40,003 nucleotides of DNA from a virus. The notes beneath the pieces are model-generated. The model had not been told where the DNA came from. It searched no databases and saw only the letters and a program-made list of their open reading frames with translations. The position numbers and the translations under genes were made by a program. Of this stretch, positions 1 through 40,003 are shown piece by piece. The stretch spans positions 1 to 40,003 of IMG/VR virus record IMGVR_UViG_3300022693_000827, one strand, 5' to 3'. The first letter of the stretch is position 1. Each line of letters begins with the position of its first letter.

Positions 1-70
1 ACTAAGGAACCGACACCCGTTATAAAAATAATTAATTCAGTCATAAGTTATCAAGCCAGTTTTGAGCATG
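1..70. repeat. Terminal direct repeat, left copy (circular contig overlap)
   Basis: Bases 1-70 are identical to 39934-40003. The overlap is what an assembler leaves at the join of a circular or circularly permuted molecule. Bases 1-44 therefore carry the start of the 86-aa gene annotated in full at 39717-39977. An exact physical terminal repeat of 70 bp is less likely, because the packaging genes are of the headful (P22) type. Confidence 0.95.
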
Positions 71-448
71 TTTTACATAATTCAAGGCGTGAGCATTTTC
101 AGTATGAAGACAAACGTGATCCAAGCAATCGGTAGCTTGCTTAATATTATCTTTTAACTTTGCTATTTCTCCGTCTTTCTGGGGGACGTTAGGCGCAGAA
201 CACTCATTAAATACCCCATGAATGTCAGGAAAAAACCTTTCTATATTTCTAGCTGTCTCATAGTCAGGAACTATGACTATTTCGCGGCCATCTTTTAACG
301 CAACGTTTCCATTAGTTCTTCCATGACCACAGCAGCTTGCAATGGTTTCCATTCCGCAATCATTCAACGCCTTGATTAAAGGTTTAATACACTTATCAAT
401 TCCACTATTTATGTTATTACAGTCATCGTTTCCGCACGGGTTTTTCAT
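41..448 (-). CDS. Cys-rich phage protein with CCGHG motif, unknown function
   Basis: 135 aa. The N-terminal third holds several cysteines (CGNDDC near residues 5-10, then C19 and C31) and a CCGHGR motif near residues 39-44, which suggests metal binding. It continues into a segment with DGREIVIVPDYETAR. Proteins with this 'ASCCGHG ... DGRE ... PD.ETAR' pattern are common in phage early regions but I know of no assigned role. The stop overlaps the start of the next gene (ATGA) across the circle junction. The gene is part of the long leftward operon, so coupled translation is likely. Confidence 0.75.
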   Translation of the reverse strand: MKNPCGNDDCNNINSGIDKCIKPLIKALNDCGMETIASCCGHGRTNGNVALKDGREIVIVPDYETARNIERFFPDIHGVFNECSAPNVPQKDGEIAKLKDNIKQATDCLDHVCLHTENAHALNYVKHAQNWLDNL

Positions 449-457
449 ATTTATTCC

Positions 458-628
458 TTAATCATTTTGATCATCACATAAAGATTGTTGTTTTAATTCA
501 AGTATACCAAGCACAGACATTAACGATAATCGGCCGCTGTACTCTTCAATGACATCGCAAATCTTGTTGTATAGTTCAGCCTCTACGGGATATCTTTTCT
601 TAAGATTTAAATCACTGATATTACTCAT
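458..628 (-). CDS. Small hypothetical protein (56 aa)
   Basis: 56 aa, too short for usual ORF cut-offs. Its start overlaps the stop of the upstream 78-aa gene as ATGA, which supports translation. It is helical and contains a 'LKKRYP' segment followed by 'SGRLSLMSVLGILELKQQ'. I have seen this pattern in small phage proteins of unknown function. There is no signal peptide or membrane segment. Confidence 0.7.
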   Translation of the reverse strand: MSNISDLNLKKRYPVEAELYNKICDVIEEYSGRLSLMSVLGILELKQQSLCDDQND

Positions 629-861
629 GATAATATCCTTGCATCATTACGCCACTTAGTAACCGTCGAAGAGCACTTGTTAAACTTCTTACAAGCAAAC
701 GCTATGCTGAACGTATTTGCACACTCTACGATTACGGCTTTGAATTCATCCGATACTTTTATGTAAGGTCTTTTGTCAAGACAAGCATCGACTACGCGTT
801 TATTTCTTGATTTGTATAAATAGTCGCAGCTCGGAATTATATTAACATTTAGGTTTATCAT
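625..861 (-). CDS. Putative small HTH protein
   Basis: 78 aa. The C-terminal half (residues about 43-75) reads as a helix-turn-helix of the transposase/homeodomain-like type: residues FKAVIVECANTFSIAFACKK, then a second helix with STVTKWR. A DNA-binding role is inferred from this pattern only. The start overlaps the stop of the upstream 33-aa membrane peptide (ATGA), and the Shine-Dalgarno sequence is weak, so translation probably depends on coupling. Confidence 0.65.
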   Translation of the reverse strand: MINLNVNIIPSCDYLYKSRNKRVVDACLDKRPYIKVSDEFKAVIVECANTFSIAFACKKFNKCSSTVTKWRNDARILS

Positions 862-959
862 GATTGCACCAGATAAATAATAAAAGTAATACTCATAGCT
901 GCTGATACTGAATACATAAACGCAGTTGTAAAAATATTTTTAATGTTTTGTTTATTCAT
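858..959 (-). CDS. Single-pass membrane micropeptide (33 aa)
   Basis: 33 aa with a polar lysine/asparagine N-terminus followed by one hydrophobic segment (about residues 10-31). It overlaps both neighbours by ATGA junctions: its start overlaps the stop of the 85-aa gene and its stop overlaps the start of the HTH gene. These junctions are the main evidence that it is expressed. Function unknown. Confidence 0.6.
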   Translation of the reverse strand: MNKQNIKNIFTTAFMYSVSAAMSITFIIYLVQS

Positions 960-1213
960 TTCGATAACTCCTTTAATAGTGCGTCAGCCTGTTTAACGGC
1001 AGCATTGGCGCATAATTCATATTCATCAACATCGACACCATTTACGCATGTGGGAAATTCAATATTAGCCAATAGCCCTTGCATGGCTGCCATAGCGAAG
1101 GCCTCACGCTTTGTCATGCCCGTATAATTAGTGTCAGCACTATAACCCAGCGCCTTACCCTGTTCAGATGCTTTGACTACACAAGCTGTAGCCGGACTAT
1201 CTCCGTTATTCAT
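956..1213 (-). CDS. Small conserved phage protein (TKREAFAMAAMQG type)
   Basis: 85 aa. It contains the segment GMTKREAFAMAAMQGLLAN (about residues 32-50) and a C-terminal helix with 'AAVKQADALLKEL'. Small phage and prophage proteins with 'TKRE.FA..AMQGLLA ... A...AD.LL..L' are widespread and of unknown function. The start overlaps the stop of the upstream gene in a TAATG junction. Confidence 0.75.
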   Translation of the reverse strand: MNNGDSPATACVVKASEQGKALGYSADTNYTGMTKREAFAMAAMQGLLANIEFPTCVNGVDVDEYELCANAAVKQADALLKELSK

Positions 1214-1428
1214 TAATGTAACCTCGCGTTTGATCTTTTATCTAATATACCTTTCAACTCTACAATCTCTTTAGCCTGTAAATTGATTGTTAAATTAGCT
1301 TCAACTAACTGTCCACTAAAAAACTCAGCGTTAACATTCAAGCTCTTCACGACTTCAATAAGCTCCATTTGAGTGTCTCTTAATTTAACTTCACATTCTG
1401 CTAATAATTCTTTATGTGCTTGTGACAT
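1213..1428 (-). CDS. Small coiled-coil protein (71 aa)
   Basis: 71 aa, almost entirely predicted helix with heptad-like spacing of L/V/I and many Glu/Lys residues, so probably a coiled coil. A Shine-Dalgarno-like AGGAGA lies 7 bases upstream, inside the end of the HTH gene 1412-1588. Its start lies inside that gene. Function unknown. Confidence 0.65.
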   Translation of the reverse strand: MSQAHKELLAECEVKLRDTQMELIEVVKSLNVNAEFFSGQLVEANLTINLQAKEIVELKGILDKRSNARLH

Positions 1429-1588
1429 TAGATTTCTCCTTTAAGTATTTCTTAAAATAAGGTGGCTCTCCATACTCTGCACCCCTATCGAGAAAGCGAT
1501 TTACCTGTGTCAGGTGAAAGTTATGAGCCCTTGCGTAATCGCCAGCTTTGCCGTTAAAGTATTTGTTTATGTATTCACTTAGTTTCAT
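1412..1588 (-). CDS. Putative Cro-like HTH protein, full-length copy
   Basis: 58 aa. Residues 1-35 (MKLSEYINKYFNGKAGDYAR, then a second helix containing TQVNRFL) read as a small Cro/YdaS-like helix-turn-helix. A regulatory role is inferred. The first 61 bp of the gene are duplicated exactly at 39506-39566, where the frame is cut to 23 residues. The start overlaps the upstream gene's stop (ATGA) and its 3' end overlaps the coiled-coil gene by 17 bases. Confidence 0.65.
   Translation of the reverse strand: MKLSEYINKYFNGKAGDYARAHNFHLTQVNRFLDRGAEYGEPPYFKKYLKEKSNVTST
1528..1588. repeat. 61-bp direct repeat, copy A (5' part of HTH gene)
   Basis: Exactly matches 39506-39566 in the same orientation and covers the first 20 codons of the HTH gene. 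On the circle the two copies lie about 1.96 kb apart, bracketing seven to eight small genes. Confidence 0.95.
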
Positions 1589-1827
1589 TTAACAATCCTT
1601 ACATAGCGAACCTTATTTACACCCCATGTGCCAATATGGGAAAGCACCTCATCTAGTTTTTTCAGCTCCCTTTTTTGAGCCAACTCAATAACATAATCAA
1701 CAGCGTGGTCATTACAATTAAATCGTTCCATTAGTTTTTTAATGCCCATTTGCAGGCCAAACCTTTCATTTGCTAATTTGCAACATTCCTTTGCTGCTTC
1801 TTGTACTTTTTTGCTTGATGTATTCAT
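1585..1827 (-). CDS. Small hypothetical protein (80 aa)
   Basis: 80 aa, basic and helical, with 'GIKKLMERFNC' in the middle. I do not recognise the family. It is the second gene of the leftward operon, joined by TAATG to the first gene and by ATGA to the HTH gene. Coupled translation with its neighbours is its best support. Confidence 0.65.
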   Translation of the reverse strand: MNTSSKKVQEAAKECCKLANERFGLQMGIKKLMERFNCNDHAVDYVIELAQKRELKKLDEVLSHIGTWGVNKVRYVRIVK

Positions 1828-2000
1828 TAGCAGAATTTCGCCATATAAGAAGATGTTGATTTAATCGCTGCTTTCTCAGTTTTAAAGTGGCGACCTTTAT
1901 AGTGACCTATTACGTTTTTATAGCCATCTTCAATTCTAACCACTAGCGCGTAAAAAGAACCTTCATTGTTTTTTGTGATGCTTGCTTGGTAGTTGCTCAT
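1827..2000 (-). CDS. First gene of the leftward operon, small hypothetical (57 aa)
   Basis: 57 aa beginning about 30 bases downstream of a strong promoter. The composition (YQASITKNNEGSFYALVVR, then 'GHYKGRHFKTEKAA') suggests a small beta-hairpin-rich protein. No known family is recognised. As the first gene after the promoter it is likely to be expressed early and strongly. Confidence 0.65.
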   Translation of the reverse strand: MSNYQASITKNNEGSFYALVVRIEDGYKNVIGHYKGRHFKTEKAAIKSTSSYMAKFC

Positions 2001-2032
2001 TTCGTTAATCTCGTTGCGTTGTTGATGTAGTA

Positions 2033-2060
2033 ACTATAACACCTTTTTGTGATTAGTCAA
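2033..2060 (-). promoter_or_regulatory. Strong sigma70-like promoter for the leftward operon
   Basis: Read on the minus strand: -35 TTGACT (2060-2055), 16-bp spacer, extended -10 TGTTATAGT (core TATAGT 2038-2033). It matches the promoter at 8880-8853 over the TTTGACTAAT segment. A TTGTG/CACAA inverted repeat (2047-2066) overlaps the -35 and could be an operator. Confidence 0.75.
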
Positions 2061-2100
2061 ACACAATAATGTAATTAATTTAATATAAATCTATTTAGTG

Positions 2101-2106
2101 TATAAT
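2101..2106 (+). promoter_or_regulatory. Candidate -10 box (TATAAT) for the holin-like gene
   Basis: A consensus TATAAT lies 24 bases before the ATG of the 127-aa gene, which also has an AAGGAG Shine-Dalgarno. The -35 region is AT-rich without a clear hexamer, so activity may be weak or activator-dependent. Confidence 0.45.
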
Positions 2107-2129
2107 CAACATAACCAAGGAGTGAATAA

Positions 2130-2513
2130 ATGAGTTTTTTATCTAACCTTTTCAGTGGTGGCATTGTTAAATCCATTGAGAATATCGCATCAGAATGGAT
2201 TGAGACTGATATGGAGAGCGCAGAGGCTAAAGTTCTCATGATTAAAACGCTTGATCCTAATGGTAAGATGCGCCGTGACTTATCAAAAAGAGTTACTGAT
2301 TTATACACAGTGTACATTGGAGTTACGCTACTATTGCTTGCTTGTGAATTTTTCGGGTTTGGGGAGGTTAAAGCAATGGCTACAGCAACAGCTAAGGTTA
2401 CAGAGTTGTTTATCCCTATCACCGGAATGTTCAGTATGATTATTGGTGCAAGCTTTGGCGTAAACTATGCCAACACGAAACAAGAAGGTACTCACAACGA
2501 GACTAAGAAGTAA
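2130..2513 (+). CDS. Putative 3TM holin (GTA-type)
   Basis: 127 aa. It starts with MSFLSNLFSGGIVKSIENI, an amphipathic N-terminus typical of the 'holin of 3TMs' family. Hydrophobic segments follow at about residues 62-75 and 90-112, with a polar Lys/Asn-rich tail. It probably forms membrane lesions that release the amidase. It is the only gene of its transcription unit, transcribed away from the leftward operon that ends with the amidase. A TATAAT and an AAGGAG precede it. Three hairpins follow it. A second holin candidate lies at 13569-13820. Family assignment is by sequence pattern. Confidence 0.7.
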   Translation: MSFLSNLFSGGIVKSIENIASEWIETDMESAEAKVLMIKTLDPNGKMRRDLSKRVTDLYTVYIGVTLLLLACEFFGFGEVKAMATATAKVTELFIPITGMFSMIIGASFGVNYANTKQEGTHNETKK

Positions 2514-2533
2514 ATGAATTATGCAAATCGCCA

Positions 2534-2630
2534 GTGGCTTAGATTTACCGCCACCTATAACATTACCGCCCCCGGATTAAACCGGGGATGCTGGATTAAA
2601 TAAGCCTCGTTAATTCGGGGTTTAGTTGTT
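2534..2630 (+). terminator. Three tandem hairpins ending in a terminator
   Basis: Stem 1 pairs 2534-2538 with 2550-2554. Stem 2 is CCCCGG (2570-2575) with CCGGGG (2582-2587), loop ATTAAA. Stem 3 pairs 2602-2609 with 2616-2623 and is followed by a T-rich run. The last is the likely terminator of the holin transcript; the stop codon of the leftward 40-aa gene lies in its T-run. Confidence 0.65.
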
Positions 2631-2744
2631 TATCCTTATTATATTTGTTGCCATGCAGTTTCGTATAAATACCTCATCCTTAAACTCTTTAGGCAGGATT
2701 GATATTCCAATGTTTATAAACCATATTGCTATTTTAATTCTCAT
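2622..2744 (-). CDS. Small hypothetical protein (40 aa)
   Basis: 40 aa with a short hydrophobic N-terminal stretch (about residues 3-16), possibly membrane-associated. A good Shine-Dalgarno (AAAGGTGA) precedes the second of two adjacent ATG codons, which I chose as start. It is the last gene of the leftward block holding the methyltransferase. Function unknown. Confidence 0.5.
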   Translation of the reverse strand: MRIKIAIWFINIGISILPKEFKDEVFIRNCMATNIIRINN

Positions 2745-2787
2745 CATTTCACCTTTCTATTTTTAACTATAAGCTTCTTAGCATCTA

Positions 2788-3510
2788 CTAAAATAAATCT
2801 TGCTGTCTTGTTTGTAAATCAACTCTATTCTTTGCCGCTTTAAAATAATCACTATCAAGCTCTAATCCGACAAAATCAACGCCGAAGTAATGCGCCGCAA
2901 TAGCGCTAGAGCCTGAACCTAAATGAGTATCTAATATTCGCTGTCCTTGCTTTGCGTAAGTCCTTAATATCCACTCATAAAGCTTTATGGGCTTCTGTGT
3001 CGGGTGTATTTTATTTTTCTCTGTTGCGTTATGCTGGTGTATACCATAATCAAAAACCTTAGCTGGCATTTTTAACCCCATACTAACCCAAGCGTATTCG
3101 GCGCTAGCAAAATTATCGACAGTTTGTTTTTTATTCCATATGCAGAAATATTCTGTGGGTGGTAGTGTGAAGTTATTGGCTCCCCATATAATTTGGTTTT
3201 TACTGATCCTGAAAAGCTGATCCCAGTATTCTACTGTTGGCGCGTTGTTATTCCAAAGAGTACTATTACCTGTTTGGTTTTTTGCTAGACGATCACCTTT
3301 TCTTAATCCTTTTTTAAACCTGTTAAGCTGATAAGGCGGATCAACAATAGCTAAATCAAATTCATTATCTTTACAAGTTTTCATGTAATCCATACAGTCC
3401 ATATTATAAAGTTCAATTTTAGACTGATAATTAATTACAGATTCGGCCACTTTATTCTCTTGGTACTGCATTTCTAAATGTTCAAAATCTTCCGGGTTGT
3501 AATGTGACAT
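2788..3510 (-). CDS. DNA N6-adenine methyltransferase (DPPY motif)
   Basis: 240 aa. It transfers a methyl group from S-adenosylmethionine to adenine in DNA. Motif IV DPPY is at residues 57-60. The SAM-binding motif I is near the C-terminus in the form THLGSGSSA, followed by a strand ending 'GLELDSDYF'. Catalytic motif first and SAM motif last is the beta-class order. A HPTQKP stretch, usual before motif I in this class, is present. Probable role: modifying phage DNA against host restriction. It lies 12 bases downstream of the replisome-organiser-like gene. No partner restriction enzyme is seen, so it is an orphan enzyme. Target sequence unknown. Confidence 0.9.
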   Translation of the reverse strand: MSHYNPEDFEHLEMQYQENKVAESVINYQSKIELYNMDCMDYMKTCKDNEFDLAIVDPPYQLNRFKKGLRKGDRLAKNQTGNSTLWNNNAPTVEYWDQLFRISKNQIIWGANNFTLPPTEYFCIWNKKQTVDNFASAEYAWVSMGLKMPAKVFDYGIHQHNATEKNKIHPTQKPIKLYEWILRTYAKQGQRILDTHLGSGSSAIAAHYFGVDFVGLELDSDYFKAAKNRVDLQTRQQDLF

Positions 3511-3522
3511 GGTTATTCTCCT

Positions 3523-4173
3523 TTAAAATGCATCATCTAAATTTATGTTATCAGCCCATGATGTGTCGTCTAAATCTTTATCGTGAATTAATTGCTTGTT
3601 AACTGGTGATTCATCTTTGTTTCTAGTTATCCATCCACTAGCTGATGATTTCCACTTAACCATTTTTGATTTGCCAACCATCCAGTTTTTAGCATCGTAG
3701 AAATACCAAAACTTTTCGGCTTCTGTATTTGTTGATCCTTTAGATTCAAAGTAAGCAACTGTTTCAATATCTGTCGGCGGTGTAAACCGGCCATTATCTA
3801 CTCTACTCTTCTCTGTCTCTCCTCTACTCTCCTCTACTGAGGGAACACTTACTGTAGCAACTTGCGTTTCATTATGTAGCGAAGTGCTAGCATCATGCTC
3901 CACAATAAGGAACTCCGCATCTACCAAGGCTTGTAGGTTTACTTTAGATGATGCACCAATCTTTTTAGTTATCCATTTTTCATCAAATGGCATTTCGTTC
4001 TTGGTTCTGCTTGCTAGCATCCATATACAAAGCAAGTGACCTTTGGCCGCATCACCTAGATTTTCAAAATCATAATCATCAAGCAAGTGATTATGTAATT
4101 TAATCCACGGTGGGTTTCTATCCTTATAGTGCTGAAACTCATCCCAGTTTTTGACACTGAACATTGTTTTCAT
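3523..4173 (-). CDS. Replisome organiser / replication protein O-like
   Basis: 216 aa. The N-terminus (FSVKNWDEFQHYKDRNPPWI, then 'KLHNHLLDDYDFENL') is the winged-helix domain found in phage replication initiation proteins of the O/DnaT-like type, which bind the origin and recruit the host helicase. The C-terminal part (about residues 130-216) is polar, with a segment containing WYFYDAKNW that resembles DnaT-like tails. No polymerase, helicase or primase is encoded here, so host machinery is likely recruited. The start could also be the ATG three codons downstream. An AAGG lies 10 bases before the chosen start. Confidence 0.75.
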   Translation of the reverse strand: MKTMFSVKNWDEFQHYKDRNPPWIKLHNHLLDDYDFENLGDAAKGHLLCIWMLASRTKNEMPFDEKWITKKIGASSKVNLQALVDAEFLIVEHDASTSLHNETQVATVSVPSVEESRGETEKSRVDNGRFTPPTDIETVAYFESKGSTNTEAEKFWYFYDAKNWMVGKSKMVKWKSSASGWITRNKDESPVNKQLIHDKDLDDTSWADNINLDDAF

Positions 4174-4198
4174 ATATAATTACCTTACTGTTATTACT

Positions 4199-4226
4199 AA
4201 GGCGCTTTCATCGGGCGCTTTTTTTA
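4199..4226 (+). terminator. Rho-independent terminator on the plus strand
   Basis: Stem 4199-4205 with 4215-4221 (7 pairs, one G-T), loop of 9, followed by a run of T. It points rightward, against the leftward replication genes, so it would stop antisense transcription rather than end the operon. Confidence 0.6.
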
Positions 4227-4388
4227 TGCTTGAACCTTTTTGTCGTAACCTTCCTTTACCAACTGCCTAACAATAAGCGACCTAACATAAGCGGTTTGTG
4301 TTATGCCTTTTGCCATGGCTGCCAAGTTAATAAAATCACGCTCTAATTCTATAAAGCCAACTAGTAACGGTTTCTTTTTTGCTTTCAT
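4224..4388 (-). CDS. Putative ribbon-helix-helix regulator (54 aa)
   Basis: 54 aa. The pattern is a short beta-strand (KPLLVGFIELERDF), a helix (INLAAMAKG) and 'TQTAYVRSLIVRQL', typical of Arc/CopG-type ribbon-helix-helix repressors. It probably binds DNA as a dimer and controls the divergent 4388/4473 promoter region. It is the first gene of the leftward replication unit, with a GAGGA Shine-Dalgarno 7 bases upstream. Too short for most gene finders. Confidence 0.7.
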   Translation of the reverse strand: MKAKKKPLLVGFIELERDFINLAAMAKGITQTAYVRSLIVRQLVKEGYDKKVQA

Positions 4389-4472
4389 AATCATTCCTCA
4401 AGTTATTTAACTATCATCAATTCTATATGTATTCCTCATATAACGCAACATTAAATATATATAATAATTATA

Positions 4473-4500
4473 TTGCAATCATCTATTAGTATGCTAAGGT
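4473..4500 (+). promoter_or_regulatory. Early rightward promoter, family A copy 1
   Basis: -35 TTGCAA (4473-4478), 16-bp spacer, extended -10 TGCTAAGGT (core 4495-4500). The same layout occurs at 8919-8946, where TTGCAATCA and GCTAA(A/G)GTTA are shared. It lies just upstream of the first gene of the rightward early block and next to a very AT-rich tract (4450-4478). Confidence 0.65.
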
Positions 4501-4516
4501 TAGTGCATCAACAAAC

Positions 4517-4536
4517 AACAGGATTAAACGGAATGA
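4517..4536 (+). repeat. 20-bp repeated leader, copy 1
   Basis: The sequence from 4517 to 4536, ending GGATTAAACGGAATGA, recurs at 4672-4691. Each copy contains the ATG of a small gene (4533 and 4688). The repeat duplicates a translation-start region. Confidence 0.9.
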
Positions 4537-4682
4537 CAAAGATTGAAGCGATTGAGGAATTAGATTTATTAATAGATGCTGCACACATGTGTAGTGATGA
4601 ATGGGTTAGTACTCAATGGGCGCTCCATAATGCCGAGATAGACAGGTTGAATGCAATCATTAATTTTAACAAACAGGATTAA
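4533..4682 (+). CDS. Small acidic hypothetical protein (49 aa)
   Basis: 49 aa, helical, beginning MTKIEAIEELDLLIDAAHMC. A longer frame could open with TTG at 4473, but that codon lies inside the -35 box, so I chose ATG 4533, which sits in the repeated leader. First gene of the early rightward operon. Function unknown. Confidence 0.65.
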   Translation: MTKIEAIEELDLLIDAAHMCSDEWVSTQWALHNAEIDRLNAIINFNKQD

Positions 4683-4691
4683 ACGGAATGA
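4672..4691 (+). repeat. 20-bp repeated leader, copy 2
   Basis: Matches 4517-4536 and holds the start codon at 4688. The two genes that follow do not resemble each other, so only the initiation region was duplicated or has converged. Confidence 0.9.
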
Positions 4692-4882
4692 ATGTAACAA
4701 TAACGCGAACAGTAACAACAGTACGAACTATTGAAGTACCCCAAGATAGTTCTACTAAAGAAGACATACAAATACTAGTAGCTGTGGGCGTAAACAACCT
4801 AGGGTTTGATAATGTTGGCGAATTAAAATCAGAAGATATAAATGATTTTGTTGACGACATAAATATTGATTCAATAATTTAA
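4688..4882 (+). CDS. Small acidic hypothetical protein (64 aa)
   Basis: 64 aa. A beta-like N-terminus of alternating T/V/R (NVTITRTVTTVRTIEV) is followed by an acidic helical C-terminus ending in several aspartates. No family is recognised. It starts within the second copy of the repeated leader and sits in a run of tiny early genes on one strand. Confidence 0.65.
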   Translation: MNVTITRTVTTVRTIEVPQDSSTKEDIQILVAVGVNNLGFDNVGELKSEDINDFVDDINIDSII

Positions 4883-4908
4883 CAACACAACGAACAACGG
4901 AGAGTAAT

Positions 4909-5100
4909 ATGACTTTAGAAGAATTTAATAATCATTCATTCGGCGCGAACATGTTTGTAATGTACAAGGGTGATAAGTTTTACGTGATAAGCGTTAGTTT
5001 TGAAGAAGCCTTGTTTGGTATAGTCTCTGACAAATCGGATTATGATCCTGACGAATGGTCATGGGTAAGATGCGAGAATATAACAATACTTAGCGAGTAA
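4909..5100 (+). CDS. Small hypothetical protein (63 aa)
   Basis: 63 aa preceded by a good Shine-Dalgarno (CGGAGAG). A beta-rich middle (FVMYKGDKFYVISVSFEEAL) and a Trp-containing acidic C-terminal half resemble small phage early proteins of about this size. Function unknown. Confidence 0.7.
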   Translation: MTLEEFNNHSFGANMFVMYKGDKFYVISVSFEEALFGIVSDKSDYDPDEWSWVRCENITILSE

Positions 5101-5128
5101 TTAACCCTACTAACAAGGAGTATATAAG

Positions 5129-5233
5129 ATGATTGAATTTTGGTTTATGTTATTAGCGAAGGAGGGTTTATTCGTCACTGTTGGCTTAGTTTATATTATA
5201 TCAATGGTAATACTTAAGTTAGAAAATATCTAA
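5129..5233 (+). CDS. Single-pass membrane micropeptide (34 aa)
   Basis: 34 aa with one hydrophobic segment (about residues 13-29) and a charged C-terminus. AAGGAG lies 9 bases before the ATG, a clear ribosome site. The gene sits tightly between neighbours on the same strand. Function unknown; many phages make such inner-membrane peptides early. Confidence 0.65.
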   Translation: MIEFWFMLLAKEGLFVTVGLVYIISMVILKLENI

Positions 5234-5257
5234 ACATCACAAAAAGGATAATAACTA

Positions 5258-5545
5258 ATGGGTAATGAATTAACAATAACATATTTATACCAAGGGGAGC
5301 CATTAACTATAGTGGAGCTAATGAAATTTAGCGTCGTAGGTAAAGGGTGTCTAATTAGTAGGTTAGGGATGGGCTGGGATGTTGATGATGCTTTAACAAA
5401 AGAGGTAAGACCCAAAGGGGTTGATGCGGGTTTTTCTAAAGGCGATTTAGATGTGGATATCGCAAAAAAACAAGCTAGAGATAAGGCTTTGTTTGAAGAA
5501 CACGCTGGATTTGCTCAATGCTCAAGACGAACAAATGCAAAGTAA
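5258..5545 (+). CDS. Small protein with 'SRLGMGWDVDDALT' motif
   Basis: 95 aa. The middle segment (about residues 24-50: VVGKGCLISRLGMGWDVDDA) matches a short helical motif, 'I..R...GW...DALT', often found as a DNA-binding module in phage proteins and beside homing endonucleases. The C-terminal half is charged and helical. DNA binding is an inference. An AAAAGGAT precedes the ATG. Confidence 0.65.
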   Translation: MGNELTITYLYQGEPLTIVELMKFSVVGKGCLISRLGMGWDVDDALTKEVRPKGVDAGFSKGDLDVDIAKKQARDKALFEEHAGFAQCSRRTNAK

Positions 5546-5566
5546 ACTTGAAAATAGGAATAACTA

Positions 5567-5770
5567 ATGAGATTAAGATGCAGGGTAGGTTGGCACGAAT
5601 GGACAAGGTTTGGCTTGCCAAAGAGTTGCTACGGACAGTTATCGCAGTTCAGAGAGTGCATAGAGTGCGGAGTGGTTAATTCTAAAAAAGGATATCACGA
5701 GCAAGCAGGACCTAGCGACATCGAAGAATCAATAAACGAAGGGAAACAACTTGAAAATAAGGATAAATAG
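5567..5770 (+). CDS. Small zinc-ribbon-like protein (DUF1660-like)
   Basis: 67 aa. Pattern C5-x4-H10-x-W at the N-terminus and CIECG near residue 33 fits a small zinc ribbon of the kind seen in short prophage proteins. The 50-aa protein at 22802-22954 has the same layout and may be a paralogue. The C-terminus is acidic and probably disordered. The -35 element of the RNA promoter lies inside its last codons. Confidence 0.6.
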   Translation: MRLRCRVGWHEWTRFGLPKSCYGQLSQFRECIECGVVNSKKGYHEQAGPSDIEESINEGKQLENKDK

Positions 5771-5778
5771 CGTACAAT
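5751..5778 (+). promoter_or_regulatory. Promoter of the large structured RNA
   Basis: -35 TTGAAA (5751-5756), 16-bp spacer, -10 TACAAT (5773-5778). Expected transcription start is about 5784-5786, exactly at the base of the first hairpin of the non-coding region. This placement supports a dedicated RNA transcript. Confidence 0.65.
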
Positions 5779-5783
5779 AGTAA

Positions 5784-6470
5784 GTGCAGTTTAGTAGCTG
5801 CTTAGAAAGAAAGTTTTGGTACAGGGTTATTACACATGCGGCTTCGATGGGTCTTCTCACCGAAACTTCACCCTCTACTAAACGAGGTTCGCAGTTGTAA
5901 TAACCTTTTTTGCGTTTGGAGTACCGTTAACTTAGGGTGGAGTTTAGCCAGTAAGTAAGCATACGTCATACCAGACACAATCCCTTTCAAATAGCTTCTA
6001 TAGTCTGTATTGTGGAATGAGTTAGTAATCAAAATCATTAGGGTTATGTTAAAGGTTCGAATCCTTGAGATTACACGCCGACGGGCAATAGCTTATTTCA
6101 CAATACAGATTACAGTCTGTTTATATGAGTGAGTTATTCATATTGTGTCTAGGTTCGTCATAAAACCGCCCCACACAATACGCCAAGAGTAGCTCATTCT
6201 TATAAACAGATTAATCAACTGCCGGGTTTCTACCGGATAGACGTAACCAATCCTAAATACAATATGAAACAACTTAATATAAATTGACGTTTAGATACGC
6301 GGATAAACAACAACTAGTCATGGTATATGGTAAGGGCTACCAACAAGGATTGTAAACAGCTACGTTGATACTGATTTATATTATTTAAGGTTAAAGATAC
6401 TTAGTTGGATAGTGACCCATCCATGACAAACGTATCTAGTGACCCATATACTTTAAATATAACCTTATAG
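5784..6470 (+). ncRNA. Candidate large ornate structured RNA (~690 nt)
   Basis: No ORF of useful size occurs here, in a genome that otherwise packs genes end to end. Helices visible by eye: 5786-5789/5798-5801; 5825-5834/5896-5905 (10 bp), continued by 5837-5840/5890-5893; 5843-5851/5856-5864; 5872-5875/5884-5887; 6001-6021/6092-6112 (21 pairs, three G-U); 6025-6030/6069-6074; 6052-6055/6063-6066 with loop TTCGAAT; 6114-6133/6193-6212; 6141-6148/6173-6180; 6152-6155/6164-6167; 6222-6225/6233-6236; 6275-6284/6374-6383; 6328-6332/6338-6342; 6395-6400/6432-6437; 6387-6393/6460-6466. Loops 5790-5796 and 5876-5882 are complementary over 7 nt. Size, phage setting and loop-loop contacts recall GOLLD and ROOL RNAs, but I cannot claim homology. 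No clear terminator is seen, so the 3' end is uncertain; it may be processed from the early mRNA. Confidence 0.7.
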
Positions 6471-6483
6471 GGAAAATACAATG
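6460..6483 (+). repeat. 24-bp repeated leader, copy 1
   Basis: Bases 6460-6483 are identical to 6817-6840. Each ends with the ATG of a small gene and contains the ribosome site TAGGGAAAA. The first copy also forms the 3' strand of the last RNA helix (6460-6466). Confidence 0.9.
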
Positions 6484-6597
6484 GCAAACGAATTAATAAT
6501 AATTATTACATGCTCATTTTTAGCAGGGTTCACGCTTGGTGTGGTATTCATGGGCGTCATCATAAATATAATTAACCCCAAGAAAGGAGGGGTGTAA
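6481..6597 (+). CDS. Single-pass membrane protein (38 aa)
   Basis: 38 aa with one long hydrophobic segment (about residues 4-31) and a basic, glycine-containing end. It starts inside the 24-bp repeated leader and is joined to the next gene by TAATG. Function unknown. Confidence 0.6.
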   Translation: MANELIIIITCSFLAGFTLGVVFMGVIINIINPKKGGV

Positions 6598-6815
6598 TGG
6601 CTGTATATAACATAGAAGATCACAAGCCTCATATTACGATAAACGGATTAAAGAGAGTTCACGTTATGCCTTTGTCATTAATTGAAGATATTGCAGCAGG
6701 CAACACACCATTAAGTGATGTTGATGATGCAGATGATTTTATACCAACTTTGATCAAGGAGTGGATTAAAGACAGGTTGCCGATAAAATATAGGCGTGGA
6801 AATATAATAATTTAA
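6597..6815 (+). CDS. Small hypothetical protein (72 aa)
   Basis: 72 aa, acidic in the middle (DVDDADDF) with a basic C-terminus. No family is recognised. It has a very strong Shine-Dalgarno (AAAGGAGG) inside the end of the preceding membrane gene, so it is probably well translated. Confidence 0.65.
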   Translation: MAVYNIEDHKPHITINGLKRVHVMPLSLIEDIAAGNTPLSDVDDADDFIPTLIKEWIKDRLPIKYRRGNIII

Positions 6816-6816
6816 T

Positions 6817-6840
6817 TAACCTTATAGGGAAAATACAATG
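6817..6840 (+). repeat. 24-bp repeated leader, copy 2
   Basis: Identical to 6460-6483 and ends with the ATG of the 54-aa gene at 6838. The downstream coding sequences are unrelated. Confidence 0.9.
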
Positions 6841-7002
6841 AGTGAAGAAGAAATAGAATATATGATCAGCTGCTTAAGTATAACGGTAGAACGTAAAACT
6901 GAATTCGGCCCAACTGAAATGATAGAAGTTAAATTATTTTATGGAGACAAAGAAATAAGTTCAGGCGACTGCAGTATAGACACTGAAAGTTTATTTATAT
7001 AG
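6838..7002 (+). CDS. Small acidic hypothetical protein (54 aa)
   Basis: 54 aa, strongly acidic (SEEEIEYM at the start; DKEISSGDCSIDTE near the end), with a probable central beta-hairpin. It starts in the second copy of the repeated leader. The small, acidic, early-expressed profile is typical of host-takeover or DNA-mimic proteins, but nothing specific supports that here. Confidence 0.6.
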   Translation: MSEEEIEYMISCLSITVERKTEFGPTEMIEVKLFYGDKEISSGDCSIDTESLFI

Positions 7003-7028
7003 ACCCCTATTAAATAAAGGAAAGTAAA

Positions 7029-7238
7029 ATGCAAAAAATCAAACAATCACAAATGAAAATGGTTTCCGACTTAGTTTCAATAATGTCAGCCGGCTATGCG
7101 ATAGAGTCTTTGGATGATATCGCTTTTTCTGAACTACCTAGCGGGTTTGATAAGTCTAAAGGGCAGTTAAAATTACTTATAGATGCTTTCGGTGAAGATG
7201 TACAGGCATCAAAAGACACTTATGTAGAAGGAGAGTAA
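7029..7238 (+). CDS. Small hypothetical protein (69 aa)
   Basis: 69 aa, helical, with a basic start (KIKQSQMKM) and an acidic tail ending VEGE. No family is recognised. AAAGGAAAG lies just upstream of the ATG. It belongs to the early rightward run of small genes. Confidence 0.6.
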   Translation: MQKIKQSQMKMVSDLVSIMSAGYAIESLDDIAFSELPSGFDKSKGQLKLLIDAFGEDVQASKDTYVEGE

Positions 7239-7239
7239 A

Positions 7240-7398
7240 ATGAACGAATACAATATAAAATACACCGCTTCACCAATAAGCGAAATAGTTAAAGTTAAAA
7301 CAGTTAACGCCAGGAATGAAAATCAAGCTGTTGTTGTTCTTGAGTTCGAAATAGGCAGAAAGGTTGACGAAGTAATAAGCATTGATTTAATGGTTTAA
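7240..7398 (+). CDS. Small hypothetical protein (52 aa)
   Basis: 52 aa. Alternating hydrophobic and polar residues (IVKVKTVNARNENQAVVVLE) suggest a small beta-sheet. A strong AAGGAGAG overlaps the end of the previous gene, whose stop lies one base before this ATG. Last gene of the rightward early run; two hairpins follow. Confidence 0.6.
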   Translation: MNEYNIKYTASPISEIVKVKTVNARNENQAVVVLEFEIGRKVDEVISIDLMV

Positions 7399-7434
7399 CC
7401 ATACATAAATAAAAATACAGACTACACTTAACTT

Positions 7435-7459
7435 ACTGGCTAAACTTTAACCAGTTTTA
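7435..7459 (+). terminator. Weak terminator after the early rightward genes
   Basis: Stem ACTGG (7435-7439) with CCAGT (7451-7455), followed by a short T-rich run. Five pairs with an 11-base loop is weak on its own; it lies just upstream of a stronger bidirectional hairpin. Confidence 0.4.
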
Positions 7460-7514
7460 ATTATCAACTCTAGGGGTAGAACCAAATAATTAGCAGCTAG
7501 TAATATTAAGGCAC

Positions 7515-7546
7515 AAAAAAGCCCAGCTTATAACTGGGCTTTCCTT
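7515..7546. terminator. Bidirectional terminator between convergent units
   Basis: Stem 7520-7526 pairs with 7534-7540 (AGCCCAG / CTGGGCT), 7-base loop. On the minus strand it is followed by six T, on the plus strand by a TTTCCTTT run. It ends both the rightward early operon and the leftward HTH cassette. Confidence 0.85.
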
Positions 7547-7549
7547 TAT

Positions 7550-7720
7550 CTAACACTCTGATTCTAACAACTCCATTAAACGTTTCTCTTCATGATGTAT
7601 CTCAATACTTTTGCGCGTCCTGGGCCGCTGGATATTCGCATACTCTTTAGCATCTTCTAATGCTTCTTTATTCAATACTTCACGTTTAATAACCTCTTTC
7701 AATTCGTTGTTGATATTCAT
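7550..7720 (-). CDS. Small hypothetical protein (56 aa)
   Basis: 56 aa, helical and charged (many E/K/R), with 'QRPRTRKSIEIHHEE' in the second half. Last gene of the leftward cassette, joined by TAATG to the 188-aa gene and ending about 10 bases before the bidirectional terminator. Function unknown. Confidence 0.6.
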   Translation of the reverse strand: MNINNELKEVIKREVLNKEALEDAKEYANIQRPRTRKSIEIHHEEKRLMELLESEC

Positions 7721-8286
7721 TACTCATCCCCTTTAAATGAAATGCCGTGATTTCTCATGTATTCAATTGCAAATTCGACGCCTATTTGGGTGTCATCATT
7801 TACTAGGTAATCCTCATGGTCACTTCTTAGTTCAAATGCAATACTCATATCTTTAAGCATATTATCAATAGCCTTTTCACTATCTGTACGTGTATCAATA
7901 ACCTTGCAATAACCTCTCGCTGTTTGTGATAACGGCAAAGCAAGGCCTGGTACCACTCGCTCAATCTGTAACCCTATGCATTGGCCGCCATAGCTAACTA
8001 GGCACTTACATAAAATACCGCCGCCATCAATATACTCCATACCTACAAGCGGAGACTCACCTTTATCTACCATAGATTGAGTATAAACAGGTTTAACTGG
8101 TCTACCTGTCATTTTTTCAGTTAGTTGCTCTATGTATTCACTTCTTGCCCAGTGGTAACCAGAAAATGAACTGTGCAAGCATTTAGGTTCGTATCTAAAT
8201 AAAATGTTGTTAACTACTTTGTACCAATCATCCTTATACGAGTATTCAGTACCTTTCGGTGATTTACCCCAATCTATATCACTCAT
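7720..8286 (-). CDS. Hypothetical protein (188 aa)
   Basis: 188 aa. The N-terminal half begins MSDIDWGKSPKGTEYSYKDD and is aromatic-rich, with 'WYKVV' and 'HSSFSGYHWARSEY'. A glycine-rich turn (EYIDGGG) precedes a cysteine pair (CKC, about residues 93-95). The C-terminal helical region includes 'GVEFAIEYMRNHGI'. N-termini like 'WGK.P.G.....' occur in phage early proteins of unknown role. It is the largest gene of the leftward HTH-headed cassette and is coupled by ATGA to a 24-aa micro-ORF upstream. Confidence 0.65.
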   Translation of the reverse strand: MSDIDWGKSPKGTEYSYKDDWYKVVNNILFRYEPKCLHSSFSGYHWARSEYIEQLTEKMTGRPVKPVYTQSMVDKGESPLVGMEYIDGGGILCKCLVSYGGQCIGLQIERVVPGLALPLSQTARGYCKVIDTRTDSEKAIDNMLKDMSIAFELRSDHEDYLVNDDTQIGVEFAIEYMRNHGISFKGDE

Positions 8287-8357
8287 TTCAATTCCTCTTT
8301 ATCACAACCTAATTGTATATTTAACCACTTGTTAAAGTTTAGCCAATGTTTAAACAT
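8283..8357 (-). CDS. Coupled micro-ORF (24 aa)
   Basis: 24 aa, rich in Trp/Asn/Lys (MFKHWLNFNKWLNIQL start). It exactly bridges its neighbours: its start overlaps the stop of the 84-aa gene as TAATG, and its stop overlaps the start of the 188-aa gene as ATGA. That dual coupling is the reason to list it. It may act mainly to carry ribosomes to the next gene. Confidence 0.5.
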   Translation of the reverse strand: MFKHWLNFNKWLNIQLGCDKEELK

Positions 8358-8611
8358 TATCTATTTACCTCAAAATAACTCTTATCTTCATCAAAATTTA
8401 TCTCTTCAACCTCAATATCGCCAACATCAAAATCGTTTGAGCAGTTGACGCTTATATATCCCTCGTCGTAAAGCGTGTCAATGTTATCATCAAGGATTTT
8501 ATTGTATTCTTCCTTTGAGTCGCAATATATATTTCCGGCACACTTTGACGCGCTGGTAGTGAAGTAAACTTGTACGCAATACTTTTTTGTTTTATCGCCT
8601 AAATCAATCAT
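8357..8611 (-). CDS. Small very acidic hypothetical protein (84 aa)
   Basis: 84 aa with a strongly acidic C-terminal half (NDFDVGDIEVEEINFDEDKSYF region). The N-terminal strand has 'YCVQVYFTTSA'. The charge pattern could suit a DNA-mimic or inhibitor protein, but no family is recognised. It overlaps the upstream HTH gene by 8 bases. Confidence 0.6.
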   Translation of the reverse strand: MIDLGDKTKKYCVQVYFTTSASKCAGNIYCDSKEEYNKILDDNIDTLYDEGYISVNCSNDFDVGDIEVEEINFDEDKSYFEVNR

Positions 8612-8828
8612 TATTTACTCCTTTACTTACAAATTTAAGCTTGTAACCTAAAGCGTCCATTACAGCTATATAATCGGCAATCTTAGCCTCTTTCACACCA
8701 TCCCATACCTTACGGGTGCGTTCATAACTAAGAGGTGAGTTCGCAGTCATCTCCATAACGCCAGTAATACCCTTTATGCTTGCCGCATCTCTAACTGACC
8801 ATTTTAATTCATTGTTTGTCATATTCAT
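8604..8828 (-). CDS. Putative lambda-repressor-like HTH regulator
   Basis: 74 aa. From about residue 13, 'AASIKGITGVMEMTANSPLS' leads to 'YERTRKVWDGVKEAKIADYIAVMDALGYKL'. The final helix with 'DYIAVMDALG' is the usual end of XRE/Cro-type HTH domains. It is the first gene after the promoter at 8853-8880 and probably regulates its own cassette and/or the divergent recombination operon. No dimerisation or cleavage domain is present, so it is not a CI-type repressor. Confidence 0.65.
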   Translation of the reverse strand: MNMTNNELKWSVRDAASIKGITGVMEMTANSPLSYERTRKVWDGVKEAKIADYIAVMDALGYKLKFVSKGVNND

Positions 8829-8852
8829 TACCTATTTATTTAAGTTGCTCTA

Positions 8853-8880
8853 ATAGTATCATTTATTTGGCATTAGTCAA
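8853..8880 (-). promoter_or_regulatory. Leftward promoter of the HTH cassette
   Basis: Minus strand: -35 TTGACT (8880-8875), 16-bp spacer, -10 TACTAT (8858-8853). The TTTGACTAAT segment and spacing match the leftward promoter at 2060-2033, suggesting common control. Confidence 0.7.
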
Positions 8881-8918
8881 ACCTTTAAAGTTTAATGTAT
8901 TAATATTTGTAAATATAC

Positions 8919-8946
8919 TTGCAATCACCAATCATTGTGCTAAAGT
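8919..8946 (+). promoter_or_regulatory. Early rightward promoter, family A copy 2
   Basis: -35 TTGCAA (8919-8924), 16-bp spacer, extended -10 TGCTAAAGT (core 8941-8946). It matches the promoter at 4473-4500 in sequence and spacing, and drives the recombination operon. Confidence 0.65.
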
Positions 8947-8968
8947 TAATACATCGAGGAGTTAAGCG

Positions 8969-9043
8969 TTGCCAGTAACTCACAATAGCCTCAGAAATAA
9001 TTGTTACGGAACTGGACTTAATTTAAAGGAGATAGGTAAATGA
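8969..9043 (+). CDS. Possible leader peptide with TTG start (24 aa)
   Basis: A GAGGAG Shine-Dalgarno (8956-8961) lies 7 bases before a TTG codon. The frame runs 24 codons and stops as ATGA across the start of the 85-aa gene. No better use of this Shine-Dalgarno is visible, and it would lie at the very 5' end of the transcript. It could be a coupling or leader peptide; unproven. Confidence 0.4.
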   Translation: MPVTHNSLRNNCYGTGLNLKEIGK

Positions 9044-9297
9044 TTGAATATATAACGGACGTAATACAGCGCGGAGAAACAACTTTTGTAGTTAGCGTTA
9101 ACGGAAAATCGGCAACGGTAAAATACACAGCAGAGTCGAAAAGCACTTATAACGATACTGTCCACCAAGAGTATTATCAGTATGGTGCTGTCACAGTTTA
9201 CGGAGATATGACCGTAAGCTCATCAGGCGCACATTTGGCTGAAATAGTTGTGGCCGTGGAGGTTGTAAAGGTGATTAAAGAGGAATTAAGTAAATGA
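9040..9297 (+). CDS. Small beta-rich hypothetical protein (85 aa)
   Basis: 85 aa with several predicted strands (TFVVSVNGKSATVKYT; 'GAVTVYGDMTVSSS') and a C-terminal helix ending KEELSK. A strong Shine-Dalgarno (AAAGGAGAT) precedes the ATG. It is the first full gene of the recombination operon and is joined by ATGA to the next. Unknown function. Confidence 0.65.
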   Translation: MIEYITDVIQRGETTFVVSVNGKSATVKYTAESKSTYNDTVHQEYYQYGAVTVYGDMTVSSSGAHLAEIVVAVEVVKVIKEELSK

Positions 9298-9509
9298 GTA
9301 ATACATCAATGTTAATTGTAGATTCTAAAATAGAAGCACTTGAAACTTTACTAGGCGAGATAGCAGAACATAAATATACGCGAGCTGCACACGTTGAAAG
9401 TCATATTAAAACAGTGCTTGATATATTCAACAGCATTAAAGATAAGTATCAATACGAGATAGACGCAAGAGCTGACGCTATGAGTTCGGAGCAATTCCCT
9501 AATGTCTAA
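9294..9509 (+). CDS. Small helical hypothetical protein (71 aa)
   Basis: 71 aa, nearly all helix, with 'SKIEALETLLGEIAEHKYTR' near the start. The position just before the annealase suggests a recombination or DNA-maintenance role, but no motif shows it. It overlaps the previous gene by 4 bases and the next by 8. Confidence 0.6.
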   Translation: MSNTSMLIVDSKIEALETLLGEIAEHKYTRAAHVESHIKTVLDIFNSIKDKYQYEIDARADAMSSEQFPNV

Positions 9510-10080
9510 TTTAGATTTATGGAACAGGGTTGAGAAAACAAACCCTAACCACACCAAAAGCGCAAACGTTAGAGGTAATAAGATAACCGCTATAGCTCCT
9601 CAACGGCAAATCAAGAACGCTACGGAAGAATTCGGTATCTATGGTTCAAAGTGGGGTTTTAAGTCGGTAGAATTCGATTACGCGATGCTAGACAAAACAG
9701 GTATTGTAGTTTTTCATGGCGTATTTTATTTTCCTACCGGTGAGTTTCCAATAACAGCCTCTATTAGTGCTTATCGAGATAACGCACAAACCAAGCCTGA
9801 TGCTGATTTTGCTAAAAAGGTTGAGACTGACGCGTTAACAAAAGCACTTAGTAAACTTGGGTTTAATGCTGATGTATTTATGGGGCTATATGACGATCAT
9901 AAATATGTACAGATGATGCAGGAGGAATTCAATAAACCAGTAACACCGGAAGATATACAACAAGCAGTAGATAAAAACGATACAGATTACGTGCATAAAA
10001 ATTGGGAGACCACAATAGCAAACGCATGGGGAAATTTACCAAGCGATATTATATTCAAACTTAACGAGATGATTAAATAA
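9502..10080 (+). CDS. Putative single-strand annealing protein (Erf/Rad52/Sak-like)
   Basis: 192 aa. The N-terminal 'DLWNRVEKTNP' is followed by 'KITAIAPQRQIKNATEEFG' and 'GSKWGF', then 'DFAKKVETDALTKALSKLGF' and 'ADVFMGLYDD' (about residues 103-134). This resembles the core of phage Erf/Rad52-superfamily annealing proteins, in which conserved Asp and Lys near 'DALTKA..KLG' are typical. Its role would be to anneal complementary strands during replication and concatemer formation. The stop shares TAATGG with the exonuclease start, a classic annealase-exonuclease pairing. The C-terminal 50 residues are variable. The exact subfamily is uncertain. Confidence 0.75.
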   Translation: MSNLDLWNRVEKTNPNHTKSANVRGNKITAIAPQRQIKNATEEFGIYGSKWGFKSVEFDYAMLDKTGIVVFHGVFYFPTGEFPITASISAYRDNAQTKPDADFAKKVETDALTKALSKLGFNADVFMGLYDDHKYVQMMQEEFNKPVTPEDIQQAVDKNDTDYVHKNWETTIANAWGNLPSDIIFKLNEMIK

Positions 10081-10805
10081 TGGATATTTACATTGATATA
10101 GAAACTTTAAGAAGCACAGAAGATCACCGCTTGCAAATATTAGAGGATGTAAAATCTAATTTTAAAGCACCGTCAACCCTATCAAAAACACAAGCGGCAA
10201 TTGATTTAAAAATAACTGATAAAGACGAAATTAAGTTTACAGGCAAAGACGCAATGATTGCCCGTTGGGAAAAGGAACTAGCAGAAGAAAAAAGCACAGA
10301 TGTTGCTCAGGAAGCATGGGAGAAAACAAGTTTTAATCCTGATGTTGCTCCTATAGCTTGCATTTGTATATGGGCTCATGGCGGGCAAAAGCACTACATT
10401 AAATCCACAAGTGAAAAGCATATGTTAAATGAGTTTCATAGAAATATTGATGAGCATTGTAACGGGGTAATACCTTATTTTATAGGTCATAACTTGGGTA
10501 AGTTCGACCTTCCTTTTATCTGGAAACGCTCAGTAATTAACGATGTACAAACTTGTTCAGGCGTTAAATGGCAAGACGGGCGGCATGGTCAACATCACTT
10601 CGATACAATGATTGCATGGGCTGGATTTGGTAAGAGAATAAGCGCGGATAACCTATCGAAGCTACTTGGTATTAAAGGCAAAACGGAAGGTATGGACGGT
10701 TCGCTAGTATACGATACATGGCAAACTGACCCACAGAAAGTAATTGATTATTGCCATGATGATGTGGCAATGGTTAAAGAAATACATCAACGTTTAATTA
10801 AATAG
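10080..10805 (+). CDS. DEDD 3'-5' exonuclease (DnaQ/PolB-exo-like)
   Basis: 241 aa. Exo I: D6-I-E8 in 'IYIDIETL'. Exo II: 'GHNLGKFDLPF' (about residues 137-147). Exo III: Y224-x3-D228 in 'DYCHDDVAMV', the DEDDy form. These residues would bind two metal ions and remove nucleotides from 3' ends. It resembles stand-alone exonucleases related to the proofreading domain of family B polymerases. No polymerase is fused or nearby. With the annealase just upstream it probably serves recombination. The insert at about residues 20-85 is charged and lacks the motifs. Confidence 0.9.
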   Translation: MDIYIDIETLRSTEDHRLQILEDVKSNFKAPSTLSKTQAAIDLKITDKDEIKFTGKDAMIARWEKELAEEKSTDVAQEAWEKTSFNPDVAPIACICIWAHGGQKHYIKSTSEKHMLNEFHRNIDEHCNGVIPYFIGHNLGKFDLPFIWKRSVINDVQTCSGVKWQDGRHGQHHFDTMIAWAGFGKRISADNLSKLLGIKGKTEGMDGSLVYDTWQTDPQKVIDYCHDDVAMVKEIHQRLIK

Positions 10806-10817
10806 AGAGTATATAAA

Positions 10818-11171
10818 ATGGCACAACTAGTAAAAAAAGAAAATATCACAATCGTAACCGGTACGTATAACGACGCACAAGGTAACGAAAAGAAGCGTTA
10901 TAAAACTATCGCTGAATTAATTACTATGCGCGGTGATGATGGTAATGAATATCAATTTGGTGAAATATGGGGGCCGCATGGTGTAACTAAATTTAATGTT
11001 TATCCACAAGAAGATAGCAATAAGCAAGCGCAGAATAACAACCAGCAGCAAGGGCAGCAACAACCGGCACAACAGAATAGTGGCGGGTTTCAGAATCAAC
11101 AACAGCAGCAATCAGCTCAACAACAACAAGGCGGCTTTAATCAAAACCCCGGTCACCGCATCCAAAGCTAA
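10818..11171 (+). CDS. SSB-like candidate with Gln-rich tail
   Basis: 117 aa. Residues 1-68 form a compact beta-rich domain ('ENITIVTGTYNDAQGNEKKRY', 'GEIWGP', 'TKFNVYPQ'). Residues 70-117 are almost only Gln/Asn/Gly, typical of the flexible linkers of single-stranded-DNA-binding proteins. No acidic DDDIPF-type tip is present; the end is 'NPGHRIQS'. The neighbours (annealase, exonuclease, RuvC) fit an SSB-like role. This is inference from context and composition; an unrelated small DNA-binding protein is possible. Confidence 0.55.
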   Translation: MAQLVKKENITIVTGTYNDAQGNEKKRYKTIAELITMRGDDGNEYQFGEIWGPHGVTKFNVYPQEDSNKQAQNNNQQQGQQQPAQQNSGGFQNQQQQQSAQQQQGGFNQNPGHRIQS

Positions 11172-11207
11172 CTAACAGCACAGCTCAAGGATGAGCAAAG
11201 GAGAATA

Positions 11208-11411
11208 ATGATGAAGATTTTAATCTTGATATTAACTATTTTAATTTGTGGGTGCACAGGTGGCGGTGACGCTGATAAAAACCCAGAAGAAAGCTATAGA
11301 ACGATAATAATTGAAGGGCATGAGTATATTTTTATTAGTCGAAGGCCGTGGAGTAGTGAGATGGCAATTGCACACAAAGCAAACTGTAGTGCACATAAAG
11401 CTAACAACTAA
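11208..11411 (+). CDS. Small lipoprotein
   Basis: 67 aa. An N-terminal signal with lipobox (ILTILICGC; Cys at residue 16) is followed by a glycine/acidic linker and a small domain with 'IIIEGHEYIF' and 'IAHKANCSAHKA'. The pattern 'GHEYI ... HK.NC' is found in short phage lipoproteins. It is likely anchored in a cell membrane; its function could be exclusion of other phages or envelope modification, neither shown. AAAGGAG precedes two adjacent ATG codons. Confidence 0.7.
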   Translation: MMKILILILTILICGCTGGGDADKNPEESYRTIIIEGHEYIFISRRPWSSEMAIAHKANCSAHKANN

Positions 11412-11429
11412 TGATATAGAGGATAAATA

Positions 11430-11513
11430 ATGGACTTTATATACGGGGCTTTGTTAGGGGCTAGTGTGGCTTTTGCTATTTCCGCATTAATAGCTAGCAG
11501 TAAAAGGGGGTGA
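11430..11513 (+). CDS. Membrane micropeptide (27 aa)
   Basis: 27 aa: one hydrophobic, alanine-rich helix (about residues 3-22) ending in SSKRG. The GAGGATAAATA upstream gives a reasonable ribosome site. Its 3' end supplies the strong AGGGGG site of the next gene. Function unknown. Confidence 0.55.
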   Translation: MDFIYGALLGASVAFAISALIASSKRG

Positions 11514-11516
11514 GTG

Positions 11517-11888
11517 ATGGCATGTAAACCAGCTAACGCAGCACAAAAGCAATGGATGAGTGACATTGCAGAATGGGCAGATGGTGGGGTTAACTTTCTT
11601 TACGGACTTGATGACCCTAAAGGGTTTCAACTCCATCATGTGCTAGGTAGGAGCGCAAAACATAACAAGGTCGCTATTGGCCATTGGTTTATTATACCTG
11701 TGCCGTTTACTTATCATGATATTAACGAAAAAAATGATTTAAATGTAAGTTATTTTAAACACAACTTTACCGATGAATTTGGAAAGCAAACTGATTTATA
11801 CGATAGGATGATTATAGATATGGATAACTTGGGTTATACAATACCAATAATGGAAATTAATGTCGCAATAATGGACACTAACGCATGA
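11517..11888 (+). CDS. Putative HNH-like nuclease (phage recombination type)
   Basis: 123 aa from ATG 11517; a GTG three bases earlier is possible. The core 'GFQLHHVLGRSAKHNKVAIG' and 'HWFIIPVPFTYHDI' (about residues 39-72) supplies the paired histidines and the downstream histidine of a beta-beta-alpha HNH fold, as in DUF968/Ref-like phage nucleases. It probably nicks or cuts DNA during recombination. It lies directly upstream of the RuvC gene. An ATGA overlap with a truncated RuvC start (11885) shows the two were originally coupled. Confidence 0.6.
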   Translation: MACKPANAAQKQWMSDIAEWADGGVNFLYGLDDPKGFQLHHVLGRSAKHNKVAIGHWFIIPVPFTYHDINEKNDLNVSYFKHNFTDEFGKQTDLYDRMIIDMDNLGYTIPIMEINVAIMDTNA

Positions 11889-11914
11889 GTAAAATAATTA
11901 TAGGAATAGAATAG
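11885..11914 (+). pseudogene. Remnant of the original RuvC start
   Basis: Nine codons MSKIIIGIE then stop. It nearly matches the first nine residues of the intact RuvC gene at 12455 (MSKIILGVD), and its ATG overlaps the stop of the HNH-like gene. It marks where the homing endonuclease gene inserted, leaving a short duplicate of the RuvC 5' end. Confidence 0.75.
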
Positions 11915-11922
11915 TATTCTTG

Positions 11923-11931
11923 TGTTATACT
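11923..11931 (+). promoter_or_regulatory. Candidate extended -10 promoter for the homing endonuclease
   Basis: TGTTATACT (core 11926-11931) is an extended -10 without a clear -35, about 30 bases before ATG 11960. It would let the inserted gene be expressed independently. Confidence 0.45.
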
Positions 11932-11959
11932 AAAGACCTATTAAATAAAAAGGGTGTTT

Positions 11960-12451
11960 ATGATTACTCAAGATGAGCTTAGAGAAATTGTTTCTTATGA
12001 TTTTGATACTGGAATGTTTACCCGTTTAGTTACTACTTGCGGTAGCGCTCAAAAGGGTAGTGTACCAATTAGTAAAAACAAAGACGGATATTACCAGTTA
12101 AGGATTAACTACAAGATGTACACGCAACACAGGCTTGTTTGGCTTTATATTTTTGGTGTTTTTCCTAATGGTGATATTGACCACATCAATCATATTAGGA
12201 CTGATAACAGGATTTCAAATTTAAGGGTTGTTGATAAGGCGACGAACAATAAGAATATAAGGAAAAGAAATAATAACACCAGCGGGGTTAATGGTATCTG
12301 GTGGCATAAACAGAACGGGAAGTGGTGTGCTGAAATAAAATCAGACGGGCTAAAAATACATCTAGGTTCTTTTGTTGACATAAAGGATGCCGAGAAAGCA
12401 AGGCTTGATGCAAATAAGAAATATGGATTTCATGAAAATCACGGGAGTTAA
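11960..12451 (+). CDS. HNH homing endonuclease with AP2-type DNA-binding domain
   Basis: 163 aa from ATG 11960, with AAAAAGGG upstream (a GTG two codons earlier is less likely). An N-terminal NUMOD-like strand region is followed by the HNH core: 'HRLVWLYIFG', 'DIDHINHIRTDNRISNLRVV' (about residues 57-85). The C-terminal AP2-like domain has 'TSGVNGIWWHKQNGKWCAEI' and 'LGSFVDIKDAEKA'. Such enzymes cut a gene lacking the insert and spread by repair. Here it sits exactly at the RuvC start codon, with a remnant of that start on its left (11885) and the intact RuvC 4 bases to its right. Confidence 0.93.
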   Translation: MITQDELREIVSYDFDTGMFTRLVTTCGSAQKGSVPISKNKDGYYQLRINYKMYTQHRLVWLYIFGVFPNGDIDHINHIRTDNRISNLRVVDKATNNKNIRKRNNNTSGVNGIWWHKQNGKWCAEIKSDGLKIHLGSFVDIKDAEKARLDANKKYGFHENHGS

Positions 12452-12454
12452 AAT

Positions 12455-12895
12455 ATGTCTAAAATAATCTTGGGGGTGGATCCGGATAGTAAAGCACATG
12501 GTGCGGCCATCTACATAAACAACAAGCTAACATTTTTAGGATGTATGCCTTTGATGGAATTCTACAATCATATAGTTGTTATTCTTGAAAATAACGATCC
12601 TGATAAATTAGAGTTTCATATAGAGGACGTTTGTGCAAATAAGGCGATGTGGCACGGAAAGAAAGAATCACAAGCAGCAAAAAATATGATGTCACAGCGG
12701 CTCGGTATGTGTAAGCAATCACAAATTGAGCTAGAAAGGCTGGCAGAGTATTTCGACATAAAAGTAGTTAAACATAAAATATCTAAGATGTGGAAGAAAG
12801 ACAAATCACAATTCGAGAGGGTTACAGGATGGTCAGGAAGAAGCAACGAGGACACAAGAAGCGCCGCATATTTTGGCTGGCTAGGCTTAAATTAA
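12455..12895 (+). CDS. ruvC: RuvC-like Holliday junction resolvase
   Basis: 146 aa. RNase H-fold residues: D9 in 'ILGVDPDSKAHG', E57 in 'FHIEDV', and D133 in 'SNEDTRSAAYFGW'. A basic middle helix region (KKESQAAKNMMSQRLG) probably contacts DNA. It resolves branched intermediates before packaging. It is slightly shorter than bacterial RuvC (about 170 aa), as is common in phages. It was originally coupled to the HNH-like gene; the homing endonuclease now separates them, and this copy starts from its own weak site. Confidence 0.85.
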   Translation: MSKIILGVDPDSKAHGAAIYINNKLTFLGCMPLMEFYNHIVVILENNDPDKLEFHIEDVCANKAMWHGKKESQAAKNMMSQRLGMCKQSQIELERLAEYFDIKVVKHKISKMWKKDKSQFERVTGWSGRSNEDTRSAAYFGWLGLN

Positions 12896-12901
12896 AATTA
12901 A

Positions 12902-12910
12902 TGTTACAAT
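12902..12910 (+). promoter_or_regulatory. Candidate late promoter (extended -10)
   Basis: TGTTACAAT (core 12905-12910) lies between the end of ruvC and the first late micropeptide gene. No clear -35. It shares TGTTA with the -10 elements at 11923 and on the minus strand at 2033. Confidence 0.4.
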
Positions 12911-12941
12911 AAATAAACTTAAACTAACCAAGGGGAAAGAT

Positions 12942-13007
12942 ATGCCAGGTGGAAAAGGCGGAGACAAAGGCGATGACGACGATATAAAACTAGCTATTCA
13001 CTTTTAA
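12942..13007 (+). CDS. MPGGKG micropeptide, acidic (21 aa)
   Basis: 21 aa: MPGGKGGDKGDDDDIKLAIH plus a final F. A strong AAGGGGAAAG ribosome site precedes it. It shares its first six residues with the next micro-ORF but is acidic where that one is basic. Unknown function. Confidence 0.55.
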   Translation: MPGGKGGDKGDDDDIKLAIHF

Positions 13008-13027
13008 CCAACTAACTAGGAATAATT

Positions 13028-13099
13028 ATGCCAGGCGGAAAAGGTCAAACCAAAAAGAAAGATAGAAAAACATCCAAAGCTAAGTTTAAAAAACGCTAA
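13028..13099 (+). CDS. MPGGKG micropeptide, basic (23 aa)
   Basis: 23 aa starting MPGGKGQTKKKDRKTSKAKF and ending KKR; more than 40 percent Lys/Arg. The stop overlaps the start of the next gene (TAATG). Its strong positive charge suggests nucleic-acid binding, perhaps DNA compaction or packaging, but that is inference. Confidence 0.6.
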   Translation: MPGGKGQTKKKDRKTSKAKFKKR

Positions 13100-13572
13100 T
13101 GTCATCATTAGATTTATTATTCATAGTGCTGTTCGCGGCACTATTCTTTAGCAAACATACAAAATTGGCGTCGACCGTTTTCGTCTGTTCCTATGTATTA
13201 TTTTTAATACTTCACAACGTTCTACCTAATGGCTATACATACGCAGTAAGCGGTATGTGCCATTTAATTATATTCTCTACACTTATTAATAGTAAGTCAA
13301 AAACATACATTATCGTTGCTACTTTGTCAGCAGCTCTTATTCTTGTTAATATACAAGGGTATATGGACTATGAGCGATATTTACTTCCAGACAACTATAA
13401 TAGCGCTTATTTTATATTACTTACTGCACAACTAGTATTACTATATTTAAAGGCGATAATGAATGGAATTGTCGATAGATTTAATTATAAACGTGATTTG
13501 GTTCAGCTTCTTGTTGACAGTAGTTGTGAATCGTTTGGTTCGTATGTTCACAAAAAAGAATCCAAAAAATGA
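13099..13572 (+). CDS. Multi-pass membrane protein
   Basis: 157 aa with about four or five hydrophobic segments (residues about 4-17, 25-41, 50-62, 68-84, 101-118) and a basic C-terminal tail. No family is recognised. It overlaps the following holin-like gene by ATGA, so it may help in lysis control or membrane organisation. Confidence 0.65.
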   Translation: MSSLDLLFIVLFAALFFSKHTKLASTVFVCSYVLFLILHNVLPNGYTYAVSGMCHLIIFSTLINSKSKTYIIVATLSAALILVNIQGYMDYERYLLPDNYNSAYFILLTAQLVLLYLKAIMNGIVDRFNYKRDLVQLLVDSSCESFGSYVHKKESKK

Positions 13573-13820
13573 GTAATACCGCTAGGCAGATGGTAGAGGT
13601 AGCAACGAGCACTAAATCAGGATTTATTGGTATATTCATTGCTAATGTATCTGCATGGTGGATGGACTACGGAAGTGCCTTAGTTGCTGCGGCTACTGGT
13701 ATATGTGGACTTATTTATATAATATTGATGATTAGAATAAAATGGCAAGAGTACAGGATAAACAAGAATCAGATTCAGGATATAATAGACAAAGAGCAAG
13801 ATAAATTAAATAATGGTTAA
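13569..13820 (+). CDS. Putative holin (second candidate)
   Basis: 83 aa. Two hydrophobic segments (about residues 17-32 and 36-56) are separated by a short turn with WWMDYG, then a charged, coiled-coil-like tail with 'IKWQEYRINKNQIQDIIDKE'. Size and topology fit class II holins of podoviruses. The position at the start of the late region, behind another membrane gene, also fits. The endolysin lies far away in the leftward operon. A membrane-anchored non-lytic role is possible. Confidence 0.6.
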   Translation: MSNTARQMVEVATSTKSGFIGIFIANVSAWWMDYGSALVAAATGICGLIYIILMIRIKWQEYRINKNQIQDIIDKEQDKLNNG

Positions 13821-13826
13821 ATATTT

Positions 13827-15032
13827 ATGGCGATAACTCATAATAATTTACAGAGTGCAATAAATACAACCACTCTATCATCTTACACGCCTCCGTCTTT
13901 AACGGACAGTTGTCTAGTTGTTATTGTTACATCGGAAGATATAGGCAATAACGACCCTATAACGGGAATTACATTCGACAGCGCTCCGATGGTTGAAGGC
14001 GTGATATCTCATCATGTAAAGGGATCTAGCGCTCAAGATGTAGCAATATTTTATTTAGTAAATCCTGGCACATCATCCGGCGATATAGTCGTTAGTGGTT
14101 CCGAACGACAGGCCATAATAGCGATCACACTTGATAATGTAGATCAATCTTCAACAGTCGACGCAACAGGCACAGCAGGTTTTGATTCTGGTACTAGTTT
14201 GTCGGTGTCAGCGACAACATTAAATAATGATAGCTTTGCTGTGTCAGGCGCGTGCAGCGCCCGCACTTCAAATGTTCTAACAGTAACCACGGCCACTAAA
14301 ATAATCAGTCTTTTTCCATCTAGCGCCACGTCGGCTGTGGCGGTGTCAACACAAGCAACGGCAGGGCTGTTTACTCATGATTGGGTTGGTGATGTAGAGT
14401 TAACTCGCGCAGCTTCCGCTGTTATCGCTTTTAATCTTGCCGCCGGTGGTATATCAATAACAGAAACACTAAAGAATATAAATTATAATTCTTTAGATCC
14501 GACAATAGCTTTAACCGGTATGCTGGCAATAACAGAAAATCTGGTCAATACCAATTACGAAACATTAAATCCGAACATCACCTTTACAGGTGCAATATCA
14601 ATAACCGAACAGTTAAATAATACAAATTATACTAGCTTAGATCCGATTATAGATTTAACTGGATTAGTTGACGTAACTGAAAGCACAGTTAACACAAATT
14701 ACACAGCGCTAAATGTAACGGTAACACTAACTGCTGGTGTGATAGAGATAACAGAACAATTAGCAAACACAAACTACAACACATTTAATCCGAGTATACT
14801 TTTAACCCCTGAACCAGTAGGAATAGTATCAACGGTATGTTTCGACGGGCAAATAGACAGACTGGCTTTTGATGGCGCAATTAATCAAATAGCATTTAAT
14901 GGTAAAATAATAAACCAAGATTTTGACGGGTTTTTAAAGAGATTGGAATTTAACGGCAACCTAAAAGAGCGCGAGTTTAACGGTGATTCGAAACAGCTTG
15001 TGTTTAATGGTACAATAGCCACAACATGTTAA
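13827..15032 (+). CDS. Repeat-containing virion surface protein
   Basis: 401 aa. Residues 1-210 form a beta-rich domain, probably immunoglobulin- or jelly-roll-like. Residues about 210-330 contain five tandem units of about 25 aa with the pattern 'ITE.L.NTNY..L.P.I.LTG'. Residues about 335-400 hold seven units of 9-11 aa with 'FDG' or 'FNG' ('LAFDGAINQIAFNGKI'), likely a beta-solenoid or ladder. No signal peptide. It is probably a head or tail decoration or fibre; its position just upstream of terminase and its low-complexity repeats support a structural role. Precise function unknown. Confidence 0.6.
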   Translation: MAITHNNLQSAINTTTLSSYTPPSLTDSCLVVIVTSEDIGNNDPITGITFDSAPMVEGVISHHVKGSSAQDVAIFYLVNPGTSSGDIVVSGSERQAIIAITLDNVDQSSTVDATGTAGFDSGTSLSVSATTLNNDSFAVSGACSARTSNVLTVTTATKIISLFPSSATSAVAVSTQATAGLFTHDWVGDVELTRAASAVIAFNLAAGGISITETLKNINYNSLDPTIALTGMLAITENLVNTNYETLNPNITFTGAISITEQLNNTNYTSLDPIIDLTGLVDVTESTVNTNYTALNVTVTLTAGVIEITEQLANTNYNTFNPSILLTPEPVGIVSTVCFDGQIDRLAFDGAINQIAFNGKIINQDFDGFLKRLEFNGNLKEREFNGDSKQLVFNGTIATTC

Positions 15033-15044
15033 GAGGATAAAAAG

Positions 15045-15497
15045 ATGTCAGCAGGTGATTCGAAACTAGCACAGGAGTACCCATTACAAGCGGGTAAAGG
15101 TGAGTACAATAATGCGTCAGACGTATTCAGGATATTCTTTTGTTCTAATACTTTCGCGGCTATTGACGCGACACAGACGCCATTTAATTTAAGTGATGTA
15201 ACACAAGTAGGTGGTGGCAACTTTCCTATCGCTGGTATAGTGCTAACAAGCGTCACATGGACGAGAAGCGGCGCAGTATCAACACTAGATTATGCAGACC
15301 TATCGACTATCATTAAAAACGCATCTAACCCAACAACAATAAGAACCGCTGTAATAGTCAATGACACTTCAACAAGTGACGATATTTACAAAGTCGTTGA
15401 TTTAACAAGCGATGGCTCAACAGCTATAGACGTTGTTAATAATGACTTTGATTACGCAGTTAATGCAAGTGGCTCAATAACTGGTACGGTGACTTAA
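15045..15497 (+). CDS. Putative structural protein (150 aa)
   Basis: 150 aa, beta-rich and rich in T/S/D/N, with no Lys-rich or membrane region. The start follows AAGAGGATAAAAAG. The C-terminal stretch 'YAVNASGSITGTVT' ends like an edge strand. No family is recognised; the setting between other beta-rich genes suggests a virion decoration or fibre component. Confidence 0.55.
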   Translation: MSAGDSKLAQEYPLQAGKGEYNNASDVFRIFFCSNTFAAIDATQTPFNLSDVTQVGGGNFPIAGIVLTSVTWTRSGAVSTLDYADLSTIIKNASNPTTIRTAVIVNDTSTSDDIYKVVDLTSDGSTAIDVVNNDFDYAVNASGSITGTVT

Positions 15498-15498
15498 T

Positions 15499-15873
15499 AT
15501 GTCCAACTTATCCAATAACAGCGCGCAGACATTTAAAACAAGAGTCGATGACGTAGATGAGAATGGAGTTGTGGTTGGCGTATTGGACGCATCTAATTTC
15601 ACAGAGGCTATTTATAGAATATTTGCACCAGATTGCACAACAGCTTTAGTGACTGCGACAAAGACTGCCGGTGACATAGTGACAGAAGCAGACGTAGATG
15701 ATGATGGCAATCCTATAATAGTATTTAGAACGACACTCACCAAAGTTAAGATGATGGATACAATCGTTCCAGAAGGTCAATACACGCATTCATTTAAAGT
15801 AACTAATACTGCTGGTTTAGAATTACCACCAGTATTTCAAGACACTGTAACTATAGTAAGAGCATGTGATTAG
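15499..15873 (+). CDS. Putative Ig-like/BppU-like structural protein
   Basis: 124 aa: alternating strands with 'NFTEAIYRIFAPDCTTALVT', 'PIIVFRTTLTKVKM' and 'PEGQYTHSFKVTN'. This resembles the N-terminal domain of phage baseplate upper (BppU-type) proteins and Ig-like folds. It starts two bases after the previous gene's stop. Structural role inferred. Confidence 0.55.
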   Translation: MSNLSNNSAQTFKTRVDDVDENGVVVGVLDASNFTEAIYRIFAPDCTTALVTATKTAGDIVTEADVDDDGNPIIVFRTTLTKVKMMDTIVPEGQYTHSFKVTNTAGLELPPVFQDTVTIVRACD

Positions 15874-15886
15874 ATAAGGTATAAAA

Positions 15887-16594
15887 ATGATTACATCAAT
15901 AGTAAAGAAAATGATTAGGCCAATGATTCGGTCTATGATTAGTCCTGTTGGCATTCCATCAGCAGCTACGATATGGCCATACGATACCAATTTCGATGAT
16001 TCAGTAGGTGTTCTCAATGGTGTAGCTATCGGCACACCAGTAGCAGGTAATACAGATAGAAAGGTCGGAGCTGGTTCCTTACTGTTAAACGGTATTGATT
16101 CAGGCGTTGCACTAAATTTTCCGGAAATGAAAGTCGCATTTACGAATCTTAGTATCTCAGCATGGTTTAAAGCGACTACGGTAATCGGCGAACAAAACAT
16201 CGCTGAAACTGGCGGCGCTAGTTCTGGCATGACGATAAGGCTAAACGGCTCGACACTAGAAGCAAGAGTGGTATCCACTGACCCTATAGTGAATACTAGC
16301 GGCGTGTCCGTAGTTGGTTTATCAGCTAATCAATGGTATTTTATGGTGGTAACATTTGCAAATGGTGAGTTAAAACTTTACCTCGATGCGGTACTTGTTG
16401 ATACCGATGATCATGCTATCTACATACTGGGTTCTCACAATAACCCGGCCGGTATTGGCTACAGAAACACAGCGGATAGTTACGGTAGCGGCGGGGATGC
16501 TTCATTCTTTGGTGGACGAATAGATGATGTGAGAGTATTCAGAGAGACCGTATTAACACTCGCTCAAATAGTAGAGTTATCAAAAGTAACTTAG
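15887..16594 (+). CDS. LamG/concanavalin-A-like carbohydrate-binding protein
   Basis: 235 aa. A basic N-terminal tail ('MITSIVKKMIRPMIRSMI') is followed by a LamG-type jelly roll: 'GAGSLLLNGIDSGVAL', 'LSISAWFKATT', 'NQWYFMVVTFANGELKLYLD', 'GRIDDVRVFRETVLT'. This is the full pattern of the LamG_3 fold, which usually binds sugars. In a phage particle it may hold reversibly to host or environmental polysaccharide. The basic tail could anchor it to another virion protein. Confidence 0.85.
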   Translation: MITSIVKKMIRPMIRSMISPVGIPSAATIWPYDTNFDDSVGVLNGVAIGTPVAGNTDRKVGAGSLLLNGIDSGVALNFPEMKVAFTNLSISAWFKATTVIGEQNIAETGGASSGMTIRLNGSTLEARVVSTDPIVNTSGVSVVGLSANQWYFMVVTFANGELKLYLDAVLVDTDDHAIYILGSHNNPAGIGYRNTADSYGSGGDASFFGGRIDDVRVFRETVLTLAQIVELSKVT

Positions 16595-16625
16595 GATAGA
16601 TTAACAACTAAAAAGGCTCAACACG

Positions 16626-16859
16626 ATGGCAATTTTAATAAACGACGTACCGCTTAGAATAGTTGGCGGTGATTACATATTTAAACCTAGCGGCGCTTTA
16701 GATGTTCAGATTCAAATTGATTCAGAGGGGTTTGATACCATACCTAGCGGCAGTCTAACAGCGGCAGACTCTGGAATAGTGGTCACATTATCCCCTTGCG
16801 AATTAAAAATAACAAACGCAGGCTCTGAGACTTTAACATTTGAACGAGTGAAGAGTTAA
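16626..16859 (+). CDS. Small beta-rich protein (77 aa)
   Basis: 77 aa, strands throughout ('VPLRIVGGDYIF', 'VVTLSPCELKI'). No family is recognised. It is the last of the five beta-rich genes before terminase and ends one base before the basic micropeptide. Confidence 0.55.
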   Translation: MAILINDVPLRIVGGDYIFKPSGALDVQIQIDSEGFDTIPSGSLTAADSGIVVTLSPCELKITNAGSETLTFERVKS

Positions 16860-16916
16860 ATGGCACACAATAAACGAGGTCAACGCACCAAGACCAATAA
16901 GAAGAAGTCTAAATGA
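16860..16916 (+). CDS. Basic micropeptide upstream of terminase (18 aa)
   Basis: 18 aa, MAHNKRGQRTKTNKKKSK; about half Lys/Arg. It starts immediately after the stop of the 77-aa gene and ends as ATGA across the small-terminase start. It could only be a coupling frame, but its charge resembles the MPGGKG peptide at 13028. Confidence 0.5.
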   Translation: MAHNKRGQRTKTNKKKSK

Positions 16917-17332
16917 CAGGTAGGCCAACTGATTACAAAGAAGAGTATAACGACTTAGCTTTTAAGTACTGCTTAATGGGCGCTACTGATGCAAGGCTAG
17001 GTGAATTCTTTGATGTAACAGAGCAAACCATTAACAATTGGAAGATAGATCACCCTGCCTTTTTTGAGTCCATAAAAAAAGGCAAGCATAAAGCAGACGC
17101 CGAAGTGGTCAATTCTTTGTATGGTAGAGCTAAGGGTTACGAGGCAACAGAGGTGCGTGATGAGGTATCAGAGCAGGGTGTAAAGAAGGTTACGACAAAG
17201 AAGCATATACCCGGTGATACAACAGCAATGATATTCTGGCTCAAGAATAGACAGCCTAAACAATGGCGTGACAAGCAAGAGCAAGTCATTGTAGAAATGA
17301 CTCATGAACAATGGTTAGACTCTCTTGAATAG
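16913..17332 (+). CDS. Terminase small subunit
   Basis: 139 aa. The N-terminal helix-turn-helix ('GATDARLGEFFDVTEQTINN', 'WKIDHPAFFESIKKGK') binds the packaging site. A central helical region with 'GYEATEVRDEVSEQG' and the tail 'TAMIFWLKNRQPKQWRDKQE' match a widespread phage small-terminase family. It recognises concatemeric DNA and regulates the large subunit. It is coupled to the upstream micropeptide and precedes the large subunit. Confidence 0.88.
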   Translation: MTGRPTDYKEEYNDLAFKYCLMGATDARLGEFFDVTEQTINNWKIDHPAFFESIKKGKHKADAEVVNSLYGRAKGYEATEVRDEVSEQGVKKVTTKKHIPGDTTAMIFWLKNRQPKQWRDKQEQVIVEMTHEQWLDSLE

Positions 17333-17336
17333 TCAA

Positions 17337-18851
17337 ATGGAGAAAAGGCAAATGCTCAAGGATGATTTTGAGTATTACGCTAGAAACTGTTTGAAGATAA
17401 GAACAAAGCACGAAGGGTTACAATCTTTAATACTTAACGAAGCTCAAAAGTTTATCCATGAAAAGATAGAAGATCAACTAAAAGAAACCGGAAAGGTTAG
17501 GGTTATTCTACTAAAGGGTAGACAGCAAGGCGCAAGTACTTATGTTGAAGGTCGCTTTATATGGAGAACTACTCATAACAAAGGGACTAAGGCTTTTATA
17601 CTTACTCATGATGGAGAGTCAACAAACGCGCTGTTTGAAATGACAGAAAGATATTATGATAACTTACCGCCTTTTGTTAAGCCTACTACATCAGCAGCTA
17701 ACGCGAAAGAATTACACTTTGATGCTTTAGATTCTGGCTATAAGATAGGTACAGCAGGCAATAAAGCTGTTGGTCGTGGTCAGACAATACAATATTTTCA
17801 TGGCTCAGAGGTTTCATTCTGGGTTAATGCTAGCGAACACACAAAAGGAATTATGCAAGCCGTACCTGATGCAGATGGAACAGAGGTTATATGGGAGAGT
17901 ACCGCAAACGGTGTTGGTAACTTCTTTCATGAGCAATGGAAGCTAGCAGAGAAAGGGCTTAGCGAGTTCATGCCTATATTTGTTCCGTGGTTTTGGCAAT
18001 CAGAATATAAAAAAGAAGTACCGATAGATACGGCTTTAACTGATGAAGAAATGACACTTGCTGATGTTTATTCTTTAACTAAAGAGCAATTGTTTTGGCG
18101 TAGAATGAAAGTAGCAGAGCTAACAACTGATGGTGTTGATGGTGTAAGAGCGTTTAAGCAAGAATACCCAATGAACGCAGCGGAAGCTTTTCAGGTATCA
18201 GGTGGTGATGGTTTAATAAAAGCAGACCACTGTATGGCAGCAAGGCAGAACAAAGTTAAAGGTAGTGGTTCGCTAATCGTTGGTGTTGATCCCTCTCGTG
18301 GTGGCGATAGATTCGCTATCGTTAAAAGGCAATCAAGAAAAATGTATGGCATGCAATCATATAAAGGCGAGGAATGCGACAAGCTAGGCAAGAATGTTGC
18401 AATCTGTATCGAGTTATTAGATACCGTAGATACAGAGGCTGGTAAGGTTCCCGATATGATGTTTATAGATGCCGGTGGTGGCGCCGATATCGTTGATAGG
18501 TTACATGAGCTAGGTTATAAGAAAAGGGTTAAGGCTGTTTACTTTGGCTCGTCACCTTTAAAACCCAAGAAGTACAAGAACAAAAGAAATGAAATGTGGG
18601 GAGAGATGGCTGATTGGATGGTCGATGAGTCTTTGCCTGTCGAGATACCAGACGATGATGAGATGCAAGCAGATTTATGTGCCTCTCCCTATGAAAGAGA
18701 CTCTAACGACCGAAGAGTGTTATGGTCAAAAGATAAGATTAAATCTAAGTATGGTTTTAGTCCTGATTACGGTGACGCTGGTGCGTTAACATTTACCGAG
18801 CCGGTAAACTTACATAAAGTTAAATTAAGGTTTGATAGCATATGCCGATAG
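17337..18851 (+). CDS. Terminase large subunit (P22 gp2-like)
   Basis: 504 aa from ATG 17337; a TTG at 17325 or ATG 17352 are alternatives. ATPase: Walker A 'KGRQQGAST' (residues 60-68), Walker B-like 'FHGSE' (154-158). C-terminal RuvC-like nuclease: 'GVDPSRGGDRFAIV' (about 310-325), 'MFIDAGGGADIVDRL' (about 370-385), 'YGDAGALTF' (about 480-488). It translocates DNA into the procapsid and cuts the concatemer. Length and motifs fit P22 gp2 (about 500 aa), implying headful packaging. Confidence 0.93.
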   Translation: MEKRQMLKDDFEYYARNCLKIRTKHEGLQSLILNEAQKFIHEKIEDQLKETGKVRVILLKGRQQGASTYVEGRFIWRTTHNKGTKAFILTHDGESTNALFEMTERYYDNLPPFVKPTTSAANAKELHFDALDSGYKIGTAGNKAVGRGQTIQYFHGSEVSFWVNASEHTKGIMQAVPDADGTEVIWESTANGVGNFFHEQWKLAEKGLSEFMPIFVPWFWQSEYKKEVPIDTALTDEEMTLADVYSLTKEQLFWRRMKVAELTTDGVDGVRAFKQEYPMNAAEAFQVSGGDGLIKADHCMAARQNKVKGSGSLIVGVDPSRGGDRFAIVKRQSRKMYGMQSYKGEECDKLGKNVAICIELLDTVDTEAGKVPDMMFIDAGGGADIVDRLHELGYKKRVKAVYFGSSPLKPKKYKNKRNEMWGEMADWMVDESLPVEIPDDDEMQADLCASPYERDSNDRRVLWSKDKIKSKYGFSPDYGDAGALTFTEPVNLHKVKLRFDSICR

Positions 18852-21139
18852 ATATAGATTTTAAAGACCACACAAAAGTATTAGTAATGATTGCCGAAGC
18901 TCAAGCCGCTAATACTGATATGCGTCAAGGGGTGAGAGATGCTAAGTTATTCTTAAATAAACGTGACGGACAGTGGGACGCTTACGCATGGGAAAAGCTA
19001 GAGGGTAGATTCCGCGGTACGTTTGATATGTGTACTCCTATAGTAGACCAGATAAGCGGAGAGATAGACCAATCAGACTTTAGTTTAATCGTATCTCCTG
19101 CTGGTGGTGAATCCTCAATGGATACCGCTAAGATTTACAACGGGCTTATCCGTAATATAAAGAATATATCCAACTCAGAACAAGTGTTTAATGCTGCTTC
19201 ACGCTCTAATGTGATAGGTGGGTTTGATGCTGTTGAAATAGTTCAGGATTGGGTAGACGGTAATACGATGGACCAAGACCTAATTATTAAACAGATACCC
19301 AATGCGGTAGATTCTGTATGGTTTGATTTAGGCTCAGTGATGCAAGATGCTAGTGATGCGAGGTGGGCCGTTAAGCAAGTATCAATCCCTACTGCTGAAT
19401 ATAAAGAAACATACCCTAAAGGCTCAAACCTGGGTGTCGGTGATGACAGGCATTCAGAAGCATTCTTCAATAAGGCCGAGTCTATAATAGTAGGTCAGCT
19501 TTATTATAAAAAGAAGGTCAGCGTTGAATTAGTTGAAATGACTAACGGCGCAGTATATGAAGTAGATGACGATTTCGACAAGGTTAAGGATGAATTAGAG
19601 CTAGCCGGTATCGTTATACAGTTAGATAATGAAGGAGAAGAAAGGCGCAGAACAAGAAAATCATGGCGTGTACATTCTCGTATGTTTGACGGTGGTGGCT
19701 GGTTAGAAGATGAAACAGAAACAGTATTCGATAGTATTCCTATCATTCCTATTTACGGCAACTTTGACATATTTGAAAACAAGTCAATTTACTTTGGCAA
19801 GATTGAAAAGCTCTATGACCAACAACGAATTCTAAACTATGCCATGAGTCGTGATATAGAAGATGGTGCTTTAAGTCCATCTCCTTTTTACTGGATGACT
19901 GATAAGCAGATTGGAGAGAATGACTACTCCACGATGAATACGGACCATCACCCGGTTAGGACTTATGATACAGACGAAGAGGCTACCGGCGCTCCCCAAT
20001 GGTCAGGAGGCGTGCAAGTAAGTACAGGATTACAAACTACAATAGCCAATACTCAGCAAATGATTTCAGCTAGTGCTAATAGCTTTAATGCTTTGCAAGG
20101 GAATGCAAACCCTAATCAAAGCGGTATAGCTGGTGGTCAACAAATAGAACAAGGTAATACAGGTTCAATTAAATGGTTTGAGTCTAAGAAGATAATGGAA
20201 TGTCAAGTTGGTAAAGTTTTATTACCTGCAATACCTAGAGTTTACAGCTCTACTCGTCAAGTTCGTATACTTGAGGAAGATGGTACCAGTTCAATCGTAA
20301 CTTTAAATGAGCCAGTATTTGACCAACAAACACAAACTAACGTAGAGCTTAATGATTTATCCAAAGGCTTATATGATGTTGTGTGTGACTATGGTCCAGC
20401 ATTTAACAGCCAGCAGAAAGAAACCATTCAAGCATTCTTAGATATGGCAGCGATAGACCCGAGCTTTTTACAGCAGGGTAAGGATATCATGCTTAAAAAC
20501 TTATCTGTTCCAGGTATGGATCAAATGGCTGAGCGCGCAAGAGTTGAATTACTTAACGCTGGCATGATTCCCGAATCACAGTGGACTGATGAAGAACGCG
20601 CACAAATACAAGCACAACAAGCAGCAGCTAAGAACCAACCACCAAAAGAAGATCCTAACATGGTCTTAGCTAAAGCTGAGGAAGGTAAAGCACAAGCCGA
20701 GCAAATGAACGCCCAAACTAAACAGCAAGAGGCACAGTTTAACGCTCAAGTTAAATCGGCAGAGGTTGCAGTAGACCAAGACAGGGTGGCACTTTCAAGA
20801 GAGACGCTACAGTTTGACGTACAGAAGTTTATCAAAGGTCAGGATGATAAGTTTAATGTTGACGCCGCTAAGATTCAGCAAGGTCAACAAGCGTTAGATA
20901 TGAAAGCACAGAAAGACCAGTTCGAAGTACTATTCAAACAACAACAGATTCAACAACAAAAAATTAACGACGCGTTCAATAACCTCAAAGTAATGAGAGA
21001 GGCTATGGGAGTTGATGCGATAGTGGGGCCACACAGCACCAAGGCATACGTTGAACAAGCCGTAATAGTAGATGAGATACAAGAAGAATTACCCATTGAC
21101 AACAATAACAATAAGGGTAATGATGTAGGCGAGGTCTGA
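18842..21139 (+). CDS. Portal protein (P22 gp1-like)
   Basis: 765 aa, close to the 725 aa of P22 gp1. It forms the dodecameric ring through which DNA enters and leaves. N-terminal conserved patterns: 'RDGQWDAYAWEKLEGR', 'TPIVDQISGEI', 'WVDGNTMDQDLIIKQ'. The middle 'TGLQTTIANTQQMISASANS' and 'NQSGIAGGQQIEQGN' are typical. The C-terminal 170 residues are Gln/Ala-rich helix, matching the long barrel of P22-type portals. It overlaps the large terminase by 10 bases. The tail ending in an Asn/Asp-rich segment is variable. Confidence 0.92.
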   Translation: MPIDIDFKDHTKVLVMIAEAQAANTDMRQGVRDAKLFLNKRDGQWDAYAWEKLEGRFRGTFDMCTPIVDQISGEIDQSDFSLIVSPAGGESSMDTAKIYNGLIRNIKNISNSEQVFNAASRSNVIGGFDAVEIVQDWVDGNTMDQDLIIKQIPNAVDSVWFDLGSVMQDASDARWAVKQVSIPTAEYKETYPKGSNLGVGDDRHSEAFFNKAESIIVGQLYYKKKVSVELVEMTNGAVYEVDDDFDKVKDELELAGIVIQLDNEGEERRRTRKSWRVHSRMFDGGGWLEDETETVFDSIPIIPIYGNFDIFENKSIYFGKIEKLYDQQRILNYAMSRDIEDGALSPSPFYWMTDKQIGENDYSTMNTDHHPVRTYDTDEEATGAPQWSGGVQVSTGLQTTIANTQQMISASANSFNALQGNANPNQSGIAGGQQIEQGNTGSIKWFESKKIMECQVGKVLLPAIPRVYSSTRQVRILEEDGTSSIVTLNEPVFDQQTQTNVELNDLSKGLYDVVCDYGPAFNSQQKETIQAFLDMAAIDPSFLQQGKDIMLKNLSVPGMDQMAERARVELLNAGMIPESQWTDEERAQIQAQQAAAKNQPPKEDPNMVLAKAEEGKAQAEQMNAQTKQQEAQFNAQVKSAEVAVDQDRVALSRETLQFDVQKFIKGQDDKFNVDAAKIQQGQQALDMKAQKDQFEVLFKQQQIQQQKINDAFNNLKVMREAMGVDAIVGPHSTKAYVEQAVIVDEIQEELPIDNNNNKGNDVGEV

Positions 21140-21161
21140 ACAGCCTCACCTTTGTAAATGA

Positions 21162-21201
21162 AAGCCCGCTATTTATTCTCCTTTATAGCGGGTATTTTTA
21201 T
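21162..21201 (+). terminator. Terminator after portal
   Basis: Stem CCCGCTAT (21165-21172) with ATAGCGGG (21185-21192), 12-base loop, then a TATTTTTAT run. It ends the rightward packaging transcript before the antisense cassette, so scaffold and coat need another promoter or readthrough. Confidence 0.85.
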
Positions 21202-21278
21202 CTATAGATTAAGTATTCGTAATTGTAATTCAGCCATTTGTAATACTCCGCACTATAAGCTCTAATTGTATGTTTCAT
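21198..21278 (-). CDS. Tyr-rich micropeptide with strong ribosome site (26 aa)
   Basis: 26 aa with six Tyr, starting MKHTIRAYSAEYYKWLNYNY. It is preceded by GGAGGTGAT, a near-perfect Shine-Dalgarno, directly before the ATG, the strongest in this cassette. The frame ends in the T-run of the portal terminator. Function unknown; the spacing between Shine-Dalgarno and ATG is short. Confidence 0.5.
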   Translation of the reverse strand: MKHTIRAYSAEYYKWLNYNYEYLIYR

Positions 21279-21325
21279 ATCACCTCCAACTCGCACTATT
21301 ACCAACGGATTCACAGCGGAATACT

Positions 21326-21736
21326 CTAATCTTTTTCATTCAAATACCACCTATTACCATCATGAATTATTGATTTATTGCATTTTACACAAAGACCGTA
21401 ATCAGCACCACAAGTGTTGAGCCCGTCTTTATGGTCGCCGCCATCACTTAGGCAAATATATTCATTTATTTTATTGGTGGTATCTTTTTTATTTACCTTA
21501 TCCCTTTCAAACTTAGCTAAACAAGTTTTAAATAAGTCCTTTGCTACGTGATCAGGGGTTGCGTGAAACATATCATCAATTGCAGTACCAACAAGCGACT
21601 TCTTAGTTACTTTGTAATCAATACCGACAATAGAACCTAAAGCCGTTAAGCCAGAGGCATCATAAATATTAACCTCCTCTATCGCATACCCTTGAGCTTC
21701 TATAAAAGCTCTTAATAGTTTCATCTCGTTAGTCAT
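21326..21736 (-). CDS. Hypothetical protein with C-terminal zinc-knuckle-like motif
   Basis: 136 aa. The N-terminal part is helical with 'FIEAQGYAIEEVNIYDASGL'. The C-terminal region contains C-x(8)-C, then 'CGADYGLCVKCNKSIIHDG' (about residues 108-126), fitting zinc binding. Small phage proteins ending in such a motif are often DNA-associated. It overlaps the AP2 gene by 8 bases. Role unknown. Confidence 0.6.
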   Translation of the reverse strand: MTNEMKLLRAFIEAQGYAIEEVNIYDASGLTALGSIVGIDYKVTKKSLVGTAIDDMFHATPDHVAKDLFKTCLAKFERDKVNKKDTTNKINEYICLSDGGDHKDGLNTCGADYGLCVKCNKSIIHDGNRWYLNEKD

Positions 21737-22307
21737 TGATCATCTCATCATCAAAATTTATTTTAAAGTTAAGTAGTGCGGACCTTAACGGCTCTGATTG
21801 CATATTGGCCACGCATTTTATTCTTTCGTATTTGAATTTTTTATATACGGAAAAAGCAAGTTCAATTGTTTTGTAATAACCCAGGTTAACCACCTTTTTC
21901 CCATTTCTGTACTTAGCGCAGTATTTATTTCTTTTTTTGTCAAATCCAACACCTATCGGGTACGCTCCTCTATTTTTCTTACTACTTACCAGTAGAGTGT
22001 TGACCTCAGCAGACACAAACAAACAAGTTTTAGGGCTGTATATTTTATTCCCTTGAATTAATAAATCCTTATCTAAGTGCTTCCCTTTCCAGTCCTGCTT
22101 TGCCATCCATGACTTAAATTTAGAAAAATACAGCCACTCAGGGCAGGAGGTGCAGCCTATGTATGACGGCCTTGTTTCATGGTATTCATCGCTATAGCAC
22201 CTGCATAGCATCCCGACCCATCTGGAATAAAAAGGGCATTTAACTCTCACTCCTTTTATTTCTCGTGATACATTATAGTCAGCGTCATTTATACCAACAC
22301 CAAACAC
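21729..22307 (-). CDS. AP2-domain homing-endonuclease-like protein
   Basis: 192 aa. The N-terminal half carries the pattern 'GVGINDADYNV', 'CPFYSRWVGMLCRCYSDEYH', 'CTSCPEWLYFSKFKSWM', 'LDKDLLIQGNKIYSPKTCLF'. It is widely seen in phage proteins annotated as HNH-like or putative endonucleases. The C-terminal half ('YPIGVGFDKKRNKYCAKYRN', 'GYYKTIELAFSVYKKFK') is AP2-like DNA binding. It probably moved in as a selfish gene. It lies within the antisense cassette separating portal from scaffold. Confidence 0.75.
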   Translation of the reverse strand: MFGVGINDADYNVSREIKGVRVKCPFYSRWVGMLCRCYSDEYHETRPSYIGCTSCPEWLYFSKFKSWMAKQDWKGKHLDKDLLIQGNKIYSPKTCLFVSAEVNTLLVSSKKNRGAYPIGVGFDKKRNKYCAKYRNGKKVVNLGYYKTIELAFSVYKKFKYERIKCVANMQSEPLRSALLNFKINFDDEMIND

Positions 22308-22340
22308 TAAGCCCTTAGTGACAACGATCTTATACTAGCT

Positions 22341-22361
22341 TTATTCATCATCTTCCACCTT
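22341..22361. repeat. 21-bp direct repeat, copy 1
   Basis: Identical to 22624-22644 in the same orientation. It encodes the last codons and stop of the 97-aa gene; the other copy encodes the end of the 57-aa gene and the start of the 97-aa gene. Confidence 0.9.
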
Positions 22362-22634
22362 ATACGGAGCAGGTCGTTTAAATGTTACAGTATCAGTGCA
22401 ACTCTCACTCAATCCATTTTTAAATGATGAGTAAGCAATGTTAGTTATCGCATACATAAACGGCATCAAATACCAGGGTATATTGATATTGTGCTTTTTA
22501 AATTTAATTAAATCATCCCTTTCTTTCATGGCAAAAATATCCTCTTTCATTTTATTATTCCAAAAGGTAGCGGAGGCGAAGTTATCCAGCCTAGCCTTTT
22601 GTATCTCTTTTGCTTTATCTGTATTATTCATCAT
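22341..22634 (-). CDS. Hypothetical protein with possible membrane segment (97 aa)
   Basis: 97 aa. A basic helical N-terminus with 'AKEIQKARLDNFASATFW' leads to a moderately hydrophobic stretch ('IPWYLMPFMYAITNIA', about residues 52-67) and a tail ending KVEDDE. The same KVEDDE-stop end is found in the neighbouring 57-aa gene, because a 21-bp repeat flanks this gene. Function unknown. Confidence 0.55.
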   Translation of the reverse strand: MMNNTDKAKEIQKARLDNFASATFWNNKMKEDIFAMKERDDLIKFKKHNINIPWYLMPFMYAITNIAYSSFKNGLSESCTDTVTFKRPAPYKVEDDE

Positions 22635-22644
22635 CTTCCACCTT
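22624..22644. repeat. 21-bp direct repeat, copy 2
   Basis: With 22341-22361 it brackets the 97-aa gene precisely. One crossover between copies would delete that gene and leave the 57-aa gene intact. Confidence 0.9.
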
Positions 22645-22797
22645 TAAGAATTCACCCATACCCTTTTCATTTGCACCAGCCTTTATTGCAGCCTCAAGCA
22701 AGGTATTAAGCATCTCTAACGCATCATCTACCGTTATAAACTCTTGCTTGTGTAGTGCAGCGTTCTTGTTTATTTGTTTTCTGGTATATTTATTCAT
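22624..22797 (-). CDS. Small helical hypothetical protein (57 aa)
   Basis: 57 aa, starting MNKYTRKQINKNAALHKQEF, helical, with an acidic end KVEDDE shared with the next gene. The ribosome site is TAAGGAGT. No known family. It overlaps the 97-aa gene by 11 bases. Confidence 0.6.
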   Translation of the reverse strand: MNKYTRKQINKNAALHKQEFITVDDALEMLNTLLEAAIKAGANEKGMGEFLKVEDDE

Positions 22798-22801
22798 TGT
22801 A

Positions 22802-22954
22802 TTAACTCCTTAGTTCTTTTTTACCGCAACATTTACATACCCTTTCTTGCCCTGTAACCTCTCTTGGTGGCATTCTAAATAAAGGGCTAGACCATACAAG
22901 TCTTGCGCTAGTCCACTTTTCCCATGAATGAAACCCAAATCTACACCAAAACAT
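22802..22954 (-). CDS. Small zinc-ribbon-like protein (50 aa)
   Basis: 50 aa. Pattern C4-x4-H9-x-W at the N-terminus and CKCCGKK near the C-terminus resembles the 67-aa protein at 5567-5770. It is probably a small zinc ribbon of the DUF1660-like kind found in prophages. It is joined to the upstream gene by TGATG. Function unknown. Confidence 0.6.
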   Translation of the reverse strand: MFWCRFGFHSWEKWTSARLVWSSPLFRMPPREVTGQERVCKCCGKKELRS

Positions 22955-23160
22955 CACTCACCTTCCTTAATTTCTGATGTTGCCACATGTAGTTTTACTG
23001 ATGCTAACGAATGAAAGCTTATATATTCTTTCATGTGAGCTATTACTTGATCCGGGTCTGACGTAACATAAAAATAAGCTTGACCGTTATCAACCACAAC
23101 ATAGTCAGCATTTATTATTAAATTGTTATCACCATTAATATTTATAAACCATTCGTTCAT
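22954..23160 (-). CDS. Small hypothetical protein (68 aa)
   Basis: 68 aa. The first half is beta-rich ('WFININGDNNLIINADYVVV', 'GQAYFYVTS'). It ends EIKEGE, like the next gene upstream in the cassette (KIKEGE); that shared C-terminus may come from a duplicated junction. Function unknown. Confidence 0.55.
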   Translation of the reverse strand: MNEWFININGDNNLIINADYVVVDNGQAYFYVTSDPDQVIAHMKEYISFHSLASVKLHVATSEIKEGE

Positions 23161-23336
23161 TATTCGCCTTCCTTAATCTTATTACTCAACCCTCTACACA
23201 TACATAATAACTGTGCTTTCATTCTAGGATTATTGCATCTTCTGTTATAGGTATCATACCTTACGCCCCAATACTCACAGGCCTCTACTACTGTCCAGCC
23301 TCTTGAGCGTACTATTCTTGTGAAGTTATTTATCAT
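23160..23336 (-). CDS. Small HTH-like protein (58 aa)
   Basis: 58 aa from ATG 23336, with AGAGG 8 bases upstream; a TTG two codons earlier is unlikely. 'IVRSRGWTVVEACEYWGVRY' and 'DTYNRRCNNPRMKAQLLCMC' read as a small helix-turn-helix of the kind used by phage regulators. It may control the antisense cassette. It overlaps the 58-aa membrane gene by 11 bases. Confidence 0.6.
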   Translation of the reverse strand: MINNFTRIVRSRGWTVVEACEYWGVRYDTYNRRCNNPRMKAQLLCMCRGLSNKIKEGE

Positions 23337-23502
23337 AACCAAACCTCTCGTTAAATTCTTTCCATCTAGCTTCGCTAGCCTCCATCTCTTTTTTGTTTTC
23401 AGCCTTTATATCGCGAATCTGTTTCGCCGTAGCAACCCTAACCCACGCCTCACCAATTAAAAGTATAGAGAAACACATTACTAGTGTAATAAAAATACTC
23501 AT
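23326..23502 (-). CDS. Membrane-anchored coiled-coil micropeptide (58 aa)
   Basis: 58 aa. One N-terminal hydrophobic segment (about residues 2-17) is followed by a highly charged helix with 'KQIRDIKAENKKEMEASEAR'. The topology resembles small spanin- or Rz-like proteins but lacks a lipobox and proline-rich region. First gene of the leftward cassette. Ribosome site weak. Confidence 0.55.
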   Translation of the reverse strand: MSIFITLVMCFSILLIGEAWVRVATAKQIRDIKAENKKEMEASEARWKEFNERFGYDK

Positions 23503-23571
23503 ACATTACCCATTTAATAGTAGCTATAACCCCGCGTTATCGCCTATCTATAGCCAGCATAGCAAACACCG

Positions 23572-23577
23572 TATAAT
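23572..23577 (+). promoter_or_regulatory. Candidate promoter for scaffold and coat
   Basis: TATAAT at 23572-23577, about 70 bases before the scaffold ATG. The -35 region is not consensus. Because a strong terminator follows portal and an antisense cassette intervenes, a separate promoter for scaffold and coat is expected here. Confidence 0.45.
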
Positions 23578-23648
23578 AGAGCAAGGTCAACAAGTAACCT
23601 TAAATACTTGCACCGGCAATTAATGCCTATGCCTACAAGGTCTTTAAC

Positions 23649-24455
23649 ATGAGTGATACTCCGCAAAACGATGAAGTGATTAACGAAGAAGTTAGCACAG
23701 AGGTCGAAACAAATGATTCTGTTGTAGAGTCGGAAACTACAAGTCAAGTACAGGCTGAATCAGAAGTACAAGTTGATGAAGTTGAAGTAGCAAAGCAAAA
23801 AGCTAACGATGCGTTTAACAAGCAGTACGGCGAGAAGAAACAACTTGAACGAGACTTAGCAACACAGCGCGAAGTTAACGCCAAGTTTGAACAAGCCGAG
23901 CGAGACCGTCAAGCGGCACAAGTGGGGAATATTCCACCAATACCGGATGCTTTTGATGATAATGCTGATGAATTAAATAGGATTCGAGATGAGGCTATAA
24001 CAGCTCAAGCAGTATTTAATAATAATCAAACTAATTATTTGCAGCAACAACAACTTAATCAGCAACAAGCAGCGCAAGCAAAGCAAGTAAAGATTCAAGA
24101 GTCTATGTCTAGTTATAGCACTAAAGCACTTGAGTTAGGTATTAAACAAGATGAGTTACAAGCAGCAGGTAACGCTGTAGCTAGTTACGGTTTATCAGAT
24201 GATTTAGTAATGCACATTCTAGCTGATTCAGATGGACCATTGATAACCAAACACTTAGCGGCTAATCCGCAAGACGGTCATCAATTAGCGCAAATGTCAC
24301 CTTATGAAGTTGGAACTTTCTTGGATGGTATCAAAGTTAAAGCGAGCGCATTAAAACCGAAAACAAGCAGCACCCCGGCCCCGGCAACTAATTTGCAAGG
24401 GAATGGTGTAGGAGAGAAAAAACATCCTGCCCTGGAAGGTGTTACCTATAGTTAA
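23649..24455 (+). CDS. Scaffold protein (P22 gp8-like position)
   Basis: 268 aa (P22 gp8 is about 300). Acidic Glu/Thr/Val-rich N-terminus, then helical coiled coil (residues about 50-160) rich in Gln, and a basic C-terminus with 'KVKASALKPKTSSTPAPATN'. The profile, with a basic C-terminal coat-binding end, is that of P22-type scaffolds. It directs coat assembly and then leaves. It lies 14 bases before the coat gene. Confidence 0.8.
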   Translation: MSDTPQNDEVINEEVSTEVETNDSVVESETTSQVQAESEVQVDEVEVAKQKANDAFNKQYGEKKQLERDLATQREVNAKFEQAERDRQAAQVGNIPPIPDAFDDNADELNRIRDEAITAQAVFNNNQTNYLQQQQLNQQQAAQAKQVKIQESMSSYSTKALELGIKQDELQAAGNAVASYGLSDDLVMHILADSDGPLITKHLAANPQDGHQLAQMSPYEVGTFLDGIKVKASALKPKTSSTPAPATNLQGNGVGEKKHPALEGVTYS

Positions 24456-24469
24456 TTAAGGAGCCACTC

Positions 24470-25762
24470 ATGGCTAATACTTTTGACAGTAACTTTGCAC
24501 GAAAAATCATGGACAAGGTTCTAGTCCCCTTTGACTCTAGCCGAGTCTTATCTAAAAACATTAACACACAAATGTTTCAAGGAAGCTTTAACGTAAACAG
24601 CGGTGAAGATGTAGACGTTAAGCGCCCTACTGACTGGTTGGTAAGTGAGACTGTGGATGGTGATTTAACATCCGAAACAGAATCCGTTTATCAAACAGGT
24701 AAAGCAACCGCAACAGTTCAACCACAATTGACCGTTTTTGCAACCGTTAAGGAATTCGATGAAGCACTTAAAGATGGGGCAGACCCTCGTTTCTTTGATG
24801 ATATGGCGCAGCGACTAGTTACCAAGCTAGAACTTAATACCGCTGATTTTATGATGAAAAATACAGCCTTGCTTGCTGGTACTGTTGGTACTGCAATTGG
24901 TGCTGGTGGTGACGCATGGGACGATGTAGCAGAAGCCGGCGCAATTATGGCCGCATCTGGCGTACCTCGTGATGGGAATTGGAAATATATTGTTAATCCA
25001 TTTACTCAAAAAGCATTAGCTGGTGATCAACGTAGTTTAGGTGGTGAAACTGGTTCTATGAGCGCCAACCAAACAGCCATGGTCCAGAAAAACTTTGCAG
25101 GTATGGATGTTATGACAGCCACTACGCTATCTAGTTACTTAACTGGTGTAGGTGGTGATCGTGATGGTCTTGTTGTTGGCACTCCTGTTGCTACTTATCT
25201 CGCAGCTAAAGACACTATGACTCAGGTTATCGGTGTCACGGGCTTCCAAGCCAACTTACTTGTTGCCGCTGGTGAAACTATCACTATTACCGCTGTAACT
25301 GGCGATGTTAGCCGTCTTAATTTAGCAACGCGTGAACCTGTTGTTAATGAAACAGGTGGTTTGGTTGTATTCACTGGTACGGTTACAGTTAGTGAGCAGT
25401 TAGGCGCATCTGGTGAGGGTAACTTAACAATTACCGGTCCAGCTTTGTTTGAGTCTGACGGACAATACAACACAGTTAGTCAAGCAATCGCTGCAAGTGA
25501 TGTTATTACGTTGGGCGGTGCTGCTGAAAAACGCATTCAACCAAACTTGTTCTTCCATCGTGACGCCTTTGTACTTGCTGGTGTACCAATGGAGAAATTA
25601 GACTCTACTGATACTATCGCAACCACTAAAGACGGTTTGCAGTTACGTGTTAGTAAAGGCTCTGATTTCACTAAGAACACTAACAAGGTTCGTATTGATT
25701 TACGTTACGCACTTGGCGCAATGAATCCGTTCATGGCTGGCCAAAGTTTCGGTAATCCTTAA
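24470..25762 (+). CDS. Major coat protein (P22 gp5-like, HK97 fold with I-domain)
   Basis: 430 aa, the same length as P22 gp5. N-terminal 'SRVLSKNINTQMFQGSFNVN' and 'GEDVDVKRPTDWLV', then 'DPRFFDDMAQRLVTKLELNT', are the A-domain/N-arm pattern. The central 'GVTGFQANLLVAAGETITIT' (about residues 258-280) lies in the inserted I-domain. The C-terminus 'NKVRIDLRYALGAMNPFMAG' matches the P-domain end. It forms the capsid shell. The strong AAGGAG ribosome site indicates high expression. A hairpin follows. Confidence 0.93.
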   Translation: MANTFDSNFARKIMDKVLVPFDSSRVLSKNINTQMFQGSFNVNSGEDVDVKRPTDWLVSETVDGDLTSETESVYQTGKATATVQPQLTVFATVKEFDEALKDGADPRFFDDMAQRLVTKLELNTADFMMKNTALLAGTVGTAIGAGGDAWDDVAEAGAIMAASGVPRDGNWKYIVNPFTQKALAGDQRSLGGETGSMSANQTAMVQKNFAGMDVMTATTLSSYLTGVGGDRDGLVVGTPVATYLAAKDTMTQVIGVTGFQANLLVAAGETITITAVTGDVSRLNLATREPVVNETGGLVVFTGTVTVSEQLGASGEGNLTITGPALFESDGQYNTVSQAIAASDVITLGGAAEKRIQPNLFFHRDAFVLAGVPMEKLDSTDTIATTKDGLQLRVSKGSDFTKNTNKVRIDLRYALGAMNPFMAGQSFGNP

Positions 25763-25777
25763 TAAGTAGTCTTATCG

Positions 25778-25799
25778 TAGCCACTTTAACTAGTGGCTA
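25778..25799 (+). terminator. Hairpin after the coat gene, attenuator or mRNA stabiliser
   Basis: TAGCCACT (25778-25785) pairs with AGTGGCTA (25792-25799), 6-base loop, 8 perfect pairs, no T-run. Likely to lower readthrough or protect coat mRNA; not a full terminator. Confidence 0.5.
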
Positions 25800-25826
25800 T
25801 CATCAAGATTATTAATGAGGTGAGTT

Positions 25827-25964
25827 ATGAACTGGACAAGACCTAGCGGAAGCACTATCGAATTAGAAGACACTCCTAACATGGAGAAGTTTGCAATAGA
25901 TAACGGGTGGACCAAAACCAAGGTAGTTAAGAAAACCAAGAAGCCAACTAAAAAGGCTGACTAA
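25827..25964 (+). CDS. Small head-region protein (45 aa)
   Basis: 45 aa. 'MNWTRPSGSTIELEDTPNME' is followed by a helix with 'FAIDNGW' and a very basic tail (KKTKKPTKKAD). Short proteins starting 'W.RP.GS.IEL.DTP' lie between coat and head-completion genes in many tailed phages; function unknown. A strong GAGGTGAG site precedes it and it is joined by TAATG to the gp4-like gene. Confidence 0.75.
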   Translation: MNWTRPSGSTIELEDTPNMEKFAIDNGWTKTKVVKKTKKPTKKAD

Positions 25965-26443
25965 TGGAAACCGCCCAAGACATAATCAACGATGCTCTAC
26001 AAGAGATTCTAGTTCAATCTTCTGAGCAGTCAGTGCAACCTGTAGACTTTCAAACAGCTCGCAGATACTTAAACCGTATGATGTCTACCACTCCTTTTGT
26101 CGGGTTAGGCTTTACGATTATCACCAATCCTGATGACTTAGTAACCGTTCCAGACGGTGCGATCGAAGGTATTGTTTTTAACCTTGCCACGAAGTTGTTA
26201 TCAACTTTCGATATGACATTAACAGCCGAGCTTAATCAAAGCGCTAATAAGGGGCTGAAAGAGATTAGGCGATTAACGGTAAGCGTTAAACCTACAGCCT
26301 TTCCTTGTACACTCCCAATCGGTTCAGGTAATGAGCGAGAAAACACATTTAACAACCAACACTTTTATCCTTGCCCAGATAGTGAAATTCTTACGGAGCA
26401 AGGCGGCTCAATCTTATTAGAGAGCAACACCAATGACCAGTAA
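25964..26443 (+). CDS. Tail accessory factor (P22 gp4-like)
   Basis: 159 aa, near the 166 of P22 gp4. The helical N-terminus 'TAQDIINDALQEILVQSSEQ' is followed by 'ARRYLNRMMSTTPFVGLGFT' and 'GAIEGIVFNLATKLLSTFDM', the usual head-tail connector helix pattern. It would bind below the portal and, with the gp10-like protein, close the head. It follows coat, as in P22. Confidence 0.8.
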   Translation: METAQDIINDALQEILVQSSEQSVQPVDFQTARRYLNRMMSTTPFVGLGFTIITNPDDLVTVPDGAIEGIVFNLATKLLSTFDMTLTAELNQSANKGLKEIRRLTVSVKPTAFPCTLPIGSGNERENTFNNQHFYPCPDSEILTEQGGSILLESNTNDQ

Positions 26444-28001
26444 AAAAGAAAGTCAATTCACGGTCCAGACTATTGTATCTGATACTGATTTCGTTAGATT
26501 ATTTAGACTTGGCACTAATTTAGCCGTTCCATTTTCTAGCTTTAAATCAGCATTAGGTGTTACGGGTACTATTAAACAAGTTGGTGACTCGTTAGCGGCT
26601 CCCGTACTGGATGCGGTAGGTGATACTTTTAATATTCGAAACCTAGAATCAACTAAAGGTGTATCGGCAAGTGTAAGCGCAAGTAATGGTATTGCTTTAG
26701 CTGCAAACTTTAGTCAACCAGCAGGCGGGTTTAATTTAATCGAAGACCTAAACGCTAAGATTTACAAGTTTAGAGGCGTAAAAGGGATAGCGCCTATCGA
26801 GGTAAATCTAGTTAATGACTTTTTAGAATTCTCACAAGCGACATCTCCATTGGCACAAACTAATACTGTGATAGTGTCAGATATTAGCGATTTCCCTGCA
26901 CCTATTACGGGAGTCATTACGCTAGAGGATGATATTGATTATGTAATCGTGCAGGAGATTATCACTTCTAACAGATTTGTTTTAGGCACGAACAATGCTA
27001 TCACGTCTAATAACTTCTTAACTCCAGTATTTAGATACACCGGAACAGGCACGTTTTTTACCGGCGTTGATAAAAGTCTTAACATGTACAACATACTGCT
27101 TGATGTGCCAAACGGTCAAGTATTCGATATATCAGCAACGGGACCGGGTGCTGTATTTTCTTTAACGCTAGTTGTAGTAACAAGCTGTGAGAAGTTCGGC
27201 ACGTTTGACGATTTAGGCGCTTTAGACATAATTAATTGCGGCGTAGGCACAGCAAATGACGGCATCACTGTGTCAGGAGTTAACAACTGGTCTATTTTTT
27301 CAATAATTAAGCTATTTTTCGACTCGGCTCCTTCTGCCTCGTTTGTAGGTGTAGATTTCAACGGTTCAATTCATAACACTTTAGAGGTATCTAACCTAGT
27401 TATCAGAGGTGTTGCTGGTGGTATAGGGGTAAAGGGTGCAGCAGGTAACGCAAACCTAGCACCCAACTCATTAGCTACGGTTCATAATGGTGAGTTTTTA
27501 GGTGGAATGACGGCTATCAGTGGTATTCAGTTAAGTGATATCAGATGGAGCTTTCAGTTTAACGCCGGACTTCGAGACTCTGCATCTGATGCTTTACTTT
27601 CTTTAACTGCGAATACAACTGAAACAGTTATATCGGCTCAAAACACTCCCGTAAAAGTATTAGGCACATGGGTTATTGAAGGTACAAGTCATTTTTCAGG
27701 CGATACTAATGGGACCGTTACCTACACAGGCGAGAGAGATAATAGGTTAAATGTAGATATAGAAGCGGATTTCCTTATGGCTAGCGGAGGAGATAAAGAG
27801 ATAACAGTGTATATCGCTATAAACGGGTCAATAGTCAGCCAAACAGGTGAGCAAATAACAGTAAGCAGCACCAAGGCAGCAATAGCAAGTATGATATGGC
27901 AATACACTTTTTCAATAGGTGATTTTGTAGAGCTGTTTGTTGAGAATAACGATGATGCTACCAATATCATTTGCCAGCAATCGGTAAAAAGGATCAGCTA
28001 A
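26433..28001 (+). CDS. Beta-rich virion protein, possible fibre or decoration
   Basis: 522 aa. The N-terminal about 90 residues are a phage 'FTVQTIVSDTDFVRLFRLGT' type domain. The middle (about 95-400) is repetitive beta with 'SFVGVDFNGSIHNTLEVSNL' and 'GVAGGIGVKG', consistent with a beta-helix. The C-terminus 'LMASGGDKEITVYIAINGSI' and 'YTFSIGDFVELFVENNDD' looks like a trimerising jelly roll of the C1q/TNF type. It lies between the gp4-like and gp10-like genes, where P22 has no counterpart, so it is probably an added receptor-binding or decoration protein. Confidence 0.6.
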   Translation: MTSKKESQFTVQTIVSDTDFVRLFRLGTNLAVPFSSFKSALGVTGTIKQVGDSLAAPVLDAVGDTFNIRNLESTKGVSASVSASNGIALAANFSQPAGGFNLIEDLNAKIYKFRGVKGIAPIEVNLVNDFLEFSQATSPLAQTNTVIVSDISDFPAPITGVITLEDDIDYVIVQEIITSNRFVLGTNNAITSNNFLTPVFRYTGTGTFFTGVDKSLNMYNILLDVPNGQVFDISATGPGAVFSLTLVVVTSCEKFGTFDDLGALDIINCGVGTANDGITVSGVNNWSIFSIIKLFFDSAPSASFVGVDFNGSIHNTLEVSNLVIRGVAGGIGVKGAAGNANLAPNSLATVHNGEFLGGMTAISGIQLSDIRWSFQFNAGLRDSASDALLSLTANTTETVISAQNTPVKVLGTWVIEGTSHFSGDTNGTVTYTGERDNRLNVDIEADFLMASGGDKEITVYIAINGSIVSQTGEQITVSSTKAAIASMIWQYTFSIGDFVELFVENNDDATNIICQQSVKRIS

Positions 28002-29468
28002 ATGCCTAGCCAACCGCTTTTACTCGACGGGTTTTATGAATCTGAGACTTTAGCCCTTAGCTCGCAAGAGTGCGTAAATTGGTATCGTTCAATCGCTGTA
28101 TCTCAAGGTGACATTTCACCCATCTCATTAAAAGGATGCGCCGGCATAACTCAAATACAAACTACCGGCACGACCAACCAAGTTAATAGAGGGATGCACG
28201 TTAAAGCGGGTTTACCTTATTTTCTTAATGGTGAAACATTAATCAGAGTTGATAGAAGCATTGACGAATTCGGCGCTGAAACTTTTACCAATGTAACTAT
28301 CGGCACTATACCCGGTGACACTCGTGTAAGTATGGCCGATAACGGCAAAGAATTAATGGTATTAGTACCTGGAGGCAAAGGTTATATCATTGATGAAACC
28401 AGTGGTACTCCGTTTATAGAAATAACAGACGCGGGCTTTACTGCTAACGGCGCACCTCAGATTGTCGTATTTATTGATTCTTTCTTTGTCGTGTCAACTG
28501 ATAGTAAGAAGTTTATACGTTCCGATGCTAATCAAGGCACCTCATGGAGTTCGTTAAACGTATTTACAGCAGAGTCAGACCCGGATGATATTGTAGGTCT
28601 GCAAGTTTACAACAATAAACTATACGTTTTAGGCTCAGAAGTTACCGAAGAATTCTTTAATGATGCGGGCGTATTTAGACGTACTGGATTGTTTATTGAT
28701 AAAGGCTGTTTCGCACCATTCTCCACTATAGCTACTAATAAAAGTTTTACGTGGATAGGTGGCGGCACAAATGAAAGTCCCGCTATATGGACGTTGGCAG
28801 GTAACACCCCGTTAAAGATTTCAACTACCGCGATAGATTCAGCACTACAAGACTTTAGCGATGCAGAAATTAACGCTGCATTCGCTTATTCATACGCTCA
28901 AAATGGCGCTTACTTTGTAGGCTTCTCATTACCGACCAGAACGTTTGAGTTTAATACTATTACGCTAAAATGGAATGAGAGAAAGTCGCAAATCATAAAT
29001 ACTAAGGGCTTAACTGAGACAGTTAGATGGAGAGTTAATTCTTTAGGTACTGCATACAATCGAGTACTAGTAGGGGACTCTCAAGACGGGCGCATAGGCT
29101 CCGTTGAAGATGATGAAAGAGCAGAGTATGGCGCAGAAATATTAAGGTCTTGCGTTACTCAACCATTAACTAATTTTGGTGATGCTTTATCAATAAGCAT
29201 GCTAGAGCCTACTTTTAAATCTGGCGTAGGAACTATAGAAACACCCGACCCTCAAATTAGGTTTTCATCATCAGAAGATTTACTTTCATTTAACGACGAA
29301 ACAACTAGGTCTCTTGGTGGAATTGGTGAGAGAAATACAAGAACAATATGGAATAGGCAAGGACGATTCTCCAGATATGCCCTACTTAAATTCACAATGA
29401 GCGACAAGGTAGAATCTGAATTTATCAAGCTAGAAGCAAAGGTTAAAGGTGGTACTCGTGGCCGTTAA
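28002..29468 (+). CDS. Packaged DNA stabilisation protein (P22 gp10-like)
   Basis: 488 aa (P22 gp10 472). Repeated beta segments: 'LALSSQECVNWYRSIAVSQG', 'GLPYFLNGETLIRV', 'KKFIRSDANQGTSWSSLNVF', 'GLFIDKGCFAPFS'. The C-terminal 'PQIRFSSSEDLLSFNDETTR' and 'GRFSRYALLKFTMSDKVE' are typical of the gp10 hub. It forms a beta-propeller-like ring at the tail and keeps DNA inside after packaging. It follows the 522-aa insert protein. Confidence 0.85.
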   Translation: MPSQPLLLDGFYESETLALSSQECVNWYRSIAVSQGDISPISLKGCAGITQIQTTGTTNQVNRGMHVKAGLPYFLNGETLIRVDRSIDEFGAETFTNVTIGTIPGDTRVSMADNGKELMVLVPGGKGYIIDETSGTPFIEITDAGFTANGAPQIVVFIDSFFVVSTDSKKFIRSDANQGTSWSSLNVFTAESDPDDIVGLQVYNNKLYVLGSEVTEEFFNDAGVFRRTGLFIDKGCFAPFSTIATNKSFTWIGGGTNESPAIWTLAGNTPLKISTTAIDSALQDFSDAEINAAFAYSYAQNGAYFVGFSLPTRTFEFNTITLKWNERKSQIINTKGLTETVRWRVNSLGTAYNRVLVGDSQDGRIGSVEDDERAEYGAEILRSCVTQPLTNFGDALSISMLEPTFKSGVGTIETPDPQIRFSSSEDLLSFNDETTRSLGGIGERNTRTIWNRQGRFSRYALLKFTMSDKVESEFIKLEAKVKGGTRGR

Positions 29469-29730
29469 CATAACAAGAATCAGTGAAGATAGACCAATCG
29501 TTGAATCTGACTTATCTCAGACTGCACAAACGAGACTGTTTTTAAGCACCCTGCTCAGGGCTGTTGAAGGCTCTCAGATACTGACAGGCTCAGGACCACC
29601 AGAAGGCGTTGTCGAGGCTGCGCAAGAAAAAAGATATATGGACACTATCGGTACCGCTGGAAATATTTACTACATCAAGCGAGATGACGACATTGCAGGC
29701 GATAAAACAATGGGGTGGATTCTCATATGA
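29458..29730 (+). CDS. Small tail-region protein (90 aa)
   Basis: 90 aa if it begins at GTG 29458 after AAAGGTGG; a GTG at 29449 adds 3 residues. It contains 'ILTGSGPPEGVVEAAQEKRY' and 'TAGNIYYIKRDDDI', ending 'MGWILI'. The 'GSG.PEGVV.A..G..Y...' strand pattern is widespread in phage tail proteins. It occupies the place of the P22 gp26 needle but is too short to be one. Role unknown. Confidence 0.6.
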   Translation: MAVNITRISEDRPIVESDLSQTAQTRLFLSTLLRAVEGSQILTGSGPPEGVVEAAQEKRYMDTIGTAGNIYYIKRDDDIAGDKTMGWILI

Positions 29731-30161
29731 TAACGCGAATTTATGACGAGGCTCTAATTAAAAACACAGTAATGTCAATGATTGACGATGTTACAGAAGA
29801 TAACACAAGTCACGAATGTTTTGATTTAGATGTAAATCGTGATTGCTGGCTAAATGATAACGGCGCGTTGTTTCACATAGTTGCACATAACAGGACAACA
29901 TTAGATATCCACTGTTATATACCTAAAGATATGAGAAGAAAAAGCAAATCTCTTGGCTTATCAGCCCTTAACTGGATAAAAGAAAGCGCACCTAAAATGT
30001 ACAGCAAAGTTATCAGCACAGCGCCCAGTATTTATAGGCATGTTTCTATTTATTTATTAAGTGTGGGCTTTAAAAAAGAAGGCTGTTTAACTGATGCGTT
30101 CACGAAGAACGGCGAGTTATGGGATTTGAATTATTACGGATTAAAAAGGTGTGATATATGA
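29727..30161 (+). CDS. GNAT-fold protein (P22 gp14 position, DUF2824-like)
   Basis: 144 aa from ATG 29727, which overlaps the previous stop as ATGA. 'TLDIHCYIPKDMRRKSKSLG' (beta4-alpha3 of GNAT), 'SALNWIKESAPKMYSKVIS', 'PSIYRHVSIYLLSVGFKKEG' and 'TKNGELWDLNYYGLKR' follow the acetyltransferase-like pattern of the phage DUF2824 family. It precedes the ejection genes as gene 14 does in P22. Whether it is an active acetyltransferase is unknown. Confidence 0.75.
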   Translation: MITRIYDEALIKNTVMSMIDDVTEDNTSHECFDLDVNRDCWLNDNGALFHIVAHNRTTLDIHCYIPKDMRRKSKSLGLSALNWIKESAPKMYSKVISTAPSIYRHVSIYLLSVGFKKEGCLTDAFTKNGELWDLNYYGLKRCDI

Positions 30162-30631
30162 GCTTTATTAAAGATACTTTTTTCGGTGGCGCAGAAAAAG
30201 AAGCAGCACAAGTGGAGCAAGCAGGGCTAGAGGCTGGCAGGACTGATATAAAAGAGTCTACAGAGCAAGCTAGACAGGATTTATTCAAGCTATTTCCAGC
30301 AGCACAGGAAAATATAGGTTTGGGGTTTCAAGGCGCTTTAGATGTATTCGGGCAGTCATTACCCGCACAGACCAATGTATTTCAACAGGGAAATGTAGGC
30401 GCACAACAAGCACTGATTAGCGCGTTGCCACAATTTCAGAATGCAATACTTGGGAATCAAGTTGATTTTAGCGCATTTCAGCCTCAGCAAATTCAAACGC
30501 CTGATTTAGGATTCTTTCAGCAACAGTTGCCGCAATTTGTAGATCCATTTGCACCACCAACAAACGCGGATATGGGACAAGGTTTTTTACCGCCTAACCT
30601 GCCGTTTGTCGGCCCTCTTGCTCAAAATTAA
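30158..30631 (+). CDS. Ejection protein, gp7-like
   Basis: 157 aa. N-terminal 'MSFIKDTFFGGAEKEAAQVE' then helix; Gln/Phe/Pro-rich C-terminal half (PQFQNAILGNQVDFSAFQ...). Sequences starting 'FGGAEK.AA' and rich in Gln open the ejection block of P22-like phages. It probably enters the host with the DNA. It overlaps the GNAT gene by 4 bases. Confidence 0.65.
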   Translation: MSFIKDTFFGGAEKEAAQVEQAGLEAGRTDIKESTEQARQDLFKLFPAAQENIGLGFQGALDVFGQSLPAQTNVFQQGNVGAQQALISALPQFQNAILGNQVDFSAFQPQQIQTPDLGFFQQQLPQFVDPFAPPTNADMGQGFLPPNLPFVGPLAQN

Positions 30632-30643
30632 AGGAATTAAATA

Positions 30644-32665
30644 ATGCCTATAGCACCTCCAGTAAACACAAACGTAATAGGAGGAACGCCTGTTCCTAAT
30701 ATCACTCTACCACCAAATATTGCACCTCAAACCGCGATAGCTCAACCACAGCAAGCTTTTGGCCTATCTGGCTCTGAACTGGCTTTACAGGCCGGTCTTG
30801 GTGGTGGATTATCTGCTATCACTCAAGGAGTAGGGCAAGCTTTAGGTACGTTGGGCCAAGGTCAAAACCTCATTGGTCAACAGTTAGGGCAAGGTCAGCA
30901 GTTATTATCTCAAGCTGGTCAGGCTGGTACTAGCGCAATCCAAGGAGGTTTACAATCTTCATTAGGTCAATTGCAAGGTGCTGGACAGTTCGCACAAGAC
31001 CAAATACAACAAGGCTTAGGCGGCTTATTGGGTGGCGCTCAAGGTGGTTTATCTCAAATTCAACAAGGCCAACAAGCAGCACAACAGCAACTAGGCGGCG
31101 CGCAAAATCTATTACTTGGTGGCGCTCAGGCTGGTGTAGGTCAAATTCAACAAGGCTTAGGTGGTGCATTATCTCAATTAGGTCAAGGGCAACAGGTATT
31201 AGGTGGTAATTTTGGGGCGCAAGCTCAACAAGTAGATCCGAATACTGGTCAACCTTTATTTCAACAAGCAGCTGCCGGTGTAGGTGCGTTTTCCCCTGCC
31301 GGTTTACAAGCTCAAAACTTGCAATCAGCTTTAAGTGGCGTGCAAGGTCAAGAAGCATTTAACCAAGCTTTGCAAAACTCCCCTATACAACAGTTTTTAC
31401 TTGAACAAGGCGAGCAATCACTAATAAACCAAGCAGCCGCGACCGGTGGCGTTGGTGGCGGAGAGGTTAAAAGAGAGTTATTACAATTCGGACAAGGATT
31501 AGCCGGTACACAACTACAACAACAAATAGCTAACTTGCAAAGCTTGTCAGGTCAAGGATTACAAGCAGCAGGATTGCAAGGTGGATTCCAGGCGCAAGCA
31601 GGGCAGCAACAAGGTCAATTAGCTGGACAAAACGCACAACTAGGAACACAGGCTAATATAGCTAGTGCAGCTAACCAACTAAGCGCGGCAGGACAACAAG
31701 CCAATTTATTTGGACAAGGCGCACAAGCATTTCAAACTGCTGGCGCTCAAGGTGCTGATATTTTAGGTCAGGCAACTGGTCAGGTTGCACAATTAGCCGG
31801 ACAAGGCGCGGGACTAGCTCAACAAGCCGGTTTAAGTGGTGCTGATATATTAGGGCAAGCAGCAGGGCAAGGTGCTAACTTACTAGGCCAAAGTGCCAAT
31901 TTAGCAGCTCAATTAGGTGGTCAGGGCGCACAAGCAACACAACAAGCCGGTGGAGATATAGCTAGTTTATTAGCTGGATTATCTAGCCAGGGTGCTGGAT
32001 TATCACAAGCTGGCGCGGGATTAACCGCCGGTTTAGCTGGTCAAGGTGCAGGAATTCAAGCGGGAGCAGGTCAAGACGCTGCTAACTTATTCGCTGGAAC
32101 TGGTCAGCAATTATCACAAGGTCGTTTACAGGCTGGTCAAGATATTGCTGGTCAAATTGGCTCCACCTCATCAGCGCTATCTAATCTAATCAATCAGCAA
32201 GGTACGGGCCTATCTGATATAATAGGTCAAGGCGGCGTCAACTTAGCTAACTTACAGAGTGGTGCAGGTCAATTAACAGCAGGCCAACAAACTCAACTAG
32301 CACAGTTACTAGCTAACCTATCAACTGGCTCTGGCACTCAGCTTTCTGGATTGGCTAGTCAAATAGGGGAAGCTCAAGCTGGTGGAATAACTGGCGGTTC
32401 TGATTCAACAAAGAATTCTCTTACTGCACTAGCAACGTTACTGTCAGACGAGAGCCTAAAAGAAAATATCGTTAAAATAGGCGTTAAAAATGGACATAAT
32501 ATTTATAGCTGGATATGGAATAATTTAATGCCTATCAAATCTAAGATTGGCAAATCCTCAATTGGCGTTATCGCTCAAGAGGTAGAGTTAACAAATCCAG
32601 AGGCTATATCGAGACACAGTAGCGGATTTAAACAGGTTGATTACAGAATGATAGGGGTTATTTAA
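30644..32665 (+). CDS. Ejection protein with low-complexity body and S74-type chaperone end
   Basis: 673 aa. Residues about 50-580 are Gly/Gln/Ala/Leu-rich tandem units like 'GQGLGGALSQLGQGQ', predicted helical and repetitive, resembling gp20-type ejection proteins. The last 75 residues read 'LSDESLKENIVKIGVKNGHN', 'IYSWIWNN', 'IGVIAQEVELTNPEAI', 'QVDYRMIG', the signature of the peptidase S74/intramolecular chaperone domain, including the SDE.LKENI start. S74 domains trimerise fibres and then cleave themselves off. In this position it may assist assembly of the ejection protein. Whether it cleaves is unknown. Confidence 0.8.
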   Translation: MPIAPPVNTNVIGGTPVPNITLPPNIAPQTAIAQPQQAFGLSGSELALQAGLGGGLSAITQGVGQALGTLGQGQNLIGQQLGQGQQLLSQAGQAGTSAIQGGLQSSLGQLQGAGQFAQDQIQQGLGGLLGGAQGGLSQIQQGQQAAQQQLGGAQNLLLGGAQAGVGQIQQGLGGALSQLGQGQQVLGGNFGAQAQQVDPNTGQPLFQQAAAGVGAFSPAGLQAQNLQSALSGVQGQEAFNQALQNSPIQQFLLEQGEQSLINQAAATGGVGGGEVKRELLQFGQGLAGTQLQQQIANLQSLSGQGLQAAGLQGGFQAQAGQQQGQLAGQNAQLGTQANIASAANQLSAAGQQANLFGQGAQAFQTAGAQGADILGQATGQVAQLAGQGAGLAQQAGLSGADILGQAAGQGANLLGQSANLAAQLGGQGAQATQQAGGDIASLLAGLSSQGAGLSQAGAGLTAGLAGQGAGIQAGAGQDAANLFAGTGQQLSQGRLQAGQDIAGQIGSTSSALSNLINQQGTGLSDIIGQGGVNLANLQSGAGQLTAGQQTQLAQLLANLSTGSGTQLSGLASQIGEAQAGGITGGSDSTKNSLTALATLLSDESLKENIVKIGVKNGHNIYSWIWNNLMPIKSKIGKSSIGVIAQEVELTNPEAISRHSSGFKQVDYRMIGVI

Positions 32666-33753
32666 TGGCTGACTTTCTAAACACAATAAGCCAAGGTTTA
32701 ACAGCTTTAGGTACAGGCAGGTCTTTTGCTGATGTTCAGTCACAGCAAGAAAAAAGAGATTTTGATAAAAGTCAACAATTCTTACAGCTTGATAAGCAAA
32801 GGCAGGGCGCTTTATTTCAAGACGCCCAAGCTGTTAATACATTCTTAAAAGCTGGTCAAACAGGCAAGGCTTTAGATACGCTATCTAATCGAATTAACTT
32901 AATTAATGGCCCGTTAGGTGGCGATCCATCCGACAGTTTAGAAATAACAGGTCTTATTGAAAGCGGGGATATCAAAGGCGCTCAGAAACTTCTTGATAGT
33001 GTTGAAAAGGTCGGTATTCAGCAAGGTTTCTTAAAAGACCCTAGAGTTATGGAAGCCGCATTAGCTAAATCTAAAGGCGGGTCTGCTGAATCTAGATCTT
33101 TTGATAAATTACTCGAGGGTTTAACTCCTGACGAGAAGGCAGAGGCTATCTTAATTAAATTAGGATTGTCTCCTCGCGCTGTAGGCTCTGCAATTCAAAC
33201 CATTAACGACCAAGGAATAGCTGAGGAAATAGGCAACGTTAAGAAAACCATTAGGCAGCGTGAAAAGTTTGGCGAGTTGACAGCAACAAGAAGATCTAAA
33301 GTTATTGATTCAGGCTTTAATAAGATTGAAAAGATAAATATCGGACTTAACAACCTAGATAGAGCTGTATCAGCGTTGCAATCTGGCGCGGGTGTTGGTG
33401 CTATCGAAAAATTCTTACCATCATTTAAAGCCGCGTCTGTTGAACTCGATAACATAAGAAGCTCAATGGCTCTTGATGTTGTTGGTGCGACTACTTTTGG
33501 CGCATTGTCCGCAGGAGAATTAGCTTTGGCTAAAGATGTCGCCTTACCTACTGGCCTAGATACACCGCAACTAATTGACTATTTAACTAGACGAAAAGCA
33601 GCACAAGAAAAGTTAAGAGCTTACTACAATGAGCAGATACAATTCCTAGACCAAGGCGGTACTATTGCCGGGTTCTTACGCAAAAAAGAAAGGGATTCTG
33701 AACAGCAAACTACTGGCGGTAATGAATTCACAGGGTTTAAGGTGGTGAGATAA
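32665..33753 (+). CDS. DNA ejection protein (362 aa)
   Basis: 362 aa, helical. 'FLNTISQGLTALGTGRSFAD' begins it; the C-terminal 'SSMALDVVGATTFGALSAGE', 'LALAKDVALPTG' and 'RKAAQEKLRAYYNEQIQFLD' form a pattern widespread in podovirus injection proteins. It probably travels through the portal and helps form a channel across the periplasm. It shares TAATG with the preceding gene and with the next. Confidence 0.75.
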   Translation: MADFLNTISQGLTALGTGRSFADVQSQQEKRDFDKSQQFLQLDKQRQGALFQDAQAVNTFLKAGQTGKALDTLSNRINLINGPLGGDPSDSLEITGLIESGDIKGAQKLLDSVEKVGIQQGFLKDPRVMEAALAKSKGGSAESRSFDKLLEGLTPDEKAEAILIKLGLSPRAVGSAIQTINDQGIAEEIGNVKKTIRQREKFGELTATRRSKVIDSGFNKIEKINIGLNNLDRAVSALQSGAGVGAIEKFLPSFKAASVELDNIRSSMALDVVGATTFGALSAGELALAKDVALPTGLDTPQLIDYLTRRKAAQEKLRAYYNEQIQFLDQGGTIAGFLRKKERDSEQQTTGGNEFTGFKVVR

Positions 33754-35435
33754 TGCCTATCGTTACCATACAATCGCCAACAGGCCAAAGTTTTCAGATT
33801 GACGCTCCAGAAGGTGCAACAGACGATCAAATACTTAGATTTGCCAAGTCCCAAGGCTTATTTGATGAGCAACCTCAAGAGATAGCACAACCAACACAGC
33901 CTCCCGTAACACCACAAGATCCTTCTTTTGGTCAACAAGCTTTAGGTGCCTTAGAGAATGTAGGCTCGTTAGTTTCTGGTGCTGTTGCTGAACCATTAGC
34001 TGGATTAGCTGGTATTGCTCAATCTATAAACCCTTTTGCAGATGAGGGGGCGGGAGCTAGAGCGGTAGAGGCAACGAGAAAAGCTTTAACGATTCAGCCA
34101 AGAACTGAAACAGGCAAAGCACAACAACAGGCTATAGGTGAAACTTTAGCCCCAGTTGGCAAAGCTTTAACCTCTGCTGAAAAATTTCTTGGTGAAAATA
34201 CACTAAAATTAACGGGTAGTCCTGCATTGGCATCAATAGCTCATACGTTACCATCTGCTGCGCTTGAGGCTATAGGGCTTAAAGGCGCCAGAAGCGCAAC
34301 GGCGATAAAAGCGCCAAGCAGCAAGCTAATTAAAAAAACATTAATAGAGTCTGCCCCAGAAGCGAAACAAGTAAGAGACGCGTCTAAATTACTATTTAAA
34401 GAGATAGATGATTCAGGAGCGGTAGTTAAAAAAGCCTCTTTAGGTAGATTAAATAAATCACTAACCGAACTAGCAAAAAAAGAAGGCATTAGGGAGGGTG
34501 TTTCTGCTCCAGTATTTAACGCCATATCCGCAATTAAAAAAGATATAGGTCGAGATGTGCCTATTCCTATTAACGAAATAAGCGATCTAAGGCAGATAGC
34601 AAGGAATGCCGTAAACCCATTAGATAATAATATAACAAGACAGGCTATGCTTGTGTTAGATGAGGTTGACTCGTTTATTGACAGTATAAAGCCTACAGAC
34701 TTGGCAAGGTCTGGAAATATAGCCGCTGGCGACATATCAAAAAAACTTAAAACAGGCCGTGCGTTATGGGGTAGAGCAAAGAGATCGGAAATGTTAAATG
34801 ATGCTATAGAGAATGGCGCAAGCAGAAAAGCTGGTGTTGAGAAAGGCATCAGGAACGAATTAAACAACCTGTTAAACAGAAAGAAAAGCAGAAAGTTTTT
34901 AAGCCCTGAAGATGTCAAGGCTATAAGAAAGGTCACTGATGGAGATTTTAAACAGAACTTTGCCTCTTTAGTGGGTGGCATGGGCTTAAAGCTTGAAAAC
35001 AGTCCTAGCATGTTTAACGCATTAATTAGTGGCGCAGGTGGTGGCGGATTAGCTGCTTCATTAGGTATGAGTGGTGCTGCATTGCCGGTCGCTATCGGAG
35101 TTGTTACGGTTGGGACGGTATCAAAGGAAATAGCAAAACGAATCACAAAGGATAAAGCCGGTTTTTTAAAGACTATGCAATTGGCAGGTAATGACGCGAA
35201 GAAAATAACTAAAGCTTATTTGCAGGCAGTACCTAAAAACAAAAGAAAGACATCTGATTTATCCGATTTACTTCTTGATCCAAATATAGATTTAAGTGTA
35301 TTGCAGAATATAGCTAACGAAACAGTTCAAGACGCAGTAAAGGCGGCGCAATTTAAACGCGAGGTACTACAAGCCTCTGCCGCGTTAGGTGTTGGAACTA
35401 ACCTAGAAGATGGAATAGAAAATGATAAACGATAA
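33753..35435 (+). CDS. DNA ejection protein, gp16-like (560 aa)
   Basis: 560 aa. The N-terminal 40 residues carry the common 'IQSPTGQSFQIDAPEGATDD' and 'QILRFAKSQGLF' module of ejected virion proteins. Then an Ala/Pro linker, a hydrophobic Ala/Gly stretch (about 55-75), a long helical region (160-400), another Gly/Ala-rich hydrophobic segment ('GGGGLAASLGMSGAALPVAI', about 429-448) and a helical C-terminus. The two hydrophobic parts fit membrane insertion during DNA delivery. Last ejection gene, as gene 16 in P22. Confidence 0.7.
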   Translation: MPIVTIQSPTGQSFQIDAPEGATDDQILRFAKSQGLFDEQPQEIAQPTQPPVTPQDPSFGQQALGALENVGSLVSGAVAEPLAGLAGIAQSINPFADEGAGARAVEATRKALTIQPRTETGKAQQQAIGETLAPVGKALTSAEKFLGENTLKLTGSPALASIAHTLPSAALEAIGLKGARSATAIKAPSSKLIKKTLIESAPEAKQVRDASKLLFKEIDDSGAVVKKASLGRLNKSLTELAKKEGIREGVSAPVFNAISAIKKDIGRDVPIPINEISDLRQIARNAVNPLDNNITRQAMLVLDEVDSFIDSIKPTDLARSGNIAAGDISKKLKTGRALWGRAKRSEMLNDAIENGASRKAGVEKGIRNELNNLLNRKKSRKFLSPEDVKAIRKVTDGDFKQNFASLVGGMGLKLENSPSMFNALISGAGGGGLAASLGMSGAALPVAIGVVTVGTVSKEIAKRITKDKAGFLKTMQLAGNDAKKITKAYLQAVPKNKRKTSDLSDLLLDPNIDLSVLQNIANETVQDAVKAAQFKREVLQASAALGVGTNLEDGIENDKR

Positions 35436-35491
35436 TAGGAATACAATTAGACTTGGTATACTGTTTGTTTCTTCGTTTTCGTCATTCATGA

Positions 35492-35497
35492 TAAAAT
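35492..35497 (+). promoter_or_regulatory. Candidate -10 element before the tail-fibre gene
   Basis: TGATAAAAT (core 35492-35497) about 40 bases before ATG 35536, in the only sizable gap of this region. No clear -35. Could boost expression of the adhesion genes. Confidence 0.35.
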
Positions 35498-35535
35498 ACC
35501 TTTTAAATAAAACGAGTATAGCACAGGAATAAATA

Positions 35536-36381
35536 ATGGCTGATAGATTCGTAAACCCAATAACAGACCTAAAAGCATTAGGCTCGATATCCTTTTTCAA
35601 GTCAGGGACTAATTCACCATCTATAACTTTCGCTGATGAACTTGAGAATATACAAAACCCTGCAAAAATTGATGTAGATGCTAACGGAAACTTACCTAAC
35701 ATATTTATTGTAGGCTCAGTAAAGGTTAAGTATTTAGACGAGTTCGGGCAACAATATAACGAACGTGACCCGGTAGGTGGTGACAGGCAACTAGGTGATT
35801 TTACGCTATGGGACGCCCAAGTAAGTTATGATTTAAATGATATTGTTGAGCGTACTAATAAGTTTTATCAATCACTAACTAATGGCAATCAATCAAATGA
35901 CCCGGTATTAAATGCTGATTCATGGAAGGAAATTAGGTTTTTAGGTGTTTACAATATAAACATCCCTTATAGTATTGGTGATGTACTTCAGACCGTAGAT
36001 GGTAATTTATGGAAGTCGTTAACCTCTGTTAATTTAAATAACAACCCTTCTACTAATGATGGTACGAACTGGAAACCAGCAGTAAAAGAAAACCCGTGGA
36101 TAGATAAATCAGCAGGCTTCACTATAGAGGTTAATGAAAGATACACTATAGACGGAAGCTCTGGCTCTGTTGATGGGGCGCTACCAACAGCTTTGGCAAT
36201 AGGCGATGAAATCGTAGTTCATAACGATAGTGTGTCAACAAACACAGTGAGATTAACAAATACAGCGTTAACTATTAAAGGCGTTGGCGCGACTGTAACA
36301 AGCAGTGATAATCTAGTACTAGGGAATGGCGATACTGTTCACTTAGTGGCAAAAACAACATTAATAATGGAGGTCGTTTAA
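35536..36381 (+). CDS. Tail fibre/spike with P22-type head-binding-like N-terminus
   Basis: 281 aa. Residues 1-85 ('PITDLKALGSISFFKSGTNS', 'VDANGNLPNIFIVGSVKVKY', 'RDPVGG') match the adapter domain that joins podovirus spikes to the particle. Residues 95-185 hold two repeated modules, 'YDLNDIVERTNKFYQSL' and 'YSIGDVLQTVDGNLWKSL', each followed by a Trp, like the chitin-binding type 5/12 fold. The C-terminal part is beta-rich. No enzymatic beta-helix is present, so the spike is short; it may bind a surface sugar. Polysaccharide degradation, if any, could come from the 254-aa gene downstream. Confidence 0.75.
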   Translation: MADRFVNPITDLKALGSISFFKSGTNSPSITFADELENIQNPAKIDVDANGNLPNIFIVGSVKVKYLDEFGQQYNERDPVGGDRQLGDFTLWDAQVSYDLNDIVERTNKFYQSLTNGNQSNDPVLNADSWKEIRFLGVYNINIPYSIGDVLQTVDGNLWKSLTSVNLNNNPSTNDGTNWKPAVKENPWIDKSAGFTIEVNERYTIDGSSGSVDGALPTALAIGDEIVVHNDSVSTNTVRLTNTALTIKGVGATVTSSDNLVLGNGDTVHLVAKTTLIMEVV

Positions 36382-36801
36382 ATGGCTGATATAAATTTAA
36401 GCAAAGTCATAGGTAGCGGCGGTAGCGGCGGGTTTTCATTAGCTCCTGACCTAACTTTTCCATCTGACTTATTAACTAATAATGGCTACAAGCAAATTAC
36501 AGGTATAGATGCTAGTTCAGGGTTAACAACTGCTTTGTCGCTTGTGGGTAAATTTGCAATATCAAGCGCCGTGTTTATTTCTATGACAGCGGAGACTGTG
36601 ACACTAAAGCTAACCATAGACGACACTATAATTATGAATGATACCTACACTAGCGGAACGAGTCAGCTAGTTATTGGTAACGAGTCTGTTAATGATAGAG
36701 ACCATATAGTAGTGACCTGCCAAGAGACGTTTTTATTAGAAATTCAAACAGCAACAGATACAAGTATAGTTCTTAACTATGTAGCGAGACCAATATTATG
36801 A
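36382..36801 (+). CDS. Putative fibre tip or decoration protein (139 aa)
   Basis: 139 aa starting MADINLSKVIGSGGSGGFSL. The glycine-rich stretch suggests a flexible linker; after it comes a jelly-roll-like beta domain ('AETVTLKLTIDDTIIMNDTY', 'LLEIQTATDTSIVLNY'). It starts directly after the spike gene's stop, so it probably assembles with it as a tip. Confidence 0.55.
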   Translation: MADINLSKVIGSGGSGGFSLAPDLTFPSDLLTNNGYKQITGIDASSGLTTALSLVGKFAISSAVFISMTAETVTLKLTIDDTIIMNDTYTSGTSQLVIGNESVNDRDHIVVTCQETFLLEIQTATDTSIVLNYVARPIL

Positions 36802-37031
36802 CATTAAATGTAATTTTAGACACAGCAACTCATAAGATTGAAAGCGCTGGTGTTTTACACGTACCGACCAAAGAAGATCTAGAAAGGGAATGGCGAGACA
36901 GTGAGCTATCGAGAACTGATGGACTAGTTAAGTTACCAGACTATCCAAATGACCTATTGACCTACCGGGCACTCCTTAGAGATTACCCGGCAAGCTTAGA
37001 CTTTCCTAATGGAGATAGACCGTTAATTTAA
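36798..37031 (+). CDS. Tail assembly chaperone-like (Phage_tail_APC type)
   Basis: 77 aa. 'EREWRDSELSRTDGLVKLPD' followed by 'YRALLRDYPASLDFPNGDRP' is the classic pattern 'R..EL..TDW..LPD.P ... YR..LRD.P...FP....P' of small phage proteins grouped as tail-assembly chaperones next to fibre genes. It likely aids fibre folding. Last gene of the late rightward run; its stop codon overlaps the stop of the opposite-strand gene. Confidence 0.75.
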   Translation: MTLNVILDTATHKIESAGVLHVPTKEDLEREWRDSELSRTDGLVKLPDYPNDLLTYRALLRDYPASLDFPNGDRPLI

Positions 37032-37039
37032 TGGTCTAT
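37015..37039. terminator. Convergent hairpin over overlapping stop codons
   Basis: ATAGACC (37015-37021) pairs with GGTCTAT (37033-37039); the inner bases GTTA/TAAT can add a G-T and three more pairs. The stop codons of both convergent genes (37029-37031 plus, 37028-37030 minus) lie in this palindrome. No T-run, so it is a weak terminator. Confidence 0.55.
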
Positions 37040-37792
37040 AAAGTTACTTGACATAACCATTAGATTTTCTATTTTAGTAATGATTTGCAAGTTAACATCA
37101 TTGCTTTCATTGTAGTATCTAGAAACATATTGACCAAAATATGAAACGTGTTTACCGTCAATGCCTTTTGTTCTATATACGCTATCAGCGAAAGTAAACT
37201 CGTTAATCGTGACTTTTACATGTCCGTAGTTAATTAAATGACCGTCAGCGATCACTATTTCAATCCGGTATTTTTGCCCTAAATTAATAGGGTATTCTCC
37301 TTTTTTTGACTCGCCCACATGCTCATGATCTTTTGAGTGACCCTTAAATTGAGTGTAATCAAATTGCCAACTATTTTCATACTGCTGCAAATACAATTGA
37401 CCAGCAACATTTTTAACTTTCAGCGTCGTTATAGGGTGGTTCCCCCCGTCAATATCCGGGTACAAATCCCCCCACAACTGCTGGATAATCAACCATTCCG
37501 GCGAGTTTTCCATAGGGTATTTTACTAAAGTAAAATAATACACATACTTAGTGTATTGGTCTTTCAGCCAGCCCCCAATCTCATACTCCATGCCGATTTT
37601 TCTACAAGTAGAGCCGAGAGGTATGCACCCGTCATTCGTGTTTGACTCAAACGCCCAAGAATTTTCCTTTAATTTATCTATAGTCCCGTTGTAATAAATT
37701 GTATCCAACATAACAAATTTCGGTGTAGGTAAAATATGATAGTCAACTGAATGCACGTTAAACGACAGTAATATTAATAATATATATTTCAT
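37028..37792 (-). CDS. Secreted jelly-roll protein, polysaccharide-lyase-like
   Basis: 254 aa with a signal peptide (MKYILLILLSFNVHS, cleavage near residue 15-16). The body 'YVYYFTLVKYPMENSPEWLI', 'IQQLWGDLYPDIDGGNHPIT', 'TLKVKNVAGQLYLQQ' and 'NLGQKYRIEIVIADGHLINY' follows the concanavalin-like fold of polysaccharide lyases (PL13/PL20-like or heparinase-type). Cysteines at about 56 and 63 may form a disulphide. Catalytic residues cannot be fixed by eye. A signal peptide is unusual for a virion enzyme, so it may be exported to cut host capsule or alginate, or it may only bind sugar. It is read against the late operon from its own transcription start. Confidence 0.55.
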   Translation of the reverse strand: MKYILLILLSFNVHSVDYHILPTPKFVMLDTIYYNGTIDKLKENSWAFESNTNDGCIPLGSTCRKIGMEYEIGGWLKDQYTKYVYYFTLVKYPMENSPEWLIIQQLWGDLYPDIDGGNHPITTLKVKNVAGQLYLQQYENSWQFDYTQFKGHSKDHEHVGESKKGEYPINLGQKYRIEIVIADGHLINYGHVKVTINEFTFADSVYRTKGIDGKHVSYFGQYVSRYYNESNDVNLQIITKIENLMVMSSNFIDH

Positions 37793-37862
37793 TTATCTAA
37801 TCTCTATAGTGAATTTATTGCAAAATAGTTAATTTAAACTATAATTAACATGTTTCATGATT

Positions 37863-37903
37863 AGCCGTTAAGAGTTTAAGAGTCTCTTATCGGCTTTTTA
37901 TTT
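37863..37903 (+). terminator. Rho-independent terminator on the plus strand
   Basis: AGCCG-T-TAAGAG (37863-37874) pairs with CTCTTA-T-CGGCT (37884-37895), 9-base loop, then TTTTATTT. It stops rightward transcription beyond the lyase-like gene and before the amidase end, so late transcripts may run antisense through the lyase-like gene. Confidence 0.8.
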
Positions 37904-37904
37904 A

Positions 37905-38291
37905 TCAATCAAACAATTCCTTAAGCCAGCCCTGAACATTAAAGCCAGGGCAAGTTTTATTTGATATTTCATTGTGCCCGATAACTTTGGCGTCAGGGTG
38001 TTTCTCTATCAGCTCAAAAATTAACGATGTCAATACATCCCATTGAGCTAAATTATAATCATCAGTACCAATCATGCAGATGCCAATAGATTTATAATTA
38101 TGCCCTTTAGCGTGTGACCCTTTCCAGTAATCAGGGCGGCCATTAATTAAATCACCGTTAACCTCGATAACATAATGATAACCTATACCGTCCCAGCCTC
38201 GCTCCAGGTGCCACCGATGAATATCTTCTGCTGTATCATTTCTACCATTCGGAGTAGCAGAGCAGTGTATTATTATTTCTTTTATCTTCAT
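37905..38291 (-). CDS. N-acetylmuramoyl-L-alanine amidase, T7-lysozyme-like endolysin
   Basis: 128 aa from ATG 38291 (AGAGAGG 8 bases upstream); a longer frame from 38366 is possible but overlaps the upstream gene. Zinc ligands: H9 in 'IIIHCSAT', H106 in 'GHNEIS', C114 in 'KTCPGF'; K112 and a tyrosine near residue 38-40 fit the catalytic residues of T7 lysozyme (151 aa). It cuts the bond between muramic acid and L-alanine. No signal peptide, so it needs a holin. Last gene of the leftward operon. T7-type amidases also restrain RNA polymerase, but no phage RNA polymerase is encoded here. Confidence 0.9.
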   Translation of the reverse strand: MKIKEIIIHCSATPNGRNDTAEDIHRWHLERGWDGIGYHYVIEVNGDLINGRPDYWKGSHAKGHNYKSIGICMIGTDDYNLAQWDVLTSLIFELIEKHPDAKVIGHNEISNKTCPGFNVQGWLKELFD

Positions 38292-38305
38292 TATTCGTAA
38301 CCTCT

Positions 38306-38623
38306 CTATACTGTTAACAATGATTGTAGTAAACAATATATTAATAACCCCAAGCCAATTAAGCACGATGCAATAAACATTGCCCCCATACCCAATCTAG
38401 ATACATCAGCTAGGTAAAACGTCTTGTTGTACCACTTAATCGGATTCATTTCTAACACCCCTTTTAACCATTGATTAAAACCATTAAATAAACTTTCTAT
38501 TCGCCCATGAGTAAAACAATAAAAACCCTCAGTCGCTTTGTACTTCCAATCGTTACTATATATTTCAACGCCGCATTTCCTACAGTTACATCTAACACGG
38601 CCATTACCTTTAACTAGTTTCAT
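38306..38623 (-). CDS. Zinc-motif membrane protein (105 aa)
   Basis: 105 aa. 'CNCRKCGVEIYSNDWKYKAT' and 'FYCFTHG' (about residues 12-41) fit a zinc-binding domain. One or two C-terminal hydrophobic segments (about residues 79-101, 'GMGAMFIASCLIGLGLLIYC') make it a tail-anchored protein. Ending just before the amidase, it might help lysis, but the zinc part is unusual for that. Unknown. Confidence 0.6.
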   Translation of the reverse strand: MKLVKGNGRVRCNCRKCGVEIYSNDWKYKATEGFYCFTHGRIESLFNGFNQWLKGVLEMNPIKWYNKTFYLADVSRLGMGAMFIASCLIGLGLLIYCLLQSLLTV

Positions 38624-38786
38624 CTTTCACCTCGTCATAAGTTTTACCGTAATACGACAAGATACTACCTTTCATTACCTCTACGATATGTCGACTTATG
38701 AGGCATTTATCGCTTTTACTCTCGATCCATTCGATATTCTCATCAATTATTTCCACGTAAGCTTCTGCGGTGACTTTTCCTGACAT
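38610..38786 (-). CDS. Small hypothetical protein (58 aa)
   Basis: 58 aa starting MSGKVTAEAYVEIIDENIEW, helical, with acidic and basic segments. It has a good ribosome site (AAGGGGAA) and overlaps the next gene by 14 bases. Too short for usual gene finders. Function unknown. Confidence 0.6.
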   Translation of the reverse strand: MSGKVTAEAYVEIIDENIEWIESKSDKCLISRHIVEVMKGSILSYYGKTYDEVKDETS

Positions 38787-38798
38787 TATATATTCCCC

Positions 38799-39197
38799 TT
38801 ATTCATCTTGCTTTTCCTTTAATTGATTATATTCGCTGTTATCAGGTATCGTTATTAAATACCCTCTATTCATACAAAAGCATTCTATTTTATTTAAGTA
38901 AAAATGCATTTCTCCAACATCTAATTTCTTTGTTGATTTAATTTTTATATGTTCGTTAATAACTTTTTCAGGGCAATAGAACTTCTTGAATATCTCATGT
39001 AATATTTCAGGGTCATTTGTTACATCCCATTGCTTGCATATTTCAGCAAGCCACTTCCAATACATGCTATTCTGCTTGCCACTCCTGCTTTCTCTCCACT
39101 GAACAACATTTACCCGGTAAGCCTTGGTTAAGTCTATCTTCCATAATTCTTGTATGAATAAACCGATAGAGCTAGCTGTTAGTTTAAAGTCCTTCAT
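38799..39197 (-). CDS. NinB-like recombination protein
   Basis: 132 aa. 'VVQWRESRSGKQNSMYWKWL' followed by 'AEICKQWDVTNDPEILHEIF' matches the NinB/Orf family of lambda-like phages, which bind single-stranded DNA and help load recombination proteins. The C-terminal half 'GEMHFYLNKIECFCMNRGYL' is also typical. It overlaps the preceding gene by 14 bases. It may act with the annealase and exonuclease encoded on the other strand. Confidence 0.75.
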   Translation of the reverse strand: MKDFKLTASSIGLFIQELWKIDLTKAYRVNVVQWRESRSGKQNSMYWKWLAEICKQWDVTNDPEILHEIFKKFYCPEKVINEHIKIKSTKKLDVGEMHFYLNKIECFCMNRGYLITIPDNSEYNQLKEKQDE

Positions 39198-39498
39198 TAG
39201 CTTTTATGATTGCAAGGCATATAGCGCGATTAGGGTTTTCATCTATTGCTACATAGCTGTCATCATAAACGCCTAGCCTTACACCATACTCAATATGCAG
39301 CCCCTCAAATGTTAGATTATGCTTAACCATTAACCTAAAACATAAATCATTATCCCTTAACGGGTCAAAGTGGCCAACCCTATTAACAGCCCCATCAACA
39401 GGCTTTGTTTGGCGTACCGATGTAGCTGTTAACTTAAATGGCAGCCCTTCAATCTCTGCTATACGTTTACAGATGCTTAGATCGTCTAATTCATTCAT
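39184..39498 (-). CDS. Phage ABA-sandwich-like protein (104 aa)
   Basis: 104 aa. 'DPLRDNDLCFRLMVKHNLTF' and 'VAIDENPNRAICLAIIKANE' correspond to the 'D...CF.LM......F.....PNRAIC.A.I.A' pattern of a family of small phage proteins (Phage_ABA_S domain). Role unknown. The start overlaps the truncated HTH frame as ATGA. Confidence 0.65.
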   Translation of the reverse strand: MNELDDLSICKRIAEIEGLPFKLTATSVRQTKPVDGAVNRVGHFDPLRDNDLCFRLMVKHNLTFEGLHIEYGVRLGVYDDSYVAIDENPNRAICLAIIKANEGL

Positions 39499-39566
39499 GA
39501 TAATCCCCTTGCGTAATCGCCAGCTTTGCCGTTAAAGTATTTGTTTATGTATTCACTTAGTTTCAT
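39495..39566 (-). pseudogene. Truncated HTH copy (23 codons)
   Basis: MKLSEYINKYFNGKAGDYAR, then GLS and stop. The first 61 bp are identical to the full gene at 1412-1588; the second helix of the HTH is missing. The stop forms an ATGA junction with the 104-aa gene, so it may still serve as a translated leader. Confidence 0.7.
39506..39566. repeat. 61-bp direct repeat, copy B
   Basis: Matches 1528-1588 exactly. Upstream and downstream sequences differ, so only this part of the gene was duplicated. Confidence 0.95.
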
Positions 39567-39611
39567 ATTTTTCCTTTATGCTTTCTGGAATAAAAGTTAC
39601 TTTTTTATCGT

Positions 39612-39727
39612 TTATAAAAAACAAGCAGCTATAACTATACCATCTCTTGTTTTTCTACTCATAACTCACCCCCTTTATCATCTCTACACCATTGTTGTAA
39701 TGCTGACGGTGATACGTTATTCGCTAT
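39612..39727 (-). other. Gap with possible HTH remnant and a 16-codon frame
   Basis: After the 86-aa gene the third frame reads without a start codon 'NNVSPSALQQWCRDDKGGEL' then stop (39659). It resembles the end of a Cro/YdaS-type HTH and may be a decayed gene. A 16-codon frame (39612-39662) with a strong GGGGGTGAG site follows. Neither is convincing alone; no other gene is seen between 39567 and 39716. Confidence 0.3.
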
Positions 39728-39977
39728 CTATTTCATTTAAAGCTCTAATTAGTGAGCGCTCACGCTCATCATAAACCATCAACTTTTTATCAAGTTTATC
39801 TATAAGTTCGACTCGCTGTTCTGGTGTCATTTCTTCAATTTCATTTTTCGTTTTAAGTGGCTGATAGTATTTTTCGTTTCTATCATCGTAAATTGGGCTC
39901 CGCTTTCTTTTGGAAAATACAGACCAAATAGCCACTAAGGAACCGACACCCGTTATAAAAATAATTAATTCAGTCAT
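39717..39977 (-). CDS. Membrane-anchored charged protein (86 aa)
   Basis: 86 aa. An N-terminal hydrophobic segment (MTELIIFITGVGSLVAIW) is followed by KRKR and a charged helical domain with 'EEMTPEQRVELIDKLDKKLM'. Probably an inner-membrane protein with a cytoplasmic coiled coil. Its start overlaps the stop of the 135-aa gene (ATGA), which lies at position 41 because of the circular join. Function unknown. Confidence 0.65.
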   Translation of the reverse strand: MTELIIFITGVGSLVAIWSVFSKRKRSPIYDDRNEKYYQPLKTKNEIEEMTPEQRVELIDKLDKKLMVYDERERSLIRALNEIDSE

Positions 39978-40003
39978 AAGTTATCAAGCCAGTTTTGAGC
40001 ATG
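39934..40003. repeat. Terminal direct repeat, right copy
   Basis: Exact copy of bases 1-70. Genes continue without a break across the join: the stop of the 135-aa gene (41-448) and the start of the 86-aa gene (39977) overlap as ATGA in both copies. This supports circularity of the assembly. Confidence 0.95.

Follow-up and report, generated by a model that had tools for sequence, protein, structure and literature searches.

A putative new family of modular RNAs in marine phages with a constant, pseudoknotted 5' domain and a seemingly exchangeable 3' domain

Bacteria and phages are known to contain only a handful of large, ornate RNA classes, whose functions are little understood. GOLLD assembles into a homo-14-mer cage and ROOL into a homo-octamer cage. 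Attenuator and antitermination leaders of phages, such as those of HK022 put, are ~70 nt long and consist of simple hairpins. GOLLD is a large RNA of phages and prophages with two separately folding domains and a variable linker, which sometimes carries tRNAs (PMC12286853). ROOL, for which the cryo-EM example is 659 nt long, is also located in phages and prophages and frequently lies in the neighbourhood of tRNAs (PMC12286853). In the Vibrio phage ICP1, the most abundant transcript is an RNA of ~800 nt between gp139 and gp140 (PMC7567579).

The locus described here lies in the 40,003-base virus record IMGVR_UViG_3300022693_000827; this whole stretch of DNA was analysed and is called the window. 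The nearest isolates by terminase are Pseudoalteromonas virus vB_PspP-H6/1 (77% amino-acid identity) and Vibrio breoganii phage 1.182.O (65%). The RNA locus covers ~690 bases, from 5784 to 6460/6470. A preliminary description of this DNA had reported ~690 bp free of ORFs, and this has been borne out: ORF inspection on both strands revealed no convincing gene between the ORF ending at 5770 and the ORF starting at 6482, and the ORFs within the locus are at most 56 aa long and overlap one another on both strands. The three helices named in that description are real, since a base-by-base check finds 21/21 positions paired in 6001-6021/6092-6112 (G-U allowed), 10/10 in 5825-5834/5896-5905, and 19/20 in 6114-6133/6193-6212. 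The comparison of folding energy with shuffled sequence, also proposed there, favours an RNA (z about -5). The MFE of the locus is -188.6 kcal/mol, against -152.4 ± 7.35 for 20 shuffles (z -4.9) and -150.7 ± 6.9 for 40 shuffles (z -5.5), and seven family members fold below their shuffles with z values of -1.6 to -8.9. The minus strand of the locus is also well folded (z -4.5 against shuffles); energy alone therefore cannot assign the strand, which is assigned by the promoter and the homologues.

Related loci have been gathered by blastn, by flanking-protein and pattern scans of IMG/VR, and by searches seeded from relatives. They total 43, from Pseudoalteromonas and Vibrio phages and IMG/VR contigs, and some are close relatives of one another. 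The first relatives were weak blastn matches in the Pseudoalteromonas phages BS5 and HS2. Further members occur in the Pseudoalteromonas phages Pq0, HS1, and HS5, in Vibrio phages including NF, Seahorse, vB_VnaS-L3, and vB_VaM_H2, and in many phages of V. breoganii and V. lentus from the Nahant collection. The members are roughly 360-690 nt long. A sequence model of the 5' domain gives 38 matches over 46 sources and matches the window with an E of 2e-18. The nearest Vibrio relative, 1.182.O, has a divergent member near 36088-36211, and no member was found in the nearest Pseudoalteromonas relative, H6/1. Flanking-protein searches retrieve related phages, and the neighbouring genes are no constant partner of the RNA. 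The member records are unannotated at the RNA element, except for tRNAs and a few short predicted ORFs. In phages BS5, HS5, and Pq0, short minus-strand CDSs have been annotated within or across the RNA, at L003:4294-4407 (ANY29572.1), L022:2310-2450 and 2626-2715, and L019:2653-2766; these annotations are probably spurious.

A search of plasmids gave no family match. A pattern scan of chromosomes and prophages in 84,980 genomes gave one true match, L042 (NVVV01000067.1, a contig of a Robiginitomaculum MAG), and one false match, L041; L026 and L028 are likewise false pattern matches. L042 is a full member on a contig binned to this alphaproteobacterial MAG, and may be a misbinned phage contig or a sign of a wider host range. 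A model search of 398 genomes of the phylum of this MAG found nothing beyond L042. Among the results of a literature search of open-access papers, the family is described nowhere.

The promoter and the 5' part of the RNA contain the following features:

5751..5778, + strand: sigma-70-type promoter TTGAAA - 16 nt - TACAAT, an arrangement kept across members
5784..5907, + strand: constant 5' domain, ~130 nt, recovered by the sequence model, with 95.9% of cells paired in 18 members
5786..5801, + strand: P1 hairpin, GCAG-TTTAGTAG-CTGC, the loop of which is one PK1 strand
5875..5882, + strand: the other PK1 strand, CTACTAAA, which pairs with the loop at 5790-5797 (8 bp)
5809..5869, + strand: P2, 5809-5820 with 5859-5869, the second pseudoknot, its second strand inside the P5 loop
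5849-5851 / 5871-5873, + strand: P5, GGG with CCC, the loop of which encloses the second strand of P2
5823..5907, + strand: P3, a long stem of 5823-5834 with 5896-5907, examined by permutation test and pair counts
5906..5911, + strand: U6 tract, terminator-like, immediately 3' of P3

The promoter has been defined as two hexamers with at least 9 of 12 matches to the sigma-70 consensus and a spacing of 16-18 nt. Of the 39 members tested, 38 have it directly before the first hairpin, as compared with 7.4% of windows drawn at random from these loci. A generic promoter scan of the window alone gave no excess over shuffles, and the evidence for the promoter is therefore its conserved position. As the -10 box lies at 5773-5778, the start of the RNA is placed near 5784, and a host-type promoter appears to start the RNA at the first hairpin.

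The 5' domain runs from P1 through the first strands of P2, P3, and P4, the GGG of P5, and the second strand of P2, followed by the CCC of P5, the PK1 strand, the second strands of P4 and P3, and the U tract. Because P2 crosses P3 and PK1 crosses P1, this arrangement contains two pseudoknots. RNAalifold returned zero pairs on the first alignment, which is too diverse, and for this reason a sequence-only model (R1) was combined with tests of the pairs by permutation and explicit counts. In the 18-member alignment, the 95.9% of paired cells compares with 88.0 ± 0.7% in shuffled controls, which ignore sequence relatedness, and with 47-67% in slid controls, which take account of it; the covariation score is 0.377 against 0.223 ± 0.013 in the control. 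All 108 cells of the six conserved PK1 pairs are paired, and five of these six pairs have changed on both strands. A mix-and-match test compared the pairing of each member's own strands with that of strands exchanged between members (25 members, 5000 permutations, relatedness again ignored). The own pairing is 7.0 against 5.26 ± 0.21 permuted for PK1, 8.17 against 5.25 ± 0.26 (maximum 6.58) for P2, and 12.3 against 6.7 ± 0.5 (maximum 9.3) for P3, and 0/5000 permutations reach the own value in any of the three. In ten members outside the first alignment, the PK1 strand is the best pairing in most, and L055 and L065 are ambiguous.

The geometry of PK1 is that of an ordinary H-type pseudoknot, with 1-2 nt before a second stem of 6-7 bp. 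In standard pseudoknot geometry, 1-2 nt can span a second stem of this length. PK1 can therefore form within one molecule, and there is no sign of intermolecular contacts. A subset of members (L006, L016, L031, L032, and L038) has a longer P3 and inner strands in a different order. At least five U residues follow P3 in 41 of the 43 members, and the remaining two, L022 and L030, keep the rest of the domain.

Downstream of the U tract, the window has four hairpins before the 3' domain:

5910..5980, + strand: hairpin A, 5910-5919 / 5971-5980, the tRNA site of relatives and a bare hairpin here
6001..6112, + strand: hairpin B, with a T-arm-like tip AAGG-TTCGAAT-CCTT in the stem 6025-6030/6069-6074
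6114..6212, + strand: hairpin C, from a pairing check and sequence inspection, apparently a diverged duplicate of the hairpin B stem
6222..6236, + strand: hairpin D (CCGG..CCGG), with a similar hairpin before the 3' domain in many members (inspection)

Most members have a hairpin immediately 3' of the U tract, and its stem covaries (TGTGTCTG/CAGACACA, TTGTGCGT/GCGCGCAA, TTGTATCTG/CAGATACAA, and others). The linker of seven members contains complete tRNAs, located at the hairpin A site in L005 (His), L020 (Trp, Arg), L046 (Gly), L055 (Trp, Arg, Gly), and L058 (Met, Arg), and further along the linker in L030 (Leu) and L044 (Arg). Altered forms have also been observed. At site A of L030, a tRNA-like element scores 48.5 bits against the Rfam tRNA model and carries a GGGA loop of 4 nt where the anticodon loop would be, and in L016 a tRNA-shaped element scores 49 bits and has a shortened T arm. 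In L029, the place corresponding to the tip of hairpin B in the window has an Rfam tRNA score of 33.6 bits. Hairpin A of the window is recognised as a tRNA neither by Rfam (RF00005) nor by ARAGORN, and ARAGORN found no tmRNA with a tag peptide in the window. About nine members (L014, L017, L018, L036, L056, L057, L060, L061, and L065) have no tRNA and no hairpin A. We infer that tRNAs enter the linker, where some degenerate or are co-opted for their shape, and that the RNA as such does not need them. The constant 5' domain with its two pseudoknots thus appears to be followed by a linker open to tRNAs, tRNA remnants, or nothing.

The features at the 3' end are:

6270..6460, + strand: 3' domain of type I, from an alignment of 12 members, ending in a conserved AU-rich tail
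6292-6299/6431-6438, + strand: type I closing helix, with a compensatory change in L018 (GACCCG/CGGGTC)
6317-6323/6421-6427, + strand: type I inner helix, with a compensatory change in L030
6482..6598, + strand: next gene (38-aa ORF), on the same strand as the RNA, with no terminator between

The RNAalifold model of the type I domain is weak, with the closing helix only partly paired. A second type of 3' domain has a different internal structure and shares mainly the closing helix and the AU-rich tail with type I. In further groups of members, DNA similarity beyond the 5' domain is not detectable. Pairs of members differ in opposite ways: L004 and L034 have 5' domains that are 86% identical and no detected similarity after them, whereas L020 and L057 have 5' domains of 52% identity followed by DNA that is 96% identical over 452 nt. 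The 5' and 3' parts therefore seem to recombine, and the 3' domain would be interchangeable between phages. With the final conserved helix reaching to 6438 and the next ATG at 6482, a separately folded, exchangeable 3' domain appears to end just before the next gene.

The window contains an imperfect repeat of ~35 bp at 6448-6483 and 6807-6840, with 89% identity between the copies, CCTTATAGGGAAAATACAATG included. Each copy stands before the start codon of a small gene, and the one at 6448-6483 borders directly on the RNA's 3' end. In several members, an ORF with a T5orf172/MUG113 (GIY-YIG-like) domain sits at the 3' half of the RNA locus or within it; the domain was tested in L006:4264-4965, and an ORF of the same type is positioned there by inspection in L027, L046, L015, and L045. 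Homing-type endonucleases may target the RNA gene. Elsewhere in the window, the ORF at 11954-12451 is a candidate homing endonuclease with an HNH/AP2-type look by inspection of its sequence.

A search of the window against all 4227 Rfam models with E up to 10 gave no GOLLD or ROOL match, and only tRNA scored above gathering when the window and 21 other loci were compared with Rfam. OLE and HEARO have no gathering match in the window and are absent from the nine matches of the region with E<=10. Matches to microRNAs and snoRNAs near E 1 in the window are due to chance. With the GOLLD model RF02032, the window and eight member records gave no match at E<=10, and the controls matched only below the cut-off; with the ROOL model RF03087, neither nine member records nor the control genomes gave a match. 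Since the ROOL controls were silent and no true GOLLD positive was run, the case against these two classes comes chiefly from the whole-Rfam scans and the reversed conservation. The preliminary description had suggested membership of GOLLD or ROOL, which these results do not support, and the covariance search that it proposed (GOLLD, ROOL, OLE, and HEARO) produced no match. On the other hand, its proposal of a large structured non-coding RNA agrees with the homologues, the conserved promoter, and the compensatory covariation, pseudoknots included, that it had named as a check, and with no Rfam match the same evidence upholds its alternative of a new class. The locus almost certainly represents a real RNA family. 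Judged from sequence comparison, this family of marine phages appears to be new, modular, and outside Rfam.

The preferred reading, with a probability of roughly one half, is that of a compact structural RNA acting in trans. The RNA would be transcribed during infection, with the 5' domain as a common scaffold and the 3' domain as the variable functional part. The linker would tolerate tRNAs as passengers, and host RNase P together with other RNases may set them free. That the genes downstream vary between phages is in keeping with a self-standing module. By its size, setting, and tRNA-bearing linker, the RNA would work in a manner analogous to GOLLD and ROOL. More speculatively, it could be a new class of modular RNA machine built on a universal, pseudoknotted 5' platform, on which a tRNA or tRNA mimic would sit next to the exchangeable 3' domain. 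The whole would act in trans in the course of infection and might self-assemble into a particle distinct from GOLLD and ROOL; in the same tentative proposal, the mimic would have an altered anticodon arm and would have been recruited for its shape. Formation of a homo-oligomer or cage is, on balance, doubtful.

The main rival is a cis-acting leader, because no terminator separates the RNA from the next gene. The RNA would then be a 5' untranslated part controlling the downstream operon, with P3 and the U tract as an attenuator or antitermination element. A promoter lies upstream, the next gene has the same orientation and as a rule begins 25-150 nt past the last helix (often 25-45 nt), and a terminator-like hairpin between the two was found in only 1 of 23 members and not in the window; P3 with its U tract is kept in the 41 members noted above. 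The absence of a terminator means that the RNA may be part of an mRNA leader, and it is possible that the RNA is processed from the mRNA, serves as its leader, or both. However, no conserved regulated gene follows the RNA, as the downstream genes are unrelated among members and comprise methylases, calcineurin-like phosphoesterases, hypothetical genes, and structural genes. Moreover, L022 and L030 are otherwise intact without the U tract, an attenuator needs neither a conserved folded 3' domain nor tRNA cargo, and in BS5 the next gene seems by inspection to have a promoter of its own. A cis-acting leader is therefore considered unlikely. As a separate observation, a calcineurin-like phosphoesterase gene comes immediately after the RNA in phages NF and 1.054.O (L021:3003-3527 and L059:1992-2657) and apparently in L024 as well, near 12480.

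The U tract that closes the 5' domain could also split the locus into two RNAs, a pseudoknotted small RNA of ~130 nt ending at this tract and, by readthrough, the tRNAs and a separate 3' RNA. The independent recombination of the 5' and 3' parts is consistent with such a division, but both parts are present in nearly all complete loci, and the short members L014, L017, and L018 join them by a short linker with no obvious second promoter in a non-systematic inspection, which makes two RNAs improbable. Still a little harder to sustain is the view that the tRNA shapes of the linker act as a decoy or delivery RNA, baiting host defence nucleases or replacing the tRNAs they cut. The complete tRNAs of seven members and the abnormal elements of L016 and L030 speak for it; on the other hand, the members devoid of both tRNA and hairpin A, and the window element that is not recognised as a tRNA, speak against it. 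A highly diverged GOLLD or ROOL, already disfavoured, is very improbable, given the missing covariance-model match and the reversed conservation, despite the size, the phage location, and the linker tRNAs, which GOLLD linkers sometimes share (PMC12286853).

The family occurs in small, isolated, culturable Vibrio and Pseudoalteromonas phages, which makes the RNA amenable to deletion, purification, structure determination, and domain swaps. The natural domain swaps, together with the series from full tRNA to altered tRNA to bare hairpin, constitute a built-in experiment on the roles of the RNA and its tRNA passengers.

Among the known systems, phage attenuator and antitermination leaders resemble the new family as promoter-proximal structured RNAs before co-directional genes, but leaders of the HK022 put type have neither tRNAs nor a second folded domain. 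The ICP1 RNA likewise comes from a Vibrio phage, is large and non-coding, and has no Rfam match at gathering score. Kinship with it has been ruled out, as there is no sequence or profile similarity; the ORF-less ICP1 region (L062:10098-11108, ORF139/ORF140) matches neither Rfam at gathering nor the new family, and is a separate, uncharacterised large phage RNA. ROOL has a similar length, phage location, and tRNA neighbourhood (PMC12286853), but its covariance model does not match the new family. GOLLD, too, is a large elaborate phage RNA with two domains and, as in relatives of the window rather than in the window itself, tRNAs in the linker. It differs in length, often exceeding 800 nt as compared with roughly 360-690 nt here, and in the polarity of its conservation: in GOLLD the 3' domain is universal and the 5' domain variable, whereas in the new family the 5' domain is constant and the 3' domain varies.
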